From positions 1 to 64,000 of the forward strand of contig JAFIEW010000002.1 in the NCBI GenBank assembly GCA_020832375.1: a DNA stretch of 64,000 nt. The letters are read 5' to 3'. The translations under genes were made by a program, and so were the position numbers. The stretch is from Cyclobacteriaceae bacterium (GTDB lineage: Bacteria > Bacteroidota > Bacteroidia > Cytophagales > Cyclobacteriaceae). Positions 1-64,000 of this stretch are shown here, one piece after another; positions within the stretch are counted from its first letter, which is position 1; each line of letters opens with the position of its first letter. The notes below the pieces were generated by a model. The model was given only the letters and a program-made list of their open reading frames with translations, was not told where the DNA came from and did not search any database.

Positions 1-8
1 CAGTTGCT

Positions 9-84
9 AAATACTTGATTTTATTGCATTTTGTACTCTCATTACGAATCCTAATGCCATTACGAATCCTAATGCATAATCCGG
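9..84. repeat. Partial copy of the palindromic intergenic repeat found at 12864-13026
   Basis: Positions 9-84 match, in reverse complement, the left half of the palindrome at 12864-13026: AAATACTTGATTTT here against AAAATCAAGTATTT at 12907-12920, and CTCATTACGAATCCTAATG here against the inverse of 12864-12890. Within it an 18-bp unit beginning ATTACGAATCC is tandemly duplicated (41-58 and 59-76). No coding potential is seen. The element may continue to the left of the window. Confidence 0.6.
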
Positions 85-110
85 TTTTAATCAAAACCCA
101 ATTATAAGTC

Positions 111-266
111 ACAAAAATTACTTGAGGTTAAGCTACATAATGTCAAGTCCTGACATTTTCCTGCAAGCATTTTCACTACTGTTGAATAAAAACTGTGCAC
201 TAAAATAAATAAAGTATAGATTTGATGATTTATTGATCAACAAATTAGCTGTGTTTAAGCATTCCC
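111..266 (+). repeat. Partial copy of the TA-flanked ~305-bp dispersed repeat
   Basis: This stretch aligns with the right half of the full copy at 51907-52209, sharing GGTTAAGCTACA, GCAAGCATTTTCACT, AAATAAATAAAG and AGCTGTGTTTAAGCA, and ends in a decayed terminal repeat (AAGCATTCCC) followed by TA at 267-268. The left half is missing and is replaced by the other repeat at 9-84, so the copy looks truncated or joined to another element. It lies beyond the 3' end of the helicase gene. Confidence 0.7.
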
Positions 267-329
267 TATTTAACTAGATTTTCAGTCAATTTTCCATTTC
301 ATTTTACAAGTTCATAGATATTGTAGCAA

Positions 330-3300
330 TTATCGAAGAATAAATTTCTCTAAACTTTCAAACATCTTGTTTTTATTTTTCCAATACTGCCTGCTGTAAA
401 CAATAATGTTTTTCCAACCTTTACTACTTAGCAATAACGGACGGTAGGCGTGAAAATCTTTCGCCCCAAGGCATTGTTTGTAATCATTATCATCACAGGA
501 AATAATACTATCAAGATGGTCTTCCACTACCACTTGAATATCTCCCATACCCATAGGCTTTTGAAGTTTTAAATTTTCTTTACTTGAGATTTGATTGAAC
601 TCTTTTGAAATTCTATCGCTCAACTGATGGCTCATGCTAGTGTATGGCAATTGAGAGTTGGTATAAAAAGCACTTTTATTCTCATTATTTTCGCAATAAT
701 CCTTTACAAATTGTAAATATAGCTTCAGCAATTTAGGGCCCGAATGTGCAGTGTTTTCCACTTTTAGTTGTTCGGGAACAATACTCGTTACAAGCTCTAT
801 TCTTTCTCGGGCTCTTGTTATGGCTACATTAAGCCTGTTTTCTCCACCCTGCATGTTGAGTGAGCCAAACTTTGTGTGCATTTTACCATGAGTATCTACA
901 GCGTAAGCTGTAGAAAAAATGATAATATCTGTCTCATCACCTTGCACGTTTTCAATGTTTTTTACAAAAATACGGTCCCTTAGGTGTTTACTAGTTATGT
1001 GGGTTTCTAGAAGGTCTTCTATCAGTTGAGCCTGCGTTAAGTTAAAAGTGACAATACCGATACTTTTTTCATCTTCTTCTTCATGAATCTGTAATACACG
1101 ACCAACCACAGTTTCGGCTTCCTTAAGATTACTGTTATTTTCCCATATACCATCAACTAAGTGAAATTTATAAGCATGGTGCCCTTGATCCATTACGGTT
1201 TTATCAGGTACACTCTCTAATTGGTTATCGTAAAAGTGCTGATTGGAAAAACTTATTAATGCTGGATCTTTGCTGCGATAGTGCCCTCTGAGCTGTGTGT
1301 TCATCATGTATTTCTCACCTAGTTCAAGTAAGGAGTCTACTTCAAGTTCGAGGGAGTCTATTTCCTCTTCTTGCCACCGTACTTTGTACAAGTCGTAAGG
1401 CTTTAATTGCTTACTATCGCCCGCTACTATAACCTGTTTTGCTCGATACATGGCTGGGATTCCTTTTTCAACAAAACATTGTGATGCCTCGTCAAAAATT
1501 ACTAGATCGAACACCTGTTTCATAGGGAATACTGCAGAAACTGTTTCTGGTGACGCCAACCAGCAAGGAACAAGCTTAAATAATTCCTCAGCATAGTTAT
1601 CAATTAGTTTTCTTAAAGGCCAAATGTTTCTCTTTTTACTTACCTGATGCTTTAAGTCGCGATAGGTAACTAAATTATTGAGGCGGTTGTACTCCAAATC
1701 TGCATAGGTTTGCTCTTTAAGGCGCATCAAAACAATTTTCTGACTGATACGACTTTTTTCTTTTACAGCTTTTCGGAGCTCATTGGATTTTTTTTCTATC
1801 TTTCCTCCGCTTGCAAGAGTTAGGTCGGGGTATTTGCTTTCTAGGTAATCGATCCAAGCTATTCTAAGACTATTGTCGAAAATAGTATAAATACTATCAA
1901 GCGATCGATCTGTAGTTAATTCTTCTAGCTTCTCAATAACTTCTAGCTGCCAATCAAGTAAGTTGGAATGATGAGAGTCGAAGCTTCTCATTAACTCAAA
2001 GTCATCTTCTAGACTTGTTATCATTGCCTCAATACAGTCACTTCGCTCTATCACCTCCTCGATCTGATGTGTGCTGAGGTATCTTTTCCATGATCGCAAT
2101 AGTGTATTTTGCTGGATGGATAGTAAGATGAGGTCGGATAGCTTATTTTTAAAGGTGTCGAGCGTAATTTTACTCAAATCGAAATAAGCCTTCAGTCCTC
2201 TTACTGAGTGAAAGATCTCCTTGGCTCGTAGGGCATCTTCTACCTGATTAAACCATTGGTTCCATTGATTAAAACTTAAATGAGTGGGGAAATCGCTGAG
2301 CCAATCTTTATTTTTTAAAAGGGTAATATTATGTTCTAAGTTGAGTCTATTATCAAGCCTCGAGATCAGCTCTTCTATGCCAGCTTTATCATAAGTGAGC
2401 TTGTTGGCTTTAAGTATTTCTTTAAGTTCATTTTTTTTCTTACCAAGATACTTCCATTGCAACCACTTAATAGGACTTTTTCCAGCGGACTTACCCTCTT
2501 CAAGTAGTTGGATGGTTTTCCCTAGGTCTTCTTTTTTTAAGCTAGTCTCAAGTCGACCTCCGCTGAAGCATGAATTAAAGACCGAGCGTAAATTTTTTAA
2601 CCATAGTAGATCTTTACCATCGGAGCTATACTTACACATGTTTTTGAAGTGATAAAATACCCCCTCATTTCTCAAGAAAGTAAACATTTCAGAAAGAATA
2701 TTATCTTTCTTCTTTTCTAGCGCCTCAATCTCTCGTGTGCTTAAGTGGGTGTTGACTACCCTACCGCATGCTTGGCGATATTCTTCAACTTGTATTTTTG
2801 CTTTTTGTAAAAGACGAATGATTTGTTGCTCATCTTGATTTTCGAAGTCGGCAAAGGAGTTTCTAAAAAACCATGGGTGGCTTTCTCGCTTCAGGTGGAA
2901 TGCAGGTTCAAAGTAGGCCTGAAGCCACTCTTTAGTTTCTCGCTCCTTATCAAATGAAAGATGCATTAAGTAGGGCTTAAGTTGCGCTATTTGTTCAGCT
3001 CTTGGATCGGAAGTCAGGTAAAGTTCTTTCACACTTAGGCCACATTCAGAGGTATCGAAAAGCGCTTTTCTATAAGCTTCAAGTAACTCTGTATGCTGAT
3101 CAATGAGGTTGCAGGTTTGCGTATAGCTGCGTTCTAGTTGTATGATGTCCAAGCTGATATTGTTCATCTTATACTCTTGAAGCTTCTCTATTTGCTGATT
3201 GACTTTGCTGTAGAGCTGGGCACGATCTTTTTTGAAATCATGAACACGACCCAAGAAAAGAGATGCTCCTACTTCGTGCATTCTTTCATATACAACGTCC

Positions 3301-4370
3301 AATGCCGCCTTTTTTTGACATACAATAAGTACGCGCTTACCCCGAGCCATAAAGTCTGCAGCCAAGTTACATATTAGTTGACTTTTACCAGTACCTGGAG
3401 GGCCTTGTATCACTAAGCTATTGCCTTTCTTCGCAGCTTTCAAAGCGTTTTCTTGGTAAATATCTAGCGGAAAACAATTAAACATTCGGTCCTCACTGAT
3501 CTCTGATAGGAAGTTGGGCATACTTAGATTTAGAGAGGCTTCTGTGTTCTGATCATTGGTCACGCTCCGATTCATGAAAAAATCCTCTAAGTCCAAGGTC
3601 TCGTTTTCTTCAAGTAGGCTTAGGTAGTCGGGTACTAAGTATGACCCATTTATAGGAAATAAGCCTAAAGCAGCTTCAGGATAGCACTTTAACTTACCCG
3701 TTTCAAAGCTTGATTTAAAATTTTCTAGGGTATAAGGAATGAGGTTTCTTAACTCATCTATAAATAATTCTTGATTGAAATGAAGCTCCAAAGGGCTTTC
3801 TTTTATCATGCTGTATAACTCCGTACGAAATACCCTGCTGTCTTCGTCAAAGTTTTCAAAGTCACATTCTATCAAGTCGTTAGTAAGCTGTATACCATTG
3901 CGATAGGCATAAGTGAACAGGAAGTTTTTGTTGAAAGTGATGCTTGCGTCGGCCAATCTTTTTAGATACCATCCATCTGCTGCTAGGTTTAATTCTACAG
4001 GAATATACAAAAGAGGACAACGTATAAGACTATCATCTAGTAATTTGCCTTTTACGAAGGGCCATGCTATATGAAGCTCATGTACGCCTCTTTCCTCTTT
4101 GATTTTTCTGTCGGTACGAGCTATCTCACGCAGCTTTTTACTCACTACATTAACACTCTCCATACGACTATCGATCACGGAACAAAGCTTTACATGGCCT
4201 TTTGGCTTGAGAAATTCAGAAAGTAAGGCAAAAGAATTTTGGCCTTCCAAAAAATCGAAATCATGAAAATCAATCTGCTGTCCAGAGTATGGCTTTGGTA
4301 AAAATATACCTTTATTTTGGGTAGATAGATTGGTAAGTCTTTTAAGATAAGATTTTAAAAGTTGATGCAT
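330..4370 (-). CDS. Large superfamily 1 (UPF1/DNA2-like) helicase with a possible decayed nuclease tail
   Basis: A 1346-residue protein predicted to be an ATP-driven nucleic-acid helicase. The N-terminus (LKSYLKRLTNLSTQNKG) resembles the DUF4011-type module of large SF1 helicases. Walker A GPPGTGKS lies near residues 323-330 and Walker B VIFDEASQ near 955, after a long coiled-coil-rich insertion of roughly 500 residues. Late motifs VQGDETDIIIFS and NRLNVAITRARE are the SF1 motifs V-VI. The last 70 residues resemble the Vsr-like fold often attached to such helicases, but the expected acidic position reads IISCDD. I chose the ATG at 4370 because the upstream candidate at 4409 adds an unlikely hydrophobic extension. 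The gene stands alone beside repeat remnants. Similar proteins occur in defence or DNA-repair contexts, but no partner gene is visible, so its role is not assigned. Confidence 0.85.
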   Translation of the reverse strand: MHQLLKSYLKRLTNLSTQNKGIFLPKPYSGQQIDFHDFDFLEGQNSFALLSEFLKPKGHVKLCSVIDSRMESVNVVSKKLREIARTDRKIKEERGVHELHIAWPFVKGKLLDDSLIRCPLLYIPVELNLAADGWYLKRLADASITFNKNFLFTYAYRNGIQLTNDLIECDFENFDEDSRVFRTELYSMIKESPLELHFNQELFIDELRNLIPYTLENFKSSFETGKLKCYPEAALGLFPINGSYLVPDYLSLLEENETLDLEDFFMNRSVTNDQNTEASLNLSMPNFLSEISEDRMFNCFPLDIYQENALKAAKKGNSLVIQGPPGTGKSQLICNLAADFMARGKRVLIVCQKKAALDVVYERMHEVGASLFLGRVHDFKKDRAQLYSKVNQQIEKLQEYKMNNISLDIIQLERSYTQTCNLIDQHTELLEAYRKALFDTSECGLSVKELYLTSDPRAEQIAQLKPYLMHLSFDKERETKEWLQAYFEPAFHLKRESHPWFFRNSFADFENQDEQQIIRLLQKAKIQVEEYRQACGRVVNTHLSTREIEALEKKKDNILSEMFTFLRNEGVFYHFKNMCKYSSDGKDLLWLKNLRSVFNSCFSGGRLETSLKKEDLGKTIQLLEEGKSAGKSPIKWLQWKYLGKKKNELKEILKANKLTYDKAGIEELISRLDNRLNLEHNITLLKNKDWLSDFPTHLSFNQWNQWFNQVEDALRAKEIFHSVRGLKAYFDLSKITLDTFKNKLSDLILLSIQQNTLLRSWKRYLSTHQIEEVIERSDCIEAMITSLEDDFELMRSFDSHHSNLLDWQLEVIEKLEELTTDRSLDSIYTIFDNSLRIAWIDYLESKYPDLTLASGGKIEKKSNELRKAVKEKSRISQKIVLMRLKEQTYADLEYNRLNNLVTYRDLKHQVSKKRNIWPLRKLIDNYAEELFKLVPCWLASPETVSAVFPMKQVFDLVIFDEASQCFVEKGIPAMYRAKQVIVAGDSKQLKPYDLYKVRWQEEEIDSLELEVDSLLELGEKYMMNTQLRGHYRSKDPALISFSNQHFYDNQLESVPDKTVMDQGHHAYKFHLVDGIWENNSNLKEAETVVGRVLQIHEEEDEKSIGIVTFNLTQAQLIEDLLETHITSKHLRDRIFVKNIENVQGDETDIIIFSTAYAVDTHGKMHTKFGSLNMQGGENRLNVAITRARERIELVTSIVPEQLKVENTAHSGPKLLKLYLQFVKDYCENNENKSAFYTNSQLPYTSMSHQLSDRISKEFNQISSKENLKLQKPMGMGDIQVVVEDHLDSIISCDDNDYKQCLGAKDFHAYRPLLLSSKGWKNIIVYSRQYWKNKNKMFESLEKFILR

Positions 4371-4846
4371 CGACAGTAAGCAAAATTGATGATTAAAAAT
4401 AATTATCAACTAATATAAGGTCTTTTTACGAAACTTTCGAATATGGTGCAATATCTTAAGGTAGAGTATTATTGATAGATAGTTCTTCGGTGTGTTTTAA
4501 AGTCCTTGTTTGGTTGAGTAGTTTTCTTAGATCCTCATTCCACGCAAAAAAACAGCGACTTAATTTTACATCAATCATGTTTTTTGATCTATTCTATTCA
4601 AAACGAAAGAATTTTATGCAATGAGGGCTTTACGAAACATCATAGTCTAATCTGTGTATTTTTGTTTGGAGGGAAGTGCACTAACTCACCATTCACAAAT
4701 GATGGTTTTATTTGAGACTTAAATTTTGCGCTTTCGTAAAGGCGTTAATCATAAAGATAAGTCGATTTGTTTTATTATTTTTGCTAAGAAGCTTACGGTC
4801 ATCGTATCATTGGAAATAGAAGCTTGCTTACAATAAAAAATACCTG
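4371..4846. other. Intergenic region between divergent genes
   Basis: About 475 bp without a convincing gene. It holds one isolated arm of the GCGTGGGATGAGG repeat family (4533-4552) and two matches to the -7 consensus on the plus strand (TATTTTTG at 4657-4664 and 4776-4783). The second lies 63 bp before the next ATG and could serve it, but neither has a clear -33 element at the usual distance. Confidence 0.4.
4533..4552. repeat. Single arm of the GCGTGGGATGAGG repeat family
   Basis: CCTCATTCCACGCAAAAAAA matches the right arm of the paired repeats at 29351-29448 and 45419-45577. No convincing partner arm was found nearby. Confidence 0.5.
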
Positions 4847-5722
4847 ATGGAAGAGAAAGGATTGAATCAAGAGCAATTAAAGGCATTGGTTTCGCTTTTA
4901 GATGATAGCGATGCTGAGGTAATCCATCATGTGGAGGGTGAAATTAAGTCTTTGGGAGAGCCTATTATTCCTTTTCTTGAGGAGGCATGGGAGGTAAACA
5001 GCTTTAATCCGTTGTTGCAGAAGAAGCTTGAAAACCTTATCCATGACTTGCAGTTTGAGCATTTACAGCACCGATTGAAGCGATGGAATGAAGAGGGAGC
5101 AGATGATTTACTAGAGGGGATGTGGCTAGTTGCTTCTTATCTATATCCTGATTTGGAGTTAGAACAGCTTAACAAAACCTTAAATCAAATTTATTATGAG
5201 GCATGGTTGGAATTTAAGCCTGATGCCAGACCCATTGATCAGGTAAGGTTACTGAATGGAGTGATTTTCGGTAAGCTTAGGTTTAGTGCCAATAATAAAA
5301 ACTTTCATGCGCCAGGGAATAGCATGATTAATTCAGTGTTGGAAACTAAAAAGGGGAATCCAATTTCACTTTGTGTGATTTATATGTTGGTGGCACGCAA
5401 GCTTAAAATGCCCGTATATGGAGTTAATCTGCCGAATCTATTTATTCTTACTTATAAAGATAATCAGAATCAATTTTACATCAATGCTTTTAATAAAGGC
5501 CTTATTTTTAACAAAAAGGATATTGACAACTTCTTAGGAACACTCAATTTAGCTCCGAAGGATATTTTTTATGAACCCTGTGGTAATGCGGAGATTGTGA
5601 GAAGGACTATCAGAAACTTGGTGGTTTCATTTGAGAAAATGGGTGAACATCAAAAGTCGGAGGAAGTGAAGCAATTACTATCCATCATTTCGGATCTTGA
5701 CGATGATAGCATGCTTGATTAG
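4847..5722 (+). CDS. SirB1/YchA-type transglutaminase-like protein
   Basis: A 291-residue cytoplasmic protein. After a helical, HEAT-like N-terminus of about 85 residues comes a region matching the SirB1/Transglut_core2 family: GNPISL at 170-175, then IYMLVARKLKMPVYGVNLP. In many relatives this is followed by a His-containing GHF motif; here it reads NLPNLFI (194-200), so the usual His is absent. The family is widespread and its biochemical role is poorly known; in other bacteria it lies near peptide-release or rRNA methylation genes. There is no signal peptide or membrane segment. The start is the first in-frame ATG. It is a single-gene unit, convergent with the lipid A acyltransferase gene that follows. 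Confidence 0.75.
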   Translation: MEEKGLNQEQLKALVSLLDDSDAEVIHHVEGEIKSLGEPIIPFLEEAWEVNSFNPLLQKKLENLIHDLQFEHLQHRLKRWNEEGADDLLEGMWLVASYLYPDLELEQLNKTLNQIYYEAWLEFKPDARPIDQVRLLNGVIFGKLRFSANNKNFHAPGNSMINSVLETKKGNPISLCVIYMLVARKLKMPVYGVNLPNLFILTYKDNQNQFYINAFNKGLIFNKKDIDNFLGTLNLAPKDIFYEPCGNAEIVRRTIRNLVVSFEKMGEHQKSEEVKQLLSIISDLDDDSMLD

Positions 5723-5838
5723 CAATCGGCATCAGCAGTCTGAAAATATGAATTTAAAAGGAATTTTGTTAATGTATTTTATTGTTTTCAATGATAATAC
5801 ATGTCCTTTTCAGGTGTATTTTTATGTCAATAGCGGCT

Positions 5839-6690
5839 TTAATTTTTATTGATGGTTGTAGGACTGTCGATTACGTCTAAGGGTTTCCATCGGCGATGAG
5901 ACCACAGCCACTGTTCGGGTTGAGAATTGATGTCATCTTCTAGTAATTTAGCATATTGGGTGCTTATGTGTTCTACAGTAGCTTTTTTTGCCAATGGAAG
6001 TGCCGTAAATGAAACTTCATAGAAACCTCTTTTGAGTCTTTTTATGCTAACGTAAATAGGAATATAATTCATGCGATGGGTAATCTTAGAGGCTCCTTGA
6101 AAAAAAGCGGTTTCTTGATTCAAAAAATCAATAATCAGCTTTTCATTAGGGTTTCTAGGTGCTTGATCAGCTACCATTGCTACACAAACGATTTGAGATT
6201 TATATTCAATTAATTTACGTAATAATTGCTTCCTTTCTACAGCTACAGCTCCAAACCTTGTTCTTAGTTTTTGCATGTGACGATCAAAGAAAGGATTTTT
6301 GATTTTTTGATAAACTGCAAGCACTTGATGCTTCATTTTGCGGTCTGCAGCTAGTAGTAGCCACTCCCAGTTGCCATAGTGAGAAGTGAATACTACCGTT
6401 GAAAGCTTGCTATCATATGCGGACTCCATTAGATCAAAATTGTTGAAGGATATTCTACGATCATACTCCTTTTCATTTATAAGAGGACTTATGAGCATTT
6501 CACAAATGACATCAGAGAAATGACGATAATATAATCTTCGTATTTTTTTGATTTCATCAGCAGATTTATTTGGAAATGAATTACTCAGGTTTTCATCAAT
6601 CACGTTCTTTCTGTATCTGATAATGTAGGCAACTAGAAAGTAGAAAAAATCAGACAAACGATAACAAATAAAAAAAAGGATTGACTGCAA
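5839..6690 (-). CDS. LpxL/HtrB-family lipid A acyltransferase
   Basis: A 283-residue inner-membrane-associated acyltransferase predicted to add a secondary acyl chain to lipid A or a related lipid. It carries one N-terminal hydrophobic segment (about residues 3-24), the typical RENL-like region (IDENLSNSFP), the catalytic HX4E motif in HYGNWE (H104, E109) and the substrate motif ADQAPR (174-179). Length fits the family, slightly short at the N-terminus. The only plausible start is TTG at 6690: an in-frame stop lies four codons upstream and the first internal ATG would remove a third of the domain. A -7-like element on the minus strand (TATCTTTG, positions 6721-6714) lies just upstream. It is divergent from the carbinolamine dehydratase gene. 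Confidence 0.88.
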   Translation of the reverse strand: MQSILFFICYRLSDFFYFLVAYIIRYRKNVIDENLSNSFPNKSADEIKKIRRLYYRHFSDVICEMLISPLINEKEYDRRISFNNFDLMESAYDSKLSTVVFTSHYGNWEWLLLAADRKMKHQVLAVYQKIKNPFFDRHMQKLRTRFGAVAVERKQLLRKLIEYKSQIVCVAMVADQAPRNPNEKLIIDFLNQETAFFQGASKITHRMNYIPIYVSIKRLKRGFYEVSFTALPLAKKATVEHISTQYAKLLEDDINSQPEQWLWSHRRWKPLDVIDSPTTINKN

Positions 6691-6798
6691 AGGGCTTAGC
6701 TATTGGTGAGCTACAAAGATAATCTTCATTCCAAGCAAAAAAAATAAACACCCGCTCTTTAGAACCGTTGTGAAAGGAAAACAATAAACAATAGAATT

Positions 6799-7029
6799 AT
6801 GTGGAAAGAGGAAAATAATACACTTAAAAGAACATTTGAGTTTCGTGATTTCATTGAGGCTTTTGGCTTTATGAGTCAAGTGGCCATCATTGCCGAAAAA
6901 ATGGATCATCACCCCAACTGGAGCAATGTATACAATAAAGTGAGTTTTGAGCTTACTACGCACGATGCAGGTAATACCGTTACAGATAAGGATAGAGCAT
7001 TGGCCGAAGCTATAGATAAGCTAGTGTAG
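6799..7029 (+). CDS. Pterin-4a-carbinolamine dehydratase (PCD/DCoH family)
   Basis: A 76-residue protein that should dehydrate 4a-hydroxytetrahydropterin, recycling the cofactor of aromatic amino-acid hydroxylases. The core signature is complete: [16 protein letters not shown] (residues 33-48) with the catalytic His pair, then LTTHDAG and the conserved VTDKD. It is shorter than the usual 95-110 residues because the N-terminal extension is missing, leaving the hydrophobic-core strand, HHP helix and C-terminal helix. No hydroxylase gene is in the window. It is followed by an intergenic region with a clear hairpin terminator at 7215-7252. Confidence 0.9.
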
Positions 7030-7214
7030 TTTATTGACGGTCTTAGTGCGTAGCATTTTTGAAAGTTAACTTTTGTTGATTAATTGAAAATGATGGGCAA
7101 ATAAAATTAAAAGCTTTTATTGAAATGGATGTGACTGTTTTGTATAGGGTTGCCATTTCGTTTATGTATTAGGCTATTTCGAAATTTAAAGTCATGTACC
7201 TTAGTGAGACATTG

Positions 7215-7252
7215 AGCCAAATGATGTGAAAGTCATTTGGCTTTATTTTTTT
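7215..7252 (+). terminator. Rho-independent terminator after the carbinolamine dehydratase gene
   Basis: A 10-bp perfect stem, AGCCAAATGA / TCATTTGGCT, with an 8-nt loop is followed by TTATTTTTTT. It lies about 190 bp after the stop codon of the dehydratase gene and reads on the plus strand. Confidence 0.8.
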
Positions 7253-7360
7253 CTTTATTTGAAATTAGCACACTAATAGTTAGTTTAGCAATAGTTTTAC
7301 CTAATTAGATGCATATTAGGTATAAAATCGACCTATTTTGATGTCTTATATCGTTACATA

Positions 7361-7671
7361 GGGCATGCTTAAAAACAGCTAAATTGTTGATAAATAAATC
7401 ATAAAATCTATGTTTTATTTATTTGAGTGCACACTTTTTATTCAACAGTGGTGAAAATGCTTGCACGGAAATGTCTGATATAGACATTTTGTAGCTTAGC
7501 CCCAAGCATTATCGCAAATTGTGATTCGTAAATCGTGAGTGGTATTTATTTGAAAAAAGATTAAAAGCTTAAAATAAGCTTCTTGAAATATATCATTTTT
7601 TTCATCAAATATGACAAGCGAAGCTTGTGCTGCCTCGAATCTGTAGTACTTGGGACTTTTTAAGCAAGCCC
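7361..7671 (-). mobile_element. TA-flanked 311-bp repeat with terminal inverted repeats (MITE-like), full copy
   Basis: The element starts GGGCATGCTTAAAAA and ends TTTTTAAGCAAGCCC, an inverted pair, with TA on both sides (7359-7360 and 7672-7673). Its reverse complement aligns along its whole length with 51907-52209, visibly at roughly 80% identity. It has no ORF. Internal palindromes include AAATGTCT/AGACATTT and ACAAGC/GCTTGT. The TA flank and short inverted ends fit a non-autonomous element mobilised by an IS630/Tc1-type transposase; none is encoded in the window. It sits between the terminator at 7215 and the amino-acid dehydrogenase gene. Confidence 0.75.
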
Positions 7672-7770
7672 TACATACATAAAGTTATCATAAAGAATAA
7701 AGGGCTAAAAAGCTGCTCTTTGGGGGTATAAGACTACATTCTATTGAACCATCAAAACTTATAATTGATC

Positions 7771-8997
7771 ATGAAAGATTTGCTTAAAAAGTTTGAAGAT
7801 AAGAAACCTGAAATAGTATTTGAATGGAGCGATTCGGAAACCGAAGCTGAGGGCTGGGTTGTGATCAATAGTCTACGCGGAGGGGCAGCAGGAGGGGGTA
7901 CACGAATGCGCCTTGGTTTAGATAGGAATGAGGTGGAATCACTTGCCAAGACGATGGAAATAAAATTTACAGTGTCAGGTCCAAACATAGGTGGTGCTAA
8001 GAGTGGCATCAACTTTGATCCTGCCGACCCAAGGAAGGCGGGTGTATTGGATCGATGGTATAAGGCAGTAATTCCTTTGTTAAAAAGCTATTATGGTACT
8101 GGCGGTGATTTAAACATCGATGAAATTCATGAGGTAATCCCAATAACTGAAAGGTATGGGTTATGGCATCCACAAGAAGGGGTAGTGACTGGACACTTTC
8201 AAGATGGAGAGTCAGCTAAAATTAAAAAGATAGGACAATTGCGTCAAGGTGTGGCGAAGGTACTTGAGGATCTTCATTTCACTCCATCTGTTGATAGAAA
8301 ATATACCGTTGCCGATATGATTACAGGATATGGGGTTGCGGAATCGGTGAAGCATTATTATCATCTATGGGGTGGTGATGTAAGTAGTAAGCGAGCTGTC
8401 ATACAAGGGTGGGGTAATGTTGGTGCGGCTGCAGCCTATTACTTAAGTAGAATGGGCGTAAAGATTGTAGGTATTATCGATCGAGCTGGCGGCATTATAA
8501 AAGAAGAGGGTTTGAGTAATGCCGAGGTCCATCAGCTTTTTTTGGATAAGAATGGCAACGCACTCTACGCAGATCAAATGCTTAGTTTTCAAGAGGTAGA
8601 CCGTGATATATGGGATGTGAAAGCTGATATATTCGTGCCTGCCGCTGCTAGTAGATTGATTAATCGAGATCATGTGGATAGGCTTTTAGCGTCTGGGGTT
8701 GAGGTAGTGGCATGTGGAGCTAATGTGGCATTTGCGGATAAAGAGATTTTCTATGGTCCCATAGCCGAATATGCAGATAATAGGATGGCAATTATAGCGG
8801 ATTTTATTGCTAATTGTGGTATGGCTCGAGTTTTTGCTTATTTGATGGAAGAGGAAGTAGAGGTAACTGACGAGGCTATTTTTAAAGATACAAGCAGGGT
8901 GATTGGAGAAGCCTTGGGAAAAATTAAGGCGATACAACCTGAAAACAAAAAACTTTCTGCAGCTGCCTTCCAACTTTCTTTGGAGCAGCTAGTTTAA
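7771..8997 (+). CDS. Glu/Leu/Phe/Val-family amino-acid dehydrogenase
   Basis: A 408-residue NAD(P)-dependent oxidative deaminase of the glutamate/leucine/valine dehydrogenase superfamily. The dimerisation/substrate domain shows GGGTRM (41-46) and GGAKSGI (74-80) with the catalytic Lys77; the conserved DLN segment follows near 113. The Rossmann domain has GWGNVG at about 213-218, and ADIFVPAAA is the usual cofactor-side motif. The sequence departs from classical hexameric GDH, so the substrate cannot be fixed by eye. The ATG at 7771 is preferred over a TTG two codons upstream. The next gene begins 5 bp after its stop, so the two are probably co-transcribed. Confidence 0.85.
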   Translation: MKDLLKKFEDKKPEIVFEWSDSETEAEGWVVINSLRGGAAGGGTRMRLGLDRNEVESLAKTMEIKFTVSGPNIGGAKSGINFDPADPRKAGVLDRWYKAVIPLLKSYYGTGGDLNIDEIHEVIPITERYGLWHPQEGVVTGHFQDGESAKIKKIGQLRQGVAKVLEDLHFTPSVDRKYTVADMITGYGVAESVKHYYHLWGGDVSSKRAVIQGWGNVGAAAAYYLSRMGVKIVGIIDRAGGIIKEEGLSNAEVHQLFLDKNGNALYADQMLSFQEVDRDIWDVKADIFVPAAASRLINRDHVDRLLASGVEVVACGANVAFADKEIFYGPIAEYADNRMAIIADFIANCGMARVFAYLMEEEVEVTDEAIFKDTSRVIGEALGKIKAIQPENKKLSAAAFQLSLEQLV

Positions 8998-9002
8998 GTG
9001 CC

Positions 9003-9725
9003 ATGCAAAAGAAAAAGTTGGAAGTACATCTTTCGTGGAGTGGGGGTAAAGATGCTCTAATGGCACTTGACTATTTCAAAAAAAGTGAGGCGTATCTTGT
9101 GGTAGGACTTCATACCACCATAGATTCAGCCACCAATAGGGTAGGTCTTCACGGAGTGCATCAATCCCTAATTCAGGAGCAAGCCAATCAGTTGGGGTTG
9201 CCTATAGATTTTATTCCAATCCCTTTTGACAATTCGTATCAGACATACGAAGAAAAAATGGTTGAGTATTATTGTCAATTAGCTAGTAGGGGAATAGCCT
9301 ATATTGCTTCTGGGGATATTTTTTTGGCCGATTTAAAAGCATATAAGGTGAATTTACTTTCTTCCTGTAAGTTGTTTGGTCTTTTCCCGCTTTGGGGGCA
9401 AAATACAAAATCTTTACTGGAGAAGTTTCATGAAATGGGCAATCAAACCATCATCTGTGCCGCGGATGCGAATTTTTTTAACTCATCAGCCATAGGGCAG
9501 CCTCTTGATCAGGATCATATTTTAGAGAACCAGTCTATTGATCCTTGTGGTGAATATGGTGAGTTTCACACTTTTGTCAATGTTTCTAATCATTTTAAAA
9601 GCCCCGTAGAGATAAGTTGTAAAGGCGTTGTTTCTAAAGTTTATAAATACAATAAAACAGAAGAAAATGGCGATGTTGTTGAATTGAAAAGCAAGTTTTG
9701 GTTTGCTGATTTGGTATTAAAATGA
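9003..9725 (+). CDS. Dph6-related ATP pyrophosphatase (PP-loop, diphthine-ammonia ligase family)
   Basis: A 240-residue cytoplasmic protein with the PP-loop SGGKDA at residues 13-18, which binds ATP for adenylation chemistry. The family pattern continues with the conserved GDIFLADLKAYKVNL segment near residue 100 and EYGEFHTFV near 179. Archaeal and eukaryotic members amidate diphthine on EF2, but bacteria lack diphthamide, so the bacterial substrate is unknown. It starts 5 bp after the dehydrogenase stop codon, suggesting one transcript. No terminator is obvious downstream. Confidence 0.85.
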   Translation: MQKKKLEVHLSWSGGKDALMALDYFKKSEAYLVVGLHTTIDSATNRVGLHGVHQSLIQEQANQLGLPIDFIPIPFDNSYQTYEEKMVEYYCQLASRGIAYIASGDIFLADLKAYKVNLLSSCKLFGLFPLWGQNTKSLLEKFHEMGNQTIICAADANFFNSSAIGQPLDQDHILENQSIDPCGEYGEFHTFVNVSNHFKSPVEISCKGVVSKVYKYNKTEENGDVVELKSKFWFADLVLK

Positions 9726-9905
9726 TTGACATTTCAACTGTTTGAGAAGAAAGGGTTTAACTAAAAATACTATTCATTGATAGTTGGTGGGGTTGTTGAG
9801 TATACTTAATTAACGAGTGATCTTATTTATTATCAGATAAATTGTTTTGGTGAATGCAGATTGATGTAACCTTCATAAAACAACTATTAACAAAATAAAG
9901 CGCTT

Positions 9906-10283
9906 TTAGTCATCTTGCTTTTCTTCAAGGAGGTTATGCATTTTGTCAATCAATTGTATAATAAACTTAAGCTCTGTACCCACAGGGCTTTGGTTGTCAC
10001 TAGCACTTTTCTTAGCAAAAAAGTATAAGATAGCTCTCAATTCATCTAGAGAGTATTTTTTTGTAAATCCATATTCCTTGTAGGATTCCAGTCCATTCAT
10101 GGCAAACTCTCTCAGTTTTTCGATTTCACTGAGATAAGCAGAGTTGTGAAAACTAAGTCCAAAAGAGACTATTGTATTCCAATCTGCAAATGTAGCAGGA
10201 AGGTGTTCTGGTCGTAACTGGTCATTGGGTATGACAGTTGTTACGTGATTAAATATTTTATTTTCGAAGGGTTCGGACTTCAT
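9906..10283 (-). CDS. Hypothetical helical protein (125 aa)
   Basis: No family is recognised. The protein is predicted to be mostly helical and soluble, with an acidic, Lys/Glu-rich C-terminus (LLEEKQDD) and no signal peptide or membrane span. I chose ATG 10283 over the upstream GTG at 10304 because a -7 element (TATATTTG on the minus strand, 10311-10304) overlaps that GTG and leaves a short, sensible leader before the ATG. It lies between the Dph6-like gene and the divergent ECF sigma factor; nothing indicates a functional link. Confidence 0.6.
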   Translation of the reverse strand: MKSEPFENKIFNHVTTVIPNDQLRPEHLPATFADWNTIVSFGLSFHNSAYLSEIEKLREFAMNGLESYKEYGFTKKYSLDELRAILYFFAKKSASDNQSPVGTELKFIIQLIDKMHNLLEEKQDD

Positions 10284-10616
10284 AAATGATGGCTTTAATA
10301 ACACAAATATAAACCTTGAATCGACACTAATAGTAGCATAATGAAAAAATTATACTTTGGTAGTATCGAAGCATCGTTAGTATTAGGTACACCTACGGGA
10401 TTATCCAATGCAAAGTACAAAAATTAAAGCGATTTATAGACAATTTTTTTTGCAAATCCTTAAGTCCCTGCATCATAATTAGTTAAGTTTGTAAGGGTGA
10501 TGTTGACCCAAAAGATATTTGTTGATATGCAATTAAAGCAATAATTTGGCAACATTTAGACTATATATGAGTATTTAAAGCGTACCTGAATTAAATTTAT
10601 TCTCGATTCCCTATTT
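10284..10616. other. Divergent promoter region between hypothetical gene and ECF sigma gene
   Basis: About 330 bp without ORFs. The minus-strand -7 element TATATTTG (10311-10304) should serve the hypothetical gene. On the plus strand TAAGTTTG (10494-10501) matches the -7 consensus and could start the sigma-factor transcript with a leader of about 110 nt; no good -33 element accompanies it. Confidence 0.4.
10304..10311 (-). promoter_or_regulatory. -7 element (TAnnTTTG) upstream of the 125-aa hypothetical gene
   Basis: TATATTTG on the minus strand matches the Bacteroidota -7 consensus and lies 20 nt before the ATG at 10283. No clear -33 element was found, so this is a partial match in AT-rich DNA. 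Confidence 0.4.
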
Positions 10617-11195
10617 ATGTCAGAGGCACCTAAACAATCCTATAGCGAAAAGCAAAAAGTGCATATTTTCGATAATGAGTTTTTACCTCATATCGATAGT
10701 ATGTATAATTTCGCTTACCGACTTACCTTTGACGAAGACGACGCTAAAGACCTCGTTCAAGACACTTATCTAAAAGCTTATCGTTTTATAGAATCATTTC
10801 GTCAAGGCACAAATGCTAAGGCATGGCTGTTTCGTATCTTGAAAAATAGTTTTATCAACGATTTTAGAAAAAAAAGTAAGCAACCTGCGAAAGTTGATTA
10901 TCAAGAAGTAGAGATTTACTACAACTCAGATGATGTAGACGAAAGCATCACTACCGATTTAAGAGTGGAAACCGTTCAGCACATGATGGGTGATGAGGTG
11001 ACCAATGCTCTTAATGCTTTAGCTGTAGACTTTCGTACAGTGATTATTTTATGTGACTTGGAGGGGTTTACTTACGAAGAAATGGCTAAAATATTAGATA
11101 TACCTATCGGCACCGTTCGGTCGCGTCTGCATAGGGCGCGTAACTTATTGAAAGATAAACTCAAAAGTTATGCAGAAAGTAGAGGCTTTAAATAA
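10617..11195 (+). CDS. ECF-type sigma-70 family RNA polymerase sigma factor
   Basis: A 192-residue sigma factor that directs RNA polymerase to a dedicated promoter set. Region 2 shows DDAKDLVQDTYLKAYRFIES and WLFRILKNSFINDFRKK (promoter melting and -10 recognition). Region 4 is the helix-turn-helix FTYEEMAKILDIPIGTVRSR with the typical HRARNLLK tail. The SigH/RsrA-like pairing with the small cysteine-containing protein 118 bp downstream suggests an ECF12/SigR-like redox-regulated system, which is inference from gene order. The first ATG is used. The same direction of transcription continues through anti-sigma, gmk and nadD. Confidence 0.93.
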   Translation: MSEAPKQSYSEKQKVHIFDNEFLPHIDSMYNFAYRLTFDEDDAKDLVQDTYLKAYRFIESFRQGTNAKAWLFRILKNSFINDFRKKSKQPAKVDYQEVEIYYNSDDVDESITTDLRVETVQHMMGDEVTNALNALAVDFRTVIILCDLEGFTYEEMAKILDIPIGTVRSRLHRARNLLKDKLKSYAESRGFK

Positions 11196-11313
11196 ACTTT
11201 TATCTTAAAGCTGTTGTTTGAAAATTGTCTTCATTAATTGGTACCTTATAGGGTAAGTATGTTGATCTTTTAAGTCTTAACCCATAAGTTTAATATTAGA
11301 AAAAGCTTTGATT

Positions 11314-11556
11314 ATGAAAGAATCGTGTGAGCATGCGGCCGAATGCCTGAAAAAATTAAGATTGATTCTCGACGGTGAAGTAAGTGAGGATGAGCAGCAG
11401 GAATTTTTGAAGAAAATAGAATCTTGCCTACCTTGTTTTAGATTCTATAACCTAGAACTCGCAATTAAAGATTCTCTAGTAAAAGCTGTGCCAAGTAAAA
11501 AAGTACCACAGCAATTAATTGATGACATAAAATCAAAAATCAACGAAGCGGTTTAG
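11314..11556 (+). CDS. Zinc-binding (RsrA-like) anti-sigma factor
   Basis: An 80-residue small protein predicted to bind and hold the ECF sigma factor encoded just upstream. The pattern resembles RsrA: Cys11 in the first helix, an LDGE turn (19-22) and CLPC (Cys38, Cys41), followed by the helix YNLELAIKDSLVK. In canonical zinc anti-sigma factors the motif is H-x3-C-x2-C; here the His position is Lys34, while extra potential ligands Cys5 and His7 sit at the N-terminus. The ATG at 11314 is chosen over TTG 11308. Sensing of thiol stress is inferred from the family, not shown. Confidence 0.8.
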   Translation: MKESCEHAAECLKKLRLILDGEVSEDEQQEFLKKIESCLPCFRFYNLELAIKDSLVKAVPSKKVPQQLIDDIKSKINEAV

Positions 11557-11566
11557 ACTTTTTGAT

Positions 11567-11574
11567 TATCTTTG
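11567..11574 (+). promoter_or_regulatory. -7 element upstream of gmk
   Basis: TATCTTTG matches TAnnTTTG exactly and lies 36 bp before the gmk ATG, just past the anti-sigma stop codon. A -33 TTTG at the standard distance is not evident, so gmk may have its own weak promoter in addition to read-through. Confidence 0.4.
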
Positions 11575-11610
11575 CGTGCTTATTCCATTGATTTATCTGA
11601 TAACATATTT

Positions 11611-12192
11611 ATGGCTAACAGAAAAGGAAAAGCGGTCATCTTTTCAGCTCCCAGCGGTTCTGGTAAAACCACCATCGTTAAACATCTCATCAAAACTAAT
11701 CCTGACCTAGGATTCTCCATATCAGCTTGTACCCGCGATAAGAGAGGGCGTAGCGAAGAAAACGGTAAAGACTATTACTTCCTAACCCCTGAAGAATTTA
11801 AAAAGAAAATTGATACTCATGATTTTATTGAGTGGGAGGAAGTATATCCAGGTAATTTTTACGGTACTTTAAAAGAAGAAATCCAAAGAATTTGGAACGA
11901 AGGTAAAAACGTCATATTTGACGTAGATGTTAAAGGGGGACTTAATCTTAAAGAATATTTTAAAGATCAAGCGCTAGCTATTTTTGTTAAAGTACCCACT
12001 CTTGAAGACTTAAGAGAACGCCTTAACGATAGAAAAACTGAAAACGAGGACGCTTTATCTCAGCGACTTTTTAAAGCCAAATTTGAAATGTCTTTCGAAG
12101 ATAAATTCGATATTACACTACTCAATGAAAACCTAGATGACGCGCTAGCTAAAGCTCAACAGCTTTATGATGAATTTAAAGTAATGCCTTAA
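11611..12192 (+). CDS. gmk: Guanylate kinase
   Basis: A 193-residue enzyme that phosphorylates GMP to GDP with ATP in purine nucleotide synthesis. The P-loop [10 protein letters not shown] is at residues 12-21. The GMP-binding region reads [20 protein letters not shown], and the lid and LID-side arginines lie in [11 protein letters not shown]. Length is typical. I used ATG 11611 rather than a TTG at 11572, since the extra 13 residues are not part of the fold and the -7 element at 11567-11574 overlaps them. nadD follows in the same direction 81 bp later. Confidence 0.97.
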
Positions 12193-12273
12193 GTGTAATC
12201 AGTAGCGAAAAGTATATGAACTAATCTAAACGATAGATCAAATACAAGCTGAGCGCTATAAATTAATTGTACC

Positions 12274-12861
12274 ATGAGAGTTGGTTTGTTTTTTGGTTCA
12301 TTTAACCCTATTCATGTAGGACATCTCATGATCGCCAATGCTGCTATAGAGCATACTGATTTAGATCAAATATGGTTTGTAGTATCACCCCAAAGCCCTT
12401 TCAAAAAACTTAATACGCTAGCCCATGAGTTTGACCGATTCGATATGGTAAAGGCTGCAATTGATGATAATCCTAACTTTTCTGTCTCCAATATTGAGTT
12501 CGATATGCCTAAACCTAGCTACACTATTGATACCTTAATGCGTTTGACAGAAAAATATCCATCCTATCAGTTTGGACTTTTAATGGGAGGGGATAACCTA
12601 AAAAGCCTTCACAAATGGAAAAATGGAGACCAGATTGTAAAACAGTTCCCCTTATATGTATATCCTCGACCAGGCCAAAAGGGCTCGAAGACCAAAGTTC
12701 ACGAGTCTCTGCCAGAACCTAATCTTACCTTATTTAGTACTCCTATGCTCAGTATAAGCGCTACTTACATTAGAGAAAATATTCGTGCAGAAAAGTCAAT
12801 TCGATATTTGGTTAGCTGCGAAGTGGAGGATTTGATTAAAAATAGGAGCTTATATCTTTAG
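12274..12861 (+). CDS. nadD: Nicotinate-nucleotide adenylyltransferase
   Basis: A 195-residue nucleotidyltransferase joining nicotinate mononucleotide and ATP to make deamido-NAD in NAD synthesis. The N-terminal GSFNPIHVGH (residues 8-17) holds the HxGH-type nucleotide motif, LLMGGDNL is the substrate-side motif, and ISATYIRENI near the C-terminus is the conserved ISxTxxR signature. Length is standard. It follows gmk on the same strand; a palindromic repeat begins immediately after its stop codon. Confidence 0.96.
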   Translation: MRVGLFFGSFNPIHVGHLMIANAAIEHTDLDQIWFVVSPQSPFKKLNTLAHEFDRFDMVKAAIDDNPNFSVSNIEFDMPKPSYTIDTLMRLTEKYPSYQFGLLMGGDNLKSLHKWKNGDQIVKQFPLYVYPRPGQKGSKTKVHESLPEPNLTLFSTPMLSISATYIRENIRAEKSIRYLVSCEVEDLIKNRSLYL

Positions 12862-12863
12862 CG

Positions 12864-13026
12864 TGGATTATGCGTTAGGGTTCGTTATGAGACCTAAAAA
12901 CACAAGAAAATCAAGTATTTTACGACTAAGGCATAGCACCGCTATGGTGAAGGCGTTAAATACAGCGAAGCGTTTGATTTTGAAGTATTTTTAGCTCGGA
13001 ATAGAAATTCTAATGCATATTCCGGG
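12864..13026. repeat. Imperfect 163-bp intergenic palindrome
   Basis: The left arm GGATTATGCGTTAGGGTTCG and the right arm (ending AATTCTAATGCATATTCCGGG) are inverted, imperfect copies; AAAATCAAGTATTT at 12907-12920 and TTTTGAAGTATTTTT at 12978-12992 belong to the inner parts. The centre has the hairpin CATAGC-acc-GCTATG (12932-12946). A half-copy lies at 9-84. It begins 2 bp after nadD and separates it from the convergent T9SS gene, so it could also act as a bidirectional terminator. Confidence 0.65.
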
Positions 13027-13068
13027 TTTAAGCTCATCATCTATCGTAAGTTTAAATATGATCACCTA

Positions 13069-13797
13069 TCAACTGTTTTTAGCGAACCGACGACTAGCAA
13101 CAGGTTTGTTGTCAATATGGAGCTGGTAAAAATATATTCCTGATCTTAGATTGCTAAGTGATATATTGAGTCTATTAGCATTTGGATCAATGCTGTGCTC
13201 ACTAATGACGTTTCCTAGCAGATCGTAAATAACAACTTTGGCATTTATTTTCTTAGAAGAGCAAGAGTAATCGAAAAAAATTCGCTGAGAAGCAGGATTG
13301 GGATAAAGCTTGCTGATGCTTAGTTGATGATTTCTAAAAAGATTACCCGCTTTTTCAGGTGCTTCAAAAAAAGCGGAAAAGCTTTTTTTCTCAACAACAC
13401 TATTCGGAAATCGGGCGTCTAAAAGGTTTAAATCAAAATTTACCTCCGCTGTTTTTTTTGGGGAACTACAGCGTATTTCAAGCGGATACACTCCTTGCTT
13501 TGGGAAACGAAAATATAATTTTCCGATATCCCTGATGAAAGTTTTGCATTCAAAACCTGAAAAGCAGAGTCTAATTTGAACATCCTCAGGAATCTCTTTG
13601 ACCGAAAGTTCAACAATCAGATCAGCACCTTCTTCTTTGAGGATTTGAACTTTTGATTGCCATTTCATCTCATCGCCGAGAGTGAGATTTTCTTTTTTTG
13701 AGTCAATCGGAAAGGAAATAAAACTTTGACCTTTGACCTCAATACTTGATAAAAACCAAGCTATCATTATGGAAACCATTAGGCCAAAATATCGCAT
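13069..13797 (-). CDS. Secreted protein with type IX secretion C-terminal sorting domain
   Basis: A 242-residue exported protein. An N-terminal signal peptide (about residues 1-23, ending SIEVKGQ) is followed by a beta-rich region of about 130 residues of unknown function containing Cys pairs. The final 80 residues form a T9SS type A sorting domain: LYPNPASQRIFFDY, VVIYDLLGNVI, LRSGIYFYQL and the closing VASRRFAK. This domain targets cargo through the outer membrane in gliding Bacteroidota, so the organism should encode a T9SS elsewhere. It is a single-gene unit convergent with nadD. Confidence 0.85.
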   Translation of the reverse strand: MRYFGLMVSIMIAWFLSSIEVKGQSFISFPIDSKKENLTLGDEMKWQSKVQILKEEGADLIVELSVKEIPEDVQIRLCFSGFECKTFIRDIGKLYFRFPKQGVYPLEIRCSSPKKTAEVNFDLNLLDARFPNSVVEKKSFSAFFEAPEKAGNLFRNHQLSISKLYPNPASQRIFFDYSCSSKKINAKVVIYDLLGNVISEHSIDPNANRLNISLSNLRSGIYFYQLHIDNKPVASRRFAKNS

Positions 13798-14320
13798 TCG
13801 CTACAGCTTATTAGATTTTATTTAGTGCTAGTGCATAGTATCTTATAGCATTAGTAATAGGCCTCATGAGGGGTGATAGATCTACTCATGGTTTACTCAT
13901 CCTAAATTGAACTCGCTTATTCAGGTAAATATAAGTAACACTTATCATACTTGCACAATAATTATGTAAAATCACCGTTAGGGACTTTTTGCTAGGTTAA
14001 AGCTGTTTCTGAAAATTAAATAGGAAAATTTAGATGCTTAAAGGGGCTATTGGTCAACGGATAGTTATATTATTATTTGTTTTATCAAGGAGTTACGACT
14101 TATTTACAAATTTTAAACTAACTAAGCACAAATGGATTACATTCCAATTCATTGAAAAGGGAGTATTAACTTAGATAGGTCATCACGAAAGATTGGTCAT
14201 TCGATAAGGATTATTCTTTTTTTGCTTGCATTGCAGCTGTAAAAAATAAATTCCCCTCGGTAGTTTATAAAGTTATACGAGTGAATTCGTGATACTCTTT
14301 GATACCTTCAGGATAGGGCT
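13798..14320. other. Intergenic region with no recognised element
   Basis: About 520 AT-rich bp between two minus-strand genes. I found no ORF with protein-like composition, no strong hairpin with a T-run, and no copy of the repeat families seen elsewhere. Confidence 0.4.
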
Positions 14321-16078
14321 TTATTGATTGCTAATCTTATCTTCTTCTTTGCTGCCGCTTTCATTCGTCTCAGGGAAGCTTCTTATCTCAGGACGCTCTT
14401 CAATACTAGGTCTTGGGTCCGTTGCATTTTTATCGCCTTTTGAAGGTGAATCAGAATTTTGTTTACTTCCTTCCATAAATACCTGTTTATTTGGAAGACT
14501 TACATTGTCACGCATACGAGAAGGCACCTGAGGCCTAGACCTATCAGGATCGCGATTCACCACAAATTCCTTGGTCGGACGCTCATCATCTCGCCATTTA
14601 AAATCTTTAAGCCTTGTTTCAGGTTCTTTTAGTTCATGAGGTGGTGTCAAAGTGGCATCAGGATTTTTATAAAGTGTGATATCAAATATTTCACCATCTT
14701 TAAAAATAATCTTCATATCTGAGCAAATGAATTTATTCATCCCGACCAAATACTGTTCTTCCTCAAGCATGAAGTAAATTCCTTCTGAGTTTCCAAGTAC
14801 GTCCACATAGTCTACAAAACCTTCTTTGAAGTAGGCGTCCATATTTCGACCTTTTATTTGGTTGAAATTTTTCAGCGTATCTTCCTGTACTAAAAATGCT
14901 CGCTGCCGAAGTTCCATCTTGTCGATGGTATTGTTTTTATTAAATATCCTGATGGTATCCGAAGTAATTTGGTTTTCTATATTCCAAATTACAGGGTCAT
15001 AATACATATGGATGGTTGAGTCTAGAAAATGGTATGCGATGCTATCGGAAATTCCCTGAAGGTCGGTTTTGAAAATTCTTACATCCCTAAAGCCCAATAA
15101 GTGTTTCTTTGCATCTAGCTCATCATCTACAGATATTAAAGTGTCTGCCGACATGAAGAGAGTATCCATTTGGATTAGTCGGCGCATCACAGGGTTGCCA
15201 AATACTTTAGTGATTCCCGTAGGATCCCAATGCCTTGCGCGGTCGCCTGTAATGATAATGTCATCTTCTTTGGCAGTCATCACCACATTGCCGATCGCCT
15301 CATAATAACCTTTAGCATCATCAAAAAACAAAAAATCCCCTTCTATGTAGTAGGATGGCGTCTCAATGTCAGCCACCAAAAAGTCAGATTGTTCTTGCCT
15401 ACTATCGTACTTACCACCTTCCTTACTATTGAGCACCGTGCCATTGGCACTTGTAATTTCTGTAGGGCCTACAAAATAAGAAATCTGTGTTTCTGTGCTG
15501 TATTCCAAGCTATCCGCCCTCAGCACCATATCTGGATTAGTAAGTACCACATCATCTTTGAAGGTCATGTATTTGATCGGCGCAAAATAGTAGCCTTTTT
15601 TACTGACTAGGACGTTGCGATCATCTACTAATCTACCCCCTGTAAGATAATAAGCTGTGCTACTGTTTAAATCGTAATCCAACTTGTCAGTATAGAGCAC
15701 CATGTTTCCGTCGCTATATTCTACATTGCCAAACATCTGCGCCAAGCGAGCATTACCATCATAATACAGTCGATCGCCAGTAATCGTCACTGAGTCGCCA
15801 TCGTACACCTTCACTCGGCCATAAACTTCAAGCACATTGCGATCACGAAAGTGATAAACCGAGTCGCCATATAATTCCGTATCTTTTTGAGTAAACTTTA
15901 CTTGCTTGGCTAAATCTTCCGATATAAATTTCGAAAAACGCATACCATTACGCGAATCGTTTTTCATATAGTCGCCGCCATATTCCAAGATTACACGCTC
16001 ACCTTGCTGAGCAGTGGCCACCATAGAGATACCTATCCCTACAAAAACAAAAACTAAAATACCTAGGGTCAGCTTCAT
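14321..16078 (-). CDS. OstA-like (LptA-type) LPS transport protein
   Basis: A 585-residue periplasmic protein of the OstA-like family, expected to help carry lipopolysaccharide across the periplasm. A signal peptide (MKLTLGILVFVFVGIGISMV to ATAQ) precedes many beta-jelly-roll repeats of the pattern YxxN-VEVYGxVxVxDGDSVTITGDxLYYDG, with at least five such repeats through residue 480. The C-terminal 100 residues are low-complexity, charged and Pro/Ser-rich. It is larger than proteobacterial LptA, as is usual for this phylum. Start choices are ATG 16078, ATG 16126 and TTG 16135; 16078 gives the cleanest signal peptide. It is divergent from tilS. lptD lies 7 kb away. Confidence 0.85.
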   Translation of the reverse strand: MKLTLGILVFVFVGIGISMVATAQQGERVILEYGGDYMKNDSRNGMRFSKFISEDLAKQVKFTQKDTELYGDSVYHFRDRNVLEVYGRVKVYDGDSVTITGDRLYYDGNARLAQMFGNVEYSDGNMVLYTDKLDYDLNSSTAYYLTGGRLVDDRNVLVSKKGYYFAPIKYMTFKDDVVLTNPDMVLRADSLEYSTETQISYFVGPTEITSANGTVLNSKEGGKYDSRQEQSDFLVADIETPSYYIEGDFLFFDDAKGYYEAIGNVVMTAKEDDIIITGDRARHWDPTGITKVFGNPVMRRLIQMDTLFMSADTLISVDDELDAKKHLLGFRDVRIFKTDLQGISDSIAYHFLDSTIHMYYDPVIWNIENQITSDTIRIFNKNNTIDKMELRQRAFLVQEDTLKNFNQIKGRNMDAYFKEGFVDYVDVLGNSEGIYFMLEEEQYLVGMNKFICSDMKIIFKDGEIFDITLYKNPDATLTPPHELKEPETRLKDFKWRDDERPTKEFVVNRDPDRSRPQVPSRMRDNVSLPNKQVFMEGSKQNSDSPSKGDKNATDPRPSIEERPEIRSFPETNESGSKEEDKISNQ

Positions 16079-16135
16079 GTATAGTCTATTGCCATTAATG
16101 TTTTTATCAACGATCAAAGGATGCATTGATTTCAA

Positions 16136-16516
16136 CTTACGATTATTTTTTCACTTCAAAGCCTAAAATTCCGCAGGCATGAGATGCGAATAATAAGATA
16201 TAACACGCAAAGTACGGGATTCGTGCTATTCCTTCCAAGTAATCAATGCTGTTATAACATAATTGTAAGGCGCTTCTTCCGCTTTTTTTGTAGGGGATGA
16301 GGACAGTATTTAGCATATAGCCTCATATCAATCCGCAGTGGCCGTACCGACCTAACTTTATCAACAAGGTTGACTAGCGGAAAGAGTAATGATTACTGAA
16401 TCTAAAACAAATGGCACCATTCAACTAGTAGGTTGGTTTGCTTTTATTATGAATTACTCTTGTTTATCAATAGCTCTTTTCCTTGCAATGCGGTATGAAT
16501 CCATTATTTTTGAGGG
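16136..16516. other. Divergent intergenic region with the tilS promoter
   Basis: About 380 bp between ostA-like and tilS. The only structure recognised is the tilS promoter at 16483-16512. Confidence 0.45.
16483..16512 (+). promoter_or_regulatory. Bacteroidota-type promoter directly before tilS
   Basis: A -33 TTG (16483-16485) and a -7 TATTTTTG (16505-16512) are separated by exactly 19 bp, the usual spacing for the primary sigma factor of this phylum. The -7 element ends only 4 nt before the tilS ATG, so transcription would begin at or next to the start codon. Confidence 0.6.
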
Positions 16517-17854
16517 ATGTTGAAAGAACTGAAAGACTTTTTGACCACGCAAGGCGTATCAACTGAAAAGCGATTTTTATTGGCGGTAAGCGGAGGCTTA
16601 GACTCCATGGTAATGGCTAGTCTTTTTCACGAAATGGGTGTTTCTTTTGCTGTGGCTCACTGTAACTTTAGGTTGCGGGCCGCGGCTTCCGATGGCGATG
16701 CTGACTTTGTCGCTTCATGGTGTAAAGGGCGGAACGTACCTCTCTTCAGCAAATCATTCGACACTATGGTGCATGCTGAAGAACGTGGTATTTCCATTCA
16801 AATGGCGGCACGAGAGCTGCGCTACCAGTGGTTTGAAGAGCTGATGCCTGATTTTGATTTTTTATGTACCGCGCACCATAGTAGTGATTTGGTGGAGTCC
16901 ATACTACAAGCCTTGATCAACGGCCGCGGTGCCGATGGATTACTAGGTATTCACACCCTTAGCGGACAGCTTTTGAGGCCTTTGCTTTTTGCTAGCCGGG
17001 AGCAAATTGCAGCTTATGCCGCTTCCATTGATTTGCAGTGGCGAGAGGATGCAAGCAATCAAAGCACCAAATATCAACGCAACTATCTGCGTCATCGGGT
17101 GGTACCTGCGCTGCGAGAGCTACAACCTTCTTTAGAAGATGCTTTCGGGAGAAGTAGAGAAAAACTGTCGGCGATGTTGCTATTCGCTGAGCAGGAGGCC
17201 GATGCATGGTGCGAGCTACACACTATTCGAGAGGCTGATGGTAGCGTTCTCATCCCACGCAAAAAAATAAAAGAAAAAGGACAGGGAGGAGTCTTTTTGC
17301 TAGAGCATTGTTTGAAAAAATACGGTTTCCATCATCAGCAGGTAATTGATTTACTAGCAGCCAGATCTACGGGTGCAGGCGTACGTGCAGGACAATTTAT
17401 TGCTCAAATTGATCGCGATAATATAAGATTGAGCCGCTTGCAGGAAGGAGATATTGTAGCCAAGGAGCTTGATCTTGAGAAGAGTGGTTTAAAGATTAGC
17501 GATTATTATTTTGAGTGGGATGTGGTAACGCAAAAGCCAGACTGGAAAAAAATAGCACCTAATGAAGCATATTTCCCATTGGAGCGTCTTGCTGAGCCGC
17601 TATTCTTCCGTGTTTGGCAGCAAGGCGACCGCATGCAGGTGCTAGGGAGTAATCACAGGAAAAAGGTAAGCGACCTTTTGATCGATAATAAAGTTCCCTT
17701 GGCTAAAAAAAAGCGGGTGGTAGTCTTACAAAGCGGCGATGAGATCATTTGGATACCCACCATACGGAGCTCTGAGCGAGTGAAAGTGCTTCATACAGAC
17801 CATAAATTGCTTAGAATACGCTGGAGGCTCGATTATGCCAACGATAAAACATGA
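16517..17854 (+). CDS. tilS: tRNA(Ile)-lysidine synthase
   Basis: A 445-residue PP-loop enzyme that puts lysine on C34 of the tRNA(Ile) CAU anticodon so that it reads AUA. The ATP-binding SGGLDS is at residues 25-30, AHCNFRLR and CTAHHSSDLVES are typical TilS motifs, and NYLRHRVVPAL ends the catalytic domain. The C-terminal substrate-binding domain includes RVWQQGDRMQ and KKVSDLLIDNKVP. Base composition is higher in G+C than its neighbours. Start ATG 16517 sits right behind the promoter -7 element, suggesting a leaderless or near-leaderless mRNA. Confidence 0.96.
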   Translation: MLKELKDFLTTQGVSTEKRFLLAVSGGLDSMVMASLFHEMGVSFAVAHCNFRLRAAASDGDADFVASWCKGRNVPLFSKSFDTMVHAEERGISIQMAARELRYQWFEELMPDFDFLCTAHHSSDLVESILQALINGRGADGLLGIHTLSGQLLRPLLFASREQIAAYAASIDLQWREDASNQSTKYQRNYLRHRVVPALRELQPSLEDAFGRSREKLSAMLLFAEQEADAWCELHTIREADGSVLIPRKKIKEKGQGGVFLLEHCLKKYGFHHQQVIDLLAARSTGAGVRAGQFIAQIDRDNIRLSRLQEGDIVAKELDLEKSGLKISDYYFEWDVVTQKPDWKKIAPNEAYFPLERLAEPLFFRVWQQGDRMQVLGSNHRKKVSDLLIDNKVPLAKKKRVVVLQSGDEIIWIPTIRSSERVKVLHTDHKLLRIRWRLDYANDKT

Positions 17855-18023
17855 GGCATAGCTTCATAGAAATTGATTAGCCTAATAGTTTTATTTTATT
17901 TTTATCGGCCTTTACTACCATATAGCCTTATAATTCCGACAAAAGCGGAAAATACTTCGATTGTTTGCAGGTATTTTTTTAATTTGCCGCCTATTTGCAA
18001 ATAATCATGAATTTTATTTCTCA

Positions 18024-20978
18024 ATGGAAAGATATCGCAAGATTAACAACCTGATTGGTTGGTTAGTGTTTTTTATAGCTACAGCGGTTTATTGGCTTAC
18101 AGTTGAGCCAACGGCGAGCTTTTGGGATTGTGGCGAGTTTATCGCAGCATCTTATAGGCTTCAAGTGCCACATCCTCCTGGCGCACCCTTTTTCCTGCTA
18201 GTAGGAAGAATGTTTTCCTTCTTGGCTATGGGTGAAGTTGAAAGTATTGCTTACTGGGTGAATATCTCGTCGGTACTTTCTTCGGGCTTCACCATTTTAT
18301 TTCTCTTCTGGACGATCACTTTGCTTGCTAGAAAAGTGATGGGACTCAATATAAAAGAGGAGACAAGCATGGAAAATACCATCGCCATCATGGGGGCAGG
18401 CTTTGTTGGCGCATTGGCCTACACTTTTTCTGATTCCTTTTGGTTCAGCGCGGTTGAAGCTGAGGTATATGCGATGTCAAGTTTCTTCACCGCTTTTGTG
18501 GTGTGGGCTATCTTCAAGTGGGAAACCATAGAAGATGAGCAGCAAGCCAATAAGTGGATTATTCTGATCGCCTATATGATTGGACTTTCTATTGGAGTTC
18601 ACTTGCTTAATTTGGTAACTATACCCGCTTTAGCATTAATTTATTACTTCCGTAAGTATGAGTACTCTCATAAAGGTGCTATAATCACCTTGGCAACCAG
18701 CGCAGGTATTTTACTAATTATTTTGGTGGGGATCATTCCTGGTTTACCGAGCCTTGCGGGTCGATTTGAGATCTTATTTGTCAATTCATTTGGTTTGCCT
18801 TTTGGTTCTGGAATTATCTTCTTCAGTGCGATCTTTATTGGTGGCATCGTCTATGGTGTCTACTATAGCGTGAAAAAAGAGCTACTTTGGTTGAATATGG
18901 CAACCTTAAGTTTAGCTTTTATTTTGATCGGTTATATCAGCTACGGTATTATTGCGATTAGATCGCAGTACAATCCGCCAATTGATCAAAACAACCCTCA
19001 AAATATCATGAGCTTCGTTTCTTATTTGAAGCGTGAGCAGTATGGAAGCCGGCCGCTATTGTATGGCCAATATTTTACGGCTGAGGTAGTAGATCAGCAG
19101 CGAGGAGAGCCAATTTATGAGAAAGGTGAAGATCGTTACATTATCAAAGACTACAAAATTGACAATACCTATGATCCTGATCATGTGGGCTTAATGCCGA
19201 GGATGTGGGATGGCAGAAATCCAAACAACGTAAAAGCATATCAGGAAAAAGCTGGGCTTCGGCAAGGTGAAAAGCCTAGCTTTGGCGATCATATTAAGTT
19301 CATGATTACCCATCAGATGGGGCATATGTACTTTAGGTATTTTATGTGGAATTTCAGTGGTAGAGCCCACGACATTCAAGGATCTCCATATCTGACGCTA
19401 GCCGATAGTGATAAAGACCTACCTGATGCTTTGAAAAATAATGCCGCTCGCAATCAGTACTATATGATTCCGCTGATTTTAGGATTACTTGGTCTGTTTT
19501 ATTCCTATCGAAAAGATAAGAAAACCTTCTCTTTTGTGGCATTACTCTTTTTTATGACGGGCGCGGCGATCATTCTTTACTTAAATGCTCCTCCTTTGGA
19601 GCCGAGAGAGCGAGATTATGCCTACGTTGGATCCTTCTATGCTTTTGCCATTTGGATAGGTTTTGCCGTACTTTGGCTCAATGAGTTGCTAAGCTCATTC
19701 CTTAAGCAGCGAAAGGTAGCGGCTGCTGTAGCAACCGCTATTTGTCTTAGTGCGCCAGTTATTATGGCTTCAGAGAATTGGGACGACCATGATCGCAGCA
19801 ATCGCTACTATTCGGTAGATTCTGCGAGGAATTTCCTCGCTAGCTGTGAGCCGAATGCTATTCTATTTACTGGGGGAGATAATGATACCTTCCCATTGTG
19901 GTACGTGCAAGATGTGGAAGGCTTCCGTACTGATGTAAGAGTTATTGTACTCTCTTACTTCAATACTGACTGGTACATCGATCAGATGACTCGTCAATAT
20001 TATGAATCTGAGCCACTACCGTTTAGCTTAGAAAGAAGGCATTACAGACAAGGCGGCCCTAATGATGTTCTTTATTTCGAAGATAAAACCGATCGTTCTA
20101 TGAACATTCGTTCATACTTGAGAAGAGTTCGAGAGGAGAGTGAAGGCATCAGGATGCGAACGAGTGCTGATGATTACATTCATTTGATTCCATCCCGTAA
20201 CTTCTTCCTTAATATTGATTCCGCTCAAGTATTTAATTTAGGGATTTTACCTGAGGAGCATAAGGATAAATTTGTAGATCGAATGGACTTCAGTGGTAAG
20301 GGTAGAGTATTGGAGAAAAAAGACCTGATGATTCTCGACCTTATGGTTGCAAACAATTGGGAGCGTCCGATTTACTTCAATAATACTTCACTTAACAGCA
20401 TCAATATCGACCTCAAGGATTTTGTTGTGACGGAAGGGGCAACCTATAGATTACTTCCTGTGAAGCGACCTCAGGAAATAGAGGAGTTAGTAGATACTGA
20501 TAAAATGTATCGAAACATGATGGAACGCTTCCATACGCGAGAGCTCGATAATCCAGATGTATATTATGATGACAACTACCGTGGGTTCATTTTGAATTTA
20601 CGCACTACCTATCTCACCTTGGCTGAGGCTTTGTTTGAGAAAAATGACTATGAGCGAGCTGAAAAGGTATTGGTAGAGATGTTTGAGCGAATACCTGATG
20701 AGGCCATTTCTTATGACTTCACCATTCCTCGTACATTAGCTATGTGGCATACACTAGGACATGAGGAAAAAGCACGCGAGATTGCTAAAGTGATGATTGA
20801 GCGCTCAGACGATATGCTGCAATATCTACGAACGAATGATTTGGGCAGAATGGATGTGCAAAGAAACTTCGTGATTGTGTCCGAAATTGGACGACAACTT
20901 GAGAAAGTGGGCGAAAATGAACTTGCTGAACGTGCAGAAGAGGTGTTTAGCAGGCATTATAGTAGCTTCTTTAACTAG
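18024..20978 (+). CDS. DUF2723 multi-pass protein, probable protein O-glycosyltransferase of TMEM260 type
   Basis: A 984-residue inner-membrane protein. The N-terminal domain carries the DUF2723 signature TASFWDCGEFIAASYRLQVP (about residues 29-48) followed by HPPGAP, and roughly ten hydrophobic spans up to about residue 590. The C-terminal 400 residues are periplasmic or cytosolic, with a GGDNDTFPLWY motif and a TPR-like end. The family shares the GT-C fold with protein mannosyltransferases, and human TMEM260 is reported to be an O-mannosyltransferase. Many Bacteroidota O-glycosylate envelope proteins, so such a role is plausible but inferred. ATG 18024 is used; TTG 17961 would add an odd extension. 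A terminator follows at 21014. Confidence 0.85.
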   Translation: MERYRKINNLIGWLVFFIATAVYWLTVEPTASFWDCGEFIAASYRLQVPHPPGAPFFLLVGRMFSFLAMGEVESIAYWVNISSVLSSGFTILFLFWTITLLARKVMGLNIKEETSMENTIAIMGAGFVGALAYTFSDSFWFSAVEAEVYAMSSFFTAFVVWAIFKWETIEDEQQANKWIILIAYMIGLSIGVHLLNLVTIPALALIYYFRKYEYSHKGAIITLATSAGILLIILVGIIPGLPSLAGRFEILFVNSFGLPFGSGIIFFSAIFIGGIVYGVYYSVKKELLWLNMATLSLAFILIGYISYGIIAIRSQYNPPIDQNNPQNIMSFVSYLKREQYGSRPLLYGQYFTAEVVDQQRGEPIYEKGEDRYIIKDYKIDNTYDPDHVGLMPRMWDGRNPNNVKAYQEKAGLRQGEKPSFGDHIKFMITHQMGHMYFRYFMWNFSGRAHDIQGSPYLTLADSDKDLPDALKNNAARNQYYMIPLILGLLGLFYSYRKDKKTFSFVALLFFMTGAAIILYLNAPPLEPRERDYAYVGSFYAFAIWIGFAVLWLNELLSSFLKQRKVAAAVATAICLSAPVIMASENWDDHDRSNRYYSVDSARNFLASCEPNAILFTGGDNDTFPLWYVQDVEGFRTDVRVIVLSYFNTDWYIDQMTRQYYESEPLPFSLERRHYRQGGPNDVLYFEDKTDRSMNIRSYLRRVREESEGIRMRTSADDYIHLIPSRNFFLNIDSAQVFNLGILPEEHKDKFVDRMDFSGKGRVLEKKDLMILDLMVANNWERPIYFNNTSLNSINIDLKDFVVTEGATYRLLPVKRPQEIEELVDTDKMYRNMMERFHTRELDNPDVYYDDNYRGFILNLRTTYLTLAEALFEKNDYERAEKVLVEMFERIPDEAISYDFTIPRTLAMWHTLGHEEKAREIAKVMIERSDDMLQYLRTNDLGRMDVQRNFVIVSEIGRQLEKVGENELAERAEEVFSRHYSSFFN

Positions 20979-21013
20979 TAGATACTTTTAATAAGAATCA
21001 CTTACCTACCTAC

Positions 21014-21051
21014 AAAAAAAACCGATGCTTCAATCAAGCATCGGTTTTTTT
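21014..21051. terminator. Bidirectional terminator between convergent genes
   Basis: A perfect 10-bp stem, ACCGATGCTT / AAGCATCGGT, with a 5-nt loop is flanked by A7 on the left and T7 on the right. It works in both directions and separates the DUF2723 gene from the minus-strand methyltransferase gene. Confidence 0.92.
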
Positions 21052-21065
21052 GTGAGTTGTTTACC

Positions 21066-21704
21066 TTAATCATAATTCTTCTGAAACACGATAAAGCGAT
21101 CGCTTAACTCAATGATATCCATTTGGTACTGTTTGGCAATGAAGAGTATAGTTTCCTTACTATATATGAAGACATGGGTTTTGTCCCTACGATAAAACCA
21201 ATTGTTAAATTTGATGCCTTGGTGATAAAGTAAGGTCATAATAAGGAGATAACCACCTTTTTCGATAAGAGGAAGAATTTTTTCTATTTCCGCTTTTGGC
21301 TGGTTAAAGTGTTCAAAAGCCTCACATGAAAACACATAATCATATTTTTTCTTGAAAATACTCTTGTCATCTTGGTAAAAAGGGTCATATAGTTTGATAT
21401 CATATCCTTCATTTTTGAGTATTGAGCTAATGACTGGCCCTGGTCCGCAGCCATAATCAAGACCAACTGTGCTTTTATTGAAATGCTGCATTACCCAACT
21501 CCATATTGGCGAGGTAAATTGTCGATAACCGGGGTCGTCAATGTTATTATGATGAGCGTCATAACGTGCTTTTTCCTCGCTGGAGTTAAGCCTACATTCC
21601 TCTTTCATTACTATTGCCTTACATCCGTCACAGCTCAGGTAGGTCTGATCTATCTCGGTGTAGTTGGTGTTCTCACAAAGAGGGCAGTTAAAGCTAGCAA
21701 TCAT
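21066..21704 (-). CDS. Class I SAM-dependent methyltransferase with N-terminal zinc ribbon
   Basis: A 212-residue cytoplasmic protein. Four cysteines in two CxxC pairs (7/10 and 25/28) form an N-terminal zinc-ribbon-like module. The Rossmann methyltransferase domain has motif I GLDYGCGPG (81-89), then DYVFSCEAFEHF as motif IV and GGYLLIMTLLY as motif VI, the pattern of Methyltransf_11/23 proteins. The substrate is unknown; relatives act on small molecules or sugars. It is a single-gene unit, convergent with the DUF2723 gene and sharing its terminator. Confidence 0.85.
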   Translation of the reverse strand: MIASFNCPLCENTNYTEIDQTYLSCDGCKAIVMKEECRLNSSEEKARYDAHHNNIDDPGYRQFTSPIWSWVMQHFNKSTVGLDYGCGPGPVISSILKNEGYDIKLYDPFYQDDKSIFKKKYDYVFSCEAFEHFNQPKAEIEKILPLIEKGGYLLIMTLLYHQGIKFNNWFYRRDKTHVFIYSKETILFIAKQYQMDIIELSDRFIVFQKNYD

Positions 21705-21947
21705 CTTAGAGAATTAGAAATGATAAGTTTGATTGATCAAATTGATACCTAAAGTTAACCACTTATTTATTTTAGCTTCTAAAAAAACTAAAAAGTAGCA
21801 GAATGAATCGACCATAAAAAGCAAATATCCTTTTTTCATGGTACTTGCTCAATATTACTAAGGTAAATTGATGTTTTTTCAGCTGGAGCTTATAATTTCG
21901 TCTTTTCAGGCGAAAGGCTTATTGCTAAACTTAAGATATATACCTCT

Positions 21948-22838
21948 ATGAATGTAGCTTCTTTATTTCAAGTATGTGCTGAACAGGCTTTTGATTCTAT
22001 CCGGGCGGCTGTAATACAACACCTAGATGATATCTTAAGTCATGGTGCTGAACTCGACAGGCTGTCAGTCAAGGCGACCCACCAAATTGATGAAGTAGCC
22101 TTTGAAATTTTGAAGGAACACTTCAAAGAATTTCCCGCTGATTTATACATAGAGTCATTTGATCCAATTCTAAAGGAAGGTAGCGAATGGGTGTTGTTTT
22201 GTGATCCTGTCGATGGATCGAGAAATTGTGATCGAAATATCGGAGATGCAGGTTTCGGAATCTGTCTTTCACCTAAGCGAGAGCAATTGCGTTTTAGTGA
22301 TCTTCAAGATGCTTTTGTGGGAGGTTTACGTACAGGTGATCGCTATTACACCAAAGGCGGTAGCGCCTTTTATCAATCTGCCTTGACCAAAAAAGAATAC
22401 CCACTTAGAAGCAGTGCGGAGACACAGCTAAAAAACGCCTTATTATTACTTAAAGCTGGGTATTCTGCAGCTGATACTCATTTTTCTCAGGCTTACCCAC
22501 TTTATTTTGCTTGTAAAGATTCTCGGTCTTTCGAAAATTCTATTGTGGAGATGTGCGAACTCGCTAGGGGGGGGATGGATGCATTTGTGGAGGTACGCAA
22601 ACTATCTGATTTTTACAATTTGGTTGCCTATCCTATTCTAAGAGCATCGGGAGCTAGCTTAGTCAATCTGCAGGGGCAGCCTTTCGAACAGCTTGCGGTA
22701 GATCCAGACGGATACTATGATTTCGTTGGTGCTTCCACCGAAATTTTAGCAATAGAGATCATCAACATATTGAAAGATTTTGCGCAAAAAGGTAGCTATG
22801 AAAGCAAACAAGCCGAATACCGACTAAAAAAAACGTAG
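21948..22838 (+). CDS. Inositol monophosphatase-family phosphatase
   Basis: A 296-residue metal-dependent phosphatase of the IMPase/FBPase/CysQ superfamily. The metal-binding motif DPVDGSRN (86-93) matches DPxDGTxN, and the upstream acidic site reads IES (68-70) instead of the usual GEE. The C-terminal metal Asp is likely in KLSDFYNLVAYPILRASGASL, where the consensus is WDxAAGxxLVxEAGG. These departures suggest a specialised substrate rather than inositol phosphate. No signal peptide. The first ATG is used. It is a single-gene unit; a paired repeat follows its stop codon. Confidence 0.75.
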   Translation: MNVASLFQVCAEQAFDSIRAAVIQHLDDILSHGAELDRLSVKATHQIDEVAFEILKEHFKEFPADLYIESFDPILKEGSEWVLFCDPVDGSRNCDRNIGDAGFGICLSPKREQLRFSDLQDAFVGGLRTGDRYYTKGGSAFYQSALTKKEYPLRSSAETQLKNALLLLKAGYSAADTHFSQAYPLYFACKDSRSFENSIVEMCELARGGMDAFVEVRKLSDFYNLVAYPILRASGASLVNLQGQPFEQLAVDPDGYYDFVGASTEILAIEIINILKDFAQKGSYESKQAEYRLKKT

Positions 22839-22851
22839 CGGATTATTTTTA

Positions 22852-22963
22852 TTTTTTTCGTGGAATGAGGGTCTGAGTAAAGCTTAGTGACTTGAAAAAG
22901 AATGCCCTGACTACTTTGGTTTTGTAAATCTAAGTTAATTTCCCTCATCCTTTTTTTGCGAAA
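22852..22963. repeat. Two-armed repeat of the GCGTGGGATGAGG family (diverged)
   Basis: The left arm TTTTTTTCGTGGAATGAGGG (22852-22871) faces the right arm CCCTCATCC...TTTGCGAAA (22942-22963), separated by 70 bp. The right arm is diverged in its middle. No coding potential. Confidence 0.5.
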
Positions 22964-23085
22964 TTCACTTGATTGAGCTGAAGTGTGAAAGATTTTTTTA
23001 AGGGCTAAGGCTAAGTGTCAAATTTAATATTCTTCAAAAAGGCTCATACTGCGTTCTCATTCCAATACAATAAATAATCGACTTA

Positions 23086-25773
23086 CTAGCGATCGAACCA
23101 TGTTCTGCGACGGCTAAGTTTCAAATCTTGCAGTACAGAGGCTTTTACATTGATGTTGAGCGAGTAGGACTCAAATCGGCCGAAAGGTGTCCAATTGAAT
23201 CGCATCTCCCAACAATGAAGGTCACGGAAAATGTCGATTGATGTCTGTGTAAAATCTTGCATAGTGAAGTCATAACCTGTGGTCATACCGATTTTCCATT
23301 TTTCAGAAAGGCTTAAATCTCCTGAGAGATTAAGGGCTTGAGTGATGTTAGGTTCAGCAAAACCAGCCCTTTGATAGCGCAAGTTGTATCGAACCATCAG
23401 GCTCCAAGGAATAGAGAAATCCACATAAAGATCTGGGTTGGCATTGATGAAGTTACGAGTATTTTCGTCCAGTCCGCTGTCTTCATTGACTCGATCGCCC
23501 CTGGCGGCAGGGTTGAGGTTGGTAGAGAGTGCGAGTTGAGCTAAAGAAAGCCTACCGAGTCCATTTCCCGTATTAATTGCGAATTCGCTAATTCGTCTTT
23601 GGCTTACTCTACCCTGTTCGTCAATATTATCGAGTACCCAAGTATAAGGGTCGATAGATGAAAGGATATTGATGTCTAATTTATCGTTGAAAAGTCTTGT
23701 TCTTGCATTGATATTTATATTCTGCAATTGAAAGGAATCTGCGATAGCGTTATAGCTGGTATTAACTGATAAGTTTTCGAAAATGGCTACCTTTTTACTA
23801 CTTTTCTCACCTGTAGAGTCATCGTAAGAGCGCACTTTCATTTCTAGGGTATTGGTAAATCCAATACCTATATTTCCACTTGGTCCAGATTGAGGCCCAC
23901 CAAAAGCAAAACCTTGAAAAGAGGATAGTAACTGTTGTTGGAAAGCAGCATCAGGGCCTGTTTGTACTTCCTGCCACACACCAAATCTAGGATCGCCAAA
24001 GTCTGGCGTGTAGGTAAATGAAAAGATAGGATTCAATACGTGGCGGATAGCCTCTACTTTACCCTTTCCTGGGAAAAAGTAAGTACCATAAATACGTGTA
24101 TTTAAACTAGCTCCGATGTTCCAATTGCTTGCTCTAGCAAATCCTGGGATGGTGTCAACTTGTACTGCCTGCTGATCGGGTAGCCACTGGAAGTCCAATG
24201 ACCGCAAGTACCATACCTCCTCATAATTGAAGCTAGGGTTTAGCGACCAGTGTTTTAGTACCGTCATGGAGGTATTAACAGGGACTCTATGCCTTACGCC
24301 ATTTTGTGCCCTTTGCATGAGTTGTGATGCATTGGCAAAGCTAAAGTCTACAGGTTCTGTTTCTGGTTCGAAGTTAGCGATTGGGAAGTTACCAAACTGA
24401 CGAATAGGGGAGTTGGTAATCCTGTTGGTGGCATTCATCTGCCAGTTAAAGTTAATTTTTTCCCACCATGTTTTCCCTGTTTTTCCAAGGCCTTTGAAAG
24501 GATAAATACGGTTCATGTTAAAGGCTACTTCTGGGAGTAATACGTCAATTTCGTTGGTTCTTACATTTTGGTTGTGGCGCGCACTGATCGACATATTAAA
24601 TAAACTACCAAAAGTGGTTGAGTACTGTACATTGGAGGTAAAGGTAGAGTTTAAGTTTCGGTTGATATCTCCAAAGGCTACATTTTGGTTGTAGGTAGAG
24701 GTACCCGCATTTACAGAAGCAGAAAATCTACTTTTTCCTCTAGGGGTAGGTGTGTGGTTCCATGTTACCCAAAAGTCGTTGATATTGATGGTGTCTTCCT
24801 CGGCCCCTGTAGATAGTTGATTGTATCGGAAATTAAATCGACCATTGTATCGATATCGGCGATTATAATCGGTAGAGATGTTAAGCCCATGCCCACCTCT
24901 AGAGTAGATTTCTCCTAGTGCGGTGATGTTCACGTAGTCGTTGACTTTCCAAAAGTAGCCACCGTCACGAAGGAAAAGCCCTCTAAGTCTCTCTTCACCA
25001 TAAGATGGGATTACAACGCCAGAAGTCTCTTTCCTTGGAGCGGGAAACATACCAAAGGCAAAACCTAAGGGTGTGGGTATATCTTCAATGCGTAGATTAA
25101 ACGGTCCTGATACAATTTTATCATCAGGAATCATTTTAAGTCTACTCGCTTGTATGTGAAAGTGGGGCTCGGCTAGATTACAGGTAGTATATTTCGCTTG
25201 ATCAATGTATAGTTCATCGAATTGATTCTTTTTTACCGATCTACCGTGTATGAATGCTTCATCTTGTTGGGTAACTAGTTTATTGATTTTAGCTTTCCCT
25301 GTTTTAAAGTTATACCTTATTTCTTCTGTGGCAAATTCATCTTGTTTGTCTCTAAATATTGGCATACCTATTTTCTTGCCTGTAGAGTCTACTTTACCAA
25401 TTGCATTGATTTCGGAGGTGATATAATCGATAGTGATGAATTCTGCCTCTAGGTCTATATCGCCATAATCAATACTGGCCTCACCGTATAAATAGGCGTT
25501 TCGAGTTTTGATATTGAAATTGATAGAATCTTTGGCCTTGTATTTGATCGTTGTCTCAATATCGCTTTTGTATTCTTTTTTTGGAGGCTCTTCGGGTATG
25601 GAGTCAGGAAGGACTACATCTAGCAATCCAGGTAATAGGGAATCTGCATCTATCATTTCGGGTGCAAAACCTTCAATACGAGTAGAATCGTTGAGAAGCT
25701 CTTGTCCTTTTGCTGATGAAATGAAACACACTAAACTAAGAAGGATTAAATATCTGACCTTCAATTTATACAC
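23086..25773 (-). CDS. lptD: LPS-assembly outer-membrane protein LptD
   Basis: An 895-residue outer-membrane protein that inserts lipopolysaccharide into the outer leaflet. After a signal peptide (LILLSLVCFISSAKGQ) comes a periplasmic OstA-like beta-jelly-roll domain (about residues 60-230, for example IDYGDIDLEAEFITIDY), then a long C-terminal beta-barrel of alternating aromatic strands ending near the C-terminus (FNWTPFGRFESYSLNINVKA). Size fits Bacteroidota LptD. No ATG precedes the signal sequence: the start must be GTG 25773, TTG 25764 or TTG 25806; I chose GTG. It is divergent from the amidase gene 76 bp away, a conserved arrangement in the phylum. Confidence 0.88.
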   Translation of the reverse strand: MYKLKVRYLILLSLVCFISSAKGQELLNDSTRIEGFAPEMIDADSLLPGLLDVVLPDSIPEEPPKKEYKSDIETTIKYKAKDSINFNIKTRNAYLYGEASIDYGDIDLEAEFITIDYITSEINAIGKVDSTGKKIGMPIFRDKQDEFATEEIRYNFKTGKAKINKLVTQQDEAFIHGRSVKKNQFDELYIDQAKYTTCNLAEPHFHIQASRLKMIPDDKIVSGPFNLRIEDIPTPLGFAFGMFPAPRKETSGVVIPSYGEERLRGLFLRDGGYFWKVNDYVNITALGEIYSRGGHGLNISTDYNRRYRYNGRFNFRYNQLSTGAEEDTININDFWVTWNHTPTPRGKSRFSASVNAGTSTYNQNVAFGDINRNLNSTFTSNVQYSTTFGSLFNMSISARHNQNVRTNEIDVLLPEVAFNMNRIYPFKGLGKTGKTWWEKINFNWQMNATNRITNSPIRQFGNFPIANFEPETEPVDFSFANASQLMQRAQNGVRHRVPVNTSMTVLKHWSLNPSFNYEEVWYLRSLDFQWLPDQQAVQVDTIPGFARASNWNIGASLNTRIYGTYFFPGKGKVEAIRHVLNPIFSFTYTPDFGDPRFGVWQEVQTGPDAAFQQQLLSSFQGFAFGGPQSGPSGNIGIGFTNTLEMKVRSYDDSTGEKSSKKVAIFENLSVNTSYNAIADSFQLQNININARTRLFNDKLDINILSSIDPYTWVLDNIDEQGRVSQRRISEFAINTGNGLGRLSLAQLALSTNLNPAARGDRVNEDSGLDENTRNFINANPDLYVDFSIPWSLMVRYNLRYQRAGFAEPNITQALNLSGDLSLSEKWKIGMTTGYDFTMQDFTQTSIDIFRDLHCWEMRFNWTPFGRFESYSLNINVKASVLQDLKLSRRRTWFDR

Positions 25774-25849
25774 CTTTACCTTCGTACTTAAACAAAAAAT
25801 ATTCAAATTTGCGTAAAGTTAGGACATTGTCTAAAACAACCGAAACATT

Positions 25850-26632
25850 GTGAAAAATATTCTTATTCTTTTAGCCGTAACCTTCATACTCATTTTCGGA
25901 GCTTTTAGTCCGCTAGGAAGCGCTAAGTATGCGGTTACTAAGGTAGTAATCGATGCCGGGCATGGCGGTAAAGATCCCGGAGCACTTGGTGCCTTTTCTC
26001 AAGAAAAAGATATAGCTCTAGCAATAGCTTTAAAGCTAGGGGAAATTATCGAAAAATACATTGATAATGTAGAGGTTATTTATACCCGAAGTGATGATCG
26101 CTTCGTAGAATTAATAGATCGAGCGGGTATTGCCAATAAAAATAAAGCGGATCTATTTATATCTATTCATTGTAATGCCACAGACAACAGAAAGGTACAG
26201 GGTACCGAAACCTTTGTGATGGGGCTTGAAAAATCGGAGGATAATTTCGATGTGGCTAAGCGAGAAAACTCTGTAATACTTCTTGAGGATGATTTTGAGG
26301 AAAATTATGAAGGGTTTGATCCTACTAATCCAGAGTCGATGATTATGTTTCAACTTTTTCAAAATACCTATCAAAAGAATAGTCTAAAATTTGCTGCCAA
26401 GATAGAAGAGCAGTTTCAAAAGCGTGTGGGGCGTTACTCAAGAGGGGTAAAACAAAATATATTTGTAGTTCTTTACAAGACTTCAATGCCTAGTGTATTG
26501 ATAGAAACAGGATTTATTAGCAATGAAGACGAAGAAAAGTTTCTTAATGATCAACTTGGACAAGAATATCTTGCCTCTGGTATATTTAGGGCTTTTAGAG
26601 ATTATAAAAACGAAATTGAAGCAAATAATTAA
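25850..26632 (+). CDS. N-acetylmuramoyl-L-alanine amidase (Amidase_3)
   Basis: A 260-residue periplasmic zinc hydrolase that cleaves the amide bond between muramic acid and the stem peptide. A signal peptide or anchor covers residues 1-25. Catalytic-domain motifs are VVIDAGHGGKDPGA (zinc His38), an early zinc Glu in QEKDIALAIA, FISIHCNAT (second His) and the catalytic Glu in VLIETGFISN. An insertion around residues 125-165 resembles the autoinhibitory helix region of AmiC-type enzymes. The start codon is GTG. The mlaD-like gene begins 12 bp after its stop, so both form one operon, transcribed away from lptD. Confidence 0.92.
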   Translation: MKNILILLAVTFILIFGAFSPLGSAKYAVTKVVIDAGHGGKDPGALGAFSQEKDIALAIALKLGEIIEKYIDNVEVIYTRSDDRFVELIDRAGIANKNKADLFISIHCNATDNRKVQGTETFVMGLEKSEDNFDVAKRENSVILLEDDFEENYEGFDPTNPESMIMFQLFQNTYQKNSLKFAAKIEEQFQKRVGRYSRGVKQNIFVVLYKTSMPSVLIETGFISNEDEEKFLNDQLGQEYLASGIFRAFRDYKNEIEANN

Positions 26633-26644
26633 ACAACTTACTGC

Positions 26645-27577
26645 GTGAAAGTATCAAACGAATTTAAAATAGGAGTACTTGCCCTAGTATCGGGCTTACT
26701 TCTTTATTTTGGTGTCAGATTCCTGAAAGGAACTGATGTTTTTTCCAGACAGACAACATACTACGCAGTTTACGATAGCGTAGATGGGCTAACTATTTCC
26801 AACCCCATATTGCTCAACGGCTATTCTGTAGGCCGAGTAAATGATGTAAAGCTTTTGCAGGAAGGTACAAACAACCGAGTGGTTGTAGAGCTTGATATTG
26901 AATCGACCATAAAAGTGGGGCAAGGAGCGGTAGCTCAGTTGGTATCTAGTGATATACTAGGAGGGAAAGCAATTGCTCTTAAAACAGGCGATGTAAATAA
27001 ACCGCTAAATGCCAGAGATACACTCCTCAGCGAAACAGACAAGGGAATACAACAATTGATGATGGACACCGCTCTCCCTGTGATCAAACAACTCGATTCC
27101 GCAATGATTCGAATTAATTACATCCTAAAAAATATTGACGAAAACGAATCGACTATCAATCAAACGCTTGCCAATATCTCAGTTCTTACCAAAACACTCA
27201 ACGGTACTGTAGTTCAAAATCAAAAAAATATCAGTACTTCAACCACCAACTTAGCAAAGCTCACTGAAGGTCTTACTGATGATAATGAAGGATTGGTTTC
27301 CTTTCTTTCCAAGATGAACCACCTTGCCGATTCTCTTAATGACCTACCGCTCAAGGCAACTTTGGAAGAGACAAAGGCAACTATGGCTAATATTAAATTA
27401 CTCAGCGATCAAATAGAGGCAGGAAAGGGCACTATGGGGAAAATGATGAAAGACGACAGCCTTTATAATAACCTTAATGCTTCAGCTCAAAGCCTAGATC
27501 TACTGCTCAACGACCTAAGGGAAAGGCCAAGAAGATATGTGCACTTCTCTCTTTTTGGTAGAAAGAATAAAGACTGA
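26645..27577 (+). CDS. MlaD/MCE-family lipid-transport protein
   Basis: A 310-residue inner-membrane-anchored protein of the MCE family, which forms rings that carry phospholipids between membranes. One transmembrane helix lies at residues 9-25 (IGVLALVSGLLLYFGVRFL). The MCE domain (about 37-115) contains YDSVDGLTISNPILLNGYSVGRV, the typical start of the fold. A long, polar, helical C-terminal region (150-290) is likely coiled-coil. The start codon is GTG, 12 bp after the amidase. The matching permease and ATPase are not in the window, although an orphan ABC ATPase is encoded at 50880. Confidence 0.88.
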   Translation: MKVSNEFKIGVLALVSGLLLYFGVRFLKGTDVFSRQTTYYAVYDSVDGLTISNPILLNGYSVGRVNDVKLLQEGTNNRVVVELDIESTIKVGQGAVAQLVSSDILGGKAIALKTGDVNKPLNARDTLLSETDKGIQQLMMDTALPVIKQLDSAMIRINYILKNIDENESTINQTLANISVLTKTLNGTVVQNQKNISTSTTNLAKLTEGLTDDNEGLVSFLSKMNHLADSLNDLPLKATLEETKATMANIKLLSDQIEAGKGTMGKMMKDDSLYNNLNASAQSLDLLLNDLRERPRRYVHFSLFGRKNKD

Positions 27578-27628
27578 TCTTAGAGAAAAAAACAACAAGC
27601 ATAAAAACTAACAACAACAAACCTACAA

Positions 27629-29257
27629 ATGAATATTGAATTCAATAAGAATGAGGATAGCCTCAAACAACTGATCTACCGACTGAATAAAAAGCTTGAA
27701 ACCGTACGATTGGGAGGTGGTGAAAAGAAGATCGCATCCCAACATCAAAAAGGTAAACTAACCGCAAGAGAGCGCATTGACTACTTGAAAGACGATGAGA
27801 GTGAGTTTCTCGAAATAGCGGCACTCGCAGGAGATGGGATGTACGCAGAGCAAGGAGGTTGCCCATCTGGCGGAGTGGTAGCTGGAATTACAAAGGTTTC
27901 TGGAGTACAATGCATGGTAGTAGCTAATGACGCCACAGTAAAGGCAGGTGCTTGGTTTCCCATCACAGCTAAGAAAAATCTTCGTGCACAGGAGATAGCG
28001 ATGGAAAATCGATTACCTATCATTTACTTGGTAGATAGTGCGGGAGTGTTTTTGCCCATGCAAGATGAGATTTTTCCAGACAAGGAGCATTTCGGTCGTC
28101 AATTTCGTAATAATGCGAGAATGTCCTCTATGGGTATCGTGCAGGTAGCTGCCATCATGGGTAGTTGTGTGGCGGGAGGTGCTTACCTACCCATTATGTC
28201 CGACGAAGCGCTTATTGTTGACAAGACAGGTTCTATCTTTCTTGCAGGTTCTTACTTGGTAAAGGCTGCAATTGGCGAAAGTGTCGACAATGAAACCTTG
28301 GGTGGTGCCAGTACCCACTGCGAAATTTCTGGAGTTACTGACAATAAATACGCCAACGATCAAGAGTGTTTAGATGCAATTCGCAATATTTTTGATAAAA
28401 TTGGTGAGACAGAAAAGGCAGGTTTTAATCGAAAGGAAGCAAAACCACCTAAGAAAGATCCAAACGAAATTTATGGTATCATTCCAGCTGACCGCGTGAA
28501 GCCGTATGATATGCAAGACGTCATCGATCGTCTTATTGATGATTCCGACTTTGATGCTTACAAAGACAATTATGGACAATCCATTATTTGTGGTACCGCT
28601 AGAATTGATGGTTGGGCAGTAGGGATCGTAGCTAATCAACGAAAGGTGGTAAAAACCAAGAAGGGCGAAATGCAAATGGGAGGTGTCATTTATTCCGACT
28701 CTGCTGATAAGGCCGCTAGGTTTATCATGAACTGTAATCAACGTAAGATTCCGCTACTTTTCCTTCAAGATGTTTCTGGATTTATGGTAGGTAGCAAGGC
28801 CGAGCACGGTGGTATTATTAAGGATGGAGCCAAAATGGTCAATGCCCTTTCTAACTCTGTGGTGCCAAAGTTCACCGTGATTATAGGTAATTCTTATGGA
28901 GCAGGTAACTATGCCATGTGTGGAAAGGCTTATGACCCGCGATTAATATTCGCATGGCCCACCGCACAGATTGCTGTGATGAGTGGAGCGTCAGCGGCAA
29001 AAACATTGCTGCAAATCAAAGTCTCTACCCTAAAAGCACAAGGCAAAGAAATTACCCCTGAGGAGGAAGCGAAGCTGCTGAAGGAAATTACAGATAGTTA
29101 TAACGAGAAAATCAGTCCTTACTATGCGGCATCAAGGATATGGGTGGATGGAATCATTGACCCGCAGGAAACTAGAAAAGCGATTTCTATGGGGATTGAA
29201 GCGGCTAACAATGCACCCATAGCCGAAACGTTTAATGTTGGGGTAATTCAAACCTAG
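27629..29257 (+). CDS. Acyl-CoA carboxylase carboxyltransferase (beta) subunit, methylcrotonyl-type
   Basis: A 542-residue carboxyltransferase that moves CO2 from carboxybiotin to an acyl-CoA. It shows the full two-half crotonase fold: GKLTARERIDYL, GGCPSGGVVAGI, GAWFPITAKK, and in the C-terminal half GYxxG-type segments GNSYGAGNYAMCGKAYDPR and FAWPTAQIAVMSG. The pattern GAYLPIMSDEALIV followed by IFLAGSYLVKAAIGESV, and the ending WVDGIIDPQETR, resemble methylcrotonyl-CoA carboxylase beta more than propionyl-CoA carboxylase. That would put it in leucine breakdown, but the substrate is not certain. The biotin-carrying alpha subunit is not nearby. A terminator follows at 29283. Confidence 0.88.
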   Translation: MNIEFNKNEDSLKQLIYRLNKKLETVRLGGGEKKIASQHQKGKLTARERIDYLKDDESEFLEIAALAGDGMYAEQGGCPSGGVVAGITKVSGVQCMVVANDATVKAGAWFPITAKKNLRAQEIAMENRLPIIYLVDSAGVFLPMQDEIFPDKEHFGRQFRNNARMSSMGIVQVAAIMGSCVAGGAYLPIMSDEALIVDKTGSIFLAGSYLVKAAIGESVDNETLGGASTHCEISGVTDNKYANDQECLDAIRNIFDKIGETEKAGFNRKEAKPPKKDPNEIYGIIPADRVKPYDMQDVIDRLIDDSDFDAYKDNYGQSIICGTARIDGWAVGIVANQRKVVKTKKGEMQMGGVIYSDSADKAARFIMNCNQRKIPLLFLQDVSGFMVGSKAEHGGIIKDGAKMVNALSNSVVPKFTVIIGNSYGAGNYAMCGKAYDPRLIFAWPTAQIAVMSGASAAKTLLQIKVSTLKAQGKEITPEEEAKLLKEITDSYNEKISPYYAASRIWVDGIIDPQETRKAISMGIEAANNAPIAETFNVGVIQT

Positions 29258-29282
29258 AAATTAACTGAAATTAATAATAATT

Positions 29283-29309
29283 AAGCTTTCCGAAAGGAGA
29301 GCTTTTTTT
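29283..29309 (+). terminator. Rho-independent terminator after the carboxylase gene
   Basis: A 9-bp stem, AAGCTTTCC / GGAGAGCTT (one G-T pair), closed by a GAAA tetraloop, is followed by a run of seven T. It lies 26 bp after the stop codon. Confidence 0.88.
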
Positions 29310-29350
29310 ATTCACTTTCATCTGTATTTGGCTTTCTATTTTGTTTCTTA

Positions 29351-29448
29351 TTTTTGCGTGGGATGAGGAAACAACTCGAGCCAACTGGAGAAACCGCCTT
29401 TTCATGCTAGTCTTAAAGGGAATACTTTTCTCATCCCTCGCAAAAAAA
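29351..29448. repeat. Two-armed repeat of the GCGTGGGATGAGG family (best copy)
   Basis: The left arm TTTTTGCGTGGGATGAGGAA (29351-29370) and the right arm TTCTCATCCCTCGCAAAAAAA (from 29428) are inverted with few mismatches and enclose about 57 bp. Related paired copies are at 22852, 38161 and 45419, and lone arms at 4533, 55263, 61358 and 63240. Confidence 0.7.
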
Positions 29449-29547
29449 TACGATAGCATCCTCTTTTTACTTAAGAGGTAATGGATATCCTTTTCAAAAA
29501 TAAATACTGCCATTAAGGCATTCTATCGTCAAAATGTCATTTTACTT

Positions 29548-30189
29548 ATGTCAATCAAAAAAAAATGTTTTTTAACAGACCTTCATTTTTTACCAAGTAC
29601 TTCATGGTTTATGGCTCTTGCTTACTACGAGGAAGCTATCATAGAGTCAAGGAGGTATTATGTTAAGCAAACTGATCGAAACCGATGCCGAATTCTTATG
29701 GCCAATAAGGTGGGTATATTGACAGTACCAGTAGAGAAAGTGAGTGGAAAGCTACCTTATAAAGAGGTGAAAATTTATAAAGATGGCCTATGGCAAAAGC
29801 AAATTTGGCGTAGTATCCAGTCTGCTTATGGTAAAAGTCCTTACTTTGAGTACTATGCGGAAGATTATGAAAAAATTCTTTTCAGAAAATTCGATTTTTT
29901 GTTTGATTTAAACTATGAATTGTTGACATTAACACTTAATAAGCTCGGTTGGTCTCAATACACTCTCAAGTCGATTGATTTCCAAGAAGGTGCTAGTGAC
30001 TGTACAGACCTTCGAGACCAACTTTCAAGTAGGCAATCGCTCAAACCACTTGCAGGAATCGAAAAGTACGAGCTTTACACTCAAAACTTTGGCAAAGACT
30101 TTGTACCTAATCTTAGTATAATTGATCTGTTATTTTGCGAAGGTCCTATGGCGAGTACGATTCTCAAAAAAGGATTGGCACCTAAGTAA
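29548..30189 (+). CDS. WbqC-like family protein
   Basis: A 213-residue cytoplasmic protein of the WbqC family, named after an O-antigen cluster gene. It begins with the typical LPSTSWFMALAYYEEAIIES segment, followed by QTDRNRCRIL (the RNR motif), PVEKVSGKLPYKEVKI, and SAYGKSPYFEYYAEDYEKIL. The biochemical function is not established; relatives occur with sugar-modifying enzymes. ATG 29548 is the start. clpC begins 81 bp after its stop on the same strand, so the two could be co-transcribed. Confidence 0.85.
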   Translation: MSIKKKCFLTDLHFLPSTSWFMALAYYEEAIIESRRYYVKQTDRNRCRILMANKVGILTVPVEKVSGKLPYKEVKIYKDGLWQKQIWRSIQSAYGKSPYFEYYAEDYEKILFRKFDFLFDLNYELLTLTLNKLGWSQYTLKSIDFQEGASDCTDLRDQLSSRQSLKPLAGIEKYELYTQNFGKDFVPNLSIIDLLFCEGPMASTILKKGLAPK

Positions 30190-30270
30190 ATAAACAATTC
30201 GCAGATCGTATACGTTTGGTTATTAATAATTGATACGACTCTAGATGATAGAGTTAAACACTGATGATGT

Positions 30271-32802
30271 ATGGAAGCAAAATTTTCAAATAGAGTAAAA
30301 GAAGTGATCTCACTCAGCAGAGAAGAGGCTTTAAGACTAGGCCATGATTTTATTGGCACGGAGCATTTGCTATTAGGTATGCTCAGAGAAGGTGAAGGCG
30401 TTGCTATAGGGCTACTCAAGAAGATGGGTGTTTCCCTTGAGGAATTACGCATGTCTATTGAGCACGCCACTAAAGGTACGGCCGCGGGTAGCGTCAAAAA
30501 TATGGCCAATATTCCCCTTACAAGGCAGTCCGAAAAAGTGTTAAAAATTACTTATTTGGAGGCGAAAATTTTTCGCTCTCAATTAATTGGTACAGAACAC
30601 CTTTTGCTTTCGATATTGAGGGATGAGGATAATTTAGCAACGCAAATACTACAAAAATTTAGAGTAGATTACGAAGGTGTGAAGAGCTTGCTTCAGGATA
30701 AAGCTGAAGGGCCTACTGCCTCCTCAGATACTGATGATGGAGATGATTCCTCTAGTCGGCTATTCGGTAGCGGCGGCGGTGCTGGTGCAGGTAAAGACAT
30801 ACCCAAAGGATCTGAAAAGTCTAGAACACCGGTACTAGATAATTTTGGTCGTGACCTTACTAAGCTAGCTGAGAAAGACAAATTAGACCCGATAGTAGGA
30901 AGAGAAAAAGAAATTGAGCGCGTAGCTCAAATCTTAAGTAGAAGAAAGAAAAATAATCCAATTCTAATAGGTGAGCCAGGAGTGGGTAAAACTGCTATTG
31001 CTGAAGGACTCGCTCTAAGAATCATTCAGAAGAAAGTATCTAGGATTCTTTTTAATAAAAGAGTAGTTACGCTTGATCTTGCCTCCCTTGTAGCTGGTAC
31101 CAAATACAGAGGCCAGTTTGAGGAGCGAATGAAGGCAGTAATGGGTGAGCTTGAAAAGTCACCCGACGTAATTCTTTTTATTGATGAGTTACATACTATC
31201 GTTGGAGCTGGGGGTGCCTCAGGGTCATTAGATGCTTCAAATATGTTCAAGCCTGCTCTTGCTAGAGGAGAGATACAATGCATCGGTGCAACTACACTGG
31301 ATGAGTATCGCCAGTACATTGAAAAAGATGGCGCTTTAGCACGTCGTTTCCAAATGGTAATGGTTGATCCTACTAGTCCTGAGGAGACCATGGAAATTCT
31401 CGAAAATATCAAAGATAAATACGAGAGTCATCACCATGTAAACTATAGTAAAGAGGCTATTGAAGCTTGCGTCAAGCTTTCTGATAGGTACATTTCTGAT
31501 AGATTTTTACCTGACAAGGCAATTGACGTACTTGATGAGGCAGGTGCTAGGGTGCATATCAACAACATTCACGTGCCTGATGAAATTGTGAAGTTGGAAG
31601 AAGATGTAGAAAACATTAAGCAAGAGAAAAATAAGGTTGTAAAGAGCCAAAAGTATGAAGAGGCAGCACAGCTTCGAGATAAAGAGAAAAAGCTACTTGA
31701 AGAATTAGAAAGAGCAAAAGTACGCTGGGAAGAGGAGACGAAAAGTAAGCGTTACGATGTAGATGAAGAGAACGTAGCCGAAGTAATCGGCATGATGACT
31801 GGTATTCCAGCCACTAGAATAGCTCAAAAAGAGAGTGCTAAGCTTCTTAATATGTCCAATGACCTTCAAGGTAGCGTGAAAGGACAAGATGAGGCCATCA
31901 AGAAGTTGACTAAGGCAATACAACGTACAAGAGTAGGATTGAAAGATCCGTCGAAGCCTATTGGGTCATTTATATTCTTAGGCCCTACAGGTGTCGGAAA
32001 GACAGAATTGGCTAAAATTCTAACCAAATACCTATTCGACAAAGAAGATTCACTCATTAGAATTGATATGAGTGAGTATATGGAGAAGTTTTCCGTATCT
32101 CGATTGGTAGGAGCGCCTCCAGGATATGTTGGATATGAAGAAGGCGGACAGCTGACAGAAAAAGTTAGAAGGAAACCTTATTCGGTAGTTTTACTCGATG
32201 AAATAGAAAAAGCACACCCTGATGTATTCAATTTGTTGCTTCAGGTGTTGGACGATGGTATTTTGACCGATGGATTGGGTCGTAAGGTAGACTTTAGAAA
32301 TACGATCATTATCATGACCTCCAATATTGGTGTTAGAGACTTGAAAGATTTTGGTGCAGGTATTGGATTTGCTTCTAAATCTAAGATTGATGCTTCTGAC
32401 GAAGTAATGAAGTCAACGATACAAAATGCATTGAAAAAGTCTTTCAGTCCTGAATTTTTGAATCGTTTGGATGATGTGATTGTATTCAATTCTTTGAAAA
32501 GAGAGCATATTCACGAGATCATCGATATTACCTTGAAGAAACTATTTACTAGAATTGAATCTCTTGGTTATTTGGTGACCTTAACAACCCCGGCTAAGGA
32601 TTTCCTAGCTGACAAGGGTTATGATGAACAATACGGCGCAAGGCCTTTAAACCGAGCAATACAAAAGTACTTGGAGGATCTTGTAGCTGAAGAAATATTG
32701 AAGGGCGAAGTCGAGCCTGGTGATACTTTAGAAGCTGACTACGATGGCAAATCTGAGCAGCTTAGTCTCTCTGTAAAAAAGAAAGAAACAGCAGATAAAT
32801 AA
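30271..32802 (+). CDS. clpC: ATP-dependent Clp protease ATPase subunit ClpC
   Basis: An 843-residue Hsp100 unfoldase that feeds substrates to ClpP. Domain order: double Clp-N repeat (1-145), a Gly/Ser-rich linker (about 155-180), first AAA module with GEPGVGKTA near residue 234 and ELHTIVGAG, a UVR/coiled-coil middle domain (about 454-490, [19 protein letters not shown]), second AAA module with GPTGVGKTE near 571, and the ClpB-type D2 small domain. The short middle domain marks ClpC rather than ClpB. The first ATG is used. A strong terminator follows 5 bp downstream. Confidence 0.95.
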
Positions 32803-32806
32803 AAAT

Positions 32807-32835
32807 AAAAAAAGGAAGCTTAGCTTCCTTTTTTT
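32807..32835. terminator. Terminator after clpC
   Basis: The stem GGAAGC / GCTTCC with a TTA loop is bordered by A7 and T7, giving a 13-bp hairpin that works in both directions. It ends clpC and also faces the minus-strand gene ending at 32915. Confidence 0.9.
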
Positions 32836-32914
32836 ATGCTCTTCAACTTAGGGTGTCTTCAACGGTTACTTTAGTACATATTAATCGACCTGAAAATTAA
32901 TTTGTTAGAATAAA

Positions 32915-33382
32915 TTAATAGTCTTCAGGCTCCTTGAGGTTGGGAAAGATGGCGCCTATATTTTCTTGATATTTCTCGTATTCGGGGAAGGTAGCTTTAA
33001 GTTGCTTCTCTTCATACTTATACTTACTTATGAAAAAAGGGGTAAGAATAAAAAACAGATAGAAGTAGCAAGCGATGTATCCATTGAACAGACATAAGCC
33101 AAGGTAGGTAAGTAAAATACCGCTATAAATAGGGTGCCTAACGTAATTGAAAAGACCTTTTCTAATAAATTTCGCATCCTTTTTAGGGTGAGGGAAAGGT
33201 GACAAATTTTTTCCTAGAGTAATCATCGCCCAAATGGAAATTGCTATTCCAAAAAATATCCATAGAATACCGATTATCAAAAAACGATCAAATCTCCAAT
33301 CGGGAAAGATGTCGGGTATAAAAAAGAAAAAGACCATCAATATCAGCTGAAGGATAACATATACCAGAGAAGTTCTATTCAT
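32915..33382 (-). CDS. Isoprenylcysteine/phospholipid methyltransferase-like membrane protein
   Basis: A 155-residue integral membrane protein with about four hydrophobic spans. The C-terminal half carries the ICMT/PEMT signature: LGKNLSPFPHPKKDAKFIRKGLFNYVRHPIYSG, where the RHPxYxG core binds S-adenosylmethionine, and the late EEKQLKATFPEYEKY with paired acidic residues. Such proteins methylate lipids or prenyl groups; the substrate here is unknown. ATG 33382 is the start. It shares direction with the larger unknown envelope gene 56 bp upstream, so a two-gene operon is possible. Confidence 0.82.
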   Translation of the reverse strand: MNRTSLVYVILQLILMVFFFFIPDIFPDWRFDRFLIIGILWIFFGIAISIWAMITLGKNLSPFPHPKKDAKFIRKGLFNYVRHPIYSGILLTYLGLCLFNGYIACYFYLFFILTPFFISKYKYEEKQLKATFPEYEKYQENIGAIFPNLKEPEDY

Positions 33383-33438
33383 GATTATTGAGTATTATTT
33401 TCTGCGGCGCTAAGATAATTAATGAACGATGATTTTTA

Positions 33439-35604
33439 CTAGAACTGCACTCTAATACCCGGTCCGACAACGAAGAAAAACTGACCGGCTTGCAAAAAGT
33501 AGCCCGCACCGGCGTAGAGTGGAAAACTTAGCTTTCTACCTGTCCTTACAGGATATACTGAGCCAAGAATGATCAGTCCTAAGTCTCTATTGATAGCTTC
33601 GTCAGTACCAAAGTTGAAGGCATTTTGAGCTAAGAAACCTCCACCAATTTTAAATGGGCGCTCTCTTTGGATTTCATTGGGGTGATAAAAGGTGAATTGT
33701 CCTAACATTGCCAAAGAAATACCACCAAGGGGGTCAATAGATCCTTCTCCAAGTCTTTGAATCAACAAACCCGCTGGAAAGGTTACTTCTACATCAAAGG
33801 TTGTCGTTCTTTGATTGTGAATGACGATTCTTTGTTTATAACCCTCATTACCATGGCGATCCTTATCGTGTTCAATTTCTATTTCAATTCGTGCCCACTC
33901 TTCTAAGGAGTGGGTCTTGCGAGAGAGAAAGCTATTTAATCTTAAGTCATCCATTTGGCAACCCGACTCTCTATAGAAAGCGTGCCGTGGTGATGACTCT
34001 GCAGGGCAGATTTCTATGACGCCTAAGTCTCTCATTTCTATAAGTCGGCGGTTCTTATCTTCTATCCGTACTTTTATTTTTACAAACTGCCGACCAAAGA
34101 GTCTATCACCTCGGTCAATTTTATGCCTATCAAAAGAGAAGGTAACATCCCTAATTGTATTTGAATATAAAATAGGCTGATCAAGTGTATTAGCCATTTT
34201 TGGTCCTTTACCATAGTTCACATAAATAAAGTCCAGCACTCTAGGTCGTTGATGCTCTTTTACTTGAAGACTCATGCCAGTTTTTTCAGCACGATCGTAG
34301 ATCTCAATGGTTCGTTTGGAGATATTAGTAGGGACACGAAGTCTAAAGTTGGCCACTCGGTCGCTCCTTGTTAAGGTGTCAGCACTGATATCTTCTAAGT
34401 CTTCGAAGATGTATCTGCCTTTGGTAAGACTCTCGCCTTCTAATCGCACATCGATCACTTCACCTGGCTTTACGTCGGTATTTTGCGTCCACTCGCTTCC
34501 TTCTCTCATAATCATTAAGGACTCTATCTTTGCCTTAGGTACAATATTGAAGTTGGTGATAAATACAGGTCGATCACCATCTTTGATATACATATAACCC
34601 TCTCTTGTACGATGGGTACTATAGGGACGAAGAATGCATAATACTTTATCATTAGAAAGTCGTCTTTGTGTAAAGAGTTCTGCTAGCAAGGCTCCTCCTT
34701 TTTCTTCGCGATCTTCTATACGATAGGTTTTCTCTAATTCTAAAAAGCGATTGTTTTCTATTTGGATTTCGATGCCATCTCTTTTATTACGTTCGTAGAC
34801 GATATATCTTCTATCTGTGCGTAAAAATTTCAACCTGCTATCTTTTACGTTTACATTTTGAATGATCGGGTCGAGACGATAGGTGGAAGTGCCGTTTTCG
34901 GCCAAAACGGGCTGCTTGGTTTTTGGCTCCCAGCTGAAGTCAAAGTTGCCTACCTTCTTTGGTTCGAGGTAGATAAAGGCCTCACCACTTTCTTCTCTTA
35001 GTCGGTAGTTGAAGTTATCATTACTCTTCCACTCACCGTCTAAGACTAAATTTTTCACATTATTGCTGATGATTTCAATCTTTTTTTGCTCGCCTACATA
35101 GAGGTCGTCTTCTATATAGAAATTTGCTCTTGTCACCGTATAAGGGAAGAGCTTTATCTCATATTTTCTAAATAGATCTTTTCCCTCCTCTTTATATCGG
35201 AATGTAAAATGAGGAAATTTTAACGATGACATTTCTTTGTGGCGTACCCTAAAGCGATAAAACTCATCATTGATCAATTCTAGGCTGTCGAGAATATCAA
35301 AATCAGCATTTTCATCTAGATGCAGTCTACCTGAAAATTGCGATCCTACAAAAAGGTGACCTCTAATCACCTGCTCGTTAGACTGATATTCCCAAGCGAG
35401 CTTTTTTTCTTTATTGTGTATAACGACATCCTCTTCTGTGCTGAAAACTAATGAGTCTGTCATAATTTCCAATTTTACAAAATGTGGTATCTTAATGTCC
35501 ATTTTGTAATTCCCCATTTGCAAACTGTCTTGAGAAGACTGTGCGTTGAGTAGCTTGAATGTAGAAATAAAAAGACAAGTAAAGAATAAAAATATGGTTC
35601 GCAT
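33439..35604 (-). CDS. Large secreted or outer-membrane protein of unknown function (721 aa)
   Basis: No family is recognised. A signal peptide (MRTIFLFFTCLFISTFKLLNAQ) is followed by about 580 residues of predicted beta-rich, charged sequence without Cys pairs until a possible CxxxxxxxxxxxxxC pair near residue 535. The last 110 residues are aromatic and Gly-rich (QFTFYHP, FPLYAGAGYFLQAG) and end in VGPGIRVQF, the terminal-Phe pattern of outer-membrane beta-barrels. This suggests a large periplasmic or surface domain on a small barrel-like anchor. The ATG at 35604 gives the best signal peptide; ATG 35610 and TTG 35625 are alternatives. The methyltransferase-like gene follows 56 bp downstream. 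Confidence 0.7.
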   Translation of the reverse strand: MRTIFLFFTCLFISTFKLLNAQSSQDSLQMGNYKMDIKIPHFVKLEIMTDSLVFSTEEDVVIHNKEKKLAWEYQSNEQVIRGHLFVGSQFSGRLHLDENADFDILDSLELINDEFYRFRVRHKEMSSLKFPHFTFRYKEEGKDLFRKYEIKLFPYTVTRANFYIEDDLYVGEQKKIEIISNNVKNLVLDGEWKSNDNFNYRLREESGEAFIYLEPKKVGNFDFSWEPKTKQPVLAENGTSTYRLDPIIQNVNVKDSRLKFLRTDRRYIVYERNKRDGIEIQIENNRFLELEKTYRIEDREEKGGALLAELFTQRRLSNDKVLCILRPYSTHRTREGYMYIKDGDRPVFITNFNIVPKAKIESLMIMREGSEWTQNTDVKPGEVIDVRLEGESLTKGRYIFEDLEDISADTLTRSDRVANFRLRVPTNISKRTIEIYDRAEKTGMSLQVKEHQRPRVLDFIYVNYGKGPKMANTLDQPILYSNTIRDVTFSFDRHKIDRGDRLFGRQFVKIKVRIEDKNRRLIEMRDLGVIEICPAESSPRHAFYRESGCQMDDLRLNSFLSRKTHSLEEWARIEIEIEHDKDRHGNEGYKQRIVIHNQRTTTFDVEVTFPAGLLIQRLGEGSIDPLGGISLAMLGQFTFYHPNEIQRERPFKIGGGFLAQNAFNFGTDEAINRDLGLIILGSVYPVRTGRKLSFPLYAGAGYFLQAGQFFFVVGPGIRVQF

Positions 35605-35841
35605 GAGCATCAATTTAATGGTCAATTGTAAAGGAATGGAAGATATAAAAACTTAAATTACATCTGCTAAAATACAAAAAGTGTAGTATTTTTTATGAAA
35701 GCTTCTTTCATAGCGCTTGGTGTTTGATACAGTACTCAAAAACTAAGCCTTTCTAGTTAGCTAAGGCATGAATGATATTTCCTGTATTCGCATCCCAACA
35801 AAAACAACTGTTAGCAGATAGATCAGTATGAGCCTAAGAGG

Positions 35842-36294
35842 CTAGTCATCTTTTTTACGATTTGACTTGAAGCTCACTTCGTTTGGTAGCTCGTTTGTAT
35901 TTTCACCCTGCAGAGGGAAGATTACATTCAGTTTTTTACCAGCTTTTTCTACACCTTTGATAAGTCCCTCTGTAATCTGTCCTTGTTTAAAGAAGTTGAT
36001 TACTAAGTCTTTCGTGCTATCCCAGAAGTCACCTTCTACTTTGCTGTTGATTCCTACATCACCTAAGATGGCAAATTGATGATCTTCCAAGGCTACATAA
36101 AAGAGCACAGCATTGCGCTCTTTTGTTTTATGCATCTTGAGGATTTCAAATACATCGGCAGCATGATCCAGCACATCTGCAGGGCAGTGGTCTTCAATAT
36201 GAATTTGAATCTCACCGCTAGTATATTTCTCCGCCGATGCTACCGCTTCGCTTAATCGCTTTTTCTCTTCTTCTGAAAACTGATATTCTGGCAT
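35842..36294 (-). CDS. TPM-domain protein (TLP18.3/Psb32/MOLO-1 family), cytoplasmic form
   Basis: A 150-residue protein consisting of one TPM domain: EEEKKRLSEAVASAEKYTSGEIQIHIE at the start, RNAVLFYVALEDHQFAILGDVGINSKV in the core, and LINFFKQGQITEGLIKGVEKAG towards the end. There is no signal peptide or membrane span, unlike the longer TPM paralogue commonly encoded with LemA. It begins 3 bp after lemA stops, so both are translated from one mRNA. The LemA-TPM pairing is common in bacteria; its role is uncertain, perhaps in membrane-protein quality control. Confidence 0.88.
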   Translation of the reverse strand: MPEYQFSEEEKKRLSEAVASAEKYTSGEIQIHIEDHCPADVLDHAADVFEILKMHKTKERNAVLFYVALEDHQFAILGDVGINSKVEGDFWDSTKDLVINFFKQGQITEGLIKGVEKAGKKLNVIFPLQGENTNELPNEVSFKSNRKKDD

Positions 36295-36297
36295 AGC

Positions 36298-36891
36298 TTA
36301 AAAGGTTACTTCAGGTACTATATCGGCTCCTTCTATTGCTTCAAATAAAGCTTTTCTTTCGAATCCGTACATGCCCGCAAGGATATTTTGTGGGAATGAT
36401 CGAATATAGGTATTGTACTCACGAACTGTCTCATTAAACCTTCGACGCTCAGTACTGATACGATTTTCTGTGCCTTCTAGCTGGCTTTGAAGTTCTAAAA
36501 AGTTTTGATTGGCCTTCAACTCAGGGTAGCGCTCGACTACCACCATCAGTCGGCCTAGCGCTGAGCTCACGCCTTGTTGGGCTTGATCAAATTCCCTGAT
36601 TTGTTCGGCTGTTAGCTGCGAGGGGTCTACATTCATAGAAGTGGCTTTTGCTCTTGCTTCAACTACCTGGGTCAATGTTTCTCGCTCAAAATCCGCTGCG
36701 CCTCGCACAGTATTTACCAAATTGGGTATAAGATCTGCTCGTCGCTGATACACATTTTCTACTTGTGCCCACTGACTGGTTACGCTTTCTTCTCGCTGTA
36801 CCATTTCATTGTACTTACCAGCAAAAAATGAATAAAACAGAACTACAACTAGCGCAATTACCCCGAGGGTAATCAATAAACCTTTTTTCAT
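36298..36891 (-). CDS. lemA: LemA family protein
   Basis: A 197-residue inner-membrane protein with one N-terminal transmembrane helix (residues 4-26) and a long helical domain. Family motifs include NEMVQREESVTSQWAQVENVYQRRADLIPNLV and later ELKANQNFLELQSQLEGTENRI and YNTYIRSFPQNILAGMYGF. The function of LemA is unresolved. It is the first gene of a two-gene unit with the TPM protein that follows 3 bp later, and is preceded by about 340 bp of intergenic sequence. Confidence 0.95.
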   Translation of the reverse strand: MKKGLLITLGVIALVVVLFYSFFAGKYNEMVQREESVTSQWAQVENVYQRRADLIPNLVNTVRGAADFERETLTQVVEARAKATSMNVDPSQLTAEQIREFDQAQQGVSSALGRLMVVVERYPELKANQNFLELQSQLEGTENRISTERRRFNETVREYNTYIRSFPQNILAGMYGFERKALFEAIEGADIVPEVTF

Positions 36892-37229
36892 GATATTGAT
36901 TAAATTTTTTCCTACAGTTTCATCTAACTTTTACCTATTCCACTCAAAGTGGTTGTTTTAATCTTTTTCAACTATGCAAGCTTACGTATTTGATTTGATA
37001 AAGTAGGCTTGTGAAAGAAAAAAATACAGCATTATTGATAGGAAATGTCTTAAAAGTTGTTTTGTTCCTCAAACCTTGGTTTTGCAGGCTTTCTATGCTA
37101 TGAGTAAAGAACTTCAACTCCTAATGAACTTAGATGACCGATTAAAGCTCATTTCTAAATAAGACAATATTCTGCTTTATTATTGAGGAGTCTTTCTTTT
37201 AAGCTGATCAACTTTAAAATTTCATGATA
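36892..37229. other. Intergenic region between lemA and the M42 peptidase gene
   Basis: About 340 bp, AT-rich. A 20-codon plus-strand ORF at 37100-37162 has no supporting signal. No terminator-like hairpin or known repeat was found. Confidence 0.35.
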
Positions 37230-38147
37230 CTATAAGTGCACCATCAGGTAACGATATAATGCAATCATATCCTGAATATCCTTTTTGTAAACCAACTCAT
37301 TTGGGCTATGTACATTACTTTCTGCCGCACCGATGAAGACCCAATCGAAAGGGTAGGGTGACTCTTGCAGTTCTCTACCATCACTGCCCCCTGAGGCCTC
37401 AACTTCTTTTTGCCAGTCAATCCCTGATTTAATCGCTAATTGAACTACTTTATCAACAAATGCCTTTCTAGGTAAGCTTCGGTCTCGCAAACTAATGGCT
37501 ACACCTTTGCCATGCTCAACTCCCTCTGTCGCCCAGGTGATATCAGATATCAGTGCTTGCCTTACTCCATATTCCTCATAAATTTTACGTGCAAGGTAAG
37601 GTACAGATCCACCCCCTACTTCTTCCCAACAACTGAAGGCGATGATACCATCCTCTAAACTTTCTGCCAGCTGTAGTGCGGCATAGATTCCTAGGCGATT
37701 GTCCATATAGCATGATTGTACATAGTCTGAGGTTTCGCGCCAGTCCTGCTCAAACACCAGTGAGGTGCCCGTCTCAATTGCTCTAGGGAAGTCATAAAAG
37801 ACATGTCCATCATCCCCTACGCGCATCTTACAGCTGATTTCACCCAAAGCATCTTGACCGCATAGGCGAAAGCCAGTTTCAGCTTCAGGGCCACCAATAG
37901 CAACTAGCTGATCTTGATAGCGTACTGTAAAGCCTACTGTGTCCATATGCGCAAATACAGCGGTGCGAGGCTTTCCAAAAACCAACATGATGCAATCTTG
38001 TAGATCCTCGCCCATCACTACTTTCACTTCAGATTTCCAATCGCTCGCATGCTTTTGCACATAGTCCAAAATATATTGCTTAACTGCTCCCTCTTCACCC
38101 GAAGGTCCATGAAGCTGACAAAGCTCTCGAAGTAATTGAGTATTCAT
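37230..38147 (-). CDS. M42-family metallo-aminopeptidase
   Basis: A 305-residue cytosolic di-zinc exopeptidase of the M42/M20 clan. Metal and catalytic residues are visible: FAHMDTVGF (metal His and Asp), MDNRLGIYAAL (bridging Asp), CWEEVGGGS (catalytic and metal Glu), SDITWATEGVEHG (metal Asp) and NVHSPNELVYKKD (metal His). The opening LLRELCQLHGPSGEEG is typical of this family. ATG 38147 is used; the upstream GTG 38183 lies inside a repeat arm and would add 12 unrelated residues. It stands alone, bounded upstream by a two-armed repeat. Confidence 0.9.
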   Translation of the reverse strand: MNTQLLRELCQLHGPSGEEGAVKQYILDYVQKHASDWKSEVKVVMGEDLQDCIMLVFGKPRTAVFAHMDTVGFTVRYQDQLVAIGGPEAETGFRLCGQDALGEISCKMRVGDDGHVFYDFPRAIETGTSLVFEQDWRETSDYVQSCYMDNRLGIYAALQLAESLEDGIIAFSCWEEVGGGSVPYLARKIYEEYGVRQALISDITWATEGVEHGKGVAISLRDRSLPRKAFVDKVVQLAIKSGIDWQKEVEASGGSDGRELQESPYPFDWVFIGAAESNVHSPNELVYKKDIQDMIALYRYLMVHL

Positions 38148-38160
38148 TTTTTGTTTTTTA

Positions 38161-38339
38161 TTTGCGTGGAATGAGCATGTCACTCAGACCTAATTATTAA
38201 ATTATAGTCAATGGAATTTATTGATCACCCTTAGCGTAGCACTTTGAAAGCCACTTATTTTTTTGAAGTGCCGCTATAACTGCTCAAGTGAAAGAAGGCG
38301 AACAACTCAATGCTACACACATCCCCCGCAAAAATAAAA
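38161..38339. repeat. Two-armed repeat of the GCGTGGGATGAGG family (long spacing)
   Basis: The left arm TTTGCGTGGAATGAG (38161-38175) and right arm CATCCCCCGCAAAAATAAAA (38320-38339) are about 145 bp apart. It fills the gap between the M42 peptidase and the next minus-strand gene. Confidence 0.55.
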
Positions 38340-38380
38340 TTAATTCTGCTTTTGGATAAGTATCTAGGTGAGAATGGTGC

Positions 38381-39241
38381 TTACTGCCACTCATAGTCGT
38401 CATCTAAGTCTTCGTAGATGGTACGCTTAAAGTCCATGAAGAAGAAGCTAATGCCGACTGAAAATTGATGCCATGCATTCTGAAAGACAGACTCAGGGCT
38501 GGAAAACCTGAGGTTGGGATCATTGGCAGGGATATTTTCTGTGAGCTGACGAGGTATTTGTTCGTTTTCAGCATATGCCACTACACGCTGAGCGCTGATA
38601 TTGCTGAGTGGCAGTCCTAGTTGGTAGCGGAAGTTGATTGCAAAATCACTTTTTTGTGTAATGGGAAAGCGATAGCTAGCTTCCGCCATGGGGCCGAGTC
38701 TACTTTGTACAGATCTTACGAAATAATTAACCCTAGCTGAGTTTGAGCTTGCAATGTTTAGTTTTGCGTCCGTACGTTCTATGGCGTAGAATACCCCAGG
38801 AGCAAATTCCCAGCCGTAGGCTTGTGGTAAAGTAAACCGATACGCGAAGCGTGTTTGGAAGTCTAAGAAAGGGTGGCTATCCGAAAACCCCCTTGTTGCC
38901 TGTGCATGGATTTCGAGGTTTTCATAAAAAATAGCTCCCAATCCCGCAGATAGTCCCCAAACGGAAAGCCTATCCCTGCCAAATTGTTCGTCAATGGGTA
39001 AACGTGTATTGTCAAATGTTACAGTATTAGTAGTCATGGGCCATTGCCTGTGGACAAGCTCCATAGGGCTAAATCGAATCTGGAAGTTACGGCTGCGGTC
39101 TTGAGTCAATGAATCAGAAAGCGTGTTTTGACTGAAGCAAGGACTAGATGCTAGGAAAAAAACAAATGTCAGGGTCGCGATACATCTATTGATTACATCT
39201 TTTTTATTTTTGGTCAAAGCAATATAGGAGAGCTGCTGCAT
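38381..39241 (-). CDS. Predicted outer-membrane beta-barrel protein of unknown function
   Basis: A 286-residue exported protein. An N-terminal segment of about 20 polar residues precedes a signal peptide core (CIATLTFVFFLASSPCFSQ). The rest alternates aromatic and polar residues in patterns typical of a beta-barrel (LSVWGLSAGLGAIFYENLEIHAQ, FQTRFAYRFTLPQ, FAINFRYQLGLPL, QFSVGISFFFMDF), with an acidic tail (DLDDDYEWQ). No named family is recognised. ATG 39241 is preferred to TTG 39250. It is flanked by a repeat and the MFS transporter gene, transcribed in the same direction. Confidence 0.65.
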   Translation of the reverse strand: MQQLSYIALTKNKKDVINRCIATLTFVFFLASSPCFSQNTLSDSLTQDRSRNFQIRFSPMELVHRQWPMTTNTVTFDNTRLPIDEQFGRDRLSVWGLSAGLGAIFYENLEIHAQATRGFSDSHPFLDFQTRFAYRFTLPQAYGWEFAPGVFYAIERTDAKLNIASSNSARVNYFVRSVQSRLGPMAEASYRFPITQKSDFAINFRYQLGLPLSNISAQRVVAYAENEQIPRQLTENIPANDPNLRFSSPESVFQNAWHQFSVGISFFFMDFKRTIYEDLDDDYEWQ

Positions 39242-39367
39242 GATGTTCAAAGTTGGGTGCTGAAAAATCTACTGATTTTAATGATAGCAAAGATATTCAA
39301 TATTATGCATTTAACCCTGTTTGAAAATCGTGAAGCTCAATGATTCATTCCAACTTAGAACATATTT

Positions 39368-40669
39368 TCATTCCACTTCTTTAAGTCTTAATCCAAGGAT
39401 TATTGCTGCCGACATCATCGCTGCGAAAAAGATGAGTTGTGCCTCAAGAGAAAAGATTTCTGCTACGAAGCCTAGGCCTGCCGCCACGAGCGTAAATACA
39501 CCAATCAATGTATTGGAGAGCGAAACATAAAGAGGACGCTCTTTTTCTGGAGCAAAATCTACCAAATAGGTTTTTCTGCTAAGTCTTGCTCCTGCATGCG
39601 CCATGCCATTGAGCAAAAAGACAGGTAAAAAGAGACCGATTGTTTTCCACTCCTCAGGGAAGTAGACAAATGAAATAGCATATATAGCGGTAAATATGCC
39701 TAGAGCTGCGGTGAGCATCATCATTTTACGACTGCTTTTATCGGAATATCTACCCCAAAAAGGACTTGAAATGATATTGGCTATTCCATCGGTAATGATG
39801 AGTAAACCAAAGGCTGTAACACTACCCCCGACTTCATTTTTACCCAAAAGCACATAAAAAGGAGTAGCTAAAGGTATTGCCATAAGTAGTGCTCTGGTGA
39901 TAATAAATTGCGTCAAATTTGGGTCTTTCTTTAGCAAGCCAAGCCCTTTTTTGATTTCGTTGACAGGACTCCTACCACCCTCGGTAGCTCCACTCGGTTC
40001 TTTGATCAGGTTAAAAAAGAAGGAAGATAAAAACCAAAGCCCAGCTGTAATGATGAAGATGGTAAAATAGATCCATTGATTGTCGGTGTCTTCTACAAAA
40101 AAGATGAGGACCAAACCTGCAGCGAGTGAAAAGATGCCTCCGATAGAAGCTCTGCTGGATAACATTTGCCCTCTTTCACCCTTGTCGATGGTTTTAGCTA
40201 CTACATCTTTAAAGGCCACGGAGGCAACACCACTAGCCATGCTGAAGATGAGCAAAAGCCCTACTATAGCCCATGCGGCTGCAGAACCTTCCATGGTGAC
40301 TACTACAAAGCCCATGGGCAAAATACAAACGGCCTGAACGATGCCCGATAGCGTCCAGAAGATTTTTCGGCGCTCAAAAGCACGAATTTTAGCTGAAACA
40401 AACAATTGAGGTAAGAGAGACCCCGTATTTTTGAGAGGTACGAGCATCCCCGCAAAAAAGGCAGGGGCCCCTAAAAAGGATAAAATCCAAGGTAAAGTAA
40501 TACCTGGGCTAATCAGTCGCTCAGCAAGCTTACTACAAATGCCATTGAGTACATTGAGACTAAAATTTCTTGGAACGTGCTCGCAGGCGCTATCAGGAAT
40601 TTTTTCACATGCTCTTACTTCTCCATCCTCTGTCATAAACTCATAAAACCGTTCGTCGACTTTGGCCAT
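39368..40669 (-). CDS. Major facilitator superfamily transporter
   Basis: A 433-residue inner-membrane protein with an N-terminal cytosolic segment of about 40 residues (acidic, two Cys) and roughly 12 hydrophobic helices in two halves joined by a loop near residue 230 (KEPSGATEGGRSPVNEIKKG). The second half contains GRYSDKSSRKMMM, matching the loop 2-3 or 8-9 MFS signature; the first has RRKIFWTLSG. The substrate cannot be read from sequence. Its only neighbours are an unknown barrel protein and a repeat-rich 840-bp gap. Confidence 0.88.
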   Translation of the reverse strand: MAKVDERFYEFMTEDGEVRACEKIPDSACEHVPRNFSLNVLNGICSKLAERLISPGITLPWILSFLGAPAFFAGMLVPLKNTGSLLPQLFVSAKIRAFERRKIFWTLSGIVQAVCILPMGFVVVTMEGSAAAWAIVGLLLIFSMASGVASVAFKDVVAKTIDKGERGQMLSSRASIGGIFSLAAGLVLIFFVEDTDNQWIYFTIFIITAGLWFLSSFFFNLIKEPSGATEGGRSPVNEIKKGLGLLKKDPNLTQFIITRALLMAIPLATPFYVLLGKNEVGGSVTAFGLLIITDGIANIISSPFWGRYSDKSSRKMMMLTAALGIFTAIYAISFVYFPEEWKTIGLFLPVFLLNGMAHAGARLSRKTYLVDFAPEKERPLYVSLSNTLIGVFTLVAAGLGFVAEIFSLEAQLIFFAAMMSAAIILGLRLKEVE

Positions 40670-41510
40670 AATTGTTTTTCTTTGGTTACACTAGGTTAAA
40701 AAAATAAGTAATACCCTTTAAGCTTAGAGCGTAGCAAGCTCTCATTAAAAACACTACCTCTTTGCTAATCAATAATCTATATTGCAATCGGAATTACCTA
40801 TCTCAAAATTTAGGTTTTTCACCTAATAAAATCAATCTGCCACTATTCAGTCCTAGTTTAGGGCGGGCTTACGAATCGCTCCAGTTCAGATAACTACAAT
40901 TTAAAGTGATATTATATCCTTAAGAGTTATAGTTTTTTTAGCAATAGTCGCGAAGTCTGAGTTAAATCAATGATTTTTAAAGTTTATCCCCAAACATTTT
41001 GGTAATCGATGATTTGCAAATCGAAATTAGGATTTATATAAAAACTTTAAAAGCTGATGAGCCCTACTTAAAAATTGACTTCTTCTTTTTAACTAAACAA
41101 GCTTCGCATGGTTTTAAATTGGCAATAGGAAATATTCGTAGTGCTTACTGAGGTGAACGATTAAATCCTTATGCAAAAATGACTTTGGTTAACGAATCGA
41201 TTGTCATGAAAATACGCTTCGCTAAGCCGTATAAGTTGATCATTATTGACATTTAAGTGCAAGCTTATCCTCTTAATCGCTGAGAAAACCGAGCTTTCAA
41301 AAATGTATATCCTAGTGGTTATGCCCGAAAGGATTTAGCTCGGCTGTTTTATAAGTAAATACAAACAGCTTTATAAATTGACCGTCTAGGTAGACAAGCA
41401 TTTCTTCGTTAGCAGTAATAAACCCACATGTCATCGAGAGCTGTAATGTCTATAAACAGATATGGATCGTGTTTTTTCCGTAATGTCCTACCTGGGTTTA
41501 AAAGGTAAGT
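40670..41510. other. 840-bp intergenic region with decayed repeat and a two-tier hairpin
   Basis: No gene is supported. A decayed copy of the TA-flanked repeat starts at 40861, and a hairpin with stems CCGAGCT/AGCTCGG and ATCCT/AGGAT spans 41289-41343. On the minus strand that hairpin ends in TTTTCT, so it may weakly terminate the ABC-F gene ending at 41511. Short ORFs here look random. Confidence 0.45.
40861..41115 (-). repeat. Decayed copy of the TA-flanked dispersed repeat
   Basis: It begins TA-GGGCGGGCTTA, like the end of the copy at 7361. Similarity is clearest at 40987-41060 (ATCCCCAAACATT, GATTTGCAAATCG, TTTATATAAAAAC) and in ACAAGCTTCGCATG near 41098. The far end is not identifiable, so the right border is approximate. 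Confidence 0.45.
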
Positions 41511-43148
41511 CTAATTCTTGCGCTCTATTTCCTTCAAATTTTCCATTTTCTTATTTCGCAAAAAGCCATTGATATCCTCAAAGTGTTCTCTCACCCTTTT
41601 GTTGCCAAACTCGAACACCTTCCCAGCTAATCCATCTAAGAAATCACGATCGTGTGATACTAAGATTAAAGTACCATCAAATGCCTTTAAGGCATCTTTT
41701 AAAATCCCTTTGGTTTTTATATCCAAATGATTGGTCGGCTCGTCAAGAATCAACAAATTAACTGGCTGCAGTAACAATTTGATCATTGCTAGTCTGGTAC
41801 GCTCACCACCTGACAGCACTTTTACTTTTTTCTCAATGGCATCACCACCAAAAAGAAAGGCACCTAATAAGTCTTTCACTCTACTGCGCATATCGCCTTT
41901 GGCAATATCATCAATGGTCTGAAATACAGTCAATTCACCATCAAGTAAGCTTGCCTGATTTTGAGCAAAATAACCGATCATGCTGTTATGACCTACCTGT
42001 AGCTTACCCTCAAAATCAATCTCTCCCATAATTGCCTTAACCATGGTAGACTTACCCTTACCATTTTTACCAACAAAGGCCACTTTTTCACCTCGAGCAA
42101 TGGTCATGGATGCGTCTTTAAAAACTACATGCTCACCATAGCTTTTGCTCAGTCCTTCCGCAATGACGGGGTAATTTCCTGAGCGTGGGGCAGGAGGGAA
42201 CTTTAAATTCAGACTTGCTGTGTCTACTTCATCGACCTCAACAATCTCCATTTTCTCCAGCATCTTTACGCGCGATTGTACTTGTAGTGTCTTGGAGTAA
42301 GTACCTTTAAAGCGATCAATAAATTGTTGGATCTCTGCGATCTGCTTAGCCTGGTCGTCAAACTGCTTTTGCTGCTGTTCTCGCCTTTCTTTACGCAGCT
42401 CTAAGTAATGCGAATAATTCGTTTTATAATCATAGATTCGACCTTGTGTCAACTCTATGGTACGGTTGGTCAGGTTATCTACAAATGCTTTATCGTGGCT
42501 AATCACCATGACGGCCTTAGCATTGTTTTTCAAAAAGTCCTCCAACCATTGTACCGATTCAATGTCTAAGTGATTCGTCGGCTCATCCAGTAAAATCAAA
42601 TCAGGCTTTTTCAAAAGAATCTTGGCTAATTCAATGCGCATGCGCCACCCTCCGCTAAACTCTTGTGTGAGTCGGTTGAAGTCACTGCGCAAAAAGCCTA
42701 AGCCTAATAGTGTACGCTCAATTTCTGCATCAATGTTTAAGTCATCAATGCTGTAATACTTCTCGCTAAGCTCTGATACTTGCTCAATAATCTTACTATA
42801 TTCCTCCGATTCATAATCCGTACGTGTCTCTAGCTGCTGATTGCACCAGTCCATTTGCTTTTTCATCTCCATGATCTCCGAAAAAGCCTTTGCGCTTTCT
42901 TCAAAGACTGTGCAGTCATCTTCAGTAAGTAAATGCTGAGGAAGGTAGGCAATCACCGCATCTTTTGGAGCTGAAACCTTACCATAAGTAGCCTTACCTT
43001 CGCCTGCAATGATCTTGAGCAAGGTAGATTTTCCTGCACCATTTTTACCCATGAGGGCGATTCGGTCATTGTCATTTATACTGAAAGTGATGTTATTGAA
43101 AAGGCTGCTTCCACTAAAGTCAACCCCTACTGCGTCTACTGAAATCAT
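41511..43148 (-). CDS. ABC-F family ATP-binding protein (translation factor type)
   Basis: A 545-residue soluble protein with two ABC ATPase domains and no membrane region. First domain: Walker A GKNGAGKST (about 34-42), signature FSGGWRMR, Walker B LILLDEPTNHLD. Second: GKNGKGKST, LSGGERTRLAM, and another LILLDEPTNHLD. Between them is the charged helical linker (about 245-325, ELRKERREQQQKQFDDQAKQ) that reaches into the ribosomal E site in this family. Such proteins relieve ribosome stalling. The subfamily (EttA, Uup, YbiT or YheS-like) is not fixed, though the pattern is nearest YbiT. A -7-like element precedes the ATG. Confidence 0.92.
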   Translation of the reverse strand: MISVDAVGVDFSGSSLFNNITFSINDNDRIALMGKNGAGKSTLLKIIAGEGKATYGKVSAPKDAVIAYLPQHLLTEDDCTVFEESAKAFSEIMEMKKQMDWCNQQLETRTDYESEEYSKIIEQVSELSEKYYSIDDLNIDAEIERTLLGLGFLRSDFNRLTQEFSGGWRMRIELAKILLKKPDLILLDEPTNHLDIESVQWLEDFLKNNAKAVMVISHDKAFVDNLTNRTIELTQGRIYDYKTNYSHYLELRKERREQQQKQFDDQAKQIAEIQQFIDRFKGTYSKTLQVQSRVKMLEKMEIVEVDEVDTASLNLKFPPAPRSGNYPVIAEGLSKSYGEHVVFKDASMTIARGEKVAFVGKNGKGKSTMVKAIMGEIDFEGKLQVGHNSMIGYFAQNQASLLDGELTVFQTIDDIAKGDMRSRVKDLLGAFLFGGDAIEKKVKVLSGGERTRLAMIKLLLQPVNLLILDEPTNHLDIKTKGILKDALKAFDGTLILVSHDRDFLDGLAGKVFEFGNKRVREHFEDINGFLRNKKMENLKEIERKN

Positions 43149-43167
43149 ATTGAATTATTTTGAGTCG

Positions 43168-43175
43168 CAAAGGTA
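43168..43175 (-). promoter_or_regulatory. -7 element upstream of the ABC-F gene
   Basis: TACCTTTG on the minus strand, an exact TAnnTTTG match, lies 19 nt before the ATG at 43148. No -33 TTG is seen at the usual spacing. Confidence 0.4.
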
Positions 43176-43596
43176 TATATAAATGCCTGATCTTATGACT
43201 CGAAGTCAAAAAATATGAATAGACAAAATAGGTTGTGTTTCTAATTGGCCAACAAATGTTAATTTTAACTTTTAGATTTTTTTACTGGCCTTCCTTAAGT
43301 CTTTTCATCCGTGCTATTCATACCTTATACAAGTACATATCCAATTGATTAGCTTGATATAGCTACCGGGTATACACTAGATAATAGTAAATCTGCAAAA
43401 TTGGATGATTTTAGTTGATTATTGTCCCTAGCTTGACTGAAATGGATGATCCAATACAGTAGAAGTATCGTCTTTAATATATCAACTATCTGTATAATTT
43501 CATTGATACCAACATATGTTATCATCCTAGTTACAGGAGGCTAATAGCTACTCTTAAGCAAGCCTTCTATCAGCTAGAATTTCACAAAGATTTATG

Positions 43597-43604
43597 TAAT
43601 TTTG
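43597..43604 (+). promoter_or_regulatory. -7 element directly before rlmD
   Basis: TAATTTTG matches TAnnTTTG and ends 7 nt before the rlmD ATG, so a transcript would have almost no leader. The -33 position reads TAG rather than TTG. Confidence 0.4.
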
Positions 43605-43611
43605 CAAGCTT

Positions 43612-45018
43612 ATGGCAAGAAGAAAAAAACAAAAAATCTATAAAGAGCTGCAAGTTGAAAAGTTAGCGGCAGAGGGAAAGTGTCTAGCGAGAACAGAAGA
43701 TGATAAGGTTGTTTTTATTGAAAATACCCTTCCTGGCGATGTGGTGGATGTTTTCATTAAGAAAAGCCGCAAAAGCTATATGGAAGGTCGCCCTGTTCTT
43801 TTTCATGAATATTCTGATCTTCGTATTGATCCTTTTTGTGAGCACTTTGGTGTATGCGGTGGTTGTAAGTGGCAGCACTTGGAGTATCAAAAGCAGATAG
43901 CCTTTAAGGAAGAGCAAATAGTCGATCAGTTTCAGCGCATAGGAAAATTTCACTTTCCAACCCCTGAGCCTATTATGGCAGCACCGAAAACCACCTTTTA
44001 TCGCAACAAACTTGAGTATACCTTCTCCGACAAACGATGGCTTACTAAGGAAGAAATAGAGGAGTCTGGCGATATCACTCAATCCTATGGGCTGGGTTTT
44101 CATATCCCTGGTATGTTTGATAAAGTGGTTGATATTAATAAATGCTGGCTACAAGATGATCGACAAAATGCCATCCGCAATGAGATTAGGGACTTCACTC
44201 TTGCTCGAGATTATGAGTATTACAACTTGAGAGATCATCAAGGTCAGTTGAGGAATTTGATTATTCGTAATTCTAATCTGGATCAATGGATGATTATTTT
44301 GCAGACCGCTAAATATGATGAAAAAATTGATCAGTTGCTCGATCATTTGATTGCGAAATTTCCATTCTTAAGCTCGGTCTACTACATCCTTAATCAAAAG
44401 ATGAATGATTCTTATGGTGATTTGGAGCCAACTCACTATTACGGAAAAGAATATATCGAGGAGCAAATGGAAGATCTTACCTTCCGTGTTGGTCCAAAGA
44501 GTTTTCTGCAGACTAATTCGGAGCAATCACTGGCCATGTATCGCAAGGTGAGAGACCTTGCAGGGCTTACGGGCAACGAATGGGTGTATGATCTTTATAC
44601 AGGTACAGGTACCATTGCGAACTTTTTGGCAAAAAAAGCATTAGGAGTTATTGGTGTAGAATATGTAGCGGAGGCTATTGAGGATGCGAAAAAGAACTCT
44701 GCGGCAAACGGCATTACCAATACTAAGTTTTTTGCTGGCGATATGCGTGAAGTGCTTACCATACCTTTCGCGGAAAAGCATGGTAGACCCGACGTGGTTA
44801 TCACCGATCCCCCACGTGCAGGCATGCACCCTGATGTGATCAAGTGCTTGCTTGAGCTTGCTCCTACTAAAATCGTCTACGTGAGCTGTAATCCGGCCAC
44901 ACAAGCTCGTGATATTGCTGCCCTCGATGAGCTTTATGCAGTTAAAGTGGTACAACCTTTAGATATGTTTCCGCATACACACCACTTGGAAAATATTGTT
45001 TTACTCGAAAAAAGATAA
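43612..45018 (+). CDS. rlmD: 23S rRNA (uracil-5-)-methyltransferase RlmD
   Basis: A 468-residue enzyme that methylates C5 of a uracil in 23S rRNA. It has an N-terminal TRAM domain (about 8-65), an iron-sulfur cluster site CEHFGVCGGC (Cys76, 82, 85, with a fourth Cys in DINKCWLQ near 177), and a Rossmann methyltransferase domain with YDLYTGTGTIANFLA, TDPPRAGMH and the catalytic Cys in VSCNPATQARD. The HHLENIVLLEKR ending is typical. The exact uracil (U1939-type) is inferred from the family. A small conserved-looking gene starts 6 bp after its stop. Confidence 0.93.
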   Translation: MARRKKQKIYKELQVEKLAAEGKCLARTEDDKVVFIENTLPGDVVDVFIKKSRKSYMEGRPVLFHEYSDLRIDPFCEHFGVCGGCKWQHLEYQKQIAFKEEQIVDQFQRIGKFHFPTPEPIMAAPKTTFYRNKLEYTFSDKRWLTKEEIEESGDITQSYGLGFHIPGMFDKVVDINKCWLQDDRQNAIRNEIRDFTLARDYEYYNLRDHQGQLRNLIIRNSNLDQWMIILQTAKYDEKIDQLLDHLIAKFPFLSSVYYILNQKMNDSYGDLEPTHYYGKEYIEEQMEDLTFRVGPKSFLQTNSEQSLAMYRKVRDLAGLTGNEWVYDLYTGTGTIANFLAKKALGVIGVEYVAEAIEDAKKNSAANGITNTKFFAGDMREVLTIPFAEKHGRPDVVITDPPRAGMHPDVIKCLLELAPTKIVYVSCNPATQARDIAALDELYAVKVVQPLDMFPHTHHLENIVLLEKR

Positions 45019-45024
45019 GTCACC

Positions 45025-45393
45025 ATGCACAATGATCCAGAATTAGACCCAAAGTTTTTGGGTAAAATCAGCTCAGACTTTGTAAAAGTTGCTGATCACT
45101 TGAAAGAGGCCTCTTATCAAATACGCGCCCGCAAATTTTCACAGCATCCTTTTTTTGTAATTGCCAAACAAGAAACACCTTTGGGTTCATTGCTCTTTGC
45201 AAATAATGATTTAAACCTCGAGTGGAATTATCATGCCTCTTATTTAGAGATCTTTACGGAGGCCAAGATCTTGGAGGAAGATAAGGTAGAGGCTTTTAAA
45301 AATACTTACAAAGATCCTGATGAGTACTGCTGCCTTTTTGTAGTGAGCGGTGAGTTCCAAAATTTCGTTTACATACCTTACCCAATCGACTAA
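45025..45393 (+). CDS. Hypothetical protein (122 aa) downstream of rlmD
   Basis: No named family is recognised. The sequence is compact, soluble and mixed alpha/beta, with aromatic residues (LNLEWNYHASYLEIF, DEYCCLFVVSGEFQNFVYIPYP) and no signal peptide. It starts 6 bp after rlmD and is almost certainly on the same mRNA, so a role near ribosome modification is possible but only inferred from position. The composition is protein-like over its full length, which makes it a probable real gene. A two-armed repeat and a terminator follow. Confidence 0.7.
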   Translation: MHNDPELDPKFLGKISSDFVKVADHLKEASYQIRARKFSQHPFFVIAKQETPLGSLLFANNDLNLEWNYHASYLEIFTEAKILEEDKVEAFKNTYKDPDEYCCLFVVSGEFQNFVYIPYPID

Positions 45394-45418
45394 CATATTT
45401 TAAAAAACTGGCCAATTG

Positions 45419-45577
45419 ATTTTCGTGGGATGAGGATGAAAACAAGGCTATTTTCTTGATATCACGCTGAATTGACCTCTATAGGCTGTGTTTTTTGATG
45501 AAAACAGCTCAATTCGATGGGTGATATTGCTTAACAGTTCAGTCAACTACTGTTCTCATCCCTCGCAAAAAAAAAAA
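45419..45577. repeat. Two-armed repeat of the GCGTGGGATGAGG family
   Basis: The left arm GATTTTCGTGGGATGAGGA (45419-45437) faces CTCATCCCTCGCAAAAAA (45555 onward) at about 120 bp. The A-run of the right arm doubles as the T-run of the minus-strand terminator next to it. Confidence 0.65.
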
Positions 45578-45600
45578 CGAGTAAGAAAAAGTCTTACTCG
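45567..45600 (-). terminator. Rho-independent terminator of the TonB-type receptor gene
   Basis: A 9-bp stem, CGAGTAAGA / TCTTACTCG, with a 5-nt loop (45578-45600) is followed on the minus strand by eleven T. It lies 36 bp beyond the receptor stop codon. Confidence 0.88.
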
Positions 45601-45635
45601 CTTTAAAATAAATACATTATGAAAAAACTTGCTTG

Positions 45636-48188
45636 TTAGAACATTCCCTCATCATCTCCTTCCCCTCTATTACCTCCATCTCTACCTCTACGATCTCCTC
45701 GCTTGCTTTCTCTCAAGTTACCAAATCGGTATGTTAAAGAGATTGTACCGATGCGTGTTTCCCTATTGAAGTTACGAACCTGAGCAAATGCATTAGGTTC
45801 TTCTGTTTGCAATCTGAACCTGCGAGTATCGAATATATCACTCACATTAACGCTAAGGGTGAGCTTTTTATCAAGGAAGTCGCGTTTCAAGCCGATATTT
45901 AAGCCATAAATAGGACGAATTTCACCTTGAGGCAATACAATGGGGCCTTGATAAGTCCCCATGATTTGGACGCCAAACCAATTGGGTATGCGCATATTAC
46001 TCATCAAGTTGATATTATAGCTGAAGTTGGTATTGTTGAAGTTTTGACCATCCCCTGTTTGTAATTCTACTGAAGAGTAAAAGAATGATGTAGTCAATGT
46101 GGCGTCAAACCAATTTACTGGATTGTACTGGTTGATTAATTCTAAACCTGTATTATTTCTAGAACTGGCATTTTCCCACTCCTGAATGACAGCATCTGGA
46201 TTACCCGGAAATGGCCGTGCTAGTCGCGATAGGCCATTGGAAGTGCTGCGGTGGAATAAGCTTCCTGTGAAAAACATTTTTCCTTCTCTTACATAACTTA
46301 CCTCATAGCTATCTGTCAATTCGGGCTGTAAGAAAGGGTTTCCTATTCTTAAGTTTAATGGATCTTGTACGTTGAAGAAGTCCGCCAATGCCCATGTACC
46401 TGGTCTTCGAATTCGCCGAGAATAATTAGCCTGAAATTTATCACGGTCATTGAGATCATAAGAAGTAAAAACACTTGGGAACAAGTTAAAGTAGTTGTTG
46501 ACTACATCACTAAGTTCACGATCTCTAAAGCCTGTAGTGAAAGTTTGCTCTGCTCTTAAACCTATTTGATAACCAAATTTATCACCTACTCTATCTCTAA
46601 AAGAGACATAGGCTGCGTATACGTCTTCTTGAAAAGCGAAGTCGCGGTTAATGCTGTCGGTTGGTAGTCCAGGTACTTCGCCGCCCTCATCTGCACTGAA
46701 AGTTTGTGTGCGATCTTGGAACGAAAGATTGGCCTTTAAACCCATTTCAATTTTCCTATTTTTTGAGAATGGCTTTTCATAGTCTAGCTGAGCTAGAAAT
46801 AGGGTATTTCTACTCGGTCTACCATATAGCTGATTGAAACTATTGTCGGCTAGGGCGTCATCAAATACATTAGGACGTGGGCCTTCAAAGAAGTCAAACT
46901 GACGGAATTCTTCTAGCCTGTCTTGTTCACCCCAGCTATAAGTTGAGTTGAAATACACCTTTTGTCCAGCGCTATCAATATCGTAGGAATAGGTGATACC
47001 CGTCTCAAAGTTATCGCCAAACTGCTCTTCCATTAAGAATCGTACTTGATCAGAGATGAAGTCGTTATTTAAGCCTCTGTTTCTGAAGTTATACTCACGA
47101 TCACGGTCTCTGCTATTGATGTTGCCATTGAAAAACACCTCTACATTTTGCTTTTTGGTGATGTCATATTGAATCCCTGTTCTCACGTTGTGAGAGGTAT
47201 TTACCCATTCGGTGTAAAAGTCTTGGTCGATGATGGGGGTTGACCCAGGTCTGAAATTTTCCCTAAAAGATTCACTTTCCTGCCATAGACGTCTGCTCTG
47301 AAAGGCATAGCTGGTGTAGGCATTCATTTTCCCTGATCGGTAATTTAGATTGACACCGCCATTGTATTTATCGCGGGTTCCTACCGCCCCATTCACCTGA
47401 CCATTGAAGCCTTGAAGCTTATTCTTTTTAAGAATGATGTTGATAATACCTCCAGACCCTTGAGCTTCATATCGTGATGATGGATTAGTGATCAATTCCA
47501 CTGATTCGATGGTGTTGGCAGGAAATTGTTCGAGAACTGATTCGGTATCACTAGCCATCATGTTCGTTGGCCTTCCATTAATAAAGATTTGAATATCGCC
47601 TGTACCCCTCATACTAATATTACCATTTTCATCTACCTGTACCGATGGGAGCGTTTCTAGCAAATCAATAGCTGACCCACCTTCTGCCACTACCGTATTC
47701 TCAACATTGAAAACTTTTTTGTCAATATCATTTTTGAACATAGAAGCCGCGGCTTCTATTTGAACTTCTTGCAATAACTCTGAAGATTCTTTCAACCCAA
47801 TTCTTCCTAAGTCTTTGTCGGAATTTCCAACTTCTATTTTGCGCATGAGTGTTTCATAACCTACAAAGCCTACTCGCAGCAGGTATTCGCCTGGGGAGAG
47901 GCTTACTGTAAAGCTTCCGTCGAGTCCGGTCATGCTACCGCCTACAACTGAGGAGTCTTGTACAGATAAAAAGGCTGCATTTGTAAATTCTATTGGGTCG
48001 CCTGTTACTCTATCTACTACCTTACCGCTTATTTGTACCTGTGCATAGGTAAAAGAGGAAGCAAAAAAGATGCTTAATAGAAAAATACTAATTGAGGAGA
48101 ATGTCTTGTTCACTGGATTGTTTTTTGAATCTGATAAATTTGATATAGATGAATAATCTGCCAATTTGATGGTGTTTTTTGATAGCAT
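45636..48188 (-). CDS. TonB-dependent receptor-like outer-membrane protein
   Basis: An 850-residue outer-membrane protein. After an unusually long N-terminal region with the signal peptide core (SISIFLLSIFFASSFTYAQ, ending near residue 50) comes a carboxypeptidase-like regulatory domain (QISGKVVDRVTGDPIEFTNA through VGFVGYETL), then a plug domain (LLETLPSVQVDENGNISMRGTGDIQIFINGRP) and a barrel of the OMP_b-brl_3 type with aromatic strands to the C-terminus. The last residues are Arg/Gly/Asp-rich. The ligand is unknown; no SusD partner or TonB box was identified. ATG 48188 is used instead of TTG 48200. It is a monocistronic unit with its own terminator. Confidence 0.88.
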   Translation of the reverse strand: MLSKNTIKLADYSSISNLSDSKNNPVNKTFSSISIFLLSIFFASSFTYAQVQISGKVVDRVTGDPIEFTNAAFLSVQDSSVVGGSMTGLDGSFTVSLSPGEYLLRVGFVGYETLMRKIEVGNSDKDLGRIGLKESSELLQEVQIEAAASMFKNDIDKKVFNVENTVVAEGGSAIDLLETLPSVQVDENGNISMRGTGDIQIFINGRPTNMMASDTESVLEQFPANTIESVELITNPSSRYEAQGSGGIINIILKKNKLQGFNGQVNGAVGTRDKYNGGVNLNYRSGKMNAYTSYAFQSRRLWQESESFRENFRPGSTPIIDQDFYTEWVNTSHNVRTGIQYDITKKQNVEVFFNGNINSRDRDREYNFRNRGLNNDFISDQVRFLMEEQFGDNFETGITYSYDIDSAGQKVYFNSTYSWGEQDRLEEFRQFDFFEGPRPNVFDDALADNSFNQLYGRPSRNTLFLAQLDYEKPFSKNRKIEMGLKANLSFQDRTQTFSADEGGEVPGLPTDSINRDFAFQEDVYAAYVSFRDRVGDKFGYQIGLRAEQTFTTGFRDRELSDVVNNYFNLFPSVFTSYDLNDRDKFQANYSRRIRRPGTWALADFFNVQDPLNLRIGNPFLQPELTDSYEVSYVREGKMFFTGSLFHRSTSNGLSRLARPFPGNPDAVIQEWENASSRNNTGLELINQYNPVNWFDATLTTSFFYSSVELQTGDGQNFNNTNFSYNINLMSNMRIPNWFGVQIMGTYQGPIVLPQGEIRPIYGLNIGLKRDFLDKKLTLSVNVSDIFDTRRFRLQTEEPNAFAQVRNFNRETRIGTISLTYRFGNLRESKRGDRRGRDGGNRGEGDDEGMF

Positions 48189-48242
48189 TAGTAATTGCAA
48201 ATCTCTTTACTTTCGCTCTTTTAATAAATCTTTTTTATCTCA

Positions 48243-48326
48243 ATGGAAAGATCGATGATAAGCAACAGCTTCAAACTTACATTTGTTTTTACTTGTGTTT
48301 CTGTGATTATTATGTTCTTTAGATGA
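48243..48326 (+). CDS. Possible small membrane peptide (27 aa)
   Basis: An ATG-started ORF encodes 27 residues with a short polar, basic N-terminus followed by one hydrophobic stretch (LTFVFTCVSVIIMFF) and a final Arg, the layout of a small single-span membrane protein. Its TGA is directly followed by a hairpin with 8-bp stem and T-run, and it is divergent from the receptor gene. No clear promoter motif was found, and a random ORF of this length in AT-rich DNA is possible. Function unknown. Confidence 0.3.
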   Translation: MERSMISNSFKLTFVFTCVSVIIMFFR

Positions 48327-48351
48327 GCAAGGTTATTTAAACCTTGCTTTT
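48327..48351 (+). terminator. Terminator-like hairpin after the small ORF
   Basis: GCAAGGTT-ATTTA-AACCTTGC, an 8-bp perfect stem, is followed by TTTTGTTTG on the plus strand. On the minus strand no T-run follows, so it is oriented for plus-strand transcription, where the only upstream candidate is the 27-codon ORF. Confidence 0.55.
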
Positions 48352-48392
48352 GTTTGATAAGCGGATGTTTTCGTTGATAGATTGAGTCAAAT

Positions 48393-48418
48393 AAGGATGG
48401 CTTGTAAGGATGGCTTGT
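48393..48418. repeat. Tandem duplication of a 13-bp unit
   Basis: AAGGATGGCTTGT occurs twice in direct succession (48393-48405 and 48406-48418) in non-coding DNA. It may be a replication-slippage product. Confidence 0.8.
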
Positions 48419-48664
48419 CGACACTCTCAGTCTTGATGATAAAAAGATTATTCTTTATTACATAAAAATATAGGCTTATTCGCTGGTATATTTTGATTAA
48501 TATTTAGACGAGTGGCAGGAATCGTAAATTACACTATTTCTCTTGCTAAAGACTAGATGAGATTAAACCATAGGATAGATTGCTTGAGGCATGGCTCAAT
48601 AAATAAGGTTAATCCATCAAACTTTGAAGAGCATCATTTTTCAAGATAAGCAAGGTATCAATTT

Positions 48665-50452
48665 TTAGCCCTGCCTATTTTGGTAGATCAACTTCTTTCT
48701 GTACGTATTGAAGATTCTGCTCTTCGATAAAAAGCCAACATACGCACCATTATCAATCACGGGGAGGTTCCATGCGCCTGTGCGTTCAAATTTGTTCATT
48801 ACCAGCTCCATGCTGTCTTGAGTAGATACTTCCGCTGGTGGTGCATGCATGATGGTTTGAATCAACACTTCTTGCTGTTTTTTTGAGTCAAACATGATTT
48901 CCCGCACATCATCAAGGGTGACTATTCCTACAAGTTGATTGGCTTCATTGACTACAGGAAAGATATTTCTCTTCGATTGTTGCACCAATTGTATCAAGTC
49001 ACCAAGGCTAGCTTCAGGATGAATGGTTTTTAGGTCTTTCTCGATGATCTTGCGCAGATGAATCAAGCTCAATACGCGTCGGTCCTTTTCATTGGGTACC
49101 CAATCTCCTTTTTCAACCAGCTTTTTGGTGTATAAGCTGTATTTTTCAAAGTAGACAGTGACCGTGTAGGACATAGCCGAAACGATCATTAAAGGAACGA
49201 AAAGCGTATAGCCGTCAGTGATTTCTGCAATCAAGAAGATAGCAGTCAGCGGAGCGTGAAGTACGCCACTTAGAACGCCACACATTCCTACCAAAGTAAA
49301 ATTCGCCGTGCTGATGGCAACTCCAGGAATTAGACTATTTAAGATGCTTGCGAAGAAAAAACCTGACACCCCCCCCACAAATACAGATGGGGCAAAGATA
49401 CCTCCCGCTCCGCCAGAAGCGATAGTTAAGGAAGCAGCAAGAGGCTTTAAGAAGCCAATGAAGGCTACAAAAATCAATAATACTACATTAGAATAGCCAA
49501 TTTTTTCAAAAAATGTGCCTTCAAGTAACTGAACCCCTTCGCCGTTTAAAAGTGTCTTGATGCTATTATAGCCCTCTCCATAAATAGCTGGAAAGAGAAA
49601 AATCATAAGGCCCAATACCAAGCCCCCAATCAATGCCCTAGGGATATCTTTTGGGATTTTATTCATCCAATCTTCTACTGTCAAGCTGCTGCGCGTAAAA
49701 TAAACTGACATAAGACCCGAAAATAAACCTAAGGCCAAATAATAGGGTACATCGCTAGCACTGAAGCTTTCTGTGAGCTTAAAGCTAAACATGACATCAT
49801 CTCCTAAGAGAGCAAGTGAGGTGACAGAGCCAGCAACGGATGCTAATAATAAGGGAATGAATGCGGCGATGGTCACATCAACGAGGATCACCTCAATAGC
49901 AAAAATCACTCCTGCTACAGGGCTGTTAAAGATACCCGCAATCGCTCCTGCCACTGCGCAGCCAATGAGCATGGTTCGCTTCTTATAGGTGAGGTGCATG
50001 AGCTGAGCGAGATTGGAGGCTATGGCAGAGCCCGTGACCATTGCAGGCGCCTCAAGTCCTACCGATCCTCCAAAACCAACCGTAATGGAGGAGGTCAGCA
50101 TTCTCGAAAACATCTGCGTACGCTTCAAAATTGCATTTTTCTTGCTGATCGTGAAAAGAAGATTCGAAATACCATGTCCTACTTTTTCTTTAAACACGTA
50201 CTTTGCAATCAGCATAGTGGTCAAGATGCCCAATAAAGGATAGAGTACAAAGGCATAACCATAGAGTTTTAGCTCAATCGAGGCGCGAATTACTCTCTCC
50301 ACCCAAAAAACAGCTTCTTTCAGTAGTACCGCTACTAAGCCAGAACATACTCCCACAATCACGCTAAGTAAAAGCATGAAGTTACGATCACTGACATGCT
50401 TTACCCGCCAAAATAAAAATCGTGCAAGTAAGTCAAATCTGCGTTTCGGCAT
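48665..50452 (-). CDS. ClC-family chloride channel or antiporter with C-terminal CBS pair
   Basis: A 595-residue inner-membrane anion transport protein. The ClC filter motifs are recognisable: GHGIS (for GSGIP), GSVGLEAP (for GREGP, keeping the gating Glu) and GGAGGIFAPSVFVGG (for GxFxP). At the proton-pathway site the sequence reads SPVAGVIFAIEVIL: the residue aligned with the proton glutamate of E. coli ClC-ec1 is Val, as in ClC channels, which argues for passive chloride conductance. Two CBS domains occupy about residues 450-590 (IFPVVNEANQLVGIVTLDDV; WNLPVIDNGAYVGFLSK) and may bind nucleotides. It stands alone; the first ATG is used. Confidence 0.9.
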   Translation of the reverse strand: MPKRRFDLLARFLFWRVKHVSDRNFMLLLSVIVGVCSGLVAVLLKEAVFWVERVIRASIELKLYGYAFVLYPLLGILTTMLIAKYVFKEKVGHGISNLLFTISKKNAILKRTQMFSRMLTSSITVGFGGSVGLEAPAMVTGSAIASNLAQLMHLTYKKRTMLIGCAVAGAIAGIFNSPVAGVIFAIEVILVDVTIAAFIPLLLASVAGSVTSLALLGDDVMFSFKLTESFSASDVPYYLALGLFSGLMSVYFTRSSLTVEDWMNKIPKDIPRALIGGLVLGLMIFLFPAIYGEGYNSIKTLLNGEGVQLLEGTFFEKIGYSNVVLLIFVAFIGFLKPLAASLTIASGGAGGIFAPSVFVGGVSGFFFASILNSLIPGVAISTANFTLVGMCGVLSGVLHAPLTAIFLIAEITDGYTLFVPLMIVSAMSYTVTVYFEKYSLYTKKLVEKGDWVPNEKDRRVLSLIHLRKIIEKDLKTIHPEASLGDLIQLVQQSKRNIFPVVNEANQLVGIVTLDDVREIMFDSKKQQEVLIQTIMHAPPAEVSTQDSMELVMNKFERTGAWNLPVIDNGAYVGFLSKSRIFNTYRKKLIYQNRQG

Positions 50453-50879
50453 GGGCTAGTAATACTGAATTTTTGTGAGTGATCAATTATGTTGCGAAAT
50501 AACGCCTTTTCTTTCCATTTATCCACTTTATGTACCTTATATTTCAATTGCAAGCTAAAATAGACCTCTTAATTGACGTCCATTTGTGACGCTTCAATAT
50601 AACCTATTAATTTTAAAGGGGTGGTCGCTCGCTTTTCTGTTTTTTGAAATGAGGATACAATAAAGGTCATCAGTAAATAAAGCATCAAAGATGTTTATTA
50701 AAGTCTCTTCGGAGTTATTTTTTAAGACTTATTTTACCTTTACTTTTGTCCTCATGCAACACAGCCATTTCAATAAATGAACAAAAGCCTGAAATTGATC
50801 TTAATTAACTACAACTTAAGAAAAGGTCTATTTTAGTTCTTGCTACTCAACAATTCCTCTCTTTAGAAATTTATAAGCT
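50453..50879. other. Divergent intergenic region, nothing firm
   Basis: About 430 AT-rich bp between the ClC gene and the ABC ATPase gene. TTTTTTGAAATGAGGA near 50641 and TTTTGTCCTCATGC near 50744 could be a very decayed two-armed repeat, but the match is weak. Confidence 0.35.
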
Positions 50880-51809
50880 ATGCTTGAATGCTACCATTTA
50901 ACTTATAGTCATCAATCTTCTGGGTTTAAACTTTCAGATATCAACTTTCGATTGAATGCAGGCGATCGATTGGGTATAGTAGGTGCATCTGGAGCGGGGA
51001 AAAGCACGCTACTTCATCTTTTAGCGGGTAAATTAATACCTAGTTCTGGTGAGATCTTCTTTGATGGAGAACCTCTAAAAAATCCCTCTTCTGACTTGAT
51101 TGGTGGGCATGAAGAAGTAAAGCTGGTATATCAACAATTTGAGTTAGATCACAGCCTTACTGTTAAGCAAAATATTGCTGCCCCCTTACGAAGTTACGAT
51201 AAGGCTTATGCCAAAGAAAGGGTTGAATTACTGCTCGAAGCTTTGATGCTCAACCCTATCGCTGACCAAAAAGTAGAAAAAATATCTGGAGGGCAAAAGC
51301 AGCGACTAGCGATAGCGCGTGCACTCTCCAATGAGCCAGCGGTGCTACTTCTAGATGAGCCCTTTAGCAATCAAGATGCGCACTTGAAGCATATTTTATT
51401 GAATGAAGTACATCAATTGCTTGAAAATAGCGGTACGGTAGCGGTCTTTGTAAATCATCAGCTATCAGAGATCCTGCCACTCTGTAATCAGATACTATGT
51501 GTCAATCAAGGGAACCCTTATCCAATCCAATCACCGAGTGAATTTTATTTTCACCCCAATGACATCTATTCAGCGGCTCTATGTGGTAGTGTTTTTCCTT
51601 GGGAAAATGCCTTTACAAGAGAAGAATGGATACAGCTTTCAGATGAAGGTAGTAAAGCTAGGGTTACCCAGCAACATTTTCTTGGGGCAAATTATCGTGT
51701 GTTTGCACAACTAGATAGTGGGGAAAAGCTGAGCTTTTTGAGTCCCGAAAAAATTAATCATGAACAAATTTTCATTCAAGCGGCTAGAAAGCTTTTTTTC
51801 AAAGATTAA
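50880..51809 (+). CDS. ABC transporter ATP-binding protein (orphan)
   Basis: A 309-residue ATPase subunit. Walker A is GASGAGKST (about 34-42), the Q-loop reads VYQQFELDHSLTV, the signature is ISGGQKQRLAIARAL, Walker B VLLLDEPFSNQD, and the H-loop VNHQLSEI. The order and spacing resemble importer ATPases of the FbpC/PotA or LolD/phosphonate type, and the C-terminal 95 residues after the ATPase core may be a regulatory TOBE-like extension. No permease or binding-protein gene adjoins it, so partners must be encoded elsewhere. The transported substrate is unknown. A full dispersed repeat lies about 100 bp downstream. Confidence 0.85.
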   Translation: MLECYHLTYSHQSSGFKLSDINFRLNAGDRLGIVGASGAGKSTLLHLLAGKLIPSSGEIFFDGEPLKNPSSDLIGGHEEVKLVYQQFELDHSLTVKQNIAAPLRSYDKAYAKERVELLLEALMLNPIADQKVEKISGGQKQRLAIARALSNEPAVLLLDEPFSNQDAHLKHILLNEVHQLLENSGTVAVFVNHQLSEILPLCNQILCVNQGNPYPIQSPSEFYFHPNDIYSAALCGSVFPWENAFTREEWIQLSDEGSKARVTQQHFLGANYRVFAQLDSGEKLSFLSPEKINHEQIFIQAARKLFFKD

Positions 51810-52365
51810 TCAAAAGTTTCTTCGTGTATATTTATAGAAAATGAAAAGTGGAATATAGTCAGCTATTCTAAAGGGAACCAGAACTACTATTGATGTTCAA
51901 CACTTAGGGCTTGCTAAAAAAGCCCCAAGTACTGTAGATTCGAAGCGGTACAAGCTTCGCTTATGTTATTTGATAGAAAAAATGAAATATTTCAAAAAAC
52001 TTATTTTAAGATTTCAATCTTTTTTAAATATATACCACTTACGATTTACGAATCATGATAAGGCTTGGGGCTAAGCTACAGGATGTCGCTCTAAGACATT
52101 TTGGTGCAAGCATTTTCACTGTTTTTGCTTAAAAACTATGCGCTCAGATAAATAAAGTTTAGACGTTATGATTTATTTATCAACAATTTAGCTGTTCTCA
52201 AGCACGCCCTATCATGCTAATGTTTTGGGGTACTATCTATTCGTATTGAATTTCAAATCAATCCGTATATCTACCGATTTCAGCCCTATAATTTTTTGCC
52301 ATAACAATAAGGTTTAGTAACTTACTAGTAATCAGTGATATTGTGGTTATAGACTAATTCATAGG
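51810..52365. other. Intergenic region dominated by a dispersed repeat
   Basis: About 555 bp between convergent genes, of which 303 bp are the TA-flanked repeat at 51907-52209. The remaining 155 bp before the next gene show no recognisable element. Confidence 0.5.
51907..52209 (+). mobile_element. TA-flanked 303-bp repeat with terminal inverted repeats (MITE-like), full copy
   Basis: It begins GGGCTTGCTAAAAAAG and ends CTCAAGCACGCCC, with TA at 51905-51906 and 52210-52211. The whole length aligns with the reverse complement of 7361-7671, including ATTTACGAATCA, GCTTGGGGCTAAGCTAC and ATTTATCAACAATTTAGCTG. It has no ORF. It lies between convergent genes, a position unlikely to disrupt a gene. 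Confidence 0.75.
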
Positions 52366-53922
52366 TCATCCTTGCGTAGTATTTTTTATTTTTACCCTAG
52401 CCTTTTCTTGTATTCGAGCCTCTACCGTTTTGCCCATAATTTTACTTTCCAACCAAGCGATGATGTCAAAGTATACGAAAGATCTTTTTTCATAGCGGAT
52501 GTACTGAAGGGGAGCGAGTTGATCAAGTAGTTGTTTAAATATGGGCTGCAGCTCCTCGTCTGTTTGTGCCTTGGGAAGCTTGCGCAGGAAGCTCAAGAGG
52601 TATCGCTGAAATTGGTTGAGAGCGCCCTCTTTCAGTAGGTAGCGATAAGCAGAGCGGATGAAGTATTCGATATTTTCAAGATTGCGCAACTCGTAGTGAG
52701 CAATTAAACTTAATATTCGCGCAAAGGCGTGGATGTCGTTTCTCAATTCGGCTTGCTCGTCGCTCATTACCTTATTAAGCCAGTTGATAGCACCACTAAA
52801 ATCACTCGCTCCAAAGTGCAAGCATGCCAGTTTATAATAGAGGATGATGCGAGAATGTTCATCCGTTTGCTTTATAAAGTCTTCCAAATGCCCACCTAAT
52901 CGATGTAATAAACGAAGACCATAGCTGAATTTGCCCAACATAAACAAGCGGTTGAATTCATGCACAAAAAGATACTTCAGTATCCGCTGTCGCATGCGTG
53001 TATTGGTTGATTTACTGATCTGTAGATTAAGTGCATAGATTAATTTTCTATGAGCTACAAATTCGCTATAGCGCTGTATGCGAAATTCAGCTATCATTAC
53101 CTGATTGATTGCTGAAAGGTAGTCATCAGCTTGTTGCTCTTTGAGATGTGGGTAACTTTCGTAAAGGGCAAGCCATTTTTTAGCATAAATATAACCCCGA
53201 GTCATTTCTTCGGTAAAGTAGTAATAGTTCACATAGAGCCGATAAAGATTGAGTTTCTCATACAGAGAAAGGGCCTCCTCCTCAAAATCAGGGATGCCGC
53301 CTCGAAATATCTGCTTCACTCGCAGGTATTGCCCATCATTCTGAATATATCCCTCCTTTAGATAAATCGCACTCAGCTTGGCCGATAGGTTGGTGAGCTG
53401 ATTGATGAAAGTAATCTTTTGGTTGGCCTCATCAACAGCTTCAATGAGTTCGCGTGTTCTTTGTTCATAGTCTTTCAAAGGAAAGCTGTTAAGTAATTGT
53501 TTTTCCTTATTCAGTAGGTCGAGATGTAACTCTAGGCTTTCTGTTTTTTTTAGTAACTTCTTTGCCTTTTTAACTTGATCGTAAGCGAGCATGTATAGAC
53601 CTCTATCTAAGAGTATTTGAACATAATCGACCATTTCTCGCGATCGTAATTCTATTTTTTTCTCTCTATCATATTGTCGCAAGCAACCCAATATTAAGCG
53701 GTATAAATGACCTTTTAAGTTGGATATTTGAGTAGGGATGAGATCAGGATTAGCTACTAAAAAAGCATTTTCGTCATACGCATTCGAATTGTCTAAATAT
53801 TTGAAAAGGCGTATTGATTTCGCATCTTCCTTTTCGCTAAAGTTCAGGCGGAAATATCGCTTTTCTGATGCTGAAAGGCTTTTTACCAAGAGGAAGACAT
53901 CTTCTGAAACTTTTTTAGGCAT
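52366..53922 (-). CDS. Hypothetical all-helical (TPR-like) protein of 518 aa
   Basis: No named family is recognised. The protein is soluble and almost entirely helical, with repeated pairs of amphipathic helices (for example LYRLYVNYYYFTEEMTRGYIYAKKW, LYYKLACLHFGASDFSGAINWLNKV) that resemble TPR-type scaffolds. The N-terminus (FLLVKSLSASEKRYFRLNFS) is a distinct helical module seen, as far as I recall, in uncharacterised proteins of this phylum. There are no signal peptide, catalytic motifs or Cys pairs. It is convergent with the ABC ATPase gene and divergent from leuA; any link to leucine synthesis is unsupported. Confidence 0.7.
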   Translation of the reverse strand: MPKKVSEDVFLLVKSLSASEKRYFRLNFSEKEDAKSIRLFKYLDNSNAYDENAFLVANPDLIPTQISNLKGHLYRLILGCLRQYDREKKIELRSREMVDYVQILLDRGLYMLAYDQVKKAKKLLKKTESLELHLDLLNKEKQLLNSFPLKDYEQRTRELIEAVDEANQKITFINQLTNLSAKLSAIYLKEGYIQNDGQYLRVKQIFRGGIPDFEEEALSLYEKLNLYRLYVNYYYFTEEMTRGYIYAKKWLALYESYPHLKEQQADDYLSAINQVMIAEFRIQRYSEFVAHRKLIYALNLQISKSTNTRMRQRILKYLFVHEFNRLFMLGKFSYGLRLLHRLGGHLEDFIKQTDEHSRIILYYKLACLHFGASDFSGAINWLNKVMSDEQAELRNDIHAFARILSLIAHYELRNLENIEYFIRSAYRYLLKEGALNQFQRYLLSFLRKLPKAQTDEELQPIFKQLLDQLAPLQYIRYEKRSFVYFDIIAWLESKIMGKTVEARIQEKARVKIKNTTQG

Positions 53923-54100
53923 CGTAATTAAAATTAATTTAAATCCTTTGTAATGCGTTTAAATTGATTTATTGATTTTTTAGACATCGTAAATATATCA
54001 TTTTTAGGTCAAAGCTGTGAACGGTAGCCTATTTATCTTAGCATTCGAAAGATTTTAAAATTATCTCTTAAAAAGTAAGCAAAACTTAAACCTTTTCATT

Positions 54101-55261
54101 ATGGTGGAACAAGTGCAAATTTTTGATACCACGCTTAGAGATGGTGAGCAGGTGCCGGGCTGCGGCTTGAGTCCGCAACGCAAGTTAGAAATCGCTAAGC
54201 GACTAGAGGCACTGGGAGTAGATATCATTGAAGCTGGCTTTCCCATTTCAAGTCCTGGAGACTTTGAAGCGGTAAGGCTACTGTCCTCTGAGATCAAAAA
54301 TAGTACGATTTGTGCACTAAGCCGAGCCGTAAAAGCTGACATAGAGTGTGCGGCTCGTGCCTTGGAAGGGGCTGCCAAAGCTCGTATCCATACCGGGATC
54401 GGCACTTCCGATCAGCATGTTCAGACTAAGTTGAGGATGAGTCGTGAAGAGGTAGTCAGGCGAGCAGTAGAAGCAGTAAGTTATGCTCGCACCTTTGTCG
54501 ATGATGTTGAGTTTTATGCTGAAGACGCCGGCAGAACACCCAATGATTTTTTAGCACATATCGTGGAGAAAGCCATCGAGGCTGGTGCTACGGTAGTCAA
54601 CATCCCCGACACCACCGGCTTCTGCCTTCCCGAAGAATATGGAGCCAAGATCAAGTATTTAAAGGATCATGTTCCAAATATTGAAAAAGCTATCATTTCA
54701 TCTCACTGCCACAATGACCTCGGTCTCGCCACTGCCAATAGCATCGCCTCTCTCAGAAATGGAGCACGACAGATCGAATGTACCATCAATGGCATCGGTG
54801 AGCGCGCCGGCAATACTTCGCTAGAAGAGGTGGTGATGATCCTCAAAAAGCATCCCGAACTCAATTTAGAGACGCGCATCAATACTCAGGAGCTCTTCCC
54901 TATCAGCCGCCTAGTTGCTGAACGCATGAATATGCCCGTGCAGTCCAATAAGGCGGTGGTAGGCGCCAATGCCTTTTCACATTCCTCAGGTATCCATCAG
55001 GATGGCGTCATCAAAAACAGAGAAAATTATGAAATTATCGACCCTTACGAGGTGGGAGTCAACAAGTCAAGCATTATCCTGACGGCTCGCAGTGGCCGCG
55101 CAGCGCTCAATTTCCGATTGGGTGAAATTGGCATCAAGCTCTCTAAAGAAGAGTTGGAGTCCGTTTACGGTAAGTTTGTTGTCCTAGCAGATCAGAAGCA
55201 TACCATAGAGGATGAAGATCTCCGACAGATTATGGTCAGTGAGCCTCATTTTCAAAAATAA
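54101..55261 (+). CDS. leuA: 2-Isopropylmalate synthase, catalytic domain only
   Basis: A 386-residue enzyme that condenses acetyl-CoA with 2-ketoisovalerate, the committed step to leucine. The TIM barrel shows [12 protein letters not shown] (8-19), [12 protein letters not shown] and the metal motif SSHCHNDLG, then [14 protein letters not shown] and [10 protein letters not shown] of the linker. It stops where the LeuA dimer/regulatory domain, about 120 residues that bind leucine in longer enzymes, should begin. Feedback inhibition through that domain is therefore not expected. Homologous homocitrate or citramalate synthases share the barrel, but the operon context favours leuA. leuC follows after 97 bp containing a repeat arm. 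Confidence 0.9.
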
Positions 55262-55262
55262 G

Positions 55263-55282
55263 TTTTAGCGTGGGATGAGGGG
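55263..55282. repeat. Repeat arm in the leuA-leuC spacer
   Basis: TTTTAGCGTGGGATGAGGGG matches the left arm of the GCGTGGGATGAGG family. A weak partner may be at about 55313-55325. It begins 2 bp after the leuA stop codon. Confidence 0.5.
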
Positions 55283-55358
55283 CTAAGTCGGGCATTTTCA
55301 CCTTCCCCAGCGATCATTCCTACATAATCAACAGCTACTATAGTTATAACAATCAAGC

Positions 55359-56774
55359 ATGACATCAGCAAAAACATTATTTGATAAAATATGGGATCGA
55401 CACCGGGTTCGCTCGGTAGAGGATGGTCCTGACATTTTATATATAGATCGCCACTTCATTCACGAAGTTACCACCCCCCAAGCCTTCGACGGGCTGCGCA
55501 AGCGGGGCATAGGTGTGCTGCGGCCACAACAGACGGTCGCTACGGCAGATCATAATGTGCCTACCAAAGATCAGCACCTTCCTATTCAAGAGGCACTCTC
55601 GCGCAAGCAAGTGGAGAAGCTCACCGAGAATTGCGCCGAGTTTGGTATCGAACTGTATGGCTTGGGTCATCCCTATCAAGGGATTGTGCATGTAATAGGC
55701 CCAGAGTTGGGTATTACGCGCCCCGGCATGACCATCGTCTGCGGCGACAGCCACACTTCTACTCATGGTGCTTTCGGTTGCATCGCTTTCGGAATTGGCA
55801 CCAGCGAGGTAGAGCAAGTGCTTGCGACGCAATGCATTTTGCAAAAACGCCCGAAGAACATGAAAATTGAAGTCAATGGTTCTTTGAGAGATGACGTCAC
55901 CGCCAAGGATCTAATTCTCTATTTGATTTCAAAACTCGGCACAGGCGGCGGAACGGGGCACTTTGTAGAGTTTTGCGGTAGTGCCATTCGTGCATTGAGC
56001 ATGGAGCAGCGCATGACGGTATGTAATATGGCGATCGAAATGGGGGCTAGAGGCGGTTTAATTGCCGCCGATGAGAAAACCTTCGAATATCTGAAAGGCA
56101 GAACTTTTGCACCTCAAGGGGAGCAATGGGAAGCAGCACTCGAAGACTGGAAGCAGCTGCATACTGATGAGGGTGCCCTCTTCGATAGTGTACATACCTT
56201 TGATGCTATCGATATTGAGCCGATGATTACCTTTGGCACCCATCCTGGCATGGGCACTTCGATTAGTGCGGGTATTCCTCATTCGGAAGATCCCTCCTTC
56301 TTAAGTAGTCTCGATTATATGAACTTTCAGCCTGGTCAGCAGCTGTTGGGTCACCCGATAGATTATGTTTTTATCGGTAGTTGTACCAACTCACGAATCG
56401 AGGATTTAAGGGCAGTGGCTCGCTTGGCAAAGGGACGACGTAAGGCTGATAATGTAGAGGTATGGATTGTTCCTGGCTCAAAGCAGGTCGAGGAGCAGGC
56501 AAAGGCAGAAGGCTTGGATCGTGTTTTTGAGGAGGCAGGGTTTGAGCTGCGACAAGCGGGCTGTTCGGCTTGCTTAGGGATGAACGAAGATAAAGTGCCG
56601 GCAGGCAAATACTGCGTGAGCACCTCCAATCGAAACTTTGAAGGCCGACAGGGACCGGGTGCACGTACTTTATTGGCTTCTCCAGAAACAGCGGCAGCAG
56701 CAGCAATTACAGGTAAGATAATGCCAGCTCATGCGCTTACACATCCTGAACACTATAACCTTTCACCGGCATAA
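55359..56774 (+). CDS. leuC: 3-Isopropylmalate dehydratase large subunit
   Basis: A 471-residue aconitase-family iron-sulfur enzyme that, with LeuD, isomerises 2- to 3-isopropylmalate. The cluster cysteines are in [11 protein letters not shown] and [12 protein letters not shown]; other motifs are [19 protein letters not shown] and [20 protein letters not shown] near the C-terminus. Length is standard. leuD starts 3 bp after its stop, so translation is probably coupled. Confidence 0.97.
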
Positions 56775-56777
56775 GAC

Positions 56778-57389
56778 ATGGAAAAATTCAAATATATAAA
56801 ATCTACAGCAGCGCTCATCGCAAAGGAGAATATCGATACGGATCAGATCATTCCGGCGCGCTTTCTGAAGGCTACTTCACGTGCCGGCTTTGGTGAAAAT
56901 CTATTTCGTGATTGGCGCTATCATGCTGACGGCAGCTTAAAGGAGGATTTTGTATTAAATACGCATCCCTACCCCTCCAAAATATTAGTGGCAGGTAAGA
57001 ACTTCGGCTGTGGATCGAGTCGTGAGCATGCTGCATGGGCATTGGTAGACTTTGGATTCAGAGTGGTCGTCAGTGCCTACTTTGCGGATATCTTTAAAAA
57101 TAACGCACTCAACAACGGCCTTTTACCTGTTCAGGTAAGTGAGGCTTTCTCTGAAGTTCTCATTCAAAAGTTGAAGTCCAATGAAGCCACTGAACTGGAA
57201 GTAGACCTAGATACGCAAAGCATTCATATCGCCGGCACAGAGGAAAAAGAACTTTTTGAGATCAACAGCTATAAGAAGTATTGCTTGCAAAATGGCCTCG
57301 ACGATATCGATTTTCTTTTGGACAATCGATCTGAGATAGAAGCTTATGAAGCTTCTGAGAAGAAAAAATCATGGGTAGCTTTTTACTAA
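56778..57389 (+). CDS. leuD: 3-Isopropylmalate dehydratase small subunit
   Basis: A 203-residue swivel-domain subunit that completes the LeuCD enzyme. It shows IDTDQIIPARFLK, GKNFGCGSSREHAAWAL (the conserved CGSSREHA substrate loop) and FADIFKNNALNNGLLPV. Length is typical. It lies 3 bp after leuC and 13 bp before leuB. Confidence 0.97.
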   Translation: MEKFKYIKSTAALIAKENIDTDQIIPARFLKATSRAGFGENLFRDWRYHADGSLKEDFVLNTHPYPSKILVAGKNFGCGSSREHAAWALVDFGFRVVVSAYFADIFKNNALNNGLLPVQVSEAFSEVLIQKLKSNEATELEVDLDTQSIHIAGTEEKELFEINSYKKYCLQNGLDDIDFLLDNRSEIEAYEASEKKKSWVAFY

Positions 57390-57402
57390 AATCAACAGAA
57401 AG

Positions 57403-58479
57403 ATGCAGAAGAAAATAGCAGTTTTAGCGGGCGACGGTATCGGGCCTGAGGTTTGTAGGGAGGCGATACGCGTGCTGGATGCGGTGGCTCAGCGATTTGG
57501 TCATCAGTGGGAATATGATCATGCGATAGTAGGTGCAGCTGCGATCGATGCCACGGGCGACCCTTATCCTGCGGCGACGCAGGCGGCCTGTAAAGGTGCG
57601 GATGCCATCTTATTTGGTGCTATTGGTGACCCCAAATACGACAATGACCCTTCTGCCAAAGTACGACCCGAGCAGGGCTTGCTGAAAATGCGCAAAGACC
57701 TCAATTTATTTGCCAATATCCGTCCTGTTACAGCTTATGAGCCACTCTTGGAGATGAGTCCTCTAAAGTCACATATCATTTCAGGTACCGACTTTGTGGT
57801 CTTTAGAGAGCTGACGGGTGGTATTTATTTCGGTCAGCCGCGGGGGAGAAGTGAAGATGGCAGTACTGCCTTCGACAGCTGCATCTACCATGTAGAGGAA
57901 ATCGACCGCGTAAGCAGGTTGGCTTTTCAAGCTGCGGAAAATCGAAAAGCTAAGCTCACCTTGGTAGACAAAGCCAATGTGTTGGCTACCTCGCGACTGT
58001 GGCGAGACCGTGTGAAAAAGATGGCCGCTGAGTTTCCTAAAGTTGAGGTAGACTATATGTTTGTCGATAATGCGGCCATGAAGATCATCCAGCAGCCGGC
58101 AAGCTTCGACGTCATCTTAACGGAAAATATGTTTGGTGATATCCTCACCGATGAGGCTTCAGTAATTTCAGGTAGTCTCGGACTACTGCCTTCAGCATCG
58201 GTTGGGGGTGAGCACATGCTCTTTGAGCCGATTCATGGCTCTTATCCTCAGGCTGCAGGGCAGAATCGCGCGAATCCCATGGGTGCCATTTTATCGGCTG
58301 CCATGATGATCGACTATGCTTTTGGGTGTAAAGAAGAAAGCGATTGCATAAAATTAGCTTTGGAAGACTGCCTTCTAGCTGGGGAGGGAACAGAAGATTT
58401 GTTTCCGAAAAGCGCAAAAACAACAGAAGAAGTTGGAAGTGTTATTGCTAATAGGCTACTTAAACTATCTGAAGTTTAA
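57403..58479 (+). CDS. leuB: 3-Isopropylmalate dehydrogenase
   Basis: A 358-residue NAD-dependent decarboxylating dehydrogenase that makes 2-ketoisocaproate, the last leucine precursor. It shows LAGDGIGPEV at the N-terminus, the substrate region LLKMRKDLNLFANIRP and RELTGGIYFG, and the metal-binding VDNAAMKI/ENMFGDILTDEAS, then EPIHGSYPQAAGQNRANP. It is the last leu gene; 251 bp separate it from ilvE and hold the predicted attenuator. Confidence 0.96.
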   Translation: MQKKIAVLAGDGIGPEVCREAIRVLDAVAQRFGHQWEYDHAIVGAAAIDATGDPYPAATQAACKGADAILFGAIGDPKYDNDPSAKVRPEQGLLKMRKDLNLFANIRPVTAYEPLLEMSPLKSHIISGTDFVVFRELTGGIYFGQPRGRSEDGSTAFDSCIYHVEEIDRVSRLAFQAAENRKAKLTLVDKANVLATSRLWRDRVKKMAAEFPKVEVDYMFVDNAAMKIIQQPASFDVILTENMFGDILTDEASVISGSLGLLPSASVGGEHMLFEPIHGSYPQAAGQNRANPMGAILSAAMMIDYAFGCKEESDCIKLALEDCLLAGEGTEDLFPKSAKTTEEVGSVIANRLLKLSEV

Positions 58480-58532
58480 TATAAAATTGAAATTTTTTAT
58501 GGATATGTTTTCAAAAAACCAACTTTTCGAAT

Positions 58533-58540
58533 TACCTTTG
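58533..58540 (+). promoter_or_regulatory. -7 element for the ilv leader transcript
   Basis: TACCTTTG is an exact TAnnTTTG match, 16 nt before the leader-peptide ATG at 58557. A good -33 TTG at the standard spacing is not present (TTTTC lies there). It implies a transcript starting near 58546 inside the leuB-ilvE gap. Confidence 0.5.
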
Positions 58541-58556
58541 GACAAAAGAACAGCAG

Positions 58557-58652
58557 ATGTACCAAAACTTATTCGTCATAGTGAACCTCCTGATTATTAG
58601 CGTGATCATTCTGATTTCGCCGCAGAGGTGGTATGACTATGGGATAAGTTAA
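58557..58652 (+). CDS. Branched-chain amino-acid leader peptide (31 aa)
   Basis: An ORF encoding a 31-residue peptide in which 13 of residues 5-20 are Leu, Ile or Val (LFVIVNLLIISVIILI), followed by SPQRWYDYGIS. This is the hallmark of leader peptides that sense charged tRNA levels for branched-chain amino acids; by composition and length it resembles the ilv leader peptide of enteric bacteria. It lies between a -7 element and a terminator hairpin before ilvE, and its Gln-Arg-Trp codons form part of the antiterminator. The peptide itself need have no function. The alternative that this is a random ORF is unlikely given the codon run and paired RNA structures. Confidence 0.75.
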   Translation: MYQNLFVIVNLLIISVIILISPQRWYDYGIS

Positions 58653-58711
58653 AAAAATATAATTACTTTCTTCATAAAGCGCCACCTCCCAACGGAAGTG
58701 GCGCTTTTTTT
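58585..58711 (+). promoter_or_regulatory. Predicted transcription attenuator upstream of ilvE
   Basis: Four segments form alternative pairings. Segment 1 ACCTCCTG (58585-58592) pairs with segment 2 CAGAGGT (58623-58629, one bulge). Segment 2 GAGGTGG (58625-58631) also pairs perfectly with segment 3 CCACCTC (58682-58688). Segment 3 within GCGCCAC (58679-58685) pairs with segment 4 GTGGCGC (58698-58704), followed by T7. A ribosome stalled in the Ile/Leu/Val codons (58587-58616) would cover segment 1 and favour the 2:3 antiterminator; one that reaches the stop codon covers segment 2 and lets the 3:4 terminator form. Confidence 0.75.
58676..58711 (+). terminator. Attenuator terminator hairpin before ilvE
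   Basis: AAAGCGCCAC and GTGGCGCTTT form the stem, with an extra inner TCC/GGA pairing, followed by seven T (58705-58711). It ends 19 nt before the ilvE ATG, far too close to serve leuB alone. Confidence 0.9.
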
Positions 58712-58730
58712 ATTTCTAAATCTCAAGCAT

Positions 58731-59621
58731 ATGTATTTCAACGATCAGACAATTGTTTTTCACGACGGCGAATGGAAAAAAGCCAAAGATGCCACAACAG
58801 GGCTCTACAACCAAACCATGCACTATGGCAATGGGGTATTTGAAGGGATCAGAGCTTATAAGAGCACGGTGGGCTTCAACGTATTTAAAGCGCATGAGCA
58901 TTACGAGCGCTTACATCGATCGGCTCAAATGATGCATATTAAGCTCGATTACTCAGTTGAGGAGTTGGTAAGCATCACCTACGATCTGATAGAGCGCAAT
59001 GACTTTGCAGATGCCTACATTCGACCATTGGTTTATTTGGGTGCCAATATGTCGCTGCAGCCGGTGGATGAAACACATCTGTTCATTTGTGCTTGGAAGT
59101 GGGCCAAATATTTGGGGGATGATCCGATCAAAGCCAAGATCTCTTCTTATCGACGTATTCACCCTGCCTCTCAACATGTGGAGGCAAAGGTAGTCGGCCA
59201 TTATACCAACTCTATCTTGGCAACTACAGAAGCTAAGCGAGCAGGTTTCAACGAAGCAATTTTGCTCGATCACAATGGCTTTGTGTCTGAAGGTTCAGGT
59301 GCCAATATCTTTTTAGAAAAAGACGGCGAGCTTTTTACCCCCAATCGTGGGAATATCCTGCCTGGCATCACTCGTGCTACGGTACTGGATTTATGTAAAG
59401 AATTGGGCATTCGTGTTACCGAAAAGCCGATCACACAGCAGCAACTGATGGAGGCAGATGCGGCCTTTTTTGCCGGAACAGCAGTAGAAATCGCCTCGAT
59501 CTCTCAAGTAGATGATAAAATCTTTCCATTGGCTTATGAAGACTCTCTTGCCCATGGTCTTTATGAAATGTATCGACAAAAAGTATTATTCAACGACTTA
59601 CAAAATCAAACTATCATATAA
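58731..59621 (+). CDS. ilvE: Branched-chain amino-acid aminotransferase
   Basis: A 296-residue PLP enzyme (fold type IV) for the last step to Leu, Ile and Val. It shows GLYNQTMHYGNGVFEGIRAY, the PLP lysine region HVEAKVVGHYTNSILA, and the phosphate-binding EAILLDHNGFVSEGSGANIF; LPGITRATVLDL and FFAGTAVEIASI are further family motifs. ATG 58731 is the start; the upstream GTG at 58698 lies in the terminator stem. It is the first structural gene after the attenuator, and ilvD starts at the base after its stop codon. Confidence 0.96.
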   Translation: MYFNDQTIVFHDGEWKKAKDATTGLYNQTMHYGNGVFEGIRAYKSTVGFNVFKAHEHYERLHRSAQMMHIKLDYSVEELVSITYDLIERNDFADAYIRPLVYLGANMSLQPVDETHLFICAWKWAKYLGDDPIKAKISSYRRIHPASQHVEAKVVGHYTNSILATTEAKRAGFNEAILLDHNGFVSEGSGANIFLEKDGELFTPNRGNILPGITRATVLDLCKELGIRVTEKPITQQQLMEADAAFFAGTAVEIASISQVDDKIFPLAYEDSLAHGLYEMYRQKVLFNDLQNQTII

Positions 59622-61301
59622 ATGAGCCAAGGTTTTAATAAATATAGCAAGATCGTCACCCAAGCAGCAGATCAGCCGGCTTCACAGGCCATGCTGCATG
59701 CCATAGGACTAACGGATAAAGACTTTCAAAACCCTTTGATCGGTATTGCGAGCACTGGCTTCGAAGGAAACCCCTGCAATATGCATCTCAATGATTTGGC
59801 TGTAGATGTGAAAAAAAGCATCGCTGCCTACGAGTGGACAGGCTTGATTTTCAATACCATCGGGGTAAGCGACGGCATCTCTATGGGTACTCCGGGTATG
59901 AGATATTCTTTGCCTTCTCGCGACATTATTGCCGACTCAATGGAGACAGTGGTTAATGCGCAAGCTTATGATGCCTTGGTGGCCATTACGGGATGTGATA
60001 AAAACATGCCGGGGGCGCTCATTGCACTGGGCAGGCTGGATCGTCCTGCCATCATCGTATATGGAGGCACCATAGCACCGGGGTGCTACATGGACGAAAA
60101 ACTAGACATCGTTTCTGCATTTGAGGCGCTTGGCAAGAAGCAGGCCGGTACCATCACTGAGGAGCATTTCAAAGGGGTCGTGCAAAATGCTTGTCCTGGG
60201 CCGGGTGCTTGTGGGGGGATGTATACTGCCAATACCATGGCTTCTACCATCGAGGCTTTAGGATTATGCCTTCCTTATGGTGCCTCTAATCCCGCTAATA
60301 GCACTGAGAAAAGAAAAGAATGCGAAGCGGTGGGTAAAGCCATCCGCTATTTGATAGAAAATGACCTCACCCCTCGTAAGATTGTGAGTAAGAAGTCATT
60401 TGAAAATGCCATTGCATTGATTACTGTGCTGGGTGGATCTACCAATGCGGTACTGCATGTCTTGGCGGTAGCTCATGCCTTCGACATTGACGTGACGCTA
60501 CAGGACTTTGCGGAAATCAGTGCAAAAACGCCTTATCTGGCCGACTTGAAGCCTAGCGGGAAATATTTGATGGAAGACCTTCACCTTAGAGGGGGTATTC
60601 CCGCAGTGATGAAGCTGATGCTGGAAGAGGGATTGCTTCACGGCGACTGCATGACCATTACCGGAAAAACATTGGTCGAAAACTTGAGCGAAGTGCAAGG
60701 CTTTTCGGAAGATCAGGATATCGTAAGGCCGGTGAGCAATCCGATCAAAGCTACTGGGCACCTGCGCATATTATTCGGCAATTTAGCAGAAGAAGGTGCT
60801 GTCGCTAAGATTACGGGTAAGGAGGGCGAGCTTTTTGAAGGCACTGCGCGTGTTTACGAGGGTGAGTTCGATGCTAATGATGGCATTGCTCGCGGCGAGA
60901 TCAAAGCGGGTGATGTGGTGGTGATTCGATATGAAGGGCCTAAAGGTGGGCCTGGAATGCCTGAGATGCTGAAACCTACCTCTGCCATAATGGGCGCAGG
61001 ACTGGGCAAGGAAGTGGCACTCATCACTGATGGCCGCTTCAGTGGCGGTACTCACGGATTTGTAGTGGGACATATCTCACCCGAAGCAAAGGAAGGCGGC
61101 CTCTTGGCATACGTGAAAAATGGCGACCGAATCAAAATCGATGCAAGAGCCAATACCATCGAGCTCTTGGTGAGCGACGAAGAAATTGCTAAGCGAAAAA
61201 AGGAAAAGCCGGTAGTACCTGATCGTAAGATTAGTGGCAGCTTAAAGAAGTATGCCAAATTGGTATCCTCAGCCTCTTTGGGATGTATCACCGATTTGTA
61301 A
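59622..61301 (+). CDS. ilvD: Dihydroxy-acid dehydratase
   Basis: A 559-residue iron-sulfur dehydratase that produces the 2-keto acids for valine and isoleucine, and indirectly leucine. Cluster cysteines are in [15 protein letters not shown] and [16 protein letters not shown]. Length of about 560 residues matches the plant/cyanobacterial subfamily, which is known for a 2Fe-2S cluster, rather than the 616-residue enteric enzyme. Its ATG directly abuts the ilvE stop codon. The C-terminus carries [21 protein letters not shown] 124-bp gap with a repeat arm precedes ilvB. Confidence 0.97.
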
Positions 61302-61357
61302 GCTAGGCGCATAAAAAGAAAGTGAATTGAATAAAGTAGGGATGTTGATAGATGTAT

Positions 61358-61375
61358 CCTCATCCCACGAAAAAA
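61358..61375. repeat. Repeat arm in the ilvD-ilvB spacer
   Basis: CCTCATCCCACGAAAAAA matches the right arm of the GCGTGGGATGAGG family; a decayed left arm may be TAGGGATG near 61337. Another partial match, GCATCAACGCAAAAAG, lies at 61402-61417. Confidence 0.5.
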
Positions 61376-61425
61376 GGCTCTGGCGCATTGATTGTGAATG
61401 AGCATCAACGCAAAAAGTATCAACC

Positions 61426-63159
61426 ATGAAAACAGTAGCAGTAGAAAAACAGGACGAAAAGCAGGCGGAACAATTTTGTAGCGGTGCACACGCACTGGTA
61501 AAAGCATTGATTCACGAAGGTGTAGATACCATATTTGGTTATCCAGGCGGCGCGATCATGCCCGTTTATGATGCGCTCTACGATTTCGAAGGTAAGATTA
61601 AGCACCATATGTCGCGGCATGAGCAGGGTGCTACGCATGCCGCCCAAGGATATGCTAGGCAGTCGGGCAAGCCGGGTGTGTGCTTAGCTACATCAGGGCC
61701 GGGTGCGACCAACTTGATTACAGGGCTGGCCGATGCGCAGCTGGATTCTACGCCTTTGGTGTGCATCACGGGGCAGGTGCCGAGCCAAATGATCGGTACG
61801 GACGCCTTTCAGGAAACGGATGTGGTCAGTATTTCAATGGCCGTGACGAAGTGGAATGTGCAAGTGACCAAGGCTGAGGATATTCCTGCTGCGATTGCGA
61901 AGGCTTTTTACATTGCCAAAAGCGGCAAGCCAGGGCCGGTCTTGGTTGACATCACCAAAGATGCTCAATTTGGCAAGTGCCCCGACACCTACGAGCGCTG
62001 CGATCAGGTGCGCTCTTACATTGCAAAGCCTAAGATCGACCCTTTGGCAATCGAACAAGCGGCGCAAGCAATCGCAGAGGCTAAGAAGCCACTAGTACTT
62101 TTTGGTCATGGGGTATTGCTTGCCAATGCTAAGGATGAGTTTCGTGAGTTCATCGAAAAATCTGGCATGCCTGCCGCTTGGACCATATTAGGTCTTTCAG
62201 CTTTGGCTACGGATCATCCTCAAAATGTGGGGATGCTAGGTATGCATGGCAACTATGCACCCAACAAACTAACGAATGAGTGTGACTTACTCATTGCCGT
62301 AGGGATGCGGTTTGACGATCGCGTGACGGGAGATGTGACGCGCTATGCCAAGCAGGCAAAGGTGATTCATATTGAAATCGATCCTGCCGAAATAGATAAA
62401 AATGTGAAGGCTGACATTCCGATTCTGGGCGACTGTAGGGAGGCTCTGCAGCGGCTCATCCCCCACCTACAGCGAAAAGACTATCAGGATTGGTATGCTA
62501 CCTTCAGCGCCTTGGATGCCGAAGAGCAGGAGCAGGTGATACAGCGCGATCTTTTTCCCGATGAAAGCGCACCGCTCAGCATGGGCGAGGTGATCCGTCA
62601 TTTATCAGACATTAGCAAGGGCAGTGCGGTATTGGTAACGGATGTCGGACAGCATCAAATGGTGGCGCAGCGCTACTATCGCTTTGGAGAGTGGAATAGC
62701 AATATTACGAGTGGTGGACTGGGTACAATGGGTTTTGCTTTACCCGCTGCAATAGGTGCTAAACTGGCGGCACCGCACCGGCAGGTGGTTGCCGTAATCG
62801 GGGATGGAGGCTTTCAAATGACCCTTCAGGAGTTGGGGATGATCATGGAGGCAGGAATCGCCGTGAAAATTTTGATTCTCAATAATCAATTTTTGGGCAT
62901 GGTAAGACAGTGGCAGGATATGTTTTTTGAAAAACGATATTCCTCAGTGGATATGAGCAATCCTGACTTCTTGATGATTGCTAAAGCATACGGCATTGAA
63001 GGTCAGCAAGTGAGCGAGCGGGCCGACCTAGAGAAGGCAATGCATACCTTCCTCTCTCACCCGAAGAGCTACTTGCTGGAGGTGATGGTGGGCAAAGAAG
63101 ATAATATTTTCCCAATGATACCGAGTGGTGCCGCCGTAGATGAAATCCGATTGAAATAA
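61426..63159 (+). CDS. ilvB: Acetolactate synthase large (catalytic) subunit
   Basis: A 577-residue ThDP- and FAD-dependent enzyme that condenses pyruvate with pyruvate or 2-ketobutyrate, the first common step to Val/Leu and Ile. It shows GYPGGAIMPVYDAL, the catalytic Glu region RHEQGATHAAQGYAR, GPGATNLITGLADA, and the ThDP motif GDGGFQMTLQELGM to NNQFLGMVRQWQ. An early 20-residue extension is usual for the anabolic form. The regulatory subunit gene follows after a 224-bp gap that holds a repeat arm. Confidence 0.97.
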   Translation: MKTVAVEKQDEKQAEQFCSGAHALVKALIHEGVDTIFGYPGGAIMPVYDALYDFEGKIKHHMSRHEQGATHAAQGYARQSGKPGVCLATSGPGATNLITGLADAQLDSTPLVCITGQVPSQMIGTDAFQETDVVSISMAVTKWNVQVTKAEDIPAAIAKAFYIAKSGKPGPVLVDITKDAQFGKCPDTYERCDQVRSYIAKPKIDPLAIEQAAQAIAEAKKPLVLFGHGVLLANAKDEFREFIEKSGMPAAWTILGLSALATDHPQNVGMLGMHGNYAPNKLTNECDLLIAVGMRFDDRVTGDVTRYAKQAKVIHIEIDPAEIDKNVKADIPILGDCREALQRLIPHLQRKDYQDWYATFSALDAEEQEQVIQRDLFPDESAPLSMGEVIRHLSDISKGSAVLVTDVGQHQMVAQRYYRFGEWNSNITSGGLGTMGFALPAAIGAKLAAPHRQVVAVIGDGGFQMTLQELGMIMEAGIAVKILILNNQFLGMVRQWQDMFFEKRYSSVDMSNPDFLMIAKAYGIEGQQVSERADLEKAMHTFLSHPKSYLLEVMVGKEDNIFPMIPSGAAVDEIRLK

Positions 63160-63383
63160 AGATCGGCAGAGCGCCGAAGGAGAAGAAGCGGGGTTCATGG
63201 CAGTCTTTTTTGAGGCGATAAGCATTGATTGGGGTTGAGTTTTGCGAGGGATGACGGTACTCATCGGTATCCGAGGGAATCATCAGCCATCATCATCAAC
63301 TCAGCAAGCGGGTCAAGAGTCAAAGATAAAAGCGCATAAGTGTAAAGAAGTGAAAATCCGATCAACTGATAAGGTGTCGGCAA
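63160..63383. other. ilvB-ilvN spacer with repeat arm
   Basis: A 224-bp gap, unusually long between the two synthase subunits. TTTTGCGAGGGATGAC (63240-63255) matches the inverse of the right repeat arm. A plus-strand ORF across 63242-63490 overlaps ilvN in another frame and is not credible. Confidence 0.5.
63240..63255. repeat. Repeat arm in the ilvB-ilvN spacer
   Basis: TTTTGCGAGGGATGAC is the reverse complement of the right arm CATCCCTCGCAAAA of the paired copies at 29351 and 45419. No convincing partner arm is seen in the gap. Confidence 0.45.
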
Positions 63384-63929
63384 ATGAAAACAATGAAAGA
63401 ACAATTCACGATAAGCATTTATACCGAAAATACGATTGGTATTTTGCACCGTATCACGACGATCTTTACGCGTCGGCATATCAATATTGAGAGCATTACT
63501 GCCTCGGAGAGTGAAGTACCTGATATTCATCGATACACCATTGTGGTGTGTCAAGAAGATGAAAAGGTGCGGAAGGTAGTGAAGCAAATCGAAAAGCAGA
63601 TTGATGTGTTCAAAGCTTTTTATCATCCCAATGATGAGGTGGTAAGGCAAGAGCTGGCGCTATATAAAATGCCTACCCAAGCTTTTTCCAACACAAGGGA
63701 GGTGGAAAAGATTGTGCGCAAGCATCATGCGCGCTTGCTGGCTGTGGAGCCGGAGTTTACCATCATCGAAAAAACAGGCTACAAAACAGAAACACAGGCC
63801 CTTTTTGATGAACTAAAGGCCTACGGATTATTGGAATTCGTGCGTAGCGGCTGGATTTCGATCAGTAAACCAATGAAAGAATTTCAAGACTACCTCAAAG
63901 AGGTAGAGGAAGCATCAAAAAATAAGTAA
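63384..63929 (+). CDS. ilvN: Acetolactate synthase small (regulatory) subunit
   Basis: A 181-residue regulatory subunit. The N-terminal ACT domain has FTISIYTENTIGILHRITTIF and INIESITASESEVPDIHRYTIVV, which bind valine or other end products in relatives; the C-terminal ACT-like half covers about residues 85-170. Expected role: activate and confer feedback control on IlvB. Two in-frame ATGs (63384 and 63393) are equally possible. ilvC begins 40 bp after its stop codon. Confidence 0.93.
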   Translation: MKTMKEQFTISIYTENTIGILHRITTIFTRRHINIESITASESEVPDIHRYTIVVCQEDEKVRKVVKQIEKQIDVFKAFYHPNDEVVRQELALYKMPTQAFSNTREVEKIVRKHHARLLAVEPEFTIIEKTGYKTETQALFDELKAYGLLEFVRSGWISISKPMKEFQDYLKEVEEASKNK

Positions 63930-63969
63930 CAAACCGTCAATAATTACCAAAACATTAATTTGAAGAACT

Positions 63970-64000
63970 ATGGCTAAGATCAAGTTTGGAACAGTAGAAG
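63970..64000 (+). CDS. ilvC: Ketol-acid reductoisomerase, start only (cut by window end)
   Basis: Only ten codons are in the window: MAKIKFGTVE, matching the start of class I ketol-acid reductoisomerases of this phylum. The enzyme would follow acetolactate synthase in valine/isoleucine synthesis. The position 40 bp after ilvN supports the assignment; the rest of the gene cannot be checked. Confidence 0.8.
   Translation, partial: MAKIKFGTVE

Follow-up and report, generated by a model that had tools for sequence, protein, structure and literature searches.

A probable leader-peptide transcription attenuator upstream of ilvE in a Cyclobacteriaceae bacterium, and similar leaders across Bacteroidota

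The branched-chain amino acid genes of the Cyclobacteriaceae bacterium considered here lie in a leu-ilv cluster, and the gap between leuB and ilvE raises the question of how the transcription of ilvE and of the genes behind it might be controlled. The window, by which we mean the whole stretch of 64,000 nucleotides that was analysed, belongs to a 4.1 Mb draft genome, the sole member of its genus among 148 family genomes drawn. For leuA, leuC, leuD, leuB, ilvE, ilvD, ilvB and ilvN alike an NCBIfam model scored above cut-off (NF002086 for LeuA), and the genes are arranged as follows:

54101-58479, forward strand: leuACDB, the upstream cluster, with the end of leuB at 58479
58731-59621, forward strand: ilvE, branched-chain amino-acid transaminase, putatively the first controlled gene (NF005146 and TIGR01122 above cut-off)
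59622-61301, forward strand: ilvD, dihydroxy-acid dehydratase
61426-63159, forward strand: ilvB, acetolactate synthase large subunit
63384-63929, forward strand: ilvN, acetolactate synthase small subunit (TIGR00119 above cut-off)

Beyond the 3' end of the window (L220) follow ketol-acid reductoisomerase (ilvC) and then threonine dehydratase with a regulatory domain (ilvA). The original prediction of an ilvEDBNC target was thus right for ilvEDBN and ilvC, but too short, as the cluster runs on into ilvA. We conclude that the gap very probably contains a ribosome-mediated (leader-peptide) transcription attenuator for ilvEDBNC, and probably for ilvA; the genes downstream of it, in the window and beyond, make the amino acids that it would sense. 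Its parts are:

58533-58540, forward strand: promoter-like -7 element TACCTTTG, of the TAnnTTTG type, starting 24 nt 5' of the leader ATG
58557-58652, forward strand: leader peptide ORF MYQNLFVIVNLLIISVIILISPQRWYDYGIS, 31 codons from ATG to TAA, with the stop codon at 58650-58652
58569-58616, forward strand: run of putative control codons (codons 5-20), 13 of 16 for Ile, Leu or Val
58566-58591, forward strand: segment 1, 5' arm of a protector hairpin in the minimum-energy fold, overlapping the control codons
58625-58632, forward strand: segment 2, 5' arm of the predicted antiterminator, within the tail of the leader ORF and mostly shared with the protector 3' arm (58626-58650)
58676-58689, forward strand: segment 3, 5' arm of the terminator, of which 58681-58688 can pair with segment 2 too
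58676-58707, forward strand: intrinsic terminator hairpin (3:4), predicted from sequence and fold
58705-58711, forward strand: terminator T-run of seven T, read directly

On re-reading, the -7 element, the 31-codon ORF and the 13 Ile, Leu or Val among residues 5-20 proved right to the base as first described, and the coordinates of two pairings were confirmed directly: GAGGTGG (58625-58631) is complementary to CCACCTC (58682-58688), and GCGCCAC (58679-58685) pairs with GTGGCGC (58698-58704), the seven T standing immediately 3' of it. The 1:2 pairing originally proposed (58585-58592 with 58623-58629) exists but was drawn too small, being merely the inner part of a hairpin of 58566-58591 with 58626-58650 (predicted at -28.4 kcal/mol). 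The folding energy is -20.7 kcal/mol for the terminator (58675-58712; z -6.85 against shuffles) and -49.4 kcal/mol for the whole 170-nt leader (z -4.51), the latter equalled by none of 200 shuffles. On both strands of the 64 kb, only two ORFs of 10-60 aa hold at least 10 Ile, Leu or Val in 12 residues, the leader being one of them. A further scan, for runs of at least 8 in 12 with a terminator behind them, singled out the leader alone in the window. A generic promoter and terminator scan of the window gave matches no commoner than in shuffles; the leader terminator, with its simple loop of 12 nt, was absent from the list of that scan, which allowed loops of at most 8 nt, and the scan was set aside. 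Megablast of the leader against plasmids gave no match.

According to the mechanism that we propose, transcription would start near 58546 or read in from leuB, and a ribosome would trail RNA polymerase along the leader ORF. Under a shortage of charged Ile-, Val- or Leu-tRNA, the ribosome would stall in codons 5-19 and cover segment 1, leaving segment 2 free to pair with segment 3, so that the terminator would not form and ilvE would be transcribed. When Ile, Val and Leu are plentiful, it would reach the stop codon at 58650-58652 and cover segment 2, and the 3:4 terminator (58676-58711) would form. A leader that is not translated would have segment 2 hidden in the long 1:2 hairpin, and should lead to termination as well.

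These states were modelled with RNA polymerase halted just beyond segment 3 and a virtual ribosome placed on each codon, its front edge at +15 nt; the result consists of equilibrium folds of truncated RNAs rather than kinetics, and shows possibility, not rates. In the window the modelled probability of the 2:3 antiterminator was 0.93-0.94 with the ribosome on codons 1-2, 0.99 on codons 3-18, 0.84 on codon 19, 0.45 on codon 20, 0.01 on codon 21 and 0.00 from codon 22 onward, including the stop, and it was 0.11 without a ribosome. By this profile all control codons except the last are well placed for stalling, and an untranslated window leader should terminate. The stall geometry proposed originally, with control codons on segment 1 and the stop 3' of segment 2, works in silico in these folds.

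Conservation of the Ile/Leu/Val run and of the pairings in relatives had been put forward as the check on this reading, and both are conserved: run and terminator precede ilvE at 54 of 64 loci in one set and 61 of 79 in another, and the alternative pairs covary, as described below. A locus passed if, within 600 nt 5' of ilvE, an ORF of 10-60 codons contained at least 8 Ile, Leu or Val in 12 and a terminator hairpin lay at most 130 nt after the ORF stop. The first set, from an IlvE search of the 148 family genomes, comprised 64 loci with close IlvE, window included (G037 gave two), and none of 192 dinucleotide shuffles passed. The second was drawn from named genomes (80 records, one cut too short to test; five of the 61 passing loci repeat family loci), and its passing genera include Fulvivirga, Chryseolinea, Roseivirga, Pontibacter, Hymenobacter, Chitinophaga, Pedobacter, Ferruginibacter, Flavobacterium, Chryseobacterium and Tenacibaculum. 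Of the 29 loci in another set, taken from the wider phylum, 18 passed, and 3 of these were repeats. The 8 loci whose IlvE is most divergent (E 4.8e-60 to 1.4e-53) all failed. The same test gave 10 background matches outside ilvE leaders in 1.07 Mb, both strands counted, of sequence taken from the window and from alternate named loci, 40 of the 80; two of the ten look genuine, with an I/V-rich leader and a terminator between ilvE and ilvD in Pedobacter (L124:7080, L126:6937).

The 28 failures of the strict test (10 of 64 family and 18 of 79 named loci) were re-scanned with relaxed limits. About 13 of them have a weaker leader (5-7 Ile, Leu or Val in 12) with a terminator (L014, L023, L061, L070, L071, L073, L074, L076, L081, L084, L119, L122, L141), and two (L041, L044) have an I/L/V-rich leader at the usual distance 5' of ilvE with no terminator found. 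At the other 13 neither part is convincing (L012, L045, L059, L060, L063, L075, L078, L093, L102, L123, L124, L133, L138); among these, L075 offers only 181 nt upstream, L124 has a unit 3' of ilvE, and at L012, L059, L060, L063 and L078 the end of leuB lies close to ilvE. Some records are odd in themselves: an ilv locus of Bacteroidota type stands in two labelled as Alcanivoracaceae and Thalassovita MAGs (L086, L112), and an identical leader peptide and terminator were obtained from both Amniculibacterium aquaticum and Pedobacter sp. Hv1 (L090/L091), which possibly reflects misbinning or contamination in each case.

Does the alternative pairing persist in relatives as well as the parts? The comparison covers 127 units at 110 loci, of which at least three are doubtful yet counted: L091 and L094, both taken in an overlapping frame, and the first unit of L121, which is probably the end of an upstream gene, a like peptide standing at a similar place in L124, L128 and L161. 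For covariation we aligned 20 of 30 candidate units from close relatives, from segment 2 to the T-run, with fragments cut to a common start. This alignment replaced a first DNA alignment in which segment 2 was misplaced in some rows, and for the antiterminator it leans on the expected register. Ten units were dropped for different spacing or register or for having no clear segment 2 (L003, L004, L005, L042, L053, L058, L087, L110, L113, L121); compared with shuffles, segment 2 is good in seven of them (p <= 0.01) but not in L042, L053 and L087. Among the 20 aligned units, 96.3% of the antiterminator cells are paired, with three pairs altered on both sides and at most 53.1% paired with slid partners, and 95.9% of the terminator cells, with five pairs altered on both sides and at most 55.0% with slid partners. 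The covariation score was matched by none of 500 column shuffles for the antiterminator and the terminator alike. Other controls were weaker: the three both-side antiterminator changes were matched by 18 of 500 column shuffles and by a slide of +3, and the further pair types by 10 of 500 and 95 of 500.

Over 97 distinct terminator arms, the 2:3 pairing of a leader tail with its own terminator arm averages -11.10 kcal/mol, versus -8.19 kcal/mol (sd 0.22) when tails are exchanged, and none of 10000 tail permutations was as low. Unit by unit, 89 of 127 tails beat 95% of 100 shuffled tails (86 of 124 when the three doubtful units are left out). Against foreign tails the pairing is less specific per unit, 27 of 127 standing in the best 5% and 84 of 127 in the best 20%, as would be expected if tails were often alike. 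Among the 89 good units, the median start of segment 2 is 12 nt past the run and its end falls close to the stop codon, and over all 127 units the terminator starts a median of 26 nt 3' of the stop. The compared sequences indicate that a mutually exclusive, predicted antiterminator is evolutionarily maintained.

Applied to the 127 units, the state model gave a mean antiterminator probability of 0.90 when stalled (above 0.5 in 120 units), a value biased upward because segment 2 was picked as the best duplex of each unit, 0.02 at the stop, and 0.70 without a ribosome. The tail-exchange permutation guards against this bias; related sequences are nevertheless non-independent. Since the antiterminator exceeds 0.5 without a ribosome in 92 of 127 units, and is there the predicted default, the long 1:2 hairpin is not general, and most relatives, having no protector state in the model, should read through when untranslated.

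The leader ORF itself was examined in 17 pairs of equal-length leaders from relatives, every unit being used once. Single-base codon differences were 46 synonymous to 49 non-synonymous in the leader frame, as against 24/78 and 15/79 in the other two frames (Fisher p 3e-4 and 2e-6), and on this substitution pattern the putative leader is under coding constraint. A conserved frame and a hydrophobic product would also be expected of a functional small membrane or regulatory protein of 31 aa, with the terminator only setting the level of its mRNA. However, the peptides of relatives share little outside the I/V/L run, range from 16 to 55 aa and interchange I, V and L; the tail of the ORF doubles as an RNA arm and changes in step with the arm of the terminator; and a Pfam search of the peptide gave no match. 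We regard this explanation as very unlikely. The peptide of the proposed attenuator may nonetheless have a second role in trans, by analogy with peTrpL of Sinorhizobium meliloti, for which such a role has been reported (PMC7298713).

The composition of the runs bears on the signal. Ile makes up 41%, Val 23% and Leu 13.5% of the best 12-residue windows of the 127 units, and in the 12 residues up to the end of the run Leu is missing from 35 units, Val from 5 and Ile from 2. Ile and Val therefore appear to be the general signal, with Leu optional, which fits ilvEDBNCA. The run of the original Ile/Leu/Val proposal is conserved, but in the family it is dominated by Ile and Val, not Leu; the window leader carries Leu besides Ile and Val. 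Codon choice is skewed as well: over the 110 loci, GTC accounts for 45% of leader Val codons versus 9% in ilvE of the same loci (higher in 92 loci, lower in 5), and ATT for 70% of leader Ile codons versus 39% (higher in 98, lower in 10), while 90 of 190 leader GTC codons directly precede ATT. The preference may come from tRNA sensing, pausing or RNA structure. The window leader is free of the GTC skew (one of its three Val codons). Among the tRNAs recovered from the host draft assembly, from which some expected tRNAs are missing too, one tRNA-Val(GAC) and no other tRNA-Val was found. A skew of leader Leu codons towards CTA (19% versus 6%) is not claimed, as by locus it was higher in 41 and lower in 25 (p 0.06).

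The genes around the leader occur in two arrangements. In one, which is that of the window, leuB lies directly 5' and a leu-ilv cluster encloses the attenuator, with leuACD before leuB where the DNA suffices (L066, L105, L108, L139, L142, L143 and the extended loci L179-L181); in the other, no leuB is found upstream within the stretch examined (e.g., L008, L009). The second arrangement argues against taking the hairpin for an ordinary terminator of leuACDB, with the ORF there by chance and ilvE on its own constitutive promoter, since the unit precedes ilvE at such loci too. The hairpin does stand 3' of leuB, and leuACDB requires an end; yet by direct reading the gap from the T-run to ilvE is a mere 19 nt, too little for another promoter and start, so that an ilvE transcript started upstream must cross the terminator, and both the ORF run with its frame and the match of segment 2 to the terminator arm are maintained. 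A leuACDB terminator of this kind is, in our judgement, very improbable. Least probable of all is a metabolite-binding riboswitch or a protein-binding leader working the same terminator with the ORF incidental, because, although alternative terminator and antiterminator structures fit riboswitches too, Rfam (release 15) gave 0 families at gathering score, a permissive Rfam scan gave 19 matches all far under cut-off, and no conserved aptamer is apparent, close relatives aligning poorly between segment 2 and the terminator.

As for leuACDB, a leader with a terminator 5' of leuA was found neither in the window nor at 17 other loci, among which an I/L/V-rich ORF stands alone, with no terminator, at L119, L176 and L181, and L125 offers only 343 nt upstream; the separate control of leuACDB that had been suggested has its support in this negative result only. 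The leuA product (54101-55261; 386 aa) aligns with no more than roughly the first 384 of the 516 positions of the profile and seems, from its sequence, to be without the C-terminal part of LeuA. That part of LeuA is regulatory.

The attenuator would need a promoter of its own or read-through from leuB. The TAnnTTTG consensus is one that we take to be the Bacteroidota -7 element, and 43 of the 127 units have the motif TANNTTTG within 80 nt 5' of the leader start, versus a mean of 6.7 and a maximum of 13 in 200 shuffles; the other 84 units have no exact match. The window motif, at -24, supports a putative transcription start near 58546, and a -33 element in the window is unconvincing by eye.

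Moreover, at least two units stand in series 5' of ilvE at 16 of 110 loci in the strict scan, or 15 of 110 without L121, whose tandem is probably spurious. At L107, a Bizionia MAG, three units lie at -436, -292 and -157 from ilvE, the last two peptides being nearly identical; other tandem loci are L015, L016, L019, L030, L056, L058, L067, L087, L088, L096, L101, L110 and L137, and further tandems are seen at L147, L149, L150, L151 and L155. Within tandems each I/V-rich leader ORF has its own terminator; at L042, however, no credible pairing of segments 2 and 3 is seen in the second unit. The promoter-like motif was found within 60 nt of 8 of 16 first units versus 0 of 17 later units (p 0.0009; 8 of 15 versus 0 of 16, p 0.0008, without L121) and of 35 of 94 single units. 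With the motif confined to first units of tandems, a single transcript probably carries all the copies, which would act one after another.

The proposed mechanism is classical attenuation, which seems to be widespread in Bacteroidota with little about it in print. In the attenuators of the enteric ilvGMEDA and leu operons a multivalent Ile/Val/Leu leader places its control codons on segment 1, segment 2 lies in the ORF tail and the terminator precedes the first structural gene. The present leader resembles them in the Ile/Val/Leu run, the segment layout and the terminator before the first gene, a likeness in mechanism; it differs in having no Rfam leader-family match, in lying inside a leu-ilv cluster 5' of ilvE and in its Bacteroidota-type promoter. 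Closer in lineage, "strong clues" for leader peptide attenuation before amino-acid biosynthesis operons have been described in Flavobacterium psychrophilum, of the same phylum (PMC9723704); the main text of that paper contains neither 'ilv' nor 'trp', and an ilv case may stand in its supplement. The original prediction knew of no described case in the lineage: among the matches listed from open-licence papers, no title or start of an abstract described an ilv attenuator in Bacteroidota, but attenuation had already been noted in that phylum. For Bacteroides thetaiotaomicron, sORFs reminiscent of leader peptides have been mentioned (PMC7366714). With the Corynebacterium ilvBNC attenuator and ilvB-II motif (PMC10272879, PMC11857589), a leader ORF or attenuator likewise governs a branched-chain operon, but in another phylum and 5' of ilvB, not ilvE, a distinction drawn from the published descriptions. 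Tandem attenuators are reported for Salmonella mgtCBR, also with more than one leader ORF in an mRNA leader (PMC3641672); these sense two different signals, proline and ATP, whereas the Bacteroidota tandems repeat the Ile/Val(Leu) run with a terminator each.

The host genome carries other candidate leaders. Upstream of trpE (L186:1260-1395) lies a trp leader, the ORF of which has three consecutive Trp codons and a tail complementary to the terminator 3' of it, with no Rfam match at gathering score. The Bacteroid-trp RNA RF01692, a cis-regulatory candidate of Bacteroidetes attached by name to trp genes (PMC2864571), has a gathering score that neither this trp leader nor the ilvE leader reached. 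About 90 nt upstream of hisG (L182, reverse complement, 1184-1255) a 23-codon ORF holds 7 His in 12 residues with no recognised terminator, and is perhaps a translational attenuator.

Taken jointly, the Bacteroidota Ile/Val attenuators, widespread and often serial on one transcript, could form a multi-stage valve in which the GTC/ATT dialect of the leader tunes the tRNA that is sensed, a tentative proposal to which we give a little less than an even chance. If such a valve exists, the polymerase would have to pass every terminator, and expression would depend on the read-through probabilities of the single units multiplied together, which would make it switch-like. Such serial copies, a new variant if confirmed in the relatives, would allow a direct test of whether stacked like attenuators sharpen a response, and the presence of the unit in Cytophagales, Chitinophaga, Pedobacter and flavobacteria makes it testable in easily handled species. 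Bacteroidota make little use of Shine-Dalgarno initiation, and transcription-translation coupling in the phylum must work largely without such sites. The ilvE leader gives a concrete, alignable model of translation-based amino-acid sensing in a phylum whose regulation of biosynthetic operons is, in the searchable papers, sparsely described.
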